DNA of 42,858 nt, taken from the IMG/VR virus record IMGVR_UViG_3300030106_001004, positions 1 to 42,858 of that record; one strand, 5' to 3'. This DNA is from a virus. The translations under genes were made by a program, and so were the position numbers. Below the pieces are notes generated by a model. That model ran no database searches, was not told the origin of the DNA, and saw only the letters and a list, made by a program, of their open reading frames with translations. Shown piece by piece: positions 1 to 42,858 of this stretch; position 1 is the stretch's first letter; the number at the start of each line of letters is the position of its first letter.

Positions 1-1
1 T

Positions 2-238
2 ATAGAGACTTTATATAGTAGAGCTAAGAAGAATCCTTTCTTAGCAGATAAGACGTATGATGAATATCTAGAATTTCTAATACGGCAGATAGACCTACTA
101 GGTTCTATAGATATAGACATAGAACTAGATAGAGATGACGTAGAATCTCAGATATATGATGCACTAAAAGAGATGAAATGGTTGAAGGTAATAAACGCCT
201 TTATAGTTGGAGTAATAACTACTAATATAGGAGTCTAG
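2..238 (+). CDS. C-terminal part of an unknown protein (cut by window edge)
   Basis: An open frame runs from the window edge to TAG at 236-238, giving about 78 residues. It is acidic in the middle (IDIDIELDRDDVES) and ends in a hydrophobic stretch, VINAFIVGVITTNIGV, that could be membrane-associated. No start codon lies near the left edge, so the true start is outside the window. The next gene begins one base after the stop, so both probably belong to one early operon. Family not recognised. Confidence 0.6.
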   Translation: METLYSRAKKNPFLADKTYDEYLEFLIRQIDLLGSIDIDIELDRDDVESQIYDALKEMKWLKVINAFIVGVITTNIGV

Positions 239-239
239 T

Positions 240-1361
240 ATGCCACCCGATACAGAACAACAATTAGTATGTGAGTGTTGTGAAACTACAAACGATGTAC
301 AAGAACAACCAAGTGCTACTGTATGTGATGACTGTAATGATGAGAACTACTATTACTGTACTAATTGTAGTGACCATAATAGCTACGATAGTGGTTACCA
401 CGTATCTCCTAACGGAGATGAGTATTGTGAGCATTGTTTCTATGAGATATATACTTATTGCGAAGGTTGTGGAGAATCTTGTGATAGAGACTATACATCA
501 TATCATAGAGGTTATGAGTATTGTGAGGATTGTATACCTGAGACCTCTGTACTAGAGGTCGCAAGTACAGTACCTTCTAGTAGTAGAGTTGCAGATACAT
601 TCACATACCCTATAAGAACATTGGTAGGTTTGGAGATAGAATGTATTACGCCTGAGGTAGAATCTATTGATACACCTATGTACTGGACTAACTGCTCAGA
701 TGGTTCTATTAGTACGGATGAAGAAGATAGTATGGGTGTAGAACTAGTGTCTACCCCTGCTAGTGGAGACTTACTAATGCAGAACATAAATAACTTGATG
801 CAATGGAAGGATTATTACGGTGGATGGGTTAATCATACTTGTGGATTCCACGTACATTTCAACTCTATAGACAAGACACCTAGGGAGATAGCACACGTAG
901 CTATAGTATATCAGAAGTACCAGAGTATACTAAAGGGTATGATGCCTAACTCTAGACAGAGTTCTAATTGGTGTAGAGATTCTGAGATGAATGTGAATTA
1001 TCTTCGTAGAGTTACAGAAGAACAAGAACTAATAGATGAGTACTATGAGACTATGGGCTCATATCCTAGTAACGATAAGTACAATGATGCTAGGTACTGT
1101 GGTCTAAACATACACTCTAGATACTATCACGGTACTATAGAGTTTAGATTACACTCAGGTACTATTAATAAAGAGAAGATAACTAATTGGATATCAATAC
1201 TTAATATTATAATAGATAAAGGTATAGAGATATCTAAGTTTAGTGAGGAGAACTTTAGGTCTTGGTTAGACTTAAAACCTAATCTTGATATATTTGGTTA
1301 TACTCTAAAGTCTTATATGATTATGAGGATAAGTAAATTTAAACAACAAAGAGGAGAATGA
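240..1361 (+). CDS. Amidoligase (COOH-NH2 ligase, Amidoligase_2-like) with N-terminal zinc-knuckle region
   Basis: Seen: the 373-residue protein has two parts. Residues 1-100 hold six CxxC pairs (11-14, 29-32, 40-43, 63-66, 74-77, 95-98), as in tandem zinc ribbons. Residues 128-330 carry motifs of the amidoligase family related to glutamine synthetase: GLEIE (130-134), GVELVSTP (166-173), CGFHVHFN (201-208) and CGLNIHSRYYHGTIEFRLHSGT-type block at 287-308 (EFRLHSGT at its end). Known: this family is predicted to form amide bonds between a carboxylate and an amine using ATP; phage members are common but poorly characterised. Inferred: the zinc region probably binds a protein or nucleic acid target. 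A gamma-glutamylcyclotransferase-like gene at 36287-36658 could act on the same type of bond. Starts at ATG 240, one base after the previous stop. Confidence 0.85.
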   Translation: MPPDTEQQLVCECCETTNDVQEQPSATVCDDCNDENYYYCTNCSDHNSYDSGYHVSPNGDEYCEHCFYEIYTYCEGCGESCDRDYTSYHRGYEYCEDCIPETSVLEVASTVPSSSRVADTFTYPIRTLVGLEIECITPEVESIDTPMYWTNCSDGSISTDEEDSMGVELVSTPASGDLLMQNINNLMQWKDYYGGWVNHTCGFHVHFNSIDKTPREIAHVAIVYQKYQSILKGMMPNSRQSSNWCRDSEMNVNYLRRVTEEQELIDEYYETMGSYPSNDKYNDARYCGLNIHSRYYHGTIEFRLHSGTINKEKITNWISILNIIIDKGIEISKFSEENFRSWLDLKPNLDIFGYTLKSYMIMRISKFKQQRGE

Positions 1362-1365
1362 AGAG

Positions 1366-1557
1366 ATGGATGATAACTATAAAACAATAATAGTAGAACT
1401 AGCAGTTTATATGGATAGAAATGAACACGTAAACGAAGGGAAATCTATAGAAGAGATTGTAGAGAATGAGCTAGAAGCTATGGAGAGTGATACTGGTATA
1501 TACATAGAAAGGTTTATATCGTATGATGAAGTATTAAATAATGATGAAGAAAATTAA
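1366..1557 (+). CDS. Hypothetical small acidic protein
   Basis: A 63-residue protein rich in Glu and Asp (for example KSIEEIVENELEAMESD). A good ribosome site (GAGGAG) lies upstream of the ATG, overlapping the end of the amidoligase gene. No signal peptide, membrane segment or recognisable motif. It closes the first gene group; a repeated promoter-like motif follows immediately. Function unknown. Confidence 0.7.
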   Translation: MDDNYKTIIVELAVYMDRNEHVNEGKSIEEIVENELEAMESDTGIYIERFISYDEVLNNDEEN

Positions 1558-1562
1558 AATAA

Positions 1563-1595
1563 TACTTGCTTCAAGTAATCACAGATTAGTAAATT
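1563..1595 (+). promoter_or_regulatory. Bipartite promoter-like motif, copy 1 (TACTTG-N17-TTAGTAAATT)
   Basis: TACTTG at 1563-1568 is followed after exactly 17 bases by TTAGTAA at 1586-1592, then ATT. An A-rich tract lies just upstream. The same two boxes with the same 17-base gap occur at 38767 and 39298. It sits in the only gap between the first small gene and the nuclease gene at 1621. The downstream box is a poor match to TATAAT, so the polymerase or factor that reads it is uncertain. Confidence 0.55.
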
Positions 1596-1620
1596 AACAA
1601 AGAGAGAGAGGAGTAAATAT

Positions 1621-2514
1621 ATGCCTTTGAAAGGTTTTAAATATCCTGATGGTGGTATAGTATCTACAATAGATATTAAGAAGGGTAACGTAGATATAGA
1701 GAGAATACAAGTATCATTACCTACTCTACTACATATGTCAAAAGATAGAGACCCAGATAGAAAACCATCAACAACAGAACTAATACAAGGTACTTGTCAA
1801 TCGTACCTACAAAGAACGCAAGACTACTACATATATCCAGACGACAATGCGTTTTCTTTAGCTGGCACTCTACACCATCTTAAGCTAGAAGAGTCATCAA
1901 TAAGAAATCAGAATCTATATCTATCTAATAGACTATATTCAGAGGTCGCTATAGAGTCAGATGGTATAACTGGTATTGTAGATTTATATGACAAAGATAC
2001 AAAGACGTTAATAGATTACAAGTTCTCTGGTAGCTATAAGATAGCTAAGTGTATTGGTGTACAAGTAAAGCACGGATATCATCCTACTGAAGTATATAAG
2101 AAGAGTGGTAGATGGGGTAAAGCTGGTACGCCAAGAAGAGTAAAAGAGTTTTACATAGATAAAGATACTGCAGATATGGAAGATTGGGGATGGCAAGTAA
2201 ACTTCTATAGATACTTACTGGAACAGAACGGATACCCAGTAGATAGTATGTATGTACAAGCTACGGTTAGAGATGCGGGGTTGCAGATAGCTAGAGAGAG
2301 AGGTATAGATAAGAAGATATATATGATAGAAGTTCCATATATAAACGACGAACACTTACTAGATAGATTTACAGTAAAGAGAGATGCTCTACTATTATCA
2401 TTAGATAATAAAGAGTTACCAGATAAATGTACAGATGAAGAAACTTGGAATGGTGTAAAGTGCAAGTCTTACTGTCCAGTAAGAGACATATGTCCATACA
2501 ACAAAGGAGAATAG
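1621..2514 (+). CDS. Cas4/RecB-like PD-(D/E)XK nuclease with probable Fe-S cluster
   Basis: Seen: 297 residues with the nuclease core in order: GTLHHLKLE (82-90), GIVDLYD with D121, LIDYK with D132 and K134, and QVNFYRYLL with Q192 and Y196 (RecB-family QxxxY motif). C59 (GTCQSYL) plus C281, C285 and C291 (KCKSYCPVRDIC) match the one-plus-three cysteine layout of the Fe-S cluster in Cas4 and AddB. Inferred: a DNA exonuclease that resects ends for the annealing protein encoded just downstream (3155-3772). A clear GAGGAG-type ribosome site lies before ATG 1621. No cas1/cas2 or CRISPR is nearby, so a role in CRISPR adaptation is not supported. Confidence 0.82.
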   Translation: MPLKGFKYPDGGIVSTIDIKKGNVDIERIQVSLPTLLHMSKDRDPDRKPSTTELIQGTCQSYLQRTQDYYIYPDDNAFSLAGTLHHLKLEESSIRNQNLYLSNRLYSEVAIESDGITGIVDLYDKDTKTLIDYKFSGSYKIAKCIGVQVKHGYHPTEVYKKSGRWGKAGTPRRVKEFYIDKDTADMEDWGWQVNFYRYLLEQNGYPVDSMYVQATVRDAGLQIARERGIDKKIYMIEVPYINDEHLLDRFTVKRDALLLSLDNKELPDKCTDEETWNGVKCKSYCPVRDICPYNKGE

Positions 2515-2515
2515 T

Positions 2516-2779
2516 ATGCAAGAACTAGAAGTAGTATTTAAGATGAGCAAGGAAGCTAATAGTAATAGTGAAAAGCGGTGGGCTATCAAAGAAGAAAAAG
2601 ATGATGGTAGTACTTGGTGGATGATTAGAGGTGGTGCTTTCTCTAATGTTATAAATACTAAATACAACTATAGATTATTCGAATCTAAGGATGATGCTAT
2701 TATGCAATCCAATGATATGAATAGACTATATGGTAGAAAAACAACAGTAGCAGAAGTGAGGTACAAAAATGCCAAGTGA
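2516..2779 (+). CDS. Hypothetical small protein
   Basis: An 87-residue protein starting 1 base after the nuclease stop, with AAGGAG eight bases before ATG 2516. It contains a KRWAIKEEKDDGSTWWMIRGGAFSNVI segment typed here only by its Trp pair and Gly pair (residues about 20-45), and a basic end. It overlaps the next gene by 11 bases. Likely in the same operon as the nuclease and annealing protein. No family recognised. Confidence 0.65.
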   Translation: MQELEVVFKMSKEANSNSEKRWAIKEEKDDGSTWWMIRGGAFSNVINTKYNYRLFESKDDAIMQSNDMNRLYGRKTTVAEVRYKNAK

Positions 2780-2966
2780 TATTAATACCCTTGAGTATAG
2801 AATAGAACAGCTAGAGATTGCATTGATGAATCTAATGTTTGTTGTTGCTAATCAAGAGAAAGAGCTACCTCTATTTAAAGAGAATATAAAGAAAGCAGAA
2901 AAGGTAGCTAATGAGAATAAAGATATGATTACTCTACTTGTAAGTAAAGATAAGGCAGAGGCTTAA
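2769..2966 (+). CDS. Hypothetical coiled-coil protein
   Basis: A 65-residue, almost wholly helical protein (MPSDINTLEYRIEQLEIALM...) with a leucine/isoleucine heptad-like pattern over residues 6-60. Probably a small coiled coil that oligomerises. It overlaps its upstream neighbour by 11 bases, and the next gene starts 1 base after its stop. Function unknown. Confidence 0.65.
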   Translation: MPSDINTLEYRIEQLEIALMNLMFVVANQEKELPLFKENIKKAEKVANENKDMITLLVSKDKAEA

Positions 2967-2967
2967 T

Positions 2968-3162
2968 ATGAGTGGTCACAATAAAGAGATAGTATCTCTA
3001 ATAGAGGATAGACTAGAGAAAGGTAGAAGAGAATATAAACAAGAGGTAGATGTATTTGATGGTAGAGACTGGACTAGGGAAGCATTAGAAGAACTACTAG
3101 ATGCTTGTGTCTATATAACAGCAGAGATACTAAAGATAAAGAAGAGGAGTGAGAATGAGTAG
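2968..3162 (+). CDS. MazG-like small helical protein (possible nucleotide pyrophosphohydrolase half)
   Basis: Seen: 64 residues with KGRREYKQEVDVFDGRDW followed by EALEELLDACVYITAEILK (residues about 37-56). Known: MazG-like and phage dNTP-pyrophosphohydrolase proteins carry a Y-G/K start and an EELLDaxxYxxAE helix that binds Mg. The protein is about half the usual domain length, so it would have to act as a dimer or tetramer, or may only be a relic. It lies directly before the annealing protein gene and overlaps it by 8 bases. Confidence 0.5.
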   Translation: MSGHNKEIVSLIEDRLEKGRREYKQEVDVFDGRDWTREALEELLDACVYITAEILKIKKRSENE

Positions 3163-3772
3163 TGAGTTATCAGTAATAGAGAACGGTGCTATTGTAGAGC
3201 AAGAAGTATTTGACATCATTAGAGACCTTCACGAGAAGGTATCTATGGAGGACACACCTAAGACATTCGTAAAGAAGAAGATGGGTATGGACTATGTGGA
3301 GATTAGCTATATGAAAAGTATAGCAGACAAGTACTATCCCGGGTGGTCTTGGACTATTGTAAGTACAGAGATGTTAGGTAGTGAGGCGTTTATGGTACAC
3401 GGAAGACTGAAGTGGTTTGAAGGTGGTATATGGAGAGAAGGAGATATGACAGCGGCTCATAGAATAATGAAGTTAAGAGATAAGGAAGGTTTCGTAGACG
3501 TTGGTAATGATATAAAGTCAGCTAATACAGATGCTATGAAGAAGGCATTTAATATGTATATGAACATTGCAGACGACGTATATAGAAACAGAGTAGAAGA
3601 TACATCATTAAGTCAAGAAGATATAGACTACATATACGAAGAGATGGAAGGCATTAGTGATGAATGGAAGGAAAAGATATCACTATCAGTAGAAAATGGT
3701 GATATAGAAAAGAACGATATAGCGAAAGTTATAAACAAGATAAATCAAATAAAGGAAAGTGAAAATGAGTAA
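3155..3772 (+). CDS. Rad52/Sak-like single-strand annealing protein
   Basis: Seen: about 205 residues. The N-terminal two thirds have the layout of Rad52-type annealases: YVEISYMKSIADKYYPGWSW (about residues 45-65), a strand-rich middle (GRLKWFEGGIWREGDMTAAH), and a helix NDIKSANTDAMKKAFNMYMN like the Rad52 helix before the DNA-binding groove. The acidic C-terminus may contact the SSB-like protein next door. I chose ATG 3155 (AGGAG five bases upstream) over the GTG six bases earlier. The neighbouring nuclease and SSB-like genes support a recombination role; the call rests on pattern, not on a search. Confidence 0.62.
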   Translation: MSSELSVIENGAIVEQEVFDIIRDLHEKVSMEDTPKTFVKKKMGMDYVEISYMKSIADKYYPGWSWTIVSTEMLGSEAFMVHGRLKWFEGGIWREGDMTAAHRIMKLRDKEGFVDVGNDIKSANTDAMKKAFNMYMNIADDVYRNRVEDTSLSQEDIDYIYEEMEGISDEWKEKISLSVENGDIEKNDIAKVINKINQIKESENE

Positions 3773-4337
3773 CTCAGTAAGTTCAGTACTAGGTGATGTT
3801 ATGGGAGGGGAGTCTTACTACGACCCATCACAAGACAAACCTAATGTAATAGTACCTGAGGGTGACTATTATGCACACGTAAAAGACTTCACCTTGAAAG
3901 AAGATGTGGTTATACGTGGTAAATACTTAGCAGATATATACAACCTAACGTTCAAGTTAGCTAGTGAAAACTCTGAGAAAGAGTTTGGTGAACATAGTGG
4001 TAGTATGTTTGTAGGTAAAACAATACGCTCTAAGGGTTTGTTTAGATTCAAGAACCCAACAGAGAAACACCTAGAGCCTAACTCTGGTGGTAATAGAGAG
4101 TTCAAGGAAGTGTGTGAGTCTTTAGGTATAAAGCCTGAGGAGAAAGAGATAGATGGTAATAAGGTATTCGCACTACCAGTATTCACACCATCTAACTGTG
4201 AAGGTATGCCTGCAATAGTAAAGGTAAAGCATGAGACTTGGACTAATAGAGAAGGAGAAGAGGTAACATCTCCTAAGGTTGTTGGAATCTATAGTTGGAG
4301 TAATGGTAAGCAAGACTTATCAGACTTACCATTCTAG
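3765..4337 (+). CDS. Single-stranded DNA-binding protein-like (DUF669-type)
   Basis: Seen: 190 residues, strand-rich with an OB-like layout: IVPEGDYYAHVKDFTLK near the start, then FVGKTIRSKGLFRFKN, KEVCESLGIKPEE and a final beta region (VKHETWTNREGEEVTSPKVVG type). It ends with ...SDLPF; acidic-hydrophobic tips like DDIPF are the docking peptide of bacterial SSBs. Inferred: coats single strands made by the nuclease and passes them to the annealing protein. ATG 3765 overlaps the upstream stop by 8 bases, so the two are translationally coupled. Confidence 0.68.
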   Translation: MSNSVSSVLGDVMGGESYYDPSQDKPNVIVPEGDYYAHVKDFTLKEDVVIRGKYLADIYNLTFKLASENSEKEFGEHSGSMFVGKTIRSKGLFRFKNPTEKHLEPNSGGNREFKEVCESLGIKPEEKEIDGNKVFALPVFTPSNCEGMPAIVKVKHETWTNREGEEVTSPKVVGIYSWSNGKQDLSDLPF

Positions 4338-4604
4338 ATGAGAATAACAAACCAAGAATACGATATCATCATTAGAGCCTTATCAGCTTATTCGGACATA
4401 ATGAAGTACGGTGCTAGTAAACCAAATCACTGGAATACTAGAGAGGAAGCAGATATGTTGAAGGGTAAACTACAGAAAGAATACGACGAGATAGCAGAAC
4501 GTAATATGGCAGAGGGAATGACAGCAGATGAAGAAGAGATATACCCTAGTAGATTGAATACTGAATACGGAGGTAACCCTAATGGAGATAAAAAAGTGGA
4601 ATGA
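4338..4604 (+). CDS. Hypothetical protein
   Basis: An 88-residue helical protein whose ATG follows directly on the TAG of the SSB-like gene (TAGATG). No separate ribosome site is visible, so it is probably made by re-initiation. It contains a helix with YDIIIRALSAYSDIM and a C-terminal acidic DEEEIYPSRL stretch. It overlaps the next gene by 23 bases. Family not recognised. Confidence 0.6.
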   Translation: MRITNQEYDIIIRALSAYSDIMKYGASKPNHWNTREEADMLKGKLQKEYDEIAERNMAEGMTADEEEIYPSRLNTEYGGNPNGDKKVE

Positions 4605-4800
4605 GATAGAGCATTCTTTCACTACTAAGTTCGGATGGTATGATGGACTACGACATATGACAGATATATCTAAAGAGTTTACAAAAGGTGAAAGAAGTAT
4701 CTATGAGTTAAGTGATAGAGAGGACTACCTCTTAATCAGGAAGTTAAGAACCAAATACAAAAAGGAGCCAACATGGCACGTAAAAGAAAGTCACAAGTAA
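4582..4800 (+). CDS. Hypothetical protein
   Basis: A 72-residue charged protein (MEIKKWNEIEHSF...) with mixed helix and strand character and no known motif. It begins inside the end of the preceding gene and ends inside the start of the HTH gene, which is the common pattern of coupled small early genes here. Confidence 0.55.
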   Translation: MEIKKWNEIEHSFTTKFGWYDGLRHMTDISKEFTKGERSIYELSDREDYLLIRKLRTKYKKEPTWHVKESHK

Positions 4801-4976
4801 GTAAAGTAAGAGATTTCCTATTTACTGGAAAGAAACTTACAGCTAAAACAGCAATCAGTAGGTTTGGTATATATAGATTAGCCGCAGTTATCTATGTATT
4901 ACGTAATACATTCAATATGAATATTACTACTGACAATACAAAGGGACACGCTGTATACTCTTTGACTACTTCTTAA
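4773..4976 (+). CDS. Small winged-helix/HTH protein
   Basis: Seen: 67 residues, basic N-terminus (MARKRKSQVSKVRDFL), then KKLTAKTAISRFGIYRLAAVIYVLRN (residues about 20-45), which reads as a helix-turn-helix with a conserved-looking RFG turn, and a C-terminal hairpin (HAVYSLTT) like a wing. AAGGAG precedes ATG 4773. Known: similar small HTH proteins are frequent in tailed phages. Inferred: a DNA-binding regulator, perhaps of the early genes. It is the last gene before an intrinsic terminator. Confidence 0.62.
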   Translation: MARKRKSQVSKVRDFLFTGKKLTAKTAISRFGIYRLAAVIYVLRNTFNMNITTDNTKGHAVYSLTTS

Positions 4977-4987
4977 GTAGATGGCTA

Positions 4988-5023
4988 GGGGTGTGCCACA
5001 AACACCCCAAAGATTTTTTATTT
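4988..5023 (+). terminator. Intrinsic terminator after the HTH gene
   Basis: GGGGTGT (4988-4994) pairs with ACACCCC (5002-5008) around a 7-base loop, followed by AAAGA and a T-rich run to 5023. It lies 12 bases after the TAA of the HTH gene and would end transcripts of the first early operon, at least in part, since more + strand genes follow without an obvious new promoter. Confidence 0.7.
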
Positions 5024-5047
5024 AGTCTCCTTACTAAGAAGAGGTTA

Positions 5048-5079
5048 GGGCGTACCTAGAGCTTTATCTCGAAACGCCC
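5048..5079 (+). promoter_or_regulatory. Second hairpin, sequence-related to the terminator upstream
   Basis: GGGCGT (5048-5053) pairs with ACGCCC (5074-5079), with a 3-bp inner GAG/CTC stem. Flanks echo the terminator: GGYTAGGG before and AAAC(A/G)CCC...AAAG(G)ATT after. No T-run follows; instead the start codon of a micro-gene lies 13 bases on. It may control read-through or translation of that gene. Confidence 0.45.
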
Positions 5080-5092
5080 AAAGGATTAGGAT

Positions 5093-5182
5093 ATGCCTAC
5101 ACCATTTATGTGTCACGGATGTGACAAACCAACTATGAATAAGAATGGAGTCTGCGATGACTGCAAAAATAAAAAGGAGTAG
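5093..5182 (+). CDS. 29-residue zinc-ribbon microprotein
   Basis: The frame ATG 5093 to TAG 5180-5182 encodes a peptide with two CxxC pairs, CHGC and CDDC, separated by about ten residues (GVCDDCKNKKE end). This is a minimal zinc ribbon, similar to small phage zinc-finger proteins. An AGGAT sequence precedes the start, directly after a hairpin. Its last codons supply the AAGGAG ribosome site of the next gene. Role unknown; could be a transcription or translation modulator. Confidence 0.55.
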   Translation: MPTPFMCHGCDKPTMNKNGVCDDCKNKKE

Positions 5183-5185
5183 ATT

Positions 5186-5320
5186 ATGAGATACTACTGG
5201 GAAGTTCTATTTAGTACAGAGTATTTTCCCTACTGGGAATTTACTATGTTGATGATGTTATGTCTACAGATTAGTCATATCTGGAGACTACATAGAATAG
5301 AAAAGAAGATAGATAGATAA
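5186..5320 (+). CDS. Small membrane protein
   Basis: A 44-residue frame starting at ATG 5186 with AAGGAG six bases upstream. Residues 18-34 (EFTMLMMLCLQISHIW region) form a likely single membrane helix; the C-terminus is basic (RLHRIEKKIDR), predicting N-out/C-in or peripheral placement. A similar small hydrophobic protein is encoded at 42386. Function unknown. Confidence 0.5.
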   Translation: MRYYWEVLFSTEYFPYWEFTMLMMLCLQISHIWRLHRIEKKIDR

Positions 5321-5332
5321 GATATGGATTAG

Positions 5333-5464
5333 ATGTGGGGGTAAAACTTTTAATAATAGACCTATGAGCAGAACACATAAGCAAATAGGAATTGGAAGTG
5401 GTGTTGTTTTCTTACTCCGTTTATTAAAAGGATGGCATATGGTTGGCTCTGTATGCCCCCACAT
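5333..5464 (+). ncRNA. Candidate structured RNA with two nested stems
   Basis: ATGTGGGGG (5333-5341) is the exact complement of CCCCCACAT (5456-5464), 9 bp. Inside it CTTTTAATAA (5347-5356) exactly complements TTATTAAAAG (5421-5430), 10 bp. Within that loop CCTAT (5361-5365)/ATAGG (5385-5389) and AACAC (5372-5376)/GTGTT (5401-5405) cross each other, which could form a pseudoknot. No T-run follows, so it is not a simple terminator. A 59-codon frame (5364-5543) overlaps but has no ribosome site. I do not recognise a known RNA class. Could be a cis-regulator of 5479 or a free RNA. Confidence 0.45.
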
Positions 5465-5478
5465 TATCCTAAATAGAT

Positions 5479-5730
5479 ATGAAAATAAAGAAAAACAAAA
5501 CAACAAAGAGAACTATCCAGAAAGATATAAACACTATATCTAGATTAGTTCTAGCTAATAAATCAGCAATAGATGTTCTTGGAGATTTCCTTTATAACTA
5601 CTTAGATATGAAAGGAGAGACCGAGACTTATACTAAATTTATGGAGGAAAAAATAGATGGATTTATTCAAGAGAATAGCAAGGGGGATGGAAGTATTTCT
5701 AGAGAGTCCCTTCAAGAAGAGGAGGAATAG
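5479..5730 (+). CDS. Hypothetical helical protein
   Basis: An 83-residue protein with a basic start (MKIKKNKTTKRTIQKDINT), a helical middle (SAIDVLGDFLYNYLDM) and a strongly acidic tail (ESLQEEEE). There is no good ribosome site before ATG 5479, but the candidate structured RNA ends 14 bases upstream, which may affect its translation. Its end supplies the GGAGG site for the next gene. Function unknown. Confidence 0.55.
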   Translation: MKIKKNKTTKRTIQKDINTISRLVLANKSAIDVLGDFLYNYLDMKGETETYTKFMEEKIDGFIQENSKGDGSISRESLQEEEE

Positions 5731-5732
5731 AA

Positions 5733-6083
5733 GTGCCATCAAAAAGCAAAGCAAAAGGAAACAGATTCGAAAGAGAAGTCGTAAAGCTAGCTAAGGAATA
5801 CGGCTTAGAATCTAAGAGAGCGTGGGGTTCTGATGGTAGGTCATTAGGACTTCACCCTGAAGTAGATATAACAATAGAAGAATACACCGTACAATGTAAG
5901 GTACGGAAAAGGATAGCAGAATGGTTGAAACCTTCGGAGCAAATAGAGGGATTACACCTCCAATGCGTAAAGGAATCAAGGGGTCAGATGTACGCTATAA
6001 TGTCAATGACGGATTTGATGTCAATTATGGTTCGCCTAAAGACGCTCAATGGAGATTTGAAGCAAAAGCAAGAGCAAGAGTAA
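5733..6083 (+). CDS. Hjc-like Holliday-junction resolvase / PD-(D/E)XK endonuclease
   Basis: Seen: 116 residues with AKGNRFEREVVKLAKEYG (E13 as first acidic residue), a GSDGRS loop (32-37), EVDI with D45, and VQCKVRK with Q54, K56. This E-D-(Q)xK order matches archaeal Hjc and phage resolvase-type nucleases. Starts at GTG 5733 with GGAGG seven bases upstream. Inferred: resolves branched DNA from recombination-linked replication before packaging. Other small PD-(D/E)XK nucleases share the motif, so substrate is not certain. Confidence 0.68.
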   Translation: MPSKSKAKGNRFEREVVKLAKEYGLESKRAWGSDGRSLGLHPEVDITIEEYTVQCKVRKRIAEWLKPSEQIEGLHLQCVKESRGQMYAIMSMTDLMSIMVRLKTLNGDLKQKQEQE

Positions 6084-6355
6084 TGGATTTACAGCACTAC
6101 CTAGGAGAGGAGTGGATTGATTACAAAGCAGTTAACTATTATGTTAACAATAAGAAGTCAAGAGATGGAGGTCAGTCTATGGTAGCTAGTAAAGTATTTA
6201 GGTGTGTTGATTGTAAGGTAGCCTATGAGACAAAATCTACATCAGCAGGGGGTCACCTTGAAGGTAATAAGAAATTACCAGATGTTGTATTTGATAATGT
6301 ACCTCTAGAAAAATCGGAGTGCGGTTTCAATAGGAAGTGTGATTTCTATGGCTAA
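6083..6355 (+). CDS. Hypothetical protein with zinc-binding cysteines
   Basis: The gene most likely starts at ATG 6083, overlapping the resolvase TAA by one base (TAATG), giving 90 residues. It has CVDC (about residues 39-42) and C-terminal CGFNRKC spaced as in a zinc finger. A longer frame reaches back to 5921 but would lie wholly within the resolvase gene. Located between the resolvase and helicase genes, so a replication role is possible. Family not recognised. Confidence 0.6.
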   Translation: MDLQHYLGEEWIDYKAVNYYVNNKKSRDGGQSMVASKVFRCVDCKVAYETKSTSAGGHLEGNKKLPDVVFDNVPLEKSECGFNRKCDFYG

Positions 6356-6728
6356 GTGTCCACTATGTGATGGGAAGATACTGAAGAAGGATGTATCTAT
6401 AAGACTCAAGTCTCTTAGATTATCTAGGTCTCCATCCACACTTAGGCAAATAGATACTATAATGAAAGAGTTATCTACTCATTGGGTTATAGACGATGTG
6501 CAAATGGCAGGGTTTTTAGCGGATATAGAAGGGGTAGATGACTCTATAGTTATAGAATCAATAAAGAAGTTTAGAAAGAAGAACGGTGTAGAACAAGGTT
6601 ATAATGTAAAATATCTTGCAGGCATAGTAAAGAATGAGAGTAAGAGATTTAGATTAAGAGAAGACTACGAGAGGAGAACCTTGGATAGGATACCACCAAA
6701 GCTAAAGGAGAATAATGAAGAGTATTGA
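6348..6728 (+). CDS. Possible helicase-associated protein (loader/replication initiator candidate)
   Basis: A 126-residue protein beginning MAKCPLCDGKIL (a single CPLC pair, perhaps half of a zinc site). The rest is helical and basic, with GYNVKYLAGIVKNESKRF near the C-terminus, a pattern seen in small phage replication proteins. ATG 6348 has AGGAAG ten bases upstream; a GTG at 6339 is the alternative. It overlaps the DnaB-like gene by 14 bases, which suggests joint function, for example loading the helicase. This is inference from position only. Confidence 0.5.
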   Translation: MAKCPLCDGKILKKDVSIRLKSLRLSRSPSTLRQIDTIMKELSTHWVIDDVQMAGFLADIEGVDDSIVIESIKKFRKKNGVEQGYNVKYLAGIVKNESKRFRLREDYERRTLDRIPPKLKENNEEY

Positions 6729-8046
6729 ATTAGAGAAAGCCTTACTAGGTTGCTTAATCACAGATGGTAAGTATATAGATTCTGTAAAACAATATATACC
6801 AGAGGATGATTATTTCTATTCATCATTCAACCAGAAGGTATGGAGAGCATTAGATAAGCTAAATAAAAACAACAAGAAAATAGACACAATAACAGTATGT
6901 GAAGAGGTAGTTAGTTCTACGAGTTCTAATGCCGATAGGTATGAGATACTAGGGTTTTTAGACTTAGTTACATCTCCTGCAAATGCTGTTGAGTATGCTA
7001 AGAGATTGCATTCTTACTACCTTAGGAGAATATTATTTGTACAGATGAATGATATATCTAAAGGTATTAATGATACATCTTTAGAAACTGGTAACTTACT
7101 AGAGGATGCACATACTACTATTGGTAATATTATAAAGCTACAACCTAATCAAACATTTGACATAGACTCTCTATTAGTTGATACTAAGGAGTCTATAATA
7201 AATTCTACCACACAAATACCTACTGGTATAGGTACTCTAGATAGAGTTATTACTGGTATGACAAGAGGTGAGATTACTATAGTTGCAGGTAGACCCGGCA
7301 ATGCAAAGACTACTGTATCTGCTAACATAGCTAGAAACTTAGTACATAGAGGATTGAAGGTTGCTATGTTTAATAGAGAGATGCCTAATACAGAGATGAT
7401 GAAGAAGTTTATTGCTATGGAGTCAAGAGCTCTACAGTACAGAAACCTTAGGAACAATATAGGCATAGACCAGATAGAACTAGCTGATGTATCTGATAAG
7501 ATATCAGAAATATATGGAGGTAATCTATTTATGTTTGATGATGTTAGAGACATAGAGAGTACATTCCGTGAGATAAAAGCTATAAGTCCTGACGTAGTTA
7601 TTGATGACCATATAGGATTGATTGAGCACCCTGCTCACGATAGAAGAGACTTACGTCTTAAGATAGGGGATGTTAGTCGTAGTTATAAGTGGTTAGCTAA
7701 GGCACAAGATATGTCTGTTATATTAGTATCGCAGATGAATAGGAACATGGAACATAGAAATGATAGAGTACCTAGGTTATCTGACTTAGCAGAATCTGGT
7801 AACTTAGAACAAGATGCAGAGATAGTAGTATTTACACACTATCCTTGGGTATCAAGATATGGAGATGATGGTAACAGTGATTGTTTTCTAGAGCTTATAG
7901 TAGCTAAAAATAGATATGGTAGTACTAACTCTTGTGAGGTAGGGTATCACGGTAACAGTTGTTTGGTTACTAATACAGAATCTGAGGCAGTAGAACTAGC
8001 TAAGAGTAGGGGAGATAGTATAGGTGGTACACCTAAACCTTTCTAG
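6715..8046 (+). CDS. dnaB: DnaB-like replicative helicase
   Basis: Seen: 443 residues. Residues 1-110 match the DnaB N-terminal helical domain (LEKALLGCLI, DDYFYSSFNQKVWRAL). The RecA-like core starts near 170 (IPTGIGTLDRVITGM) with Walker A GRPGNAKT at 192-199, FNREMP (219-224) where SLEMP is usual, Walker B near PDVVIDDHIGLI, and VILVSQMNR plus LAESGNLEQDAEIV as in DnaB motifs 3-4. Odd: the glycine before the Walker A lysine is alanine. It unwinds the fork for phage replication; no phage primase or polymerase is visible, so these come from the host or from outside the window. The gene ends 2 bp from the stop of the convergent late block. Confidence 0.92.
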   Translation: MKSIELEKALLGCLITDGKYIDSVKQYIPEDDYFYSSFNQKVWRALDKLNKNNKKIDTITVCEEVVSSTSSNADRYEILGFLDLVTSPANAVEYAKRLHSYYLRRILFVQMNDISKGINDTSLETGNLLEDAHTTIGNIIKLQPNQTFDIDSLLVDTKESIINSTTQIPTGIGTLDRVITGMTRGEITIVAGRPGNAKTTVSANIARNLVHRGLKVAMFNREMPNTEMMKKFIAMESRALQYRNLRNNIGIDQIELADVSDKISEIYGGNLFMFDDVRDIESTFREIKAISPDVVIDDHIGLIEHPAHDRRDLRLKIGDVSRSYKWLAKAQDMSVILVSQMNRNMEHRNDRVPRLSDLAESGNLEQDAEIVVFTHYPWVSRYGDDGNSDCFLELIVAKNRYGSTNSCEVGYHGNSCLVTNTESEAVELAKSRGDSIGGTPKPF

Positions 8047-8048
8047 TG

Positions 8049-11000
8049 TTATACTTCACCTCTCTTTTCCCACTTCTGCATCTTTCTTTTAAATACTGCT
8101 TTATGGTCTATGTCTGTTATAAGTATAGGGTAGTTCCTATATATACTATTCCACCTATTCATAAACTCTATTGCTTCAGCGTAAGCTTCTGGTGTTTCTG
8201 ATTTTATAATTTTATCTAATAAAGCAGACTTTCTCCTACCTCTAAGAAATTCTATTCTTTCTTTTTTCATACCCGTTGTTTCTACTTGTTTAGCAAGCTC
8301 TTTAAGTAGCGGACTACCTGTAAGTTTCAACGCTCTAGCTGGGACTCTTTTAATAAAGTCACCTCTATAGTTCTTATAGTCTCTTTCTAGTGCTGGTAGA
8401 AATGAATTGAGAAACATATCTATATCAGACATAAAAGCAGGTGTAGCAAGAAATTGTATTGCTCTAGCTGTACTTCTACCTTCTTCTAAAGCTGACATCA
8501 TAAAGTCACCTAAGAATCCAAATGCTCCTATAGCCGCAATGTTCTCTATTATTTCCTCACCATCTGCCTCTAAAAATTTAGAAGGGTCATAATCTTTTTC
8601 TCCAGATACTAGATACTTCATATATTCTTTAGCTTTTAATGCTATCGCACCAGTAGCAAATCCAGCACTAGCTAGCCTTAACATAGGAAAAACATTATAA
8701 TTTAGAGCGTCGTGGGTTAGGGTATCTTTTATAAAATTATACTGCCTATATCCAAAAGATTTAAATTGTAGAAACGGTTTCCAACTAGGTCTATTTAATA
8801 CTAACGGGTCTGAAAGTATATTTTGCTGTAGCTGAGTATTAATAGCAAACTTACTTATAACATCTAACATAACGGATTCTGAAACTTTACCATTTTTTAT
8901 ATCTCCGGGCTCAATACCCATCTTAGCTAATGTTGCTCTTGCCCATTTCTTACTACCTAATTGACCCGGGTTTAGAACATTTCTTTTACCAGAAGTTATA
9001 GCTAGTAAGTCATCTATAAAAACCCTAGCTGTTGCGGCAGCTAATCTATTGTTTATAGAATTAATAGCATTGAATCCAGATAACTCAGTAACCTTACCTA
9101 CTATCTTTTTAGATAGATTATCTTGCTGTGATATACCCATCATTTCATTTACATATTTATAAAGGTCAGCACCCGATGCGTCAACTTGCCTTCTAAAATC
9201 CTTATCTGTATAATACTTATATGAGCCTTTAGCGAATCTCCAGTATCCGGCTGATAAAGCTGATGATATTGTAAACTGAGATAGGTTCATAGCAGATGCA
9301 GTACCTAGACCAATCTTAGTAGTAGTTTCAAACTCCATAGCTTTTTGAAGAAAGTTTTTTATAGATGGGTTTAAATTATATTCTCTTCTGTATGCAATGT
9401 CCCCTAATATATGATGATGTAGTTCTTTCATTATCAGTCTATCATCTCTTGTTGCGTTATTCATTAAGGCAGTAGCAAGCTCTCCCTCTCTGCCAAAATG
9501 CTTTACCTCGGCTGAACGCCTAGCAACATTAGATGAGTATATACCTAGCAAATTCCTAGCGTCTCTTTCATAAAATTCCGTTGGCAAAGTAGCCTTTCTT
9601 CTTTTCTCTAAGTTTCCATCTAATCTAAATAAATCACCGTGAGTTTCTCTAAGTAACTTAGTCATTGCCTTAAAGTGAGCTAATTCACCTCCCTCTTCTA
9701 CGAATGATTTTATACCTCTTACAGTATACTCACTTTTAAATTTATTCATAGATTGTTCAATTATTTTATTTAAGAAATTAGCTGTTGATTTATTGGCTTC
9801 TATGCTTGCCCACTTGTCTGGATTTTCCTTAGCTTCTAACAATGAATCTATTATCTTTTGGTAGTTATTAAGATTTTCTTTTGCACCTTTTCCTTTAGGT
9901 ATTTTAGCTCCCTTAAAAGCTATTTCTGCTAAGTTATCTATATCTTCAAATATTGCTTCAGCAACATCGCTCTTCAATATTCTTGGTATATACCTATCAA
10001 TATACCCACTTACATCTACACCTGACTGTCTAGCTGTATTAAACAAGTAATCAGTTATACTCTTGTAAGCTATTGTATCATTTGTTTCTATTCCTTGCTC
10101 TACAGCATCGCTAAGTAATTCCCAATATCTTTTAGAAACATCTCTTTCACTCATATTTAAAGCACTGGCTAAGGACTTTACTTGCTCTCTAGATGGTTTC
10201 TTAGATAGTAAACCAGCCTTACTCATTAGGTCATGGCTCTCTGCAACAACTCTTCTATTGCTACTTAAGTATTTATCGGCTATCCCTATGTACGCTCTTC
10301 TAACTTGGTCTACACTTCCTTGATTTTTAGCAGGCCTAACAATATCAAATAGTTTGTTAATTTTCTCTGGCAATAACTTATCCATAAATAAACTAACTCT
10401 AGGCTTTATAACTCTTATTCCAACCTTATCCATATTCTTTAGAGATTCTAGGGTGTACTTTTCAAGAAGTAAGTCATCTAAGTACTTCATCTTAGAAACA
10501 TTATTCATATTCTTGAGATTAATTTTCTTTTTACTAGATGATTTGTCTATACCTATAGCACGTTTAGTTTGTTTAACTTTACTGCTGTACTTTAACTCTT
10601 TTTCTAATGCTCTTATATCTTTATTTCTTGCATCCTGTAGTTGAGTAGCATTTAACTTCTGTTGCTCTGTAGATTTAAAATTACCATAAAAATATTTTTT
10701 ACTATAACTCCTACTCTCACCTTCAAACGGTTTAAACTGTACTGTCTTATCATCCTCAGATACCACAGTTCCTTTTCTTTTACCGCTCTTATCAGTCCAT
10801 AGTTGCTCACTTTTTTTCCTACCTAACATAGATATTGCAGATGCCTCTGCTGACGCTTGATAGACTTGACTTCTACCTGTAACGCCCTCTGGTATATGCT
10901 CATATCTAAACTCAGGCTTCCTAGCATCTTTTACAAACTCTTGTAATTTGCCGTACCCCTTACTGGTTACCGCACCAACTCCCTTCATACCTATAACCAT

Positions 11001-11792
11001 ACTACCTGCGTGTAAAAAATCTTGAGGAGTTGGTAATTCTCCCTCTAATGCAGGAGCACCTATTCCAAACATACCTATCTCAGCACTAACTTTGGTTAAT
11101 GTTTTAGCACCTCTTTGTGTTAGATATGCTCCAGTACCGCTAGTCATACCTCCAAGAACAGCACCCTTAACACCAGTTTTAACAACCCTATCTACATCTA
11201 TAGTACCATCGGTTATCTTTTGCTGTAGTGCATCTCCTACACCTGAATATAACCCTAAAGCCCCAGCACCAGAGCCTGACTTAGTTACAAACTCTACAGC
11301 GTTATTAGCTGATTTAGCGGCCATCTTTCTATTAACACCGTTTTGTACTAATTTTTTAAATACATATTTCTTTACAGTTTCCTTACCAGCCGTCTTAGCA
11401 AGTACACCACCTAAACCTCCTCCAAATGCAGTAACAGCAAAATCTAGTGGTGCAAAGAAAGATGCGATGCCAGCACCTAAGTCATTTATAATACCTTCTT
11501 CATAGTCACTAATATCAAATCTCTTTTGACCAGTAGAAATTTCGTAAGCCATACCTTGCAGAGAATCATTATAACCCTTTCTTATAAAAGAAGGCAACGA
11601 ATCCCATATGTTAGTTTCCTTCTCTGCGGCTGGTTCATATATTTTATCTTCTGATTCCAGTTTGTATTGAGGATATCTATTGACTATATAACGATAAGCA
11701 CTCTCTGTGCTCATCTTATTTAAGAAAGGAGACTTGCTTGAGAATTGATTTACTAGTTCCTCCTTAGACATATTTGGGTTGAATTGAGCCAT
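8049..11792 (-). CDS. Very large internal/ejection-type virion protein
   Basis: A 1247-residue protein, last gene of the late block. It starts MAQFNPNMSKEELVNQF, then has a glycine- and alanine-rich, membrane-like region (about 105-290: GAGIASFFAPLDFAVTAFGG and related). The middle is helical and basic; the C-terminal third has FLQFKSFGYRQYNFIKD and ATGAIALKAKEYMKYLVSG, which resembles the LPD38-type region of phage polyvalent/ejection proteins (moderate confidence only). No transglycosylase motif was found. Inferred: packed in the head and injected with the DNA. The start overlaps the upstream stop by one base (TAATG). Confidence 0.6.
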   Translation of the reverse strand: MAQFNPNMSKEELVNQFSSKSPFLNKMSTESAYRYIVNRYPQYKLESEDKIYEPAAEKETNIWDSLPSFIRKGYNDSLQGMAYEISTGQKRFDISDYEEGIINDLGAGIASFFAPLDFAVTAFGGGLGGVLAKTAGKETVKKYVFKKLVQNGVNRKMAAKSANNAVEFVTKSGSGAGALGLYSGVGDALQQKITDGTIDVDRVVKTGVKGAVLGGMTSGTGAYLTQRGAKTLTKVSAEIGMFGIGAPALEGELPTPQDFLHAGSMVIGMKGVGAVTSKGYGKLQEFVKDARKPEFRYEHIPEGVTGRSQVYQASAEASAISMLGRKKSEQLWTDKSGKRKGTVVSEDDKTVQFKPFEGESRSYSKKYFYGNFKSTEQQKLNATQLQDARNKDIRALEKELKYSSKVKQTKRAIGIDKSSSKKKINLKNMNNVSKMKYLDDLLLEKYTLESLKNMDKVGIRVIKPRVSLFMDKLLPEKINKLFDIVRPAKNQGSVDQVRRAYIGIADKYLSSNRRVVAESHDLMSKAGLLSKKPSREQVKSLASALNMSERDVSKRYWELLSDAVEQGIETNDTIAYKSITDYLFNTARQSGVDVSGYIDRYIPRILKSDVAEAIFEDIDNLAEIAFKGAKIPKGKGAKENLNNYQKIIDSLLEAKENPDKWASIEANKSTANFLNKIIEQSMNKFKSEYTVRGIKSFVEEGGELAHFKAMTKLLRETHGDLFRLDGNLEKRRKATLPTEFYERDARNLLGIYSSNVARRSAEVKHFGREGELATALMNNATRDDRLIMKELHHHILGDIAYRREYNLNPSIKNFLQKAMEFETTTKIGLGTASAMNLSQFTISSALSAGYWRFAKGSYKYYTDKDFRRQVDASGADLYKYVNEMMGISQQDNLSKKIVGKVTELSGFNAINSINNRLAAATARVFIDDLLAITSGKRNVLNPGQLGSKKWARATLAKMGIEPGDIKNGKVSESVMLDVISKFAINTQLQQNILSDPLVLNRPSWKPFLQFKSFGYRQYNFIKDTLTHDALNYNVFPMLRLASAGFATGAIALKAKEYMKYLVSGEKDYDPSKFLEADGEEIIENIAAIGAFGFLGDFMMSALEEGRSTARAIQFLATPAFMSDIDMFLNSFLPALERDYKNYRGDFIKRVPARALKLTGSPLLKELAKQVETTGMKKERIEFLRGRRKSALLDKIIKSETPEAYAEAIEFMNRWNSIYRNYPILITDIDHKAVFKRKMQKWEKRGEV

Positions 11793-13411
11793 TATATATT
11801 GTAGTCCATATTAAAAAGTATTAAAGATTTTAACTCATCAATAGGCATATTAGCTCTTTTTGATAATCTTTCGTAAAACTTATCATTAAACCTTTTATTA
11901 GAAAATGTACCTTCTTTTGATATGTATGGTTTTAATTCTTGCAATTTAGATTGTTCGTTTGATAGTGCCCTTGCTATTATTAACTTACTATTACCCTCTG
12001 CTTTTTTATATCTATCCTTTAATGTTTTTATCTTTTTTAGAGAACCCCCGATAGACGATGAGAGGCTTTCAACGTTAACAAAACTCCCATCCTGTCTTCT
12101 TAGACCTGAAGGTTCTGTTGGTCTTACGTTTGAAAACAACTCAGCTTCAACAGGTTCAATCTTAGGTTCCTCTTTTTCCCTTGCACCTAAAGAACCTAAT
12201 CCAGACAAAGCACCTTCAAGAAAGTCAACCTCTTCTTTTTTCCCTTCTTCCTTAGCTTCAGTAAGCATATCTTTTATATCTTCCTCAGTAACACCTTCAG
12301 CTAGCTCATCTGCTGGCTCCTTTGTGTCGTCTACTGTTTCAACCCTTTCACCTTCTTCCAATGCGATATCTTCATTACTGGTAGCATTTTGCATAGCAGT
12401 ATCTATTGCATTCTCTGCTATTATTTCATCAGCTTCTCTATCTGTTCCAAATGCTCTATCATAGTTATCATCTCTGATAGCTATATTATCCATTATAGGA
12501 TTCCCAAATTCATCTGAGCCAAATATATTCCCAGCTAAGACTTGGCCACCCTGACCCCCTTGCTCACCGCTACCATCGAAAGCATCAGATAATTCCATTC
12601 CTCCACCGTATGTAATTCTTGCTATATCAGCTTCATATATACTAGCATCACCTTTTAATTTTTGTATCCTTCTTTCTAAATCATCATATAATCTTTGTTG
12701 CTCTTTATCAGTTCCTCTACCCATTTGATACTGTTGGCTACTCATTAAGTTATCCATCTTCTTCTCAGTAGCTGTTAATCTATTTAATGCAACATTAAGT
12801 CTTTTCTCATCATCTGGACTAATTGATGGTTTTCTATCAATGAAGGTGTCTTTCAAGTATTGACGCATTAGATTTGGGTCTTGCCTAAATGACCTCGCAT
12901 CATCCATATCTATTTGCATATCAGGTCGCCTCTCGTTAAACCTATTCATAAAACTTTCATTTAATTTTTCACTTCTAATAGCTCTATCCCTATAGCTCTT
13001 GACATAAGGCCTTAACCTCGTTCTAACTTTTTCATCAGTTACATTGGCTAATACTGAATCTATATTCATATTAGATGCACTAAGTGAATCAGAATAAGAG
13101 CCAGTAAGCACTTCGTCTACCGCACTTTTACCAATATCGTAAGCATTTTTAAACTTTCTTTGCTCAAATATTTCTTTATCTAAATCAAACTTATCTTGAT
13201 TAAGTTCATCTATCCTTTGATTTCTCAATCTTTGATTTACACGAGCTTCCTCATTTGCTTCAAATTGCCTTCTGCTTAGTTCTAACCTAGCGTCAGCACG
13301 CTCTTGTTCTCTAAGAGATAACTGATACTGAGGACTAGCATACCTAGATAACTCTTTTAGGAATACATCTAGTCCGCTTTCTGGTTCTTGTAATACTATT
13401 CTTCTTGCCAT
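11792..13411 (-). CDS. Coiled-coil virion protein (probable ejection/internal protein)
   Basis: A 539-residue protein. Residues 30-90 are strongly charged helix (REQERADARLELSRRQFE...), typical coiled coil. The middle (about 280-300) is Gly/Gln-rich (GSGEQGGQGGQ), followed by a very acidic region (about 340-400) and a basic helical C-terminus. No enzyme motif seen. Position between the GEYV-motif protein and the largest late protein fits an internal virion protein. Family not recognised. Confidence 0.55.
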   Translation of the reverse strand: MARRIVLQEPESGLDVFLKELSRYASPQYQLSLREQERADARLELSRRQFEANEEARVNQRLRNQRIDELNQDKFDLDKEIFEQRKFKNAYDIGKSAVDEVLTGSYSDSLSASNMNIDSVLANVTDEKVRTRLRPYVKSYRDRAIRSEKLNESFMNRFNERRPDMQIDMDDARSFRQDPNLMRQYLKDTFIDRKPSISPDDEKRLNVALNRLTATEKKMDNLMSSQQYQMGRGTDKEQQRLYDDLERRIQKLKGDASIYEADIARITYGGGMELSDAFDGSGEQGGQGGQVLAGNIFGSDEFGNPIMDNIAIRDDNYDRAFGTDREADEIIAENAIDTAMQNATSNEDIALEEGERVETVDDTKEPADELAEGVTEEDIKDMLTEAKEEGKKEEVDFLEGALSGLGSLGAREKEEPKIEPVEAELFSNVRPTEPSGLRRQDGSFVNVESLSSSIGGSLKKIKTLKDRYKKAEGNSKLIIARALSNEQSKLQELKPYISKEGTFSNKRFNDKFYERLSKRANMPIDELKSLILFNMDYNI

Positions 13412-13421
13412 TATATACCCC

Positions 13422-15257
13422 TTAAGTAAATTTTACCCCACCTTGAGTTTCTAGTTGAGTTAGATATGCTATTAATTCAGCCATTTGCCTATCTTGTTCT
13501 GAGGAAGCTATGTCAGTAGAGGCTCTATCTATTTCTGAATAAGCACCAGTTCTTTCAGTTTGCATAGCTTTCTGTCTACCCCCAAAACCCTCAAAACCAA
13601 CTCCGTATTGCTGTACGCTAGGCAAAAAGCTAGTAAGTTCAGACCTATAACCTCCTATCATATCCTGAACTTCTCCGGCTCCTACTGATGGGTCAAATCT
13701 AAAAAGTTCTGTTACTCTGTTTAATATATCCGCATCTTCTGGTCTACTTCCGTAAATATCAAAAGCCCTTTCTAGGAAGTCACCACTAGGTATATTACTT
13801 ACCGTACCTCCTCCTGTTCCGACAGCTCCTGCAAAACTAGTACCTGCAAGTGACGAATAATCTGGGGTAGTTGTTTCTTCTGGTGGTGAATAACCACTTC
13901 CAGACCCAGTAGTACCTCCTGTAAAATAGTTTTTACGTTTTTCAAATGATGGTATCTTATTTTGTTCACGAGCTTTAAGTAACATCATTACTTGCTCCAT
14001 AGTATCTTTAGGGTCTACCATATCAGCTTCACGCATAGACCTTAGTGCTTTTCTTTGCATTGGGCCAAAGGTATAGCCATCCATCAAAGCGGCTGTTGCT
14101 AGTAGGTCATCTATATTACTAAACATTTTTCTAGCTTTTCCTATTTCATTAACCACACCTACAGAGCCACCATCTTCATACCCTTTCTTCTTCTTCTTCT
14201 TAGGCATACCTCCGTACATATAGTTATCCATCATACCACCTTGTTTCATATCTTCAGTATTAGATATTTCATCAATTAAATTTTTAACAGAGGATGGAAG
14301 TTCGCTAATTTCTTTCGCCCCTCTTAGTCTTTGATATAGATTTTTTAAAGGAGCAAGCCCTCCATAATACTGAGTAGGTTGCATTCTTAAAACACCATCC
14401 TCACCCCTAGTAAATAACATTTCTTTACCAGTTTTTGGCCCAGTAGCCTCTCCATAATTAATCCTTTCATAATATTCAGGGTTGTAATCTTGGTCTCCTT
14501 TAAAACCTAATGAACGAGAAAGAGATTGTTGCTTACCACCCATACTGTCTTGATAATCTTTAATTATTGACATTACAGTTCCAATATTATTCATATCAGC
14601 TTCTGTCATTCTGTGTATTGGGTGACGTGGGTCAGACCTTGATATATACTCCCCGGGAAGAATTTTACCACCCTCATTCATATACCCCATACGATTCCTA
14701 ACTTCTTGCGGTAGCTTCATTAAACCTTTATTACCCTCAGGTGCTTTCTTTAATGCTTTGCCACCTTCTTTCATACCTAGTAATTCTTTTAAAATCATTT
14801 CCTCTGGTGTTAATCTATCTCCGGGTTCAGGATTGTTCATAAGCAATCTATTAAACTCACCATAGTTAGGAACCAGCTCACCATCACTAAGAAAAGCTCT
14901 GGATAGCAAACTTCCAATCAACCCTAAGGACATAGGGTTAGGTTCTCTTTTAGATTTTTTAGAGACGTATTCTCCCGGGATTCCGGGCAATGCCACCTTA
15001 CCACCTTTATTCATCATAGCTGAGTCCCTAGTCATATCAACGCCTCTTTGATTTGCCAAGGTGTTTAAGGCTAGTAGTTCATCTATAGCTGAGTGACCGT
15101 GCTCTCCCTGAGGAACAAGACCTCCACCCATATAACCCAGTCTATCTGCATTGTTTATCATATCCATAGTATCTTTTCCTAATTTATCTACCGCTTCTTT
15201 ACGAACAACATATTCTCCTGACTGTAGCATTGCTGGTATATTATCTGATTGAGGCAT
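13422..15257 (-). CDS. Virion protein with repeated GGK/GEYV motifs
   Basis: A 611-residue protein starting MPQSDNIPAMLQSGEYVVRKEAV; the D-x-(I/V)PAML-x-GEY-V-x-(R/K) motif is common in tape-measure-like and internal proteins of tailed phages. Related pieces recur: GIPGEYVSKKSKR, KILPGEYISRSD, and methionine/glycine modules such as MNKGGK, MKEGGK, MNEGGK, MKQGGM. There is a KKKKKK run near residue 355. The C-terminal 200 residues are Gly/Ser/Thr-rich, then helical. Inferred: an internal or tail-core protein. It overlaps the upstream stop by one base. Confidence 0.55.
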   Translation of the reverse strand: MPQSDNIPAMLQSGEYVVRKEAVDKLGKDTMDMINNADRLGYMGGGLVPQGEHGHSAIDELLALNTLANQRGVDMTRDSAMMNKGGKVALPGIPGEYVSKKSKREPNPMSLGLIGSLLSRAFLSDGELVPNYGEFNRLLMNNPEPGDRLTPEEMILKELLGMKEGGKALKKAPEGNKGLMKLPQEVRNRMGYMNEGGKILPGEYISRSDPRHPIHRMTEADMNNIGTVMSIIKDYQDSMGGKQQSLSRSLGFKGDQDYNPEYYERINYGEATGPKTGKEMLFTRGEDGVLRMQPTQYYGGLAPLKNLYQRLRGAKEISELPSSVKNLIDEISNTEDMKQGGMMDNYMYGGMPKKKKKKGYEDGGSVGVVNEIGKARKMFSNIDDLLATAALMDGYTFGPMQRKALRSMREADMVDPKDTMEQVMMLLKAREQNKIPSFEKRKNYFTGGTTGSGSGYSPPEETTTPDYSSLAGTSFAGAVGTGGGTVSNIPSGDFLERAFDIYGSRPEDADILNRVTELFRFDPSVGAGEVQDMIGGYRSELTSFLPSVQQYGVGFEGFGGRQKAMQTERTGAYSEIDRASTDIASSEQDRQMAELIAYLTQLETQGGVKFT

Positions 15258-16366
15258 TAAAACACCCTCCTTCCTGTTTTCATAGGATTAAATAACCCAC
15301 CGCCTGCATAATTTCCAATAGCTCTTTGTCTCATTTGTAAGAAGTCTGCAACAGTTGGTTTAGGAGTTAAATAATTTATTAAGTCTTCCATCTGATTAGA
15401 CGTTTGTATAGCTTGAGATTGTGCTGTTTGAGACATATCTAAAGCTCTATTAAGAGAACCTGTTTCAGTAGCTCTTGACAAAGAACTTATGTAATCAATT
15501 TCTGACTTACTAGGCAACCCAGAAACATCTGGTAGTCCCTGTGCACTCAGCTCCCCAGACCTAATCATATCACCCATAAATGATGGAACTTCAACATCTC
15601 CTAACATCTCAGCATCTGCACTTGGTGGTAAGCTCATTTGTCTAGAGTACTCATATAGATTCTTATCGCCTAATTCATTAACCCTATCTAAACTTGATAG
15701 GTAATCTACATCTGACTGGGTAGTCAATCCAGAAGTATCTGGTAAGGAAGTATCAAAATCCGAAACATTAACATCTCCATACATTCCAGATGTCTCGTCA
15801 AAAACTGCACCAGTATCAGCGGTTACAGGGTCTGAATATCTAGATGCACGTAATTCTCCTAACGCACCTTTAGCTTTATACTTACCAGCTTCTGCTAACT
15901 CTTTAAGTCCCCCAGATAAAGCAAAATCGGTTAATGCAGTACCTGCGGCTTGACCTAACGCCCTACCTCCAATACCTTTTCCTAAACTTTTTTGGTAATC
16001 TTTTAAAGTGTCAAAGTCTTTTGCAAAAAATCCTGTACTACTTGACGAAACATCTTCAGAACCTACACCACCAAGAGTCTCACCTAAACCTCTTCCTAGT
16101 CCAGCACCAGCACCTTTAATTAATGCCCCCCCAACAAGGCCCACTGGCCCAAGTACCGCTGTTGCAAGAGCCGGGAGTGCAACACTACCAAGAAAGCTAC
16201 CTACAGAACCAAGTAAACCTCTCCTCTTACCTTCCTCTATAGCTTTTCTTTTTTCTTCCTCTAGCTCCTCTACACCTTGCTTTATCCCTTTACCAAGAAA
16301 TGCTTGGCCTAAGGCTCTTCTTGTAGCTCCACCTTCTTGATATTGTCTTATAGTATTATACTGCAT
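15257..16366 (-). CDS. Glycine-rich hydrophobic virion protein (ejection-type)
   Basis: A 369-residue protein. After a charged helix (EELEEEKRKAIEEGKRR) comes GLLGSVGSFLGSVALPALAT and more glycine-rich hydrophobic sequence to about residue 105, as in membrane-active ejection proteins. A duplicated module is visible: DTSGLTTQSDVDYLSSLDR (about 215) and DVSGLPSKSEIDYISSLSR (about 285). Inferred: helps DNA cross the cell envelope. No homologue recognised by name. Confidence 0.55.
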   Translation of the reverse strand: MQYNTIRQYQEGGATRRALGQAFLGKGIKQGVEELEEEKRKAIEEGKRRGLLGSVGSFLGSVALPALATAVLGPVGLVGGALIKGAGAGLGRGLGETLGGVGSEDVSSSSTGFFAKDFDTLKDYQKSLGKGIGGRALGQAAGTALTDFALSGGLKELAEAGKYKAKGALGELRASRYSDPVTADTGAVFDETSGMYGDVNVSDFDTSLPDTSGLTTQSDVDYLSSLDRVNELGDKNLYEYSRQMSLPPSADAEMLGDVEVPSFMGDMIRSGELSAQGLPDVSGLPSKSEIDYISSLSRATETGSLNRALDMSQTAQSQAIQTSNQMEDLINYLTPKPTVADFLQMRQRAIGNYAGGGLFNPMKTGRRVF

Positions 16367-16370
16367 ATCT

Positions 16371-16982
16371 CTACCTATTTAATGTATTATATTGCCAAAC
16401 ACATACAGCTCTTAAATGAGTTGGGTCACTAGCACATTCAACACTAATAGATATTAGGTTTCCTTTGTCAAAACTATTTAAATCAGAGAATATGTACTCT
16501 AATGTAGTAGTTGACGATAGTGACTGTGTTATTGTTTTTTGTGCTGTAGTGTTAGAATTTATATGTAAACCAACTGCTGTGTTCCCACCAGATGCATTAC
16601 CATATAATAAAATCTTTTTAAGTACACCATTGTATGGTGCTATCCAAGTTGATGTATGGTCTATTGATGTATTTTTTGCCTTGCCATTTACACCTAAGTA
16701 AACCTTATCTGTCCCCGGACTTTCAACATTATGATTAGTGTACTCTAATTCATTACCTCTTATCTCTCCAGATACTTGTAGATTTCTATCTACATACTGA
16801 TTGCCATCTGATGTCATAAAAGATTTAAATACTAAACCTTTGTGTTTTCTGGTTACTGCTAATCTACCACCTTCTAAAGCTACAGATACACCACCCTCCT
16901 GTAAAGAAGAAGCTGGACTGCCATTACTAAAAGTTTGTGGCTGTTCAGTAAAATTAATTAATCTTCTTATATCTCTAGACAC
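16371..16982 (-). CDS. Probable tail/receptor-side protein
   Basis: A 203-residue, strand-rich protein with many Ser/Thr/Asn and a C-terminal beta region (TLEYIFSDLNSFDKGNLISISVE). The middle (STWIAPYNGVLKKILLYGN) resembles the jelly-roll-like end domains of phage tail fibre proteins. It is coupled by a one-base stop-start overlap to the large propeller-like tail protein. Inferred: a tail appendage component. Exact role not known. Confidence 0.5.
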   Translation of the reverse strand: MSRDIRRLINFTEQPQTFSNGSPASSLQEGGVSVALEGGRLAVTRKHKGLVFKSFMTSDGNQYVDRNLQVSGEIRGNELEYTNHNVESPGTDKVYLGVNGKAKNTSIDHTSTWIAPYNGVLKKILLYGNASGGNTAVGLHINSNTTAQKTITQSLSSTTTLEYIFSDLNSFDKGNLISISVECASDPTHLRAVCVWQYNTLNR

Positions 16983-19900
16983 TAAAATATCCTGTTCTGT
17001 ATTATTCTATACTCTATTTGTATATCATTTATATGTAGTTTAGATGCGTTAGTAAGTGATGTCTCTATTTTAAAAGCCATACTCTGACACCTAACTCCTC
17101 TAGTGTCCTCTAATTCAAAGACAGCAACTCCATAAGAATCTCTAGAGCTAGTAGGTCTTACTATTATATCGTCTATACTACCTACAAAATCATTACTACA
17201 CGATATCATAAGATAGCCATCGCTACTTGGTGAAAAAGATTCTGAGTGGTCACCATCAGCTGTCCTAGCTGTACCAGCTTCACCACCTACATTTAGCTTC
17301 ACATTACCTGCAGAATAATCAGAAACTGTAAACTTAGTATTATAGGTTAAACCACCATCTATTATCTCTTTATTTGTTAAAACTATAGAAGGAGAACCAG
17401 TTGCTGTAAACTTAGCTTTTCTACCACCAGAACCATCAGATACAAAAGTCCAATCAGTTATTTCATTACTACTAGAGTCATTGAATATATCATTCCAACC
17501 TAACCAATACCTATCGAAGTTTCCATTTCTAAGAACGTTCTCAGAGTTTTCCATACTTCCAGATGTTACATTCTTCCAACTACCTCTTTGATTAGCTCTG
17601 TAATACACATTAGATTTATTAATAGGTTCATTATATGCTATTCCATTATCCGAATGTGTGTACTTGTAATGAACATATATCTTGTAAACCTTTTTAGTTC
17701 TGTGCGGTTCTGCAAAACTCAAGTCAGGGGTTTCTAATTTATATATCTTGTGATTACCCTCACCTTCGTTCCAAGCTGTAAAGTGTACTTTATTAGCACC
17801 TGCACCACCTAAATCTGTTGAGTCAACATCGTAGCCTACAATAAGTTTACCTTCTGAATCATTAACGAAGTTTGTTAGAGATGGTTTAAAAGAGCTAGTT
17901 TGATTAGGATGGATGTCTTCACTAAGAACAAAAGAATCATTTCTTATGTCGTATATATAAGCATCCCCATAAGATGAACTACCTCCATCAACTCTAGGAA
18001 CTATAATAACTTGGTCTGTGTCTCCAATATACCCAAGTGACATTTTATCTGATGCTGAAAAAGTCTTCCAATCTGAATCTTTTATTTTGCCATCTGTGAC
18101 TTTTCTAACTGATGAGCCATCATATCTATAAACACCACTTTTATTTGCCCATATAACACCACCTCTACCCTTGCATACTGAGTAAGGTTTAGTAACACCA
18201 CCTTCCTGTATCGTAGTCTCAAGAAACCAATTAGAAGGAGAAGGAGATGATACATTTAATATCTGTAGCGTTCTTTGTTTATATGCTAGCAATCTATCAG
18301 CATACGATTCTAGCCTTACATAATCTTCGCCATCACCCTTAACAACATCTATAAAGTTAAAGTTAGGAAATAAGTCATACTTACCTACTTCACTAAACAT
18401 TATTCTATCACCATAATGTTGAAATTCTGTACTGTCATCAGAGCTACTAGTAGTGTTATCGTCGTACATTACATTAGCTACAAAAGTTCTTCTATTAGCC
18501 ACTACTGCTGTTTTGTACCCTGAGCCTACTTTACCAAACGCAATCTGCTTTGTATCATTTGGTGAATACCCATTTATACTTTCATATGTATCTATATTTG
18601 GCCTCTGTGAAAAAAGAACCCAGTATGTTGAGCTTCTATGGCTAACTGTTGCATTACTAGTGACTCTAAATTGTCCAGTAGCAGTGCCTGAAAAATCTGA
18701 ATTAACATCATCTTCAATCCATCCCTTATAATCATCTACTAAAGAAGCCCTAACTCCTCTTCTAATATCTATGTCTGCAAATAAAACCCAAGGGTCTCTC
18801 GATGTAGCCTCTCTAAAATATATTCTTCCACCAGTAACTCGTTTTGCATACCTGTTTGTCCCGTTATCATTAGCAAATACATTGAATTTTATTTTCTTAA
18901 AACCTTCTAATGTTTTTGTATTTGTATTATCTTTAGTAATTAACGATTCTTGTTTTCCGTCATATATAAATGTACCACAAAATTCATAATCTCCCGGACT
19001 AAATTCTCCTTCTTCATCTGTTTCTTCCAGTGCTATTCCCCAACCCGAACCAGAAGTAGGAAATTCTAAAGTTCCATTTACAGTGCTTTCTATATTAAAT
19101 TCAGTTGGAGGAGCAAGGTCGTTACTTTCTTCGTAAAAAGCTGGCTCTATTGTTCTCCAGACATTTTCACTTTCGAAACCTTTATTATATTGGAATTGAT
19201 TCCTGTCTATAAAGCCATACCACTTAGGAGTAGATTCATTTTTAAAATTACCATTAGCCACCCTAAGTGATGAATCTATATAGTAAAAAACATATTCTGG
19301 GTTATCTCCTGAGTCTGCTGAATTTACAACTGTAATTTTATCAGCACTCCAAGAATCTGAACTATCTGTATAGATATCTACCTTATTATCGTCTATATTA
19401 CCAAGTGCTAATAGTTGGTCTCCAACAAATCCTAATCTCTCTATAGTTACCTGAGTTCCGCTAGCAACGTTCTCATCTGTAACAGTTTCAGATACAAATA
19501 TTTTATTATTAGTAAAACTTAAACCTCCAGTAGTCCAAGTTGAGCCAACCCTGCTAACTCCATTTGCATCACCATCGATATTCGTAACTGTGAATATTCC
19601 ATTATTATTTGCTGAGCCAGAAATTTTAATTTTAACTGGAAAGTTTGTAGCAGATGATAGTATTTCATTTTCAGTCCAAAAATCATTATTATTAATTGAT
19701 ATTGTGTTATTTCCAGCACTTGTAGTGTCAAAAATTAAATTATTGCCTGCAGTCCCAGCATATGAACCAGACCCCGTTCCTGTTACCTGAACACCTCTAA
19801 CACCAGTAGCCTCGTCAGCTTCAAAATAATATAATCCGTATCCGGGATTTATTGATGCGGTGTGTGCATCTACGCCACTTGAACCTAGTCTTAGAGAACT

Positions 19901-20065
19901 TCCATTTGTTTGCTCATTAAAATAACTTCTAGGTCTTAACTCACCTCTATTAGATGTATCAAAGTTAACTATGTTAGGAGACTCACCTATTGCTAAATCT
20001 CTAGGGTTCTTAACCGTGTTTATACCTCTACCAAAGTCGTTTATATTAATACTAGCCTTAGGCAT
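16982..20065 (-). CDS. Large beta-rich tail protein (stabilisation/nozzle-type, beta-propeller-like)
   Basis: A 1027-residue protein with an N-terminus MPKASININDFGRGINTV followed by NPRDLAIGESPNIVNFDTS; this F-xRGxNT...P-xxLxxGExPxxxNF pattern marks podovirus tail proteins of the nozzle/packaged-DNA-stabilisation type. The middle has repeated strand motifs (RLLAYKQRTLQIL, GVIWANKSGVYRYDG) as in propeller blades. The C-terminal 300 residues look like a separate carbohydrate-binding-type beta domain (NGNFDRYWLGWNDI...). Inferred: closes the portal channel and forms the tail tip. Long compared with the about 470-residue P22 gp10. Confidence 0.62.
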   Translation of the reverse strand: MPKASININDFGRGINTVKNPRDLAIGESPNIVNFDTSNRGELRPRSYFNEQTNGSSLRLGSSGVDAHTASINPGYGLYYFEADEATGVRGVQVTGTGSGSYAGTAGNNLIFDTTSAGNNTISINNNDFWTENEILSSATNFPVKIKISGSANNNGIFTVTNIDGDANGVSRVGSTWTTGGLSFTNNKIFVSETVTDENVASGTQVTIERLGFVGDQLLALGNIDDNKVDIYTDSSDSWSADKITVVNSADSGDNPEYVFYYIDSSLRVANGNFKNESTPKWYGFIDRNQFQYNKGFESENVWRTIEPAFYEESNDLAPPTEFNIESTVNGTLEFPTSGSGWGIALEETDEEGEFSPGDYEFCGTFIYDGKQESLITKDNTNTKTLEGFKKIKFNVFANDNGTNRYAKRVTGGRIYFREATSRDPWVLFADIDIRRGVRASLVDDYKGWIEDDVNSDFSGTATGQFRVTSNATVSHRSSTYWVLFSQRPNIDTYESINGYSPNDTKQIAFGKVGSGYKTAVVANRRTFVANVMYDDNTTSSSDDSTEFQHYGDRIMFSEVGKYDLFPNFNFIDVVKGDGEDYVRLESYADRLLAYKQRTLQILNVSSPSPSNWFLETTIQEGGVTKPYSVCKGRGGVIWANKSGVYRYDGSSVRKVTDGKIKDSDWKTFSASDKMSLGYIGDTDQVIIVPRVDGGSSSYGDAYIYDIRNDSFVLSEDIHPNQTSSFKPSLTNFVNDSEGKLIVGYDVDSTDLGGAGANKVHFTAWNEGEGNHKIYKLETPDLSFAEPHRTKKVYKIYVHYKYTHSDNGIAYNEPINKSNVYYRANQRGSWKNVTSGSMENSENVLRNGNFDRYWLGWNDIFNDSSSNEITDWTFVSDGSGGRKAKFTATGSPSIVLTNKEIIDGGLTYNTKFTVSDYSAGNVKLNVGGEAGTARTADGDHSESFSPSSDGYLMISCSNDFVGSIDDIIVRPTSSRDSYGVAVFELEDTRGVRCQSMAFKIETSLTNASKLHINDIQIEYRIIQNRIF

Positions 20066-20445
20066 TAATCAAGTATCTCCACGTGTACTAGGTCATCAAA
20101 TCCATTATCTTTTACATCACCATCAGAATCCCAGTCGCCACCCCATCTTACCTTAAGTCCAAGCTTATGTGCTATACCACGTATCATTCCACCCATATAG
20201 TGAAAGCCATCTCTATTGTTCCAGTCTATCGGATAGGGGGCTAAGTCTACCGCCTTTCCATCCATATGTTTGGAATATCTTACTTTCGTTGCCCCCTTAG
20301 CCAATAGCTCTTTCTGTCTTTCTTCACTACGCAATCCTTCTATTATGGTAACATCCATAATTTTTATAAGTTCATTAAGAACGTTAACTAGTCTAGCGTC
20401 TACACCTTTTAGTCTCTGTTTACTTCTTTTTCCGAATCTAGGCAT
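20065..20445 (-). CDS. M15-family peptidase endolysin (VanY/L-alanyl-D-glutamate type)
   Basis: Seen: 126 residues with the M15 zinc motifs: EGLRSEERQ (36-44), SKHMDGKAVDL with H60 and D67, and LVHVEI with H121; W101-GGDWD precedes the last motif. The length and layout match single-domain phage endolysins such as that of T5. No signal peptide, so a holin is needed for release to the peptidoglycan; several small membrane proteins are encoded just upstream. It overlaps the basic protein upstream by 8 bases and the tail gene by one. Confidence 0.88.
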   Translation of the reverse strand: MPRFGKRSKQRLKGVDARLVNVLNELIKIMDVTIIEGLRSEERQKELLAKGATKVRYSKHMDGKAVDLAPYPIDWNNRDGFHYMGGMIRGIAHKLGLKVRWGGDWDSDGDVKDNGFDDLVHVEILD

Positions 20446-20818
20446 TACGAACCTTCCTTGCTATTGATTTACTGTATTTAGCCTTTCTTCTTCCTGAAGC
20501 AGAGGCTTTTCTTTTTGCTCTATTTGTAGAACTTTTCTGACCGGGACTGAGACTTTTCCTAACTGATTCAGGTAAGTAACGCCCTCTTTTTCTTTTCGGT
20601 TTTTTCTTATCTCCCTTACTAACATAATCCCACTTTTGTTTTGACCATTTAGAAAGTTTATTACCAGAACTTTTCTTTCCAGAATATCTTCCACCAGCTT
20701 GCTTATAGTACTTAACTGCAAGTTGCATAGCTCTAGCTGAGTGCCCACCCATCTTAGCTCTAGCTCTTGCCTTTGCCCTAGCCCACTTCTTTGGGTCTTT
20801 CTTTTTAGCTGTAGCCAT
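20438..20818 (-). CDS. Highly basic DUF5872-like protein
   Basis: A 126-residue protein with over a third Lys/Arg. Motifs MGGHSARAMQLAVKYYKQAGG, YSGKK, LSKWSKQKW and RYLPESVRKSLSPGQ correspond to the DUF5872 family found in aquatic phages and giant viruses. Known role: none established. Inferred: nucleic-acid binding or condensation in the virion. It is one of three consecutive basic genes, joined by stop-start overlaps. Confidence 0.72.
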   Translation of the reverse strand: MATAKKKDPKKWARAKARARAKMGGHSARAMQLAVKYYKQAGGRYSGKKSSGNKLSKWSKQKWDYVSKGDKKKPKRKRGRYLPESVRKSLSPGQKSSTNRAKRKASASGRRKAKYSKSIARKVRNA

Positions 20819-20982
20819 TACTTTTTCTTTCTTGGTTTAGAATGTTTCATTTGCACTGCAAAATCTGCAGTAAGGCTAGCACCCTTATGTGGTTTAAACT
20901 TACCAGAATGCTTCATTAGCTTTACTCCTCTGCCTGACTTCATCCAGTGATACCCGGCAGGTGCTTTTACTTTTTTCTTCAT
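20818..20982 (-). CDS. Small basic protein (54 residues)
   Basis: ATG at 20982 overlaps the stop of the upstream basic gene by one base, and its TAA overlaps the next ATG in the same way. The peptide begins MKKKVKAPAGYHWMKSGRGV and ends SKPRKKK; the APAGYHWM stretch is typical of small phage proteins of unknown role. Fifteen or so Lys/Arg in 54 residues. Probably works with its basic neighbours. Confidence 0.62.
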   Translation of the reverse strand: MKKKVKAPAGYHWMKSGRGVKLMKHSGKFKPHKGASLTADFAVQMKHSKPRKKK

Positions 20983-21302
20983 TACCATTTCACCTTGTTA
21001 GCCCACCAAGCCGCTGACATCTTACCTCTGGCAATATTCTTAGCGTGGCGAGCCTTAAATGATTTACGTTTTGCTTTCATTCTAGCAGATTCACCCTTCC
21101 TAGGTTTACCTGCAGTACCCGAAAGCTTACCAACTCTTTTACCTTGTTGACCAAAGCGTATTGTCTTTATCTTACTACCTTCCTTAGCAACAACTATATG
21201 TGACTTAGTAGGGTGATTAGGTGTTCTTTTTGGTTTGTTATAACCAGATACACCAGCTCTTTTAAGTCTAGAGTCTTTCTTTGTTCCTTTCTTGGCAGGC
21301 AT
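20982..21302 (-). CDS. Basic DUF6321-like protein
   Basis: A 106-residue protein. The signature DSRLKRAGVSGYNKPKRT, PNHPTKSHIVVAKEG, KTIRFGQQG and FKARHAKNIARGKMSAAWW matches the DUF6321-type family seen in marine phages. Net charge is strongly positive. Function unknown in the family; DNA packaging or host nucleoid effects are possible. Coupled at both ends by one-base overlaps. Confidence 0.7.
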   Translation of the reverse strand: MPAKKGTKKDSRLKRAGVSGYNKPKRTPNHPTKSHIVVAKEGSKIKTIRFGQQGKRVGKLSGTAGKPRKGESARMKAKRKSFKARHAKNIARGKMSAAWWANKVKW

Positions 21303-21478
21303 TATGCACCAATCTTTTTAAGAAGAACCCCTTTGATTACTTTCCAAAGAGCTTCTAGTATAGCCTTTTCTGTTTTTTCACTGATGATTGGAATATCAAC
21401 AGCTTTATTAATTTCATCAATAATTTCATCACCTGTTTTATCAGATAATAATTCATCTGCTATCATTTTCATTAACAT
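21302..21478 (-). CDS. Small hypothetical protein (58 residues)
   Basis: ATG 21478 to TAA 21302. The peptide starts MLMKMIADELLSDKTGDEI, contains INKAVDIPIISEKTEKAILEALWKVIKG and ends LLKKIGA. It is an amphipathic helical protein without a clear membrane span. Its stop overlaps the start of the DUF6321-like gene. It lies in the lysis-type cluster. Function unknown. Confidence 0.55.
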   Translation of the reverse strand: MLMKMIADELLSDKTGDEIIDEINKAVDIPIISEKTEKAILEALWKVIKGVLLKKIGA

Positions 21479-21479
21479 A

Positions 21480-21626
21480 TTAGCTTTCCTTTATCTTTTT
21501 TGTTTTTAAGTATAAATAATAAATTTGTATTGCAAACATAACACACATTAATATACCAGATATTAAATCTGTCCAGTAAACAAAGCCTAAGCTTGTACTT
21601 AATCCAGTAACTTTCAAACTATCCAT
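21480..21626 (-). CDS. Small single-span membrane protein (holin candidate)
   Basis: A 48-residue frame (MDSLKVTGLSTSLGF...) with one hydrophobic helix, residues about 20-40 (LISGILMCVMFAIQIYYLYL), then a basic tail KTKKIKES. ATG 21626 begins one base after the upstream stop; an in-frame ATG at 21641 would add five residues. Size and charge pattern suit a small holin, but several candidates exist in this cluster. Confidence 0.5.
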   Translation of the reverse strand: MDSLKVTGLSTSLGFVYWTDLISGILMCVMFAIQIYYLYLKTKKIKES

Positions 21627-21627
21627 T

Positions 21628-21945
21628 TTAATGTTTTCCATTTATCCTAGATAGCGAACCATCTATCCTAGATACTTGATTATCTAAGTCGTTTATTTCC
21701 TTAGTCAATGCGTCAAACTTTCTATCTAACTTATCGTCTGACTGGTTCCATCTATTTATTAATTTAATAACCATACCTTCCATATTTTCAAGGGTTTCGC
21801 TCTGACCTTTATTTTCCACTTTTAAATTTTCTAAAGCCTCTTGCTGTGCCTCACTCTTCTTAGATAAAGAGATTACTAGATAGACGAACATTACCCCAAC
21901 AACGCCTATCATCCCAGCCTCTCCGTATACTGCCATAAAATCCAT
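21628..21945 (-). CDS. Membrane-anchored coiled-coil protein (BhlA/holin-like)
   Basis: A 105-residue protein. Residues 8-27 (YGEAGMIGVVGVMFVYLVIS) form an N-terminal membrane helix; the rest is a long coiled coil (ENLKVENKGQSETLENMEGM...SRIDGSLSRI). This architecture is found in BhlA/UviB-type holin-like proteins and in type II inner-membrane spanins. It lies four genes upstream of the endolysin gene's basic neighbours. Exact lysis role is inference. Confidence 0.5.
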   Translation of the reverse strand: MDFMAVYGEAGMIGVVGVMFVYLVISLSKKSEAQQEALENLKVENKGQSETLENMEGMVIKLINRWNQSDDKLDRKFDALTKEINDLDNQVSRIDGSLSRINGKH

Positions 21946-22058
21946 TATGTCTCCGCTATTATTATATAAGGATTAAACTCCTTGTTTTCCCAAAAACATA
22001 TAGTTAATTCCTGTAATTCGTCAACCGACAAGTTTGATGTATAAATTAACATTATCAT
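21945..22058 (-). CDS. Small hypothetical protein (37 residues)
   Basis: ATG 22058 overlaps the upstream TGA by 4 bases (ATGA), and its TAA overlaps the next ATG by one. The peptide contains TSNLSVDELQELTICFWENKEFNPY, reading as a small helix pair. The exact coupling on both sides argues that it is translated. No known family. Confidence 0.5.
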   Translation of the reverse strand: MIMLIYTSNLSVDELQELTICFWENKEFNPYIIIAET

Positions 22059-22375
22059 TTTTTCTTTTTTTTACCCCAACTAAATGGGTTTAAATTCAAT
22101 TCTTTTTCATAAAATGCTACTTTCTCTGCCAACTCTTCTCTTTGAGTCCTTTCTTCCACGATATGTTTATTAAGTAAATCCCCAATTTGTTCATTAGCAT
22201 TAGCAACTTTATTTTCAAGTGATTTAATTCTGTTTTCAATTTGCCAATAGCCATAGACCAAAACTGCAATGAGAACACATCCTTGAGTAAGCCACTTAAG
22301 GTTAATACTGACAATGGCGTTATCATCAAGAATAGCAGTGCGATAACTTCTAGCGGTATCAGGTTTCCCACTCAT
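22055..22375 (-). CDS. Membrane protein with coiled coil (inner-membrane spanin-like)
   Basis: A 106-residue protein. Residues about 27-44 (WLTQGCVLIAVLVYGYWQ) form one membrane span; residues 45-95 are a coiled coil (IENRIKSLENKVANANEQ...), then a basic tail ending GKKKKK. Next upstream in transcription is a lipoprotein gene overlapping it by 4 bases. An N-anchored coiled coil paired with a small lipoprotein is the layout of a two-component spanin. The usual proline-rich lipoprotein is missing, so this is tentative. Confidence 0.45.
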   Translation of the reverse strand: MSGKPDTARSYRTAILDDNAIVSINLKWLTQGCVLIAVLVYGYWQIENRIKSLENKVANANEQIGDLLNKHIVEERTQREELAEKVAFYEKELNLNPFSWGKKKKK

Positions 22376-22599
22376 TTAGCCACATCTTCATACTGGTGAT
22401 GAACCCAACACCAATTAGAAGTTTCATAAATTCTACCATGATAATAATGCAAAACTGAGTCAGTCCCCATTACTTCTATAAAAACCGTATTTGTAACTGT
22501 ATCCTGAGGTGTGAGCTCTAGATTCGCTACACTCCAACCTTGACTGCAACCGCTTAGTATTAATATATTTAACAGGGATATCATAACTCGTACTAACAA
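22372..22599 (-). CDS. Small lipoprotein (outer-membrane spanin or exclusion candidate)
   Basis: A 75-residue protein with a hydrophobic signal region and lipobox ILSGC (Cys18), so it should be lipidated and exported. Mature part is short, with NWCWVHHQYED near the end. The likely start is TTG 22599, with GGAGAG eight bases upstream; the in-frame ATG at 22584 lacks a ribosome site. Overlaps the coiled-coil membrane protein gene by 4 bases, which supports a spanin-type pair. Confidence 0.6.
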   Translation of the reverse strand: MLVRVMISLLNILILSGCSQGWSVANLELTPQDTVTNTVFIEVMGTDSVLHYYHGRIYETSNWCWVHHQYEDVAK

Positions 22600-22629
22600 C
22601 TTGACAACTCTCCTTTTTTATTTTATTAT

Positions 22630-22704
22630 TCAAAATATTTTTTTAAACCAATTTTTAATTTTTTGCCACATAGAAAGTTTTTGCATCTTAAGTCTTCTTT
22701 CCAT
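22630..22704 (-). CDS. 24-residue cationic amphipathic peptide
   Basis: An ATG (22704) to TGA (22630) frame in an otherwise empty 119-bp gap. The peptide ends WQKIKNWFKKIF, alternating lysines with Trp/Phe/Ile, like membrane-active peptides. An AAGAAG sequence lies about 11 bases upstream, a weak ribosome site. It may be real or chance in an A/T-rich gap. Confidence 0.35.
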   Translation of the reverse strand: MERRLKMQKLSMWQKIKNWFKKIF

Positions 22705-22718
22705 TCTATAAGTTCTTC

Positions 22719-23027
22719 TTACCCTCTGTAAGCTATGCATACCGCTGAAGAATCTGTGTGGTTTACAATCCCACTAAAGTTACCATAAAGTATCTCTCCG
22801 GGTATTAGATTTACAAATGAATCTATATTATCCCCTATATTAGATGTAACCTTTATTTTTAGAAATTCAGTTGTACCACTAGAATCTTTACCTAGTGCCT
22901 GTATAGCAATCCAAGAACCTGTGTCTGGATTCACAACAGCAGTATTATCTGTCGGTATAACATCGAAACCATTCTGTCCTATTAATAGATTGGATGCTTC
23001 TTTCTGTGTATATTTATAAAGACTCAT
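22719..23027 (-). CDS. Hypothetical small beta-rich protein
   Basis: A 102-residue protein (MSLYKYTQKEASNLLIGQNG...) that looks like a small all-beta domain with GEILYGNFSGIVNHTDSSAVCIAYRG at the end. Such domains occur in virion decoration or fibre-associated proteins. Its ATG overlaps the TAA of the polylysine protein by one base. Role not known. Confidence 0.55.
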   Translation of the reverse strand: MSLYKYTQKEASNLLIGQNGFDVIPTDNTAVVNPDTGSWIAIQALGKDSSGTTEFLKIKVTSNIGDNIDSFVNLIPGEILYGNFSGIVNHTDSSAVCIAYRG

Positions 23028-23218
23028 TACTTGGAACCAAATACCTTTGAGAAAAAGCCTTTCTTCTTTTTCTTACCTTTTCCTTTAATTTTTTTCTTGC
23101 CTTTTTTCTTTTTCTTTTTAATTTCCTCACTAGACGCTAACTGCTTATACTGAACTGAACTAGGTGGATTTGCACTAATAAAAGAAAAAGCCATTAAGAA
23201 AGCCATTATCTTTTTCAT
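23027..23218 (-). CDS. Exported lysine-rich protein
   Basis: A 63-residue protein. Residues 1-16 (MKKIMAFLMAFSFISA) form a classic signal peptide with cleavage expected before NPPS. The last 35 residues contain 18 lysines in runs (KKKKKKGKKK, KGKKKKKG) and end FFSKVFGSK. Once exported it would be a periplasmic polycation, able to bind lipopolysaccharide, peptidoglycan or DNA. Its place in the lysis-type cluster hints at an envelope role. No homologue recognised. Confidence 0.6.
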   Translation of the reverse strand: MKKIMAFLMAFSFISANPPSSVQYKQLASSEEIKKKKKKGKKKIKGKGKKKKKGFFSKVFGSK

Positions 23219-23220
23219 AT

Positions 23221-23670
23221 CTATACCTTTATATGTTTTGATACTTCTTTATCTCCAGCCATCATTGGAACTATCCTAGATAGTAGCTCTGTTTTAGTTT
23301 CTGAGCTAGAGTATGAAATACCTCGTTTATCGTAAAAATCTTGTATCTCTGCCTTTGTATTATCCATTGTAGGATAATCAGACTGTGATGTAGCTACACA
23401 ATTAATAAGATGATGATGTCCGGGGTCTAACCTACCATGACCACCACCATGACTTTCGTCACACTCATCAACATAAGCCTGTTCAATCGTTGCCCAACTA
23501 TCACTTCTCTGGACAACCTCACCATCTACAACCAAGAAGTATTTATACCTAGAAGGATAAGTCAGGGTCTCAATCGTACCATCTGGATATGTCTTTGTCC
23601 TAGTAGCACCGGGGGTAGTGTTTCTATATAATCGTAAGTAATGACCCTGAGAACTTTTCCTTATAAGCAT
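23221..23670 (-). CDS. Hypothetical protein with His-rich loop and C-terminal HeH/SAP-like motif
   Basis: A 149-residue protein. The N-terminal half is strand-rich (LRLYRNTTPGATRT, RYKYFLVVDGEVV). Residues about 78-92 are ESHGGGHGRLDPGHHH, a likely metal-binding loop. The C-terminal NTKAEIQDFYDKRGISYSSSETKTELLSRI fits a helix-extended-helix (HeH/LEM/SAP-type) fold, often nucleic-acid- or virion-associated. Specific role unknown. Confidence 0.55.
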   Translation of the reverse strand: MLIRKSSQGHYLRLYRNTTPGATRTKTYPDGTIETLTYPSRYKYFLVVDGEVVQRSDSWATIEQAYVDECDESHGGGHGRLDPGHHHLINCVATSQSDYPTMDNTKAEIQDFYDKRGISYSSSETKTELLSRIVPMMAGDKEVSKHIKV

Positions 23671-23747
23671 TATTTATTATAACTCTCCCATACAACTAAG
23701 TATGTTAATAATGCAGATGCAATAAGTATCATTGATAACAACATCAT
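23670..23747 (-). CDS. 25-residue membrane micropeptide
   Basis: The frame ATG 23747 to TAA 23670 encodes MMLLSMILIASALLTYLVVW plus ESYNK, essentially one membrane helix. Its start overlaps the upstream TGA (ATGATG context) and its TAA overlaps the next ATG by one base (TAATG), so it is fully coupled. Could be a small lysis regulator. Confidence 0.5.
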   Translation of the reverse strand: MMLLSMILIASALLTYLVVWESYNK

Positions 23748-23971
23748 TCTTCTTCTTTAACCTCTTCAGATTCTAATGAATCTTTCAACATCTTAACAAA
23801 TGCATCGTGACCTACTCTAAGTTGGTCTGCAATAAATCCATTAGATGCTTGTTTGTTTTGTATGTCGTTTATATGATTTACCATCATTTTCTGTTCGTCA
23901 GTTAAATCCTCAATGATATATTCTTTACCATCAAGATTAATAACTGGCTTTTCTTTTTTTTCTTTAACCAT
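23744..23971 (-). CDS. DUF6447-like small protein
   Basis: A 75-residue protein with INLDGKEYIIEDLTDEQKMMVNHI (residues about 11-34), a pattern shared by small proteins (DUF6447-like) often found near structural genes in marine phages, and a long acidic helix to the end. AAGGAG lies six bases before ATG 23971. Function unknown. Confidence 0.6.
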   Translation of the reverse strand: MVKEKKEKPVINLDGKEYIIEDLTDEQKMMVNHINDIQNKQASNGFIADQLRVGHDAFVKMLKDSLESEEVKEEE

Positions 23972-23993
23972 TATTGACTCCTTGTTTAGTTAA

Positions 23994-24278
23994 TTAAAGT
24001 TTTTTAAAATCTTCTATTGCTTTTGCTAGTTCATCACTTTCTGCTTTTGCTTCTGCCATCTCATTATCATAACGAGCCTTTTCTCTTTCTAAATCAGATA
24101 AAGACCATTCTCGTTTTGAATCATCTAATGCTTCACCAGTTTCACTATTAAAGCGTTTCTGAGATAAGACAACGTGGGCTGGTTTTGCTACCCTGTCATC
24201 AGCATCTTTTACTTCATCAACCTTTTCAAATGCAACCTTACTTGCAGATTTTAATGAACTATATTTAGACCATTTCAT
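23994..24278 (-). CDS. Hypothetical helical protein near fibre gene
   Basis: A 94-residue protein, MKWSKYSSLKSASKVAFEKV..., ending with a charged coiled coil (LEREKARYDNEMAEAKAESDELAKAIEDF). An AAGGAA ribosome site precedes ATG 24278. It may act with the fibre (for example in assembly), based on position only. Confidence 0.55.
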   Translation of the reverse strand: MKWSKYSSLKSASKVAFEKVDEVKDADDRVAKPAHVVLSQKRFNSETGEALDDSKREWSLSDLEREKARYDNEMAEAKAESDELAKAIEDFKKL

Positions 24279-24291
24279 TTATTTTTCCTTA

Positions 24292-24330
24292 TTAACAATT
24301 ACAATTTTTACAGTTACAGCATTTACACAT
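24292..24330 (-). CDS. 12-residue cysteine-rich micropeptide
   Basis: Directly after the TAA of the upstream gene comes ATG 24330 and a frame MCKCCNCKNCNC ending at TAA 24292: six cysteines in 12 residues. An AGGCGG-type sequence lies about 8-10 bases upstream. The spacing to both neighbours is what a true tiny gene would show. If translated it would bind metal such as zinc, copper or iron-sulphur. Too short for homology to prove. Confidence 0.4.
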   Translation of the reverse strand: MCKCCNCKNCNC

Positions 24331-24570
24331 TTAACTACCGCCTTGCCTTTTTATTTCGTTATCTAAATCGTTAGAAACTTTATCTGCAATAGCATTTATT
24401 TCTTCATCAGACCACTCAGAACGAGTTTTGTATTCATCGTCTCCAGAAGGAACATAAACTGAAGATGCTGTTATTTTATTACCATTAGAATCTATGCCTT
24501 GTTTAATAAATTTTATTTTTTCTACTACATCCATTCCTGAACATATTTTAGCTTTCCATTCTATTGCCAT
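24331..24570 (-). CDS. Hypothetical protein downstream of fibre gene
   Basis: A 79-residue protein, MAIEWKAKICSGMDVVEKIKF..., half strand and half helix (SDEEINAIADKVSNDLDNEIKRQ). It follows the fibre gene by 9 bases with a GGAGT-type ribosome site. Could be a fibre chaperone, since such genes often follow fibre genes, but no motif shows this. Confidence 0.5.
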   Translation of the reverse strand: MAIEWKAKICSGMDVVEKIKFIKQGIDSNGNKITASSVYVPSGDDEYKTRSEWSDEEINAIADKVSNDLDNEIKRQGGS

Positions 24571-24579
24571 TATTTACTC

Positions 24580-27500
24580 CTAAGTTGTAACTCTAATTTC
24601 TACTGCATATACATCATAAGTTCCCGATGCCATTGCAACTTTTAATACACCACTTGCGGCACTATATGTTCTTGCGGCGGCAGAACCAGATATACCTTGC
24701 GATGCAATAACATCAACATCACTCAATGAATAACTAACTAAATCGTGAGCCATGTTTCCACCGCTATTCATCCAAACCATTGCCAATGCTCCATACTGAG
24801 ATGCTTCTCCTATCGCTGTAGCACTTGTTCCTACACTAACTGCATCTCTAAAATTATTTCTAATGCCAGTACAATGAACTGTTGCAGTTCCTTTTCCACT
24901 GGTATTACCCATATAAACTTTTGCTATAGATGCGTTACCAATTGTTGCTGTGTTATTTGCCACTCCTTCCGCACCATTACCTAAAACTATTTGATTCTCA
25001 GCCGCACCAGTAGATACATCTGCACCTGTACCAATGACAGTATTTAATCCTCCAGAGTTTGTAATCGTGTCTCCAGCATCTTTACCAATAGCGACATTTG
25101 AGTAACTATCACCACAAGCAGTAAGAGCATTGTACCCCACAGCAGTATTATTGCTTGAGGTTGAAATTAAATCAAGTGCTTTAAATCCGATAGCCGTATT
25201 TCCAAGACCAGTTGTTAATGCGTTCAAAGCATCCATTCCCACAGCAACAGAACCTTCTTGAGTATTTAAAGCATTCATTGCATTGTATCCAATAGCAACA
25301 CAATTATTTGCCGCTTGTGATGTACTTAAAGAAAAAGCACCTACTGCAGTATTTTGCACGCCTGTTGTTAAAGCATCTAAAGAGCTTCTTCCCATTGCAG
25401 TATTATTATCTCCTGTAGTAATAGCATTTAAACCATCTAACCCAACAGCAGTATTATTAGTAGCTCCTTCCATCGCTCCTTGCATTACACCAGAACCTAC
25501 TCCTGTATTTGAAGTACAAGCTGTAGTTGTCCAATCTCCAGAACCAGCATTTGCACCAATAAAAGTATTGTGATTATTTGCAAGACCAGCATCTCGGTAC
25601 ATTGTATTATATCCAAGAGTTGTATTGTAACCTCCTTGAGTGGTTTCTGACAGGCTTTGATGTCCAACAGCAGTATTTTGTACTCCGCCAACTAATGCAG
25701 TGAGAGCAGATAATCCTATACCAACCGAACCATCCGCACTAACATCTGCTCCCCCACCAGCAGATTGACCTATAAAAACAGCGTTATTAACTGATGTAGT
25801 TGAGCTACCAGCAAAATCTCCAACAAATACATTGAAATCTCCATCAATTAAAGCATCCCCACTCCTTGCTCCGACTGATACATTGTAACCACCAGTAGTG
25901 ACTGCCTTCAAAGAATCTTGACCTATTCCAGTATTATTTGCTCCAGATGTAACACCACTTAAAGCAAGATAACCAACGCCTGTATTGTTATCTGCCGCAG
26001 AAGTCATATTCGCATCAAGAGTGCCATATCCAACTGCAACATTATAACCAGCTCCAGCATTTGTACCAGACATAGAACCAACACCAATCGCTACATTTCT
26101 TTGATTAGTGGAAGTTGTAGATGCACCACCTAATGCGTACCAACCCACAGCAACATTATCCTCACCTACATCTAATCCATCCATTGATGCGTAACCAACA
26201 GCAGTGTTCCTTGCCCCAGTAGTAATAGATTTTCCACTTTCAAATCCCACAGCCGTGTTTCCAGCTCCAGAAGTCAATGCAGTAAGGGTTTTATACCCAA
26301 TTCCAACGCTTCCTGAAGCGTCAGCAGTTAATGTACCAACACCTATTGCTTGAGAACCTATTGCCACACAATCATTTACAGCCGCAGTTGTATGATTTCC
26401 ATGTAACGCTTCCCATCCAATAGCGACATTATCATCTGATTCTGTTGTACCTCTATCCAAAGCACCAAATCCAACTACTACATTGCGTTCTCCTGTCGTC
26501 AGGTCATTTCCAGCATCTTCACCGATAAGTACATTGTAATTTCCACCAGAGGCAAGTGCATTTCCAGCTAATTTTCCAAGTACTGTATTTGATGTACCAC
26601 TATCATTATTAGATAGTGAGATTCTGGAGTTGGAGTCAATAACCATTTTTGCTGTTGGGTCTGCACCAGTACCGCCTGTCAAAAATCTTATCTGACCATC
26701 GTGCCTAACTTCAATACCCGCACTTTCTTCACTATCATTGTATCTATCATTACCCCCAGATGTATTAACAAAAGTATTAGAACCAAGATAAAGTAATACA
26801 CCTACATCACCTACTCTTACAGGTTGTATAATTGCATCTGCAGTACCACCATCTTGGTCAAATTTTATACCTTGCACTGCACTCGTATAAACAGAAGGTG
26901 AAAAGTTTATATTTTTTCCACTACCTATATTTACATCACCAGAAAAAGTAGTATTTTGACTTGAGTCTAATGTAAGTGCAAGAGCATTGCTTGTATAAAG
27001 CTCTAATGAACCAGCAGTATCACTTGCACCTCTTTTAGATACTATATCTGTAATTGGAGTAGAACCTGAGTTGCTAAAAGACCTTATGTAACTACTAAAA
27101 TCACCATCACCAGTTCTTGTTCCTTTTAATTCAATTAATGCATTTTTTGCTGATGCGGTAGCAGAAATTGTTAGCACTTTAGTGCCAGATGCCCCACTTG
27201 AAATATTGGGCAACATACCCATTCCTATGTTACCTCCCGGCTCTATAATAAAGTCAGGTTCTCCGCTTAAATCTTCTGCTATATAATACTCATCACCACC
27301 TGAACTAAAATGGTCAGAATCACTTAGCCCTTGATACCATTTAGCACTCGTTCCTGTTGAATATTCAAATCTTGCTCCACGATTTGTTGCACTCTTATCA
27401 AGCTTAACAACACAATTATTACCATCTGGTGTTATTGAAAAAGAACTACTTCCACTTATAAATTTAGTTCCTGATGAAGTTGAGGCATTAACTGTTATAG

Positions 27501-28218
27501 CACCATCATCAGCAATTCTCATTCTTTCTGTTTGGCTACCCATTACCGCACCAGATGCAGTAAAAACTATATCTTCAAATGCACTTACATATAAACTATT
27601 GCCATTTGCTGTTCTGTCACTTCCAGATGCTCTTTGCAAACCAACATTGTCATCGTGGAATTGTATTTTTTGGTTTGCTGGGTTTCCAGCAGTTGAGTCT
27701 ATTATTAAATTATCTGTTACTTTTACATCGCCAGCAAAAGTAGCATCACCAGTATCTAATAGCGTTAAGACAGTGGTGCTGTCTCCATTAATTTTTAATT
27801 CTTGACTGTTGTAATTAGCGTGGATTGACCAAATGTTGTCAGGGTCTGGATTAGTATTAGTTAATGTTATCTTGGAAAGAGTATTTGTTGAGCCTTTTAT
27901 TTCTAAAGATGAGGCTGGGTCTGCATCACCTATTCCTATTCCAAGCTTACTTCCAGAAGATAAAACTAAATTACCATTGATTATTTCATCATAATTACCA
28001 GAACCATTACCATTGACCGTTAAGTCTCCTGATATAGTTACATCACCAGAGATTGTACCTCCGGCTAGGCTTACATTTAATCTATTATTTGTAGTATCTA
28101 AAGCCGCATTTAAGGCTTCTTGTGTTGTGTGAGAAAATGCTTCTACTGCATTTCCCGAAGAATCTAGAAGTACTTTATTTAGTACCTCCTTACTTGTAAA
28201 TTTATTTATGTCTGACAT
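24580..28218 (-). CDS. Large tail fibre with YadA-like head repeats
   Basis: A 1212-residue protein. Residues 1-60 likely attach to the virion (MSDINKFTSKEVLNKVLLD). About 50-545 is fibre-like beta sequence (GTISGDVTISGDLTVNG, LEIKGSTNTLSKITLTNTN). About 545-1085 carries around twenty 20-25-residue repeats of the type (G)xNTAVGxxALxxxTTG, the left-handed beta-roll seen in YadA heads. The C-terminal 130 residues differ and would form the tip. No S74-type self-cleaving chaperone domain was seen. Inferred: trimeric receptor-binding fibre. Its repeat DNA is prone to recombination, a route for host-range change. Confidence 0.75.
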   Translation of the reverse strand: MSDINKFTSKEVLNKVLLDSSGNAVEAFSHTTQEALNAALDTTNNRLNVSLAGGTISGDVTISGDLTVNGNGSGNYDEIINGNLVLSSGSKLGIGIGDADPASSLEIKGSTNTLSKITLTNTNPDPDNIWSIHANYNSQELKINGDSTTVLTLLDTGDATFAGDVKVTDNLIIDSTAGNPANQKIQFHDDNVGLQRASGSDRTANGNSLYVSAFEDIVFTASGAVMGSQTERMRIADDGAITVNASTSSGTKFISGSSSFSITPDGNNCVVKLDKSATNRGARFEYSTGTSAKWYQGLSDSDHFSSGGDEYYIAEDLSGEPDFIIEPGGNIGMGMLPNISSGASGTKVLTISATASAKNALIELKGTRTGDGDFSSYIRSFSNSGSTPITDIVSKRGASDTAGSLELYTSNALALTLDSSQNTTFSGDVNIGSGKNINFSPSVYTSAVQGIKFDQDGGTADAIIQPVRVGDVGVLLYLGSNTFVNTSGGNDRYNDSEESAGIEVRHDGQIRFLTGGTGADPTAKMVIDSNSRISLSNNDSGTSNTVLGKLAGNALASGGNYNVLIGEDAGNDLTTGERNVVVGFGALDRGTTESDDNVAIGWEALHGNHTTAAVNDCVAIGSQAIGVGTLTADASGSVGIGYKTLTALTSGAGNTAVGFESGKSITTGARNTAVGYASMDGLDVGEDNVAVGWYALGGASTTSTNQRNVAIGVGSMSGTNAGAGYNVAVGYGTLDANMTSAADNNTGVGYLALSGVTSGANNTGIGQDSLKAVTTGGYNVSVGARSGDALIDGDFNVFVGDFAGSSTTSVNNAVFIGQSAGGGADVSADGSVGIGLSALTALVGGVQNTAVGHQSLSETTQGGYNTTLGYNTMYRDAGLANNHNTFIGANAGSGDWTTTACTSNTGVGSGVMQGAMEGATNNTAVGLDGLNAITTGDNNTAMGRSSLDALTTGVQNTAVGAFSLSTSQAANNCVAIGYNAMNALNTQEGSVAVGMDALNALTTGLGNTAIGFKALDLISTSSNNTAVGYNALTACGDSYSNVAIGKDAGDTITNSGGLNTVIGTGADVSTGAAENQIVLGNGAEGVANNTATIGNASIAKVYMGNTSGKGTATVHCTGIRNNFRDAVSVGTSATAIGEASQYGALAMVWMNSGGNMAHDLVSYSLSDVDVIASQGISGSAAARTYSAASGVLKVAMASGTYDVYAVEIRVTT
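24970..26590 (-). repeat. Degenerate tandem repeat region coding the YadA-like beta-roll
   Basis: Within the fibre gene, units of about 60-75 bases recur. On the + strand they show forms of CCAACAGCAGTATT (encoding NTAVG) followed by a region encoding AL..TTG. Units are diverged in DNA but conserved in protein pattern, so they are coding repeats and not a CRISPR array. Confidence 0.7.
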
Positions 28219-28265
28219 TGCTTATCCTATATTCCTCCACCACCGCTTAAAAGCATCTATATTGG

Positions 28266-28697
28266 TTAAACTAAGGTTGGAACCTTTACTACTCTACTCC
28301 CACCTGTTTTATCTTTTTTCCTTACTCCGTACCTTTGTACGCATTGTTTAAAACTTCTTTCGTGTTTATTAGCTAAAGCCATAGATGCTTGCATCGCACC
28401 TGCATCTGTAGCTGTGCCTGCTCTATCCATATATAAACACTTTTTAACATAATCAACTACTGCTAACTCTAAGGTATTATCTATATCTAAATTATCCGTA
28501 ATTGCTGTAACTGAGTTAGGCTCTGAGTAATACTGGATAAGTATTCCATTTGTTACGGTTTCAGATATTGCTTTGAATTTTTTTCTAGAACTAGTTCTCG
28601 CTGTTCCATTGGAATCAACGCTAGTAATTAATGCAAGCTTATCACCTTCTATAAAGTACATAGCTTGACTGTCTGGGTATTTAATACTACTTGCCAT
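28266..28697 (-). CDS. Probable head-tail connector/adaptor component
   Basis: A 143-residue protein: a beta-rich first part (YPDSQAMYFIEGDKLALITS) and a helical end (LELAVVDYVKKCLYMDRAGT...HERSFKQCVQRYGV) with a basic tail. It is one of three adaptor-sized genes between capsid and fibre genes. Assigned by position and size; no certain family. Confidence 0.5.
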   Translation of the reverse strand: MASSIKYPDSQAMYFIEGDKLALITSVDSNGTARTSSRKKFKAISETVTNGILIQYYSEPNSVTAITDNLDIDNTLELAVVDYVKKCLYMDRAGTATDAGAMQASMALANKHERSFKQCVQRYGVRKKDKTGGSRVVKVPTLV

Positions 28698-28699
28698 AA

Positions 28700-29050
28700 T
28701 TAATCCGGTACGTTTAAGTTATCTTCACTTGCTATGTCTGCTAATAATAAATCTTTATCAACTAATCTTGGTATTTTTATATAGTCACCATCACTATCCA
28801 TTAAGTAAACTCTTAATACTTGATTTACTTCTAGTTTTTTACTACTAGAGTCTTGAGCCCCATCTGCTAAATTGTAATACATTTTATCAGCAGTTGTACT
28901 AATCTTTGCATGAGAAACTTTTACTTTATAAGTTCCTATTTCTACTAGTGCATCATTTATTAAATTCATTATATATGTCTCTGGAGCACTAGGGAATACT
29001 TGCCTAACTCTACTTATTAATTCTTTTACACTTATGGAATGAACTGCCAT
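28700..29050 (-). CDS. Probable head completion/adaptor protein
   Basis: A 116-residue protein: an N-terminal helical part (VKELISRVRQVFPSAPETYIMNLINDALVEIG) as in phage adaptor proteins with a helix-rich start, then strands (VNQVLRVYLMDSDGDYIKIPRLVD). Sits between two other adaptor-type genes with almost no gap. Function inferred from position. Confidence 0.5.
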   Translation of the reverse strand: MAVHSISVKELISRVRQVFPSAPETYIMNLINDALVEIGTYKVKVSHAKISTTADKMYYNLADGAQDSSSKKLEVNQVLRVYLMDSDGDYIKIPRLVDKDLLLADIASEDNLNVPD

Positions 29051-29051
29051 A

Positions 29052-29774
29052 TTAGTTTACTAGCTTAGCTAGCCCTTTGTCATAATCTTGTTGTAATTTA
29101 ATTTGTTTCTTTTCATAGAATGAATACTTTGCATTATTATAGGAAACTCTCTGACTGGATTCTGTAGCGTAGTTAGCAACCATTTCAGAGTCTTCTCTAC
29201 CTGCATTTGTTTTTAAATTAGTCAATGCGGCTGATGCATTTGTCATAGGAGAAACATCTCCCATTAAATTATCCAAAGCTCTTATTGCGGCATACAACAC
29301 AACCAAGTGCTCTGCCTCATCTGGAAAGTTTGCTATAGTACTTACAGCACTAGCATCAACAGTTGGAAATGCAACAAACTGAACATCCGCTGTTTGATTA
29401 GCTGTAGGTGTAGGATACACTTCCAATACATTATCATACAAGAGATAAGCTGGGTCTGTAACTGTAGCAAATTCCATATCTGAGCTGTCTTGTATCCTAC
29501 CTCTTTTAAAGCTGTCCACATACCTACAAGGTCTTTGAACTCCACTACTATCTGCATCAACTCTAAGTACATTCATTATTCTACCCTTAGTATCAATACT
29601 TGTTAAGGTTGATGGAGAATTGTTAAGAGTTGTTTTATCAGCACACTTGTAGAGCATAGACATAGGAAGTGCGTTTATAATCTCTTTAGCACCAGCAGTC
29701 ATAAAGTCATCCATAGCTACTTGGTCTGAAAATGTACCGATTAAGTCTTGTATTTGTACATCAAAATTAGCCAT
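29052..29774 (-). CDS. Head-to-tail adaptor (DUF6682-like)
   Basis: A 240-residue protein with AMDDFMTAGAKEIINALPM near the N-terminus, a beta-rich middle (DPAYLLYDNVLEVYPTPT), then FPDEAEHLVVLYAAIRALDNL, a helix typical of phage adaptor proteins with the DUF6682-type fold. Follows the capsid group, as adaptors usually do. It overlaps the upstream zinc-ribbon gene by 8 bases. Confidence 0.6.
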   Translation of the reverse strand: MANFDVQIQDLIGTFSDQVAMDDFMTAGAKEIINALPMSMLYKCADKTTLNNSPSTLTSIDTKGRIMNVLRVDADSSGVQRPCRYVDSFKRGRIQDSSDMEFATVTDPAYLLYDNVLEVYPTPTANQTADVQFVAFPTVDASAVSTIANFPDEAEHLVVLYAAIRALDNLMGDVSPMTNASAALTNLKTNAGREDSEMVANYATESSQRVSYNNAKYSFYEKKQIKLQQDYDKGLAKLVN

Positions 29775-30036
29775 TTAACACACCTGCCTGCCTTACTTTT
29801 TCTTTCCAAAACTTATTACTTTTTGCAATTTTATCTTTATTAATCTTATCTATATGACTGTCCATACTAACTGTAGAAAATTCTATATCACTTCTCTTAC
29901 CTATCTCACTTTGCATAAATAAATTAGTAGTATAAACAGACTCAGAAGCTTTCTTGCCACAGCTTCTGCAGTAGAACCATTGTTCCGGGTTTGGTGTTTC
30001 GCAATGTATACAATTCATATTTACATATGGGGGCAT
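29767..30036 (-). CDS. Zinc-ribbon protein in the head gene cluster
   Basis: An 89-residue protein with CIHC and CRSC pairs (residues about 9-12 and 23-26) forming a zinc ribbon, and a charged helical tail (DSHIDKINKDKIAKSNKFWKEK). The ATG at 30036 lies within a hairpin; an in-frame ATG at 30018 just past it is an alternative start (MNCIHCETPNPE). Role in head completion is possible but only positional. Confidence 0.6.
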   Translation of the reverse strand: MPPYVNMNCIHCETPNPEQWFYCRSCGKKASESVYTTNLFMQSEIGKRSDIEFSTVSMDSHIDKINKDKIAKSNKFWKEKVRQAGVLNG

Positions 30037-30053
30037 CGTAAGACACCCCCATA
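30026..30053 (-). promoter_or_regulatory. GC-rich hairpin between decoration and zinc-ribbon genes
   Basis: TATGGGGG (30026-30033) complements CCCCCATA (30046-30053) with a 12-base loop. It follows the highly expressed capsid genes and covers the first possible start codon of the next gene. No T-run follows on the - strand. It may reduce read-through, protect the capsid mRNA 3' end, or hide a start codon. Confidence 0.5.
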
Positions 30054-30069
30054 CCTTTACTTTAATCTG

Positions 30070-30492
30070 TTAAGATTCGTAAGTCCATGAAGATGCATCA
30101 TCCATTTCTTTTATGTACCAGCCGTCTGCTGTTCCATATTTCACAGAAATAACTGCACCTTTTTTAGCACCTGTGCAACCGATATATTTTCCATCAGTAG
30201 ATGCGGATTGACCACAACCACCTAAGAATTTATCACTAGCATTAGGGTCTAGTCTTAGATACTCTGAGGAACCTAAGTCTATTCCAAGGACTACTTTATA
30301 CTCAAGACCTGTAGCCACAGCAGGTAAAGTAACAACAACATCTGCTTTATCAATGATATGAACTCCACCTACGTCTGCCGCATTATCTAATGTGACAGCA
30401 CTACTGTGATATTCTACATGGTTTGCTTTTACAGCGACTCCCTCTAAGAAAGAACCGCTATTTTGTTCTAAATAACTTGCTCTAGCCATCAT
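30070..30492 (-). CDS. Head decoration/head-fibre-like protein
   Basis: A 140-residue protein starting MMARASYLEQNSGSFLEGVAV, strand-rich throughout (VEYHSSAVTLDNAADVGGVHI, KADVVVTLPAV) and without helices. Small beta proteins directly after the major capsid gene are typically decoration proteins. The ATG overlaps the capsid TAA by one base, which couples its synthesis to that of the capsid protein. Confidence 0.6.
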   Translation of the reverse strand: MMARASYLEQNSGSFLEGVAVKANHVEYHSSAVTLDNAADVGGVHIIDKADVVVTLPAVATGLEYKVVLGIDLGSSEYLRLDPNASDKFLGGCGQSASTDGKYIGCTGAKKGAVISVKYGTADGWYIKEMDDASSWTYES

Positions 30493-31841
30493 TAAACTCC
30501 TTGTAATTGAATTAACATATGACTTTCAGGAAGAGAAACTTCCAATCCAGCCTCAGTTAAAATCATATCTTTACGAAGGTCTTCGTCAGCAGACTGAACG
30601 TTAGTCATGATTTGAGTGTCACGATTAACTCCATTACCTACCAATGGTCTGTAAGCTACATTATCCATATCAACCATACATAAGAAACCAGAAGCAAAAC
30701 CTCTGAATAGAGGCTCTTTAACTAGGTTCATTGTACCGTGAATAGTTTCAATTTGAAGAATTGTATGCCCAAAAGAACCTTGGGTTTTTTCCATATTGTA
30801 CCTTAAGTTAGACACATCATTAACAGTACTACTTGTTCCTGACATTAAAGATGTATTTAAAAATGCATCAGCTCCAAGTTTATTGAAAAATGTAATTACT
30901 GGCAAACTAGCTAATGCTAATTTTGAATCTGAGCCACCACGTGCTGGGTCATAAACAACTTCAAAATCACTAAGAATTCTGTCGTATGTTAACTGTGCCG
31001 CTGTTGCACTTCTAAAGTATGGTGCTCCTGAACTATATGATAAGTCACTTGTTCCAGTAACTGCTGTTCCATTTGCAAGAATGTGCCCAGCTATACCTTC
31101 AGAGTATTGAATACCTCCCGTAGATGCACGCTGACCAAAAAGCATAGCACGCTCAATATCTACTTTATGTTCACGAAGTTTAAGATTCCAAATTCTTTGG
31201 AACTCATCTGCGTAACCACGATAGCGAGTTGCTCTTGCAGTATTAGACATCTCACAAGCTGTTTTAAAGATTTGAGTGTAACCAAAATCATTATCCAGCT
31301 CTTCGGAGAATACATCTGGTGCTCCAGAACCTTCTCCAAAAGATGTACCAATAACAGTACATTTTGCGTTATTAACAGTTCCACCTGCATCTGCTCCTGA
31401 AATAGTCTTTCCAGTAAAAGAGGTATCTGACGAACCTATTATTGGATTAGACTCTATTCTTACGATTACTGGGTCTGAGACACTAGAGTTTTCCTGACCA
31501 ATAACAAATACCATACCTTTGATAAGCCAATCTACTGAAGCTCCACCTGAAGTATCTACATTATAACTTAATGAAGAACCAGCCGCAGGGATGGTTTCTT
31601 CGCCTTTGAGTAAGAAAGAACGGTCTGTCATAGAGATTTTTGTTCTATCTTCTAAAAATCGGAATTGTGGGTCATCCGTAGGAACTTTAGCTACCTTTGA
31701 GAGATACACGAAAAATGGTGATTCATCTGGAGCCAAGTCCGCCACACGGTCACTAAAGTTGAATAACCTACGAGTATGATAGCCAGAAGCGGCTGAACCC
31801 GGGTCACCAACATTTACAATTCCTTGATTGTAAGTCGACAT
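30492..31841 (-). CDS. Major capsid protein (SU10/DUF5309-type, HK97 fold)
   Basis: A 449-residue protein placed after the scaffold gene. Near residue 190-235 it has TQIFKTACEMSNTARATRYRGYADE followed by LREHKVDIERAMLFGQ, the signature of the DUF5309/SU10-type major head protein. The end (ILTEAGLEVSLPESHMLIQLQGV) is also typical. Builds the icosahedral shell with the HK97 fold (known for the family). A GGAGT-type ribosome site precedes the ATG. Confidence 0.85.
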   Translation of the reverse strand: MSTYNQGIVNVGDPGSAASGYHTRRLFNFSDRVADLAPDESPFFVYLSKVAKVPTDDPQFRFLEDRTKISMTDRSFLLKGEETIPAAGSSLSYNVDTSGGASVDWLIKGMVFVIGQENSSVSDPVIVRIESNPIIGSSDTSFTGKTISGADAGGTVNNAKCTVIGTSFGEGSGAPDVFSEELDNDFGYTQIFKTACEMSNTARATRYRGYADEFQRIWNLKLREHKVDIERAMLFGQRASTGGIQYSEGIAGHILANGTAVTGTSDLSYSSGAPYFRSATAAQLTYDRILSDFEVVYDPARGGSDSKLALASLPVITFFNKLGADAFLNTSLMSGTSSTVNDVSNLRYNMEKTQGSFGHTILQIETIHGTMNLVKEPLFRGFASGFLCMVDMDNVAYRPLVGNGVNRDTQIMTNVQSADEDLRKDMILTEAGLEVSLPESHMLIQLQGV

Positions 31842-31855
31842 TTAGGACTCCTTGT

Positions 31856-32608
31856 TTATATTTTAGTATTCCTTGACGAGTTCATAACCCCTTGCCATAC
31901 GTCATCTAGCTCGTTTGGTTGCTCAGGTGCAGACCCTTGAACTACTCCAGCCGTAGTTGGAATTGTTTTGGTCTTCTGAACAGCTTCTAAGTTTGGAGAT
32001 ACCTTTTCCTCACCGCCTTTATACTTTCTATACACATCAACTAACATATCCAAAGGAAGGTCTTCCCTAGGTGTAGTTGCAAATTGTATGAAGTCGTCAG
32101 CCATTTGAGGGTCTGTTATTCCGTGCTTACTAGCTAAATCCTGTCTTAAGTTATTTATCGCCATTTGTTGCTGAAACCCTTGCATCTGTTCTTGAACAGC
32201 TTGCTGAGCAACAGCCTTTTCTTGTTGCACCCTCATCTCATAAGAAGGTGAACCGGGCTTGTAATAAGCTTCCCAAGGGTCAAAAGAATCTTCTGTAACC
32301 TTAGGGGCTTCTTCTTTACTAGCCTCATTACCACTCAAAGTGTTTCTCATCGCTTCAACTACGTCAGGTCTATCTTGTAGAACCCTTCCTAGTTGCTCGT
32401 ATTTACGAAGCTCCTCGAGCTCATTATTAAGCTTGTTATACTCAGCGGCTTTTTTATCGTACATTGATTGAAACTTTTTAGCATCATCAATAACTTCTTC
32501 AGCAGGTTGTGCTGGTTCTCCACCGACTTGTACAGGCTCAACAACTTCTTCTAAAACTTCGCCTTCCACGCCTTCTATTGCGGTATTTTCGTGTATAGTG
32601 TTTTCCAT
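31856..32608 (-). CDS. Capsid scaffolding protein
   Basis: A 250-residue acidic, helical protein: an acidic start (GVEGEVLEEVVEPV), coiled coil (KKFQSMYDKKAAEYNKLNNELEELRK, about 45-70), Gln-rich helix (QQAVQEQMQGFQQQM) and a C-terminal part that would bind the capsid protein. Its place between portal and capsid genes is standard for scaffolds. CGGAG precedes the ATG. Confidence 0.8.
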   Translation of the reverse strand: MENTIHENTAIEGVEGEVLEEVVEPVQVGGEPAQPAEEVIDDAKKFQSMYDKKAAEYNKLNNELEELRKYEQLGRVLQDRPDVVEAMRNTLSGNEASKEEAPKVTEDSFDPWEAYYKPGSPSYEMRVQQEKAVAQQAVQEQMQGFQQQMAINNLRQDLASKHGITDPQMADDFIQFATTPREDLPLDMLVDVYRKYKGGEEKVSPNLEAVQKTKTIPTTAGVVQGSAPEQPNELDDVWQGVMNSSRNTKI

Positions 32609-32641
32609 TATTTTCTCCGATTTCTTTTAATTTAGCATCAC

Positions 32642-32701
32642 CTATTTAAAGATGTCTATAAAAGCAGAACCGGGTAACGTTCCCACTACTTCTGTTTTCA
32701 T
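32642..32701 (-). CDS. 19-residue possible micro-ORF between portal and scaffold
   Basis: ATG 32701 overlaps the portal TAA by one base and the frame MKTEVVGTLPGSAFIDIFK ends at TAG 32642. The same stop-start coupling is used by real genes here. It may be a true micropeptide or a device passing ribosomes to the scaffold gene 34 bases on. Confidence 0.3.
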   Translation of the reverse strand: MKTEVVGTLPGSAFIDIFK

Positions 32702-34599
32702 TAGCTTACAGCTTGAGTCTCTGAGTCAACAATTCGTTTTAGATTATCAACCTGTACCTTGCTTTTAAACTTGGTATCATTTTGAATCTCATTAAGCCTG
32801 CTCTTGAACTTCTCAGTTTCAGCCCTCTTTCTTGAGTTGAGCGTTTCACGCTCTGCTGTTTGGAGGTCTCCACTAAGTTTCTTGACCTGAGCTTCGAGTT
32901 GTTTAACATAAGACTGCATCTGAGCCATTTGGCCTTTCCGCTGTAAAACACCTTGTTTGTCAAAGATTTCAGTTTTCTTTAAAACCTCGACATCATCTAC
33001 CAGATTCATTCTATACGCTTCTAGGTACATCTGATACTCAGCTACCCTATTAGAAGGTAATGTTGAACCGGATATAATTCTCACGTCGTAATGCCCTACG
33101 GTGATGTCATTTGTAATGGCATTAACCTCTTGACGCTTATCGTCATACATATTTACCGTAAACTCCGTAATGTCGTTATTTGGCTGTACAATTCTAAACG
33201 TCTTTGCGTAAGTATAATGACCCTTAGCTAGGTTATACAAACTCTTACCTAACCTTGTCAAACTTCCTTCGATATCTCTTAATTTAGATTTACCACGAGT
33301 CTCACCCATTTCGGCAAGCATCGCAGTACCACGAACTGTTTCAGGTGCGGCTTCCTTGAAGCCTTGCATTAGTTCTGGGATACCGAAACTTAAATCTATA
33401 TAGTGCTCTATCCTACTCATTAAATTATAAAACTCTCCTGAGAGTGATTGTGGGGCAGGGAAGTGCGGTGCACCAAACTCTGGGTTATAAGGTATAACAG
33501 CATTAGGTCTAGCCCAATCCTGTTCCAACTGCCCCAAATCATCTACGCTCCCCTCTGGAACCATTAGTTTTAGTCCAGCAGAGGCTTGAGCGTGTGAGAG
33601 AGTGAGAGAGAAAAGCTTGTTCAAAAGTCTTTGAGAGTCTTTGACTTTTGCGATATCAGACTTCGGATAAGGAGTTCCTGTCCATATATTAGGAACTGGT
33701 ATTATCGGATATATGTCTGTATTTAATATTTGCTCATACAACAACACATCACCTGCTGTTGCTGAGACTTTAATTCTTGTTTGCATTACTTCAACAATCT
33801 CAATCATTTCAGCTTCTATTAAAAGCTTTGCGTTTTCAGATTCTATGAAGTCATTATATTTTTCTATATCTAGGATAACTTCTGAGCCATCCTGCTTGTT
33901 GAATATTCTATAGAAAGGAACTTTTACTTTTGTAAACCTTTCTAGTATTCTATACTTATTAACCCTGTTGTACTCTGATTCGTATGTTACATCTGGTGTA
34001 AAAGATTGTGAAGAATTTTTTCTACCACCCTCAGGATAATCTTCTTCATCGTAATAACTATCAATATCTTCTATAAAAGGTTCTACCTGAGGATACATAT
34101 TTAGAAGTTGGTCTTCTGTAAGTATGGTAGATAATATAATACCAGACGCATCGTCAGCATATCTATGCCTAGATGCTGGGTCTACATAAACTCTGAATGG
34201 GTCTAGGTAGGTATACTTAACCTCACCTCTACCGTAGTCAGCTTCTGGGTCTATGTAAGCATATAAGTAACCCATACCTGCAGTAGCATAATCGTGTACT
34301 GCTTGCTTGAATTGTGTGTCACCATCAGAGATATCCCATATGTATTCAAGAACAGTTCTCCATACATTGGATATTCTACTATCAGAGTCTTCTCTACCAA
34401 CTGCACTATACTTAGGTGAGCGTGAAGTAAGTAGGGATTTTAGTTTTTCTATTGCGGCATACACTCTGTCAATAACAAAGTCACCTTGTCCTACTGCACG
34501 TAGGGCATCTGACTCTTCTTGAGAATAATGGTTACCTAGAAAGAAATCTATAGAATCTCTTGCCTCCACATCCCATTCGGCACGAGCATCCCTCCACAT
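32701..34599 (-). CDS. Portal protein (P22-like)
   Basis: A 632-residue protein with DSIDFFLGNHYSQEE near the start, KLKSLLTSRSPKY, a wing/stem region (YLYAYIDPEADYGRGEVKYTYLDPFRVYVDP) and ERFTKVKVPFYRIFNK, followed by a long C-terminal coiled coil, all typical of the P22-type portal. It forms the dodecameric DNA channel and packaging dock. Start uncertain: the frame stays open for 23 codons above ATG 34599 and reads as plausible portal sequence (RELEKNEAQHSEVNRQLW), but offers no ATG/GTG/TTG; an ATT at 34668 lies seven bases after GGAAGG. Confidence 0.82.
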   Translation of the reverse strand: MWRDARAEWDVEARDSIDFFLGNHYSQEESDALRAVGQGDFVIDRVYAAIEKLKSLLTSRSPKYSAVGREDSDSRISNVWRTVLEYIWDISDGDTQFKQAVHDYATAGMGYLYAYIDPEADYGRGEVKYTYLDPFRVYVDPASRHRYADDASGIILSTILTEDQLLNMYPQVEPFIEDIDSYYDEEDYPEGGRKNSSQSFTPDVTYESEYNRVNKYRILERFTKVKVPFYRIFNKQDGSEVILDIEKYNDFIESENAKLLIEAEMIEIVEVMQTRIKVSATAGDVLLYEQILNTDIYPIIPVPNIWTGTPYPKSDIAKVKDSQRLLNKLFSLTLSHAQASAGLKLMVPEGSVDDLGQLEQDWARPNAVIPYNPEFGAPHFPAPQSLSGEFYNLMSRIEHYIDLSFGIPELMQGFKEAAPETVRGTAMLAEMGETRGKSKLRDIEGSLTRLGKSLYNLAKGHYTYAKTFRIVQPNNDITEFTVNMYDDKRQEVNAITNDITVGHYDVRIISGSTLPSNRVAEYQMYLEAYRMNLVDDVEVLKKTEIFDKQGVLQRKGQMAQMQSYVKQLEAQVKKLSGDLQTAERETLNSRKRAETEKFKSRLNEIQNDTKFKSKVQVDNLKRIVDSETQAVS

Positions 34600-34693
34600 T
34601 CTCCATAACTGTCTATTAACTTCTGAGTGTTGAGCTTCGTTCTTTTCTAACTCTCTAATACTAGAAATAGGTACACCTTCCTTTTTGGTGTGT

Positions 34694-34726
34694 AATATAA
34701 TAAACTATACATATATAATGCAAGTA
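34694..34726 (-). promoter_or_regulatory. Promoter-like motif before the portal gene (variant of TACTTG-N17)
   Basis: On the - strand TACTTG (34726-34721) is preceded by an A-rich tract and followed after 17 bases by TTATTATATT (34703-34694). The second box fits a sigma70 -10 (TATATT) better than the + strand copies. It would start transcription of portal, scaffold and capsid in the gap after the terminase gene. Confidence 0.5.
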
Positions 34727-34730
34727 CTTT

Positions 34731-36323
34731 TTAAATTTTTTGTCCAGTTACCCAAGAGATAACTCTTTTCTTTGTTTCACTTACAGGTTTTACTACCTTG
34801 TTCTCTATGAAGTCAGTAGCATCAAACCTCTTACTAACAGGGGGTCTAGCTTTATTTATAGCATACCAAAGACCATCTAGTATATCATCGTTCTTACCTT
34901 TTGGAAACTGATACATCTCATCTACAAGTGATGTATGAGACCTTTTTATAAACATTTTCTTTCTATTTACTATTGGTGCTAGTAAAGACTCTAACCTATC
35001 TTCTTTCTTTATACCACTAGGAGGTCGTACACCTAGAGCTATACCGGGTGCTACTTTTCTTTCCTTACCTGAAAGACTGTTAACAGCATCCTTGATTATA
35101 CCCTGAGCCCCAACGTGTTCTACGTTTACACGCTTTACTGGTGAAAACTCTCTAGCGTATTCCAGTATCTGCTCTGGCATATCATATAAAGGTATATGTT
35201 CTCTCATATAATCAATAACATAAATATTTCTATCACTATCTATACCTATAACCATTATTATCTGATAGTCACTTGACTCTGTAGCTTCATACGCTAAGTC
35301 AACACCCATATAAATATTAACAGGAATAGCATCATCCTTGTTTACAAGATACGCATAGCCATCTCTACTTTCAAACTCGTGGTCATAGTTTTGTAATCTA
35401 TCTGTTTTAAATTTAGCATTTTCTAGGTCTCTAGCCTCATTCAAATATTCTTGTGCAAATTTATGTGATAACCCTACATCTTCAAATCGTCTACGTATAT
35501 CTTGTAGTTTTTCCTTGCTAAAGTAGCTTGGCCACAACACATTACCATCTGAGTCTATTGCCTTGTGGTACATAACATCCCAAGCATAATCTCTTTTATC
35601 TCTTTGAGCTTCTACGTAACCATCATATATACTCTGTAGAAATGAATCATAGTGAACTATAGTACCTATCATCCATATAGAACCTTCATTACCTGCTGAG
35701 TTTTCTAGAGCTGGCTCTACAGTAGACATAACCCACTCTTTAATCTCTCTTCTCCTGTCTGGAGTTTTTGTATTCAGCTCAGATTCAAAGTCATCAAGAA
35801 CTATCTTAGTGTATCTTAAACCTAGTTGTGACCTACCACGAAGTCTTTGTGATGTACCCTTAGCTATAACCCTATCTCCTTTACTTGTAGTAAACTCTTT
35901 TTCTGTCCACTTACTACCACGTATGTCACCAAAGTAGTAATTGAGTGCAGGGTTAACTTCTATGTGGTTTTGTATGTATTTAATGTGGTCTATTGCCTGA
36001 GACTGTTCTTCAGCTACCCAAGCTATAAATTCCTTCTTACCTTCAGGATTAAAGTATAAATGATATAGTAATGCTGTCTTAGCTAGAGTTGACTTACTAT
36101 GACCACGAGGAAGTATAATACAATTTCTTTTCTTAGAGTTATCTAGTAGTAAGTCATTCAACTCATAATGATACGTAGCAGGAGTAGACTTCATAAAGTC
36201 TTCTGGTAGAAATAGTTGACCAAAAGAGATAATATCTCTTTTAGCTAGTTCTAATACACGTTCTTTTTCAGATACGTTATTTTTATTTATGTTCGGAGCT
36301 TTAGACAATCTTCTGACATCCAA
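34731..36323 (-). CDS. terL: Terminase large subunit (P22-like)
   Basis: A 530-residue protein: ATPase with Walker A LPRGHSKST (71-79) and Walker B IVLDDFES (174-181), a coupling region WMIGTIVHYDS (217-226), and an RNase H-like nuclease with D342 (MGVDLAY), E402 (VEHVGAQG) and an acidic cluster NDDILD (478-483). It cuts and pumps DNA through the portal. It overlaps the GGCT gene by 37 bases, more than is usual here. Full length for the family. Confidence 0.93.
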   Translation of the reverse strand: MDVRRLSKAPNINKNNVSEKERVLELAKRDIISFGQLFLPEDFMKSTPATYHYELNDLLLDNSKKRNCIILPRGHSKSTLAKTALLYHLYFNPEGKKEFIAWVAEEQSQAIDHIKYIQNHIEVNPALNYYFGDIRGSKWTEKEFTTSKGDRVIAKGTSQRLRGRSQLGLRYTKIVLDDFESELNTKTPDRRREIKEWVMSTVEPALENSAGNEGSIWMIGTIVHYDSFLQSIYDGYVEAQRDKRDYAWDVMYHKAIDSDGNVLWPSYFSKEKLQDIRRRFEDVGLSHKFAQEYLNEARDLENAKFKTDRLQNYDHEFESRDGYAYLVNKDDAIPVNIYMGVDLAYEATESSDYQIIMVIGIDSDRNIYVIDYMREHIPLYDMPEQILEYAREFSPVKRVNVEHVGAQGIIKDAVNSLSGKERKVAPGIALGVRPPSGIKKEDRLESLLAPIVNRKKMFIKRSHTSLVDEMYQFPKGKNDDILDGLWYAINKARPPVSKRFDATDFIENKVVKPVSETKKRVISWVTGQKI

Positions 36324-36658
36324 TCTTTCTTAGGTACAAGTTCAAACACGGTATTATTTTGCAACAAAGCTGGGCCTATCGTATACATCCAAGCATCTAC
36401 TTCATCATCATCGTTATATGCTTTAACCATTCTTCTTTCATATAATCCATAAGATACACCTTCATACCTGTCGTAACCAGCTAAATCCATATTATCAACA
36501 TCAATAACCTCTACAATCATCTCATTTTGATTCTCATCAATAAATGCGGCTGGATAGTTTCTATGTCCGGGAAACACTAATGAGTAGCCATCTACTTTCC
36601 AAGTATCTCGCTCACCATTTCTAAGTGTTCCGTATACTGCTAACTTATTCGTCTTCAT
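36287..36658 (-). CDS. Gamma-glutamylcyclotransferase-like protein (GGCT/AIG2)
   Basis: A 123-residue protein with VYGTLRNGE (8-16), FPGHRNYPA and GYDRYEGVSYGLYERRMV with the expected catalytic Glu66, followed by AWMYTIG; all are hallmarks of the GGCT/AIG2 fold. Known: such enzymes release 5-oxoproline from gamma-glutamyl amines or peptides. Inferred: it acts late in infection, as it lies between the terminase genes, and may act on the product of the amidoligase at 240-1361 or on host glutathione-related compounds. Confidence 0.8.
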   Translation of the reverse strand: MKTNKLAVYGTLRNGERDTWKVDGYSLVFPGHRNYPAAFIDENQNEMIVEVIDVDNMDLAGYDRYEGVSYGLYERRMVKAYNDDDEVDAWMYTIGPALLQNNTVFELVPKKDWMSEDCLKLRT

Positions 36659-36857
36659 CTAGGTCTTGTCTAAATTGCCAATAGTCACTTAAATCATTCA
36701 TATAGCCACTATCAATAAAACTAGAATAAACTTGACTTTCGTAAAACAGTTCATAGATTTCAGTAGCAATGCTCTGCTTTGACATATCATCTTTTATTGA
36801 CATACCGTTATCATCAGCGTGCTCTAGAACCTCCATCACTATTTCGTATAGATTCAT
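36645..36857 (-). CDS. Hypothetical small acidic protein
   Basis: A 70-residue, strongly acidic helical protein (MNLYEIVMEVLEHADDNG...DYWQFRQDLDEDE). It overlaps the GGCT gene by 14 bases and the terminase small subunit stop by one (TGATG). Acidic proteins in packaging clusters may bind a basic partner or mimic DNA, but nothing here proves it. Confidence 0.6.
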   Translation of the reverse strand: MNLYEIVMEVLEHADDNGMSIKDDMSKQSIATEIYELFYESQVYSSFIDSGYMNDLSDYWQFRQDLDEDE

Positions 36858-37612
36858 CAGCTTTTCAATTCCCTTTTGGCACTTGCCAGTTTCTTATTGT
36901 TTCCACCAATAGCTTCTAGTTGCTCAGATGAGAATCCTTGGAATACAGTAACGGATTCAGATTTCTTTTCAGTATCTTTCATTCCAGCTATAGAAACTAG
37001 TTCTTTTAATAAGGACACCTTATCACTATCTCTAGAGGTAGTAGACTCTATAATGTCCTTCATCTTCTCTAAGATATACAATGGGGTTATCTCTGCCTCA
37101 TTCAATATCTTATCTATTTCTTCACGTATCAAACTTTTTACCCTTTCAGTGTTCATTAAAAACTTAGCTTCTCTTTCTGCATACTTTCTGCTATTAGCTG
37201 GAAATGCAGTTAGAAACGCATCTACCATATCTTCGCCCTTAGCTACATACTTAGCAAATAAGAACTCATTTCTAGTTGCTTTCTTTCTTTCCTTCTTTAC
37301 TTTGTATGCACTATCGTACTTAGGACTGAAGGTATATATGTTTTTTCTCATATCACCAGCAATCTTATAACTACTTGTACATATGTATGTACCCATTACA
37401 GTTCTGATGTAGTCAGCTTTTATAATACCATTCTTTTTAAGATAGTTTCTTTTTAAAACCTGACACACTTTACCATCATCACACAGAACCCAATCACCTT
37501 CAAAGCCATCTCTCCAGTTCTCAACTAACTCAGTGTTAGGCATAAACTGCTGAAACTCATTGACATCATCAAATAAAAGATGGTCTTTCTTCTTTATGGT
37601 TCTACTTTGCAT
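36857..37612 (-). CDS. terS: Probable terminase small subunit
   Basis: A 251-residue protein. Residues about 115-170 (NEFLFAKYVAKGEDMVDAFLTAFP...MNTERVKSLIREEIDKIL) match the Terminase_2-type HTH: a helix, a G-x-x-x-x-A turn and the NxxRVKxxI helix. A longer N-terminal region of about 100 residues (beta-like, with two WxxC-type parts) is unusual for a TerS and may bind packaging DNA or a partner. The upstream position relative to TerL fits. Confidence 0.68.
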   Translation of the reverse strand: MQSRTIKKKDHLLFDDVNEFQQFMPNTELVENWRDGFEGDWVLCDDGKVCQVLKRNYLKKNGIIKADYIRTVMGTYICTSSYKIAGDMRKNIYTFSPKYDSAYKVKKERKKATRNEFLFAKYVAKGEDMVDAFLTAFPANSRKYAEREAKFLMNTERVKSLIREEIDKILNEAEITPLYILEKMKDIIESTTSRDSDKVSLLKELVSIAGMKDTEKKSESVTVFQGFSSEQLEAIGGNNKKLASAKRELKS

Positions 37613-38363
37613 TCAAAACTTTTCCATCAACCGTACTAACTCCATTTACTATTTGATGTATTGTAACATTGAAGTTACCATTTCTATGAAAGTCCACTAT
37701 AGCAAATGCGTGTTGCCAGTTATGTTGTCTATTACCAAGCCATTCATTAGCTTCTGCACTCATATCCTTTAAACATCCTATTGACCACGCTGACTTAACT
37801 CCGTCAATGTGTGTAACAGAGCTCTGCTGAATATCATGATGGTGACCATACATAACATTACCACCGAGACGAAGGAGATGATTACGAGTGTGACTAACTC
37901 CTGCAAAATGATGCCCGTGGTAGAAATTAATTTTACCAATCTTGAGCATCTTTCCGAGCCTATGATACTTGTATCCACGCTCTTTAAGACGTAATGCATT
38001 TTTAACGAGTATTTCTTTAGCCAAGTATGGATTTTCTTCAACAAACCTATTGAGCCAGTCTTCATGATTACCCTCCACGAAATGACGTTCTTTAGTTCCT
38101 GCTTTATCAAGAGATGCGTCTATAGTATCCATACCCTTGTTTACAGCTTTTATTTCTTTATATACAAAAGGAAGCTGATATTCCAAAGGTGGTCTCTTTT
38201 TCTTCTTCCACTGCCAATGAGATACAGACTCCCATTCTCCAGTATCACCTAAGTCTATATATATGTCAGGCTTTACAAGTTCTATAGCCTTACATACTAC
38301 TTTTATTGCTTTCTTGTCCTCATATGGAAAATGCTTATCTGGCGTTACGATAGCTCTCTTCAT
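37602..38363 (-). CDS. Calcineurin-like metallophosphoesterase
   Basis: A 253-residue protein with metal-binding motifs in order: DKHFP (9-13), GDTGEWES (39-46), GNHED (98-102), HGHHF (149-153) and GHHHD (173-177). Complete two-metal active site. It cleaves a phosphoester bond; the substrate (nucleotide, RNA end or protein) cannot be told from sequence. It precedes the terminase small subunit gene and overlaps it by 11 bases. Confidence 0.85.
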   Translation of the reverse strand: MKRAIVTPDKHFPYEDKKAIKVVCKAIELVKPDIYIDLGDTGEWESVSHWQWKKKKRPPLEYQLPFVYKEIKAVNKGMDTIDASLDKAGTKERHFVEGNHEDWLNRFVEENPYLAKEILVKNALRLKERGYKYHRLGKMLKIGKINFYHGHHFAGVSHTRNHLLRLGGNVMYGHHHDIQQSSVTHIDGVKSAWSIGCLKDMSAEANEWLGNRQHNWQHAFAIVDFHRNGNFNVTIHQIVNGVSTVDGKVLNAK

Positions 38364-38470
38364 CTGACAAAACCCTTTATTACTTTAATTAACAATACTA
38401 TAGCTATGGCTTCTAGAAAAAACCAAAGCTTTCCAGATATCATTGTTATAACTGCTACTGCTGTTCTCAT
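38360..38470 (-). CDS. 36-residue membrane micropeptide
   Basis: ATG 38470 overlaps the stop of the upstream gene (ATGA) and its TGA overlaps the next ATG by 4 bases. It encodes MRTAVAVITMISGKLWFFLE followed by AIAIVLLIKVIKGFVR, one long hydrophobic helix with basic ends. The exact coupling on both sides supports a real gene. Function unknown. Confidence 0.5.
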   Translation of the reverse strand: MRTAVAVITMISGKLWFFLEAIAIVLLIKVIKGFVR

Positions 38471-38703
38471 TTATTCCTCCTAGACAATCTAGCAGACTGT
38501 CTTATTCTATCGTCAGTTATTCCCGGTATAACCACAGTATCAAAAAAATCACAACCTCTCTCTACTCTACAAGACTTACCACTTAGCTTAGAATCTAATG
38601 TAATAGATAGTTTATCATCTTTTCTATTAAATACACATCCTATACAGTTACCTGCATCCCAGTTAGAGCAATAACTTCTAGCTATGTTTAATACTTTGGC
38701 CAT
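38467..38703 (-). CDS. Small cysteine-rich protein, first gene of the late block
   Basis: A 78-residue protein with cysteines at CSNWDAGNCIGCVF and SCRVERGCDFF (five Cys in all), consistent with a zinc or Fe-S site, and a basic tail RQSARLSRRNK. It is the first gene after the - strand promoter-like motif at 38748-38716, so it should be among the first late products; a regulator is possible. Family not recognised. Confidence 0.6.
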   Translation of the reverse strand: MAKVLNIARSYCSNWDAGNCIGCVFNRKDDKLSITLDSKLSGKSCRVERGCDFFDTVVIPGITDDRIRQSARLSRRNK

Positions 38704-38715
38704 ATCTTCAACATT

Positions 38716-38748
38716 AATTTAAATAAAAGACAATATATAGTACAAGTA
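38716..38748 (-). promoter_or_regulatory. Promoter-like motif driving the late (-) strand
   Basis: On the - strand TACTTG (38748-38743) is followed after 17 bases by TATTTAAATT (38725-38716), 7 of 10 matches to the + strand second box TTAGTAAATT. It lies 13 bases before ATG 38703 and faces away from the + strand copy only 18 bases to its right. Confidence 0.5.
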
Positions 38749-38766
38749 TTATTTTTTTAAAAAAAG

Positions 38767-38799
38767 TACTTGATATATATATGGTTTTATTAGTAACTT
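38767..38799 (+). promoter_or_regulatory. Bipartite promoter-like motif, copy 2 (+ strand)
   Basis: TACTTG (38767-38772), 17 bases, TTAGTAA (38790-38796), then CTT. Seven A residues precede it. Together with the motif on the other strand it forms an inverted pair around a T7/A7 tract, dividing the late block from the right early block. Confidence 0.6.
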
Positions 38800-38889
38800 A
38801 TACGGGCTCTAAGCCAAGAAGCTACTTAGTTTACTTAGTAAAAGAAAGAAATATATTACTAACGTAATATAAAAAGAAAGAAAAGATGA

Positions 38890-39198
38890 ATGGCAAAGGT
38901 GATAAGGATAGAACCTCTGATATTAAGAGGTATAAAAATAACTACGAAAGGATTTTTGGTAGTAAACCTGCTACTACAGCAACTAGACCTAGACAAGATG
39001 TTTCAAGAAACAAAGTGGAAAGAGGTACAAAGCGTAGAAAACAAGGGTTATGAGGTAGAAAAGGTAACTATGGTAGCAGGAGTACGTGGTAATGAAGCAG
39101 AACACGAGATACTTGCATACCTTTACTATATTGTAGACACGAAAACTGGCGAAAATTCACTCAAAACTAGAAAACCTACACATATACCCGTATTTTAA
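38890..39198 (+). CDS. Hypothetical early protein
   Basis: A 102-residue protein (MAKVIRIEPLILRGIKITTKGFLVVNLLLQQLDLDKM...) with a first helical part, a middle of strands and a basic end. The ribosome site is weak (AAAGAAAG). First gene after + strand motif copy 2, so probably made very early. It may be a host take-over protein, but no motif is recognised. Confidence 0.55.
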   Translation: MAKVIRIEPLILRGIKITTKGFLVVNLLLQQLDLDKMFQETKWKEVQSVENKGYEVEKVTMVAGVRGNEAEHEILAYLYYIVDTKTGENSLKTRKPTHIPVF

Positions 39199-39297
39199 AT
39201 AAAATCTCCATATATGGGCAAAATACAGCCAAATAGAACTATTTCTATATTGTACACTTACCTACTATTTAAAAAAAATTACAAAATATTTTAAAAA

Positions 39298-39330
39298 TAC
39301 TTGTTTTAAGTAGCTTTTCATTAGTAAATT
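39298..39330 (+). promoter_or_regulatory. Bipartite promoter-like motif, copy 3
   Basis: TACTTG (39298-39303), 17 bases, TTAGTAAATT (39321-39330), preceded by TTTTAAAAA. It lies in a gap of 156 bases that also holds a CCATATATGG palindrome (about 39209). The next gene starts 25 bases later. Confidence 0.6.
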
Positions 39331-39354
39331 CAATAAATAAAAAAGGTTGAAAAA

Positions 39355-39588
39355 ATGAAAAGAAGGTTAGACAAAGCTCTGGGTAATGATTTTTCTAGTG
39401 AATCATCTATAAACAATATAAATTCTGCAATAACTTTAGCTAAAAGTATGAAAGTATACGATGTAGTAGACCCATCTGGTAAAATAATGGGTGAAATAGC
39501 AGAAATAGTAAGTAGGCTACAAAATGCAGAAGAACTAGAATCTGTAGATATGAACGATTTTGCAGGGAGTTTAGACTTCCTATCCTAA
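39355..39588 (+). CDS. Hypothetical small early protein
   Basis: A 77-residue protein with a basic first segment (MKRRLDKALGNDF), then SMKVYDVVDPSGKIMGEIAEIVSRLQ and an acidic tail (ESVDMNDFAGSLDF). It has its own promoter-like motif, with AAAAAGG upstream of the ATG. Followed by a 431-bp gap. Function unknown. Confidence 0.6.
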   Translation: MKRRLDKALGNDFSSESSINNINSAITLAKSMKVYDVVDPSGKIMGEIAEIVSRLQNAEELESVDMNDFAGSLDFLS

Positions 39589-39649
39589 AAAAGTAGTATA
39601 ATTTTGTGTGTAGCTCTTATTTGCGTTATACCCCCCTCCCCTATCTCCG

Positions 39650-39715
39650 TTTGAAATTTCAAATCTTGGTTCGATTTTTGGAATAGTGGTTCGAATGTTC
39701 GACTAGCCAGTCGAA
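39650..39715 (+). promoter_or_regulatory. Operator-like cluster of TTCGA repeats and palindromes
   Basis: GGTTCGA occurs at 39668-39674 and 39688-39694, exactly 20 bases apart. A third TTCGA begins a 7-4-7 inverted repeat, TTCGACT-agcc-AGTCGAA (39698-39715). Upstream is TTTGAAATTTCAAA. The 20-base spacing (two helix turns) suits cooperative binding of a regulator. No T-run follows, so not a terminator. Confidence 0.45.
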
Positions 39716-39765
39716 AAAAACCCTATAGTTAAAATAAATGACAAAAGCAAGCATTATTTTTTTGA

Positions 39766-39829
39766 GTGTGATATACGTCACACTATTAAAATTAACTATT
39801 GACTTTTGGCAAAACACTCTAATTATAGT
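39766..39829 (+). promoter_or_regulatory. CRP-type site with sigma70-like promoter
   Basis: GTGTGATATACGTCACAC (39766-39783) has both consensus CRP half-sites, TGTGA-N6-TCACA. TTGACT (39799-39804) and TTATAG (39823-39828) follow as -35 and -10, 18 bases apart. The expected start near 39835 puts the site centre about 60 bases upstream, as in class I CRP activation. It would drive genes from 40020 on. Confidence 0.5.
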
Positions 39830-39921
39830 TTCAATATATTTTTTTATTTTCTAGGTATTCTCCTAGATAATCGCTACTTTCCCCAATATGAAATTTTCTA
39901 ATAACAACAAAGTAGTCTTAA

Positions 39922-39936
39922 TGAGAATCAATCTCA
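39922..39936 (+). promoter_or_regulatory. Fur-like box
   Basis: TGAGAATCAATCTCA fits the 7-1-7 Fur pattern TGAnAATnATTnTCA with one mismatch. It lies about 87 bases after the predicted start site and 84 bases before ATG 40020, so it could act as a roadblock or on a second promoter. Short motifs like this arise by chance in AT-rich DNA. Confidence 0.3.
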
Positions 39937-40019
39937 ATAAGGTTTCTATAGGAAATGCTTATAGATAATCTTTAGTAGATAATATATCATTGGACAAACC
40001 AAGCAAAGGAGAAGGTAAA

Positions 40020-40289
40020 ATGAGTAAAATCAGTAATACACAGTTAAGAGAGATGTTAGCTTTAGGACTAATCACAGCAGAGAAGTTCCAAGAGTCTATA
40101 ACTCTGGGGGTAGCTAGTGCAAGCAAGAGAGGAAAAATCGACGTAATGTGCGATAACTTCCCAGAGTTTGCAGAGATAAAAACCAAGCTAGATGAATTTC
40201 ACACTACTAACAAAGATAAGGTAGATGAAGTTATGACAGAAAACGGTTTTGAACCTGTGACGAAAATATCTCTTAACATAGCAAAGTAG
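40020..40289 (+). CDS. Hypothetical early protein
   Basis: An 89-residue protein starting at ATG 40020 (AGGAG upstream); a longer reading from TTG 39990 is less likely. It begins MSKISNTQLREMLALGLITAEKF, resembling small helical DNA-binding proteins, and has a charged helical C-terminal half. First gene after the CRP-type promoter and followed by a terminator, so a one-gene transcript is possible. Confidence 0.65.
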   Translation: MSKISNTQLREMLALGLITAEKFQESITLGVASASKRGKIDVMCDNFPEFAEIKTKLDEFHTTNKDKVDEVMTENGFEPVTKISLNIAK

Positions 40290-40304
40290 AACGGTGACCT
40301 GTAG

Positions 40305-40337
40305 AACGGGGCTAGTACATCTAGCCTCGTTTTGCTT
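40305..40337 (+). terminator. Intrinsic terminator after the gene at 40020
   Basis: AACGGGGCTAG (40305-40315) pairs with CTAGCCTCGTT (40321-40331), 11 bp with one G-T pair and a 5-base TACAT loop, followed by TTGCTT. It lies 16 bases after the stop codon. The weak T-run suggests partial termination. Confidence 0.65.
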
Positions 40338-40361
40338 AGACTATTCTCTAGACTTCGTATC

Positions 40362-40417
40362 TAGTAGATGCAAAAATAGTAGATGCGAATTTTATAGAAT
40401 AATAAAATAGTAGGTAC
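40362..40417 (+). repeat. Short direct repeats TAGTAGATGC
   Basis: TAGTAGATGC occurs at 40362-40371 and 40377-40386, fifteen bases apart, with a diverged third copy TAGTAGGTAC at 40408-40417 just before the ATG at 40421. They fill the leader of the next gene and could be binding sites for a regulator, though TAG-rich words are frequent in this genome. Confidence 0.35.
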
Positions 40418-40420
40418 AAA

Positions 40421-40882
40421 ATGAATAACAATAACCTAGTAGTAGATATGGAAAGTGCTACACCGATTGATGACTACAGATTTAAAAGTGTAGGTGCGGT
40501 AAATATCTATTATTCAAAAGGTCTAGATAAAAAGTACTCTCTACTAATTGACTATGTAGGTAATGAGAAGAAGTCTATTGACAATGTTACTAGTAGCCTC
40601 ATTAATCTATGGCATATAATAGAAGCTATGCGGAGTAAGGCTAGAGGCGATAATATGATAGTCAATGTAATAGATAAAGATGCTGGTACTAGATATAGTA
40701 GAATAACACTAGCGACTACGCTCAATCAAGTAGAGAAAGCAGAAGCATTAGATAGGCAGATCAAATTAGCAAGGAATACTAGAAGAAGAATGGTGGTACA
40801 GAACAAGTATCACAGTAGAAAGCGTAAGAAGCTAGACCCGAGACTTATACGACCAATACTCAGAGAAGAGAAAACTTGGTAG
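40421..40882 (+). CDS. Hypothetical early protein with basic C-terminus
   Basis: A 153-residue protein. The first 120 residues mix strands and helices (AVNIYYSKGLDKKYSLLIDYVG, SLINLWHIIEAMR); the last 40 are very basic (RNTRRRMVVQNKYHSRKRKKLD), suggesting nucleic-acid binding. The only GATC seen in the window lies in this gene (40759-40762). Family not recognised. Confidence 0.6.
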   Translation: MNNNNLVVDMESATPIDDYRFKSVGAVNIYYSKGLDKKYSLLIDYVGNEKKSIDNVTSSLINLWHIIEAMRSKARGDNMIVNVIDKDAGTRYSRITLATTLNQVEKAEALDRQIKLARNTRRRMVVQNKYHSRKRKKLDPRLIRPILREEKTW

Positions 40883-40925
40883 AAAGATTTAATAATAACA
40901 CCGATACCTATAAGGAGGTAATAGA

Positions 40926-41045
40926 ATGAGACGTAGTAAACAAGTTAAAGTAGCTAGGAGAAAGAAGAACGCTTTACTAAAAGCTAATGGTAGAACACCT
41001 GCACAAATAGAAAGAGTAAAGCGTAAAAAGAGTAGGAGTAGATAA
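40926..41045 (+). CDS. 39-residue highly basic peptide
   Basis: ATG 40926 to TAA 41043-41045, with a strong AGGAGG site at about 40913. The peptide starts MRRSKQVKVARRKKNALLK and ends RVKRKKSRSR, about half Lys/Arg. It probably binds RNA or DNA. The strong ribosome site makes translation likely. Confidence 0.55.
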   Translation: MRRSKQVKVARRKKNALLKANGRTPAQIERVKRKKSRSR

Positions 41046-41228
41046 GTGTTTGAGCTAATAGACATATTACGTAGAAATATAAAAGACTACTTCAGCCATA
41101 ACCCTACAGAGAAAAGAGTAGCTGTGGTTTTATTAGATGAGAAGCAGTACAAACAGTTACTAGAGTGTGATGATGTAGAAGGACTAGATGAAGGTAGTGT
41201 GGTAGAAGTAGTAGAAAGGAGTAGATAG
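41046..41228 (+). CDS. Hypothetical small protein
   Basis: A 60-residue protein starting at GTG 41046, directly after the preceding TAA. It has a helical start (MFELIDILRRNIKDYF), a strand (RVAVVLLDEKQYKQLLE) and an acidic C-terminal part with VVEVVERS. Looks like a small alpha-beta protein; function unknown. Confidence 0.5.
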   Translation: MFELIDILRRNIKDYFSHNPTEKRVAVVLLDEKQYKQLLECDDVEGLDEGSVVEVVERSR

Positions 41229-41229
41229 G

Positions 41230-41553
41230 ATGTGTAAAAGATGTGACTCAATAGATAGATACTTTAATACTGGAGATAATGCAGATAAAAGAAGTGATAA
41301 TGCTAAGAAGATTAGTAGAGATATATCTAAGTACATAGGTGACATTGTACTATCAGATATAGATGACTTGCTATGTGGAATAGATGTAATAGATAAATGT
41401 AGTACCATAATAGATGACGACAATCTACCTCTAGCCCTATCTCCTAATAGACAAGGATTTAGCAATCAAGAGATAGACCACCTACTATCAAATACGTGGT
41501 TCTATATACGAAATAATATATCTAGATTAATTAAGAGGTATGAGGGTAGTTAA
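41230..41553 (+). CDS. Hypothetical early protein with paired cysteines
   Basis: A 107-residue protein starting MCKRCDSIDRYFNTGDNADK; CKRC at the start could bind metal with C49 or C57 further on. The rest is helical and acidic (SDIDDLLCGIDVIDKC), ending in a basic helix. GGAG-type ribosome site. Function unknown. Confidence 0.55.
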   Translation: MCKRCDSIDRYFNTGDNADKRSDNAKKISRDISKYIGDIVLSDIDDLLCGIDVIDKCSTIIDDDNLPLALSPNRQGFSNQEIDHLLSNTWFYIRNNISRLIKRYEGS

Positions 41554-41556
41554 TAG

Positions 41557-41832
41557 ATGAATATAAAAGAATATAATAAAAGATATAGAAATATCTACGG
41601 AGTAGATGTTAGCGACCTTACACCAGAAGAAGTAGAAAAGTATAATAGTAGATGGTTTGTAGCATACTTTTTAAAAGAAAATTATGGAGAGTTCTACACA
41701 TATCAACCTAGAAAATTTAAAAACTCTATTGAAATTTTAGTACAAGGTTCTGCTCTAGTTATGTATAATACTAGAAAAAGAATGCTAGAGTTTGATGAAT
41801 ACAAAGGTAAGGTATATAGAAGATTAGGATAA
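41557..41832 (+). CDS. Hypothetical early protein
   Basis: A 91-residue protein (MNIKEYNKRYRNIYGVDVSDLTPEEVEKYNSRW... in outline) with tyrosine-rich basic ends and a middle of two strands (NSIEILVQGSALVMYN). It starts 3 bases after the previous stop (TAATAGATG) and ends 3 bases before the next ATG in the same arrangement. Family not recognised. Confidence 0.55.
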   Translation: MNIKEYNKRYRNIYGVDVSDLTPEEVEKYNSRWFVAYFLKENYGEFYTYQPRKFKNSIEILVQGSALVMYNTRKRMLEFDEYKGKVYRRLG

Positions 41833-41835
41833 TAG

Positions 41836-42255
41836 ATGCAAACATTTCTACCATACGAAGATTTTACTCTATCTGCACAAGTACTAGACTATCGTAGACT
41901 AGGAAAGCAGAGAGTAGAAGCCTTGCAAATCTACAATGTATTAGTAGATAACCCAACTCTACAAGGCAATAAATACAAGGGTTGGCGTAGACATCCAGCC
42001 GTTCTAATGTGGGAAGGCTACGAGGAAGCGTTGTTGCTCTACAAAAACAAAATGATAGAAGAGTGGATACTTAGAGACTATAATAATACTATGGAACTTG
42101 TAGGTCTTCCAGATTCTATAAAGATGCCTTCTTGGATAGGCGATGATAGAGTACACGCTTCACATAGAAGCAACCTACTTAGAAAGGACTTAGAGTATTA
42201 CTCTAAGTATAGATGGAAAGAACGTAGAGATATGGATTACTATTGGCCAATTTAG
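41836..42255 (+). CDS. Pyrimidine-dimer DNA glycosylase-like protein (MSMEG_6728/DenV-type)
   Basis: A 139-residue protein beginning MQTFLPYEDFTLSAQVLD, with LDYRRLGKQRVEALQ (17-31), GWRRHPAVLMWEGYE (49-63), PSWIGDDRVHASHRSNL and LLRKD (107-118) and a C-terminal YYWP. This matches the small protein family annotated as pyrimidine dimer DNA glycosylase, related to T4 endonuclease V. Known: T4 EndoV removes UV thymine dimers. Inferred: repair of sunlight damage in phage or host DNA, which fits an aquatic surface habitat. Confidence 0.8.
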   Translation: MQTFLPYEDFTLSAQVLDYRRLGKQRVEALQIYNVLVDNPTLQGNKYKGWRRHPAVLMWEGYEEALLLYKNKMIEEWILRDYNNTMELVGLPDSIKMPSWIGDDRVHASHRSNLLRKDLEYYSKYRWKERRDMDYYWPI

Positions 42256-42275
42256 TAGATAGAAAGTTAAAAAAG

Positions 42276-42304
42276 TTCTTGCTTTTGTCAGTAGAATTTC
42301 GTAA
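42276..42304 (+). promoter_or_regulatory. Degenerate promoter-like motif (TTCTTG-N16-TTCGTAA)
   Basis: TTCTTG (42276-42281) is followed after 16 bases by TTCGTAA (42298-42304), with an AAAAAAG tract upstream. One base differs in each box from the other copies and spacing is one shorter. A second TACTTG lies at 42337-42342, with TAGATAA after 17 bases. Both lie in the 130-bp gap before the gene at 42386. Confidence 0.35.
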
Positions 42305-42385
42305 GCTCTATGTAGGAAAAACGTACATCGAGATAATACTTGATGTAGATGTAAGTTAATAGATAACAATAAGATAGGAGAAAGT

Positions 42386-42532
42386 ATGAGAGAGATACTT
42401 CATCACCTACTTGGTACTTGTGGAGAGAGTCACGTTAGTGTACTAACTCTGTATTATCTAGGAGTCTTTGTAGTATACAAAGAACTTGTAGTAACGATAG
42501 CAAGAGAGGTGAAAGATGGTCTATTCAAATGA
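42386..42532 (+). CDS. 48-residue small membrane-type protein
   Basis: ATG 42386 (AGGAG upstream) to TGA 42530. The peptide starts MREILHHLLGTCGESHVSVL and has a hydrophobic stretch LTLYYLGVFVVYKELVVTIA, probably one membrane helix, with a charged end REVKDGLFK. It overlaps the next gene by 17 bases. Comparable to the small protein at 5186. Function unknown. Confidence 0.5.
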   Translation: MREILHHLLGTCGESHVSVLTLYYLGVFVVYKELVVTIAREVKDGLFK

Positions 42533-42858
42533 AGTCTATCTAGTAAATAGTAACTATGCTAGAACAGTAATTCAAAATAACACTAGGTCTAATCAAGCTA
42601 CTAGCTTCAGAGACATAGATGTAGAAAGTGCTATGCTAGACTATAGTGCTAGAGTAGATGTAGATACTGTAGAGGGTACGTCTAATAGAATATTCAAACT
42701 AATAGATGTATCACATAACTACAAGCATAATGTACCTTGCTTACTACTAGAAAGGAGTGATGGTCTACGTATTATATGTAGAATCCTAGATGTTCTATTT
42801 ACAGATAAGAGACTACTTACTGTAACTTGGAGTCAGTCTAGAGATACATACTTAATAC
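42516..42858 (+). CDS. Hypothetical protein, N-terminal part (cut by window edge)
   Basis: ATG 42516 (GAGG upstream) opens a frame that stays open for 114 codons to the window end. It starts MVYSNEVYLVNSNYARTVIQ and is strand-rich (RIFKLIDVSHNYKHNVPCLLLER, DGLRIICRILDVLF). The gene continues outside the window. Direct joining of the two window ends would not continue this frame into the first partial gene. Confidence 0.55.
   Translation, partial: MVYSNEVYLVNSNYARTVIQNNTRSNQATSFRDIDVESAMLDYSARVDVDTVEGTSNRIFKLIDVSHNYKHNVPCLLLERSDGLRIICRILDVLFTDKRLLTVTWSQSRDTYLI

What the first reader, a model, noticed from the sequence alone, without database searches (positions are those of the whole stretch)
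39766..39835. Perfect CRP-type palindrome in class I position before an early phage gene
TGTGA-N6-TCACA with extra flanking G/C symmetry lies about 60 bases before the predicted start of a TTGACT-N18-TTATAG promoter. CRP class I sites are centred at -61.5. A chance perfect match is unlikely (order of a few percent for the window), and its phasing makes it less so. It suggests that the phage reads host cAMP/carbon status and that the host has a CRP/Vfr-type regulator, as in gammaproteobacteria.
Basis: partly seen in the sequence, partly recalled or inferred. Interest (0 to 1): 0.65.

Follow-up and report, generated by a model that had tools for sequence, protein, structure and literature searches.

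The report
Conserved CRP-type site in phage promoter
A perfect binding site for a CRP-family activator (the family that senses cyclic AMP in E. coli) sits between two phage promoters at the activating distance, is kept intact in eight related marine phages while the DNA around it changes, and matches promoters of a likely but unconfirmed host group, the uncultured Marinimicrobia, rather than gammaproteobacteria.

Summary
In detail: TGTGATATACGTCACA at 39767-39782, chance expectation 0.04 per window. Eight related phage contigs carry a perfect copy at the same place, arms 10/10 identical while flanks fall to 47% identity. The distance to the rightward -35 is exactly 16 bases in every carrier. 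In four of five divergent carriers a second -35 lies 16 bases away on the other side. The site is thus centred near -60 of two divergent promoters, the class I position. Closest relatives without it have the whole 39.65-40.28 kb control cassette replaced. The gammaproteobacterial inference is not supported: terminase and portal relatives occur in Marinimicrobia assemblies, and genomes of that phylum use TGTGA-N6-TCACA-N16-TTG promoters, one with the identical 16-mer, and encode CRP-type regulators and nucleotidyl cyclases. The -10 element is weak; neither host nor effector has been tested. Unexpectedly, sibling cassettes carry arrays of an iron-regulator (Fur-type) box. CRP control of phage promoters is known (phage T1); the two-sided, swappable arrangement is a variant.

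The parts
39767..39782 (.). CRP-type palindrome TGTGATATACGTCACA (dyad extends to 39765-39784)
   Evidence: Exact match; perfect in eight other phage contigs with diverged flanks; identical 16-mer in a Marinimicrobia promoter, L181
39799..39804 (+). -35 TTGACT of the rightward promoter, 16 bases from the site
   Evidence: TTG at 16 bases in 5 of 5 divergent carriers
39823..39829 (+). Weak -10 of the rightward promoter: TTATAG (N18) or TATAGT (N19)
   Evidence: Sequence; TATACT N18 in L013, TTAAAT N18 in L003/L007/L083
39745..39750 (-). -35 TTGCTT of a putative leftward promoter, 16 bases from the site on the other side
   Evidence: TTG at 16 bases in 4 of 5 divergent carriers; TTGACT in L063 where left-flank identity is only 0.36
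39722..39727 (-). -10 TATAGG of the putative leftward promoter (N17)
   Evidence: TATAGG also in L068 and L044, TTAAAT in L063; moderate support
39698..39715 (.). Inverted repeat TTCGACT-N4-AGTCGAA at the predicted start of the leftward transcript; possible operator or hairpin
   Evidence: 7-bp-arm repeat; related TTCGA-rich repeats in several relatives
39922..39936 (.). Iron-regulator (Fur-type) box TGAGAATCAATCTCA in the leader of the first gene
   Evidence: Only exact copy in the window; motif enriched in Marinimicrobia genomes and found at iron genes
40020..40289 (+). First gene of the rightward unit, 89 aa, helical, function unknown; fast-evolving family
   Evidence: SD AAAGGAG; homologues at 21-94% identity in the same place; model pLDDT 85.6, no fold match
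39650..40285 (.). Exchangeable control cassette (promoters plus first gene)
   Evidence: Relatives with 97-99% identical terminase match up to 39641-39716 and again from 40253-40287, with different sequence between

Best explanation
The palindrome is a binding site for a host CRP-family activator. It sits midway between two divergent sigma70-type promoters, at about -60 of each (class I geometry), where a bound dimer would recruit RNA polymerase to promoters with poor -10 elements through the alpha-subunit C-terminal domain. Rightward it would drive the operon that starts with the 89-aa gene at 40020, among the probable early genes. Leftward it would drive transcription of unknown role, antisense to the small + strand genes at 38886-39588. 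The most likely host is a member of Marinimicrobia. Shown: sequence, conservation, spacing, cassette exchange, the same architecture in Marinimicrobia genomes, and presence there of CRP-type proteins and class III cyclases. Inferred: binding, activation, cAMP as effector, early timing, host.
For: Perfect site in eight other contigs at the same place; arms 10/10 while flanks are 47-80% identical to the window. TTG exactly 16 bases to the right in 5/5 and to the left in 4/5 divergent carriers (shuffles 0 and 0.00025, optimistic because the sequences are homologous). In 244 Marinimicrobia genomes, TGTGA-N6-TCACA-N16-TTG: 41 hits against 9 for the reversed control; with the gap left free, 6 of 15 hits lie at exactly 16, control 0; several are intergenic, before a conserved small secreted-protein gene. 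CRP-type DNA-binding domain in 179/244 genomes, recognition helix SRETVSR and nucleotide-pocket motif GEM..RSAN; class III cyclase domain in 205/244. Host link: terminase and full-length portal relatives (portal E 2e-77) in Marinimicrobia contigs, against a best portal hit of 1e-6 among 50,697 phages. The window encodes no Crp-type DNA-binding domain (PF00325).
Against: The rightward -10 is weak and drifts between carriers. Most relatives do without the site. Host assignment rests on distant homologues (25-30% identity) in MAG contigs that may be free virus, and only the Marinimicrobia and SAR324 phyla were searched with terminase. One of the two genomes holding those contigs (G199) was not among the listed CRP matches. 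Several host hits at 16 bases are orthologous promoters, hence not independent. No binding or expression data exist.
Confidence: 0.7

Rival explanations
1. The palindrome is the operator of a phage-encoded regulator that silences or coordinates the two divergent promoters, and its likeness to CRP boxes is coincidental.
For: Phage control regions often carry operators between divergent promoters; the cassette swaps as an immunity-like block with its first gene; the window encodes many unknown small proteins.
Against: The site lies 16 bases outside each -35 rather than over a promoter; its core equals the classical CRP box in both arms and the identical 16-mer occurs in a host-phylum promoter with the same spacing. 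Carriers keep it with different first genes (L013 against window).
Confidence: 0.15
2. The site binds a CRP/FNR-superfamily regulator that is not a cAMP receptor (responding to redox, NO, other nucleotides or nothing), so the phage reads some other signal.
For: The superfamily is diverse; cyclase domains do not prove cAMP signalling; the effector cannot be read from DNA.
Against: The host-phylum proteins keep the nucleotide-pocket motif GE..RSA and a CRP-like recognition helix; cyclases are widespread in the phylum.
Confidence: 0.3
3. The palindrome is part of the replication origin (an initiator or architectural site), and its position near promoters is incidental.
For: Cumulative GC skew turns near 39 kb, and the region is AT-rich with repeats.
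Against: A single copy rather than an iteron array; fixed 16-base distance to -35 hexamers on both sides.
Confidence: 0.08
4. A chance match without function.
For: The expectation of 0.044 per window is low but not negligible among many possible motifs a reader could notice; matches with up to 2 mismatches are no commoner than chance.
Against: Perfect retention in eight other contigs with diverged flanks and fixed spacing.
Confidence: 0.02

Closest known systems
Class I CRP-dependent promoters (E. coli lacP1 type, from general knowledge)
   Same: Two perfect TGTGA/TCACA half-sites with 6-base spacer centred near -60, upstream of a -35 hexamer with a poor -10
   Different: 16 bases between site and -35 (17 in lac, from memory); the same site serves two divergent promoters; phage-borne; spacer T-RTRM-G differs from the E. 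coli preference
Phage T1 pir promoter, repressed by host cAMP-CRP (PMC6737242)
   Same: A phage promoter that takes host CRP as input
   Different: In T1, CRP represses pir and glucose relieves it; here position implies activation, with a conserved perfect site, in an uncultured phage of probably another phylum
CRP-type promoters of Marinimicrobia (L171, L172, L174, L176, L180, L181)
   Same: TGTGA-N6-TCACA, 16 bases, TTGAAC or TTGTAC, -10-like TAATAT in some; one identical 16-mer
   Different: One-directional, before a small secreted-protein gene; -35 TTGAAC instead of TTGACT
Fur boxes
   Same: Phage-family repeats TGAGAYTNARTCTCA form a 7-1-7 dyad like Fur sites and occur at fur/iron-transport loci in SAR324, Marinimicrobia and Cloacimonadota genomes
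   Different: Inner positions differ from the gammaproteobacterial consensus; arranged as arrays of up to about six in the phages

Membership tests
CRP binding site | TGTGA-N6-TCACA dyad | tested here: met
   Exact in window and eight other contigs
CRP binding site | Purifying conservation above flanking DNA | tested here: met
   Arms 10/10, flanks down to 0.47
CRP binding site | Host encodes a CRP-family protein able to read TGTGA | tested here: inconclusive
   Yes for most genomes of the inferred host phylum, but the host itself is not proven
CRP binding site | cAMP-dependent binding by CRP | not testable with these tools
   Needs purified protein
Class I CRP-dependent promoter | Site centred near -61.5 (or one or more helical turns further up), on the same face as the -35 | tested here: met
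   Centre at about -59.5 to -61.5, constant 16-base gap in carriers; start site only predicted
Class I CRP-dependent promoter | Recognisable sigma70 -35 and -10 | tested here: inconclusive
   -35 TTGACT clear; -10 weak and variable
Class I CRP-dependent promoter | Activation through alpha-CTD contact | not testable with these tools
   Needs transcription assays
Fur box (side finding) | Occurs at fur or iron-uptake genes of bacteria | tested here: met
   FeoB, ZIP transporter, ferric-binding protein and fur, and porin/FMN-bind/ApbE loci

The most novel reading that the evidence does not exclude
A family of marine phages, probably of Marinimicrobia, keeps exchangeable control cassettes that plug host nutritional regulators into its divergent promoters: a two-sided class I CRP site in some, arrays of Fur-type iron boxes in others, both in a few (L013, L063; the window has one box). 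Phage gene expression would then be set by host carbon and iron status, or the arrays would titrate the host iron regulator and so raise iron uptake during infection.
Probability: 0.35. Interest if true: 0.75.

Novelty: new variant of a known kind. Interest (0 to 1): 0.5.

Why it matters
If true, a phage of an uncultured ocean phylum conditions its transcription on the host's CRP regulator, and sibling phages exchange that input for iron-regulator boxes. It would give a sequence-level, testable case of how phages couple infection to host nutrition, and would provide regulatory motifs that help assign hosts to uncultured phages.

Tried and rejected
DNA search of the locus against 50,697 phage records: no match. 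Terminase, portal, helicase, capsid and amidoligase searches in phages gave only distant hits with mixed hosts, and one 1027-aa structural-region protein gave none. Terminase scan of GTDB contigs found no relative. Pattern scans of all viral contigs for the site plus TTG returned some unrelated hits, about as many as chance would give; a few (L092, L100) look like genuine promoters of other phages but were not pursued. SAR324 was considered as host: terminase there only 25% identical. Paper searches found no description of this arrangement, but only open-licence papers are held. Metagenome numbers were not found in papers. Fold search of the first gene product: no match. Rfam and tRNA scans: nothing.

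Full report
What was checked. The window is a 42,858-base virus record with genes for terminase, portal, major head protein, DnaB-type helicase and exonuclease. Gene direction and GC skew diverge around 39 kb. The palindrome TGTGATATACGTCACA lies at 39767-39782 and is the only perfect CRP-type box in the window; expectation by chance is 0.044. Its symmetry extends to AGTGTGA-N6-TCACACT. TTGACT begins 16 bases after it.

Conservation. A terminase search in viral contigs gave 80 loci. A perfect TGTGA-N6-TCACA occurs 3.46-3.87 kb from the terminase gene in seven of them (L003, L004, L007, L013, L044, L063, L068) and upstream of the homologous first gene in L083. In an ungapped comparison the ten arm bases are invariant, whereas flanks are 0.47 (L068), 0.52 (L063), 0.58 (L044), 0.68 (L013) and 0.80 (L007) identical to the window. 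The spacer is also restrained (TGTGATRTRMGTCACA).

Geometry. Over five divergent carriers TTG lies exactly 16 bases to the right in all five, and exactly 16 bases to the left (reading the other strand) in four. Shuffling the flanks gave such agreement in 0 of 20,000 (right) and 0.00025 (left) of trials, which overstates significance because the sequences are related; but L063 has TTGACT on the left where left-flank identity to the window is only 0.36, and L068 keeps the right-hand spacing at 0.42. The leftward element in the window is TTGCTT-N17-TATAGG (39750 to 39722), also TTGCTT-N17-TATAGG in L068 and TTGACT-N17-TTAAAT in L063. The site thus lies near -60 of two divergent promoters. Activators of the class I kind act from there; repressors usually overlap the promoter. 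The leftward promoter has moderate support and points against small + strand genes, so its purpose is unknown.

Cassette. Relatives with 97-99% identical terminase (L002, L005, L006, L008) match the window up to 39641-39716 and again from 40253-40287 (for L002, a weak match resumes at 39919), with different sequence between, and lack the site. The control region with its first gene is therefore an exchangeable block, and absence of the site is replacement, not decay in an intact promoter. The first gene encodes an 89-aa protein of a fast-diverging family (21-94% identity), predicted helical without structural match.

Host. No cultured phage is close: best terminase identity 28%, one portal hit at 1e-6. 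A repeated motif of sibling cassettes, TTGAGAYTNAGTCTCATTATCA, was scanned against all GTDB contigs and gave three hits: Marinimicrobia (porin and FMN-binding protein), Cloacimonadota (between FeoB and a further gene followed by a ZIP-type transporter) and SAR324 (porin, FMN-binding, ApbE). A second SAR324 copy lies between a ferric-binding-protein gene and fur (FeoB, ZIP, ferric-binding protein and Fur were named by reading the sequences, not by a family search). The core TGAGAYTNARTCTCA occurs in 103 of 244 Marinimicrobia genomes, about 139 sites by my count against 4 for the reversed control. Searching Marinimicrobia genomes with the terminase gave E 4e-44, and those contigs carry relatives of portal (E 2e-77, full length), the small terminase subunit and, in L131, the major head protein and two further structural-region proteins. 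SAR324 genomes gave only 3e-22. Marinimicrobia is therefore the best host guess, about 0.6, with the caveat that no other phylum was searched in this way and that MAG contigs can be free virus.

Does that phylum use such sites? TGTGA-N6-TCACA-N16-TTG has 41 hits against 9 in the control. One hit (L181) carries TGTGACGTATATCACA, the reverse complement of the window's 16-mer. L171, L172, L174, L176, L180 and L181 form a set of promoters before a small secreted-protein gene, -35 TTGAAC or TTGTAC. When the gap is left free (4-30), six of 15 hits with TTGAAC lie at 16. A Crp-type DNA-binding domain is found in 179 of 244 genomes, with recognition helix SRETVSR and a nucleotide-pocket motif of the form FFGEMSLLDGExRSAN, and class III cyclase domains in 205. 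CRP plus cAMP is thus plausible but unproven.

Comparison. CRP-regulated phage promoters are known: in T1, cAMP-CRP represses pir, shown in a cell-free system (PMC6737242). A two-sided class I site in an exchangeable cassette was not found in the papers searchable here. It works like a class I promoter; membership in the strict sense awaits start-site mapping and binding tests.

Verdict. The site is real, conserved and most likely a functional input for a host CRP-family activator (0.7). The gammaproteobacterial inference is not supported. The most interesting lead is the combination with iron-regulator boxes in the same cassettes.

Noticed in passing
L005, L006, L008, L013, L014, L026, L027, L063 upstream of the promoter; window 39922-39936: Arrays of three to six Fur-type boxes (consensus TTATTGAGAYTNAGTCTCATTATCA), mostly 30-45 bases apart, in the control cassettes of related phages; single copy in the window. 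The motif is enriched in Marinimicrobia genomes and found at iron genes.
   Followed up: partly
39698-39715: Inverted repeat TTCGACT-N4-AGTCGAA right at the predicted leftward transcript start, with further TTCGA repeats at 39650-39700; may be an operator of a phage regulator.
   Followed up: no
39650-40285: Control region plus first gene is exchanged as a block between otherwise nearly identical phages.
   Followed up: partly
39000-40000: Cumulative GC-skew minimum at the divergence point in AT-rich DNA, a candidate replication origin.
   Followed up: no
L092 around 3027-3067 and L100 around 1515-1552: Unrelated phage contigs with TGTGA-N6-TCACA, 16 bases, a -35 and a plausible -10 (TATACT, TAGAAT); could be further CRP-type phage promoters or chance.
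   Followed up: no
L004/L030 (contig IMGVR_UViG_3300030101_002855, 63,940 bases): One contig carries two terminase genes of this family (99% and 90% identical to the query), possibly a chimeric assembly.
   Followed up: no
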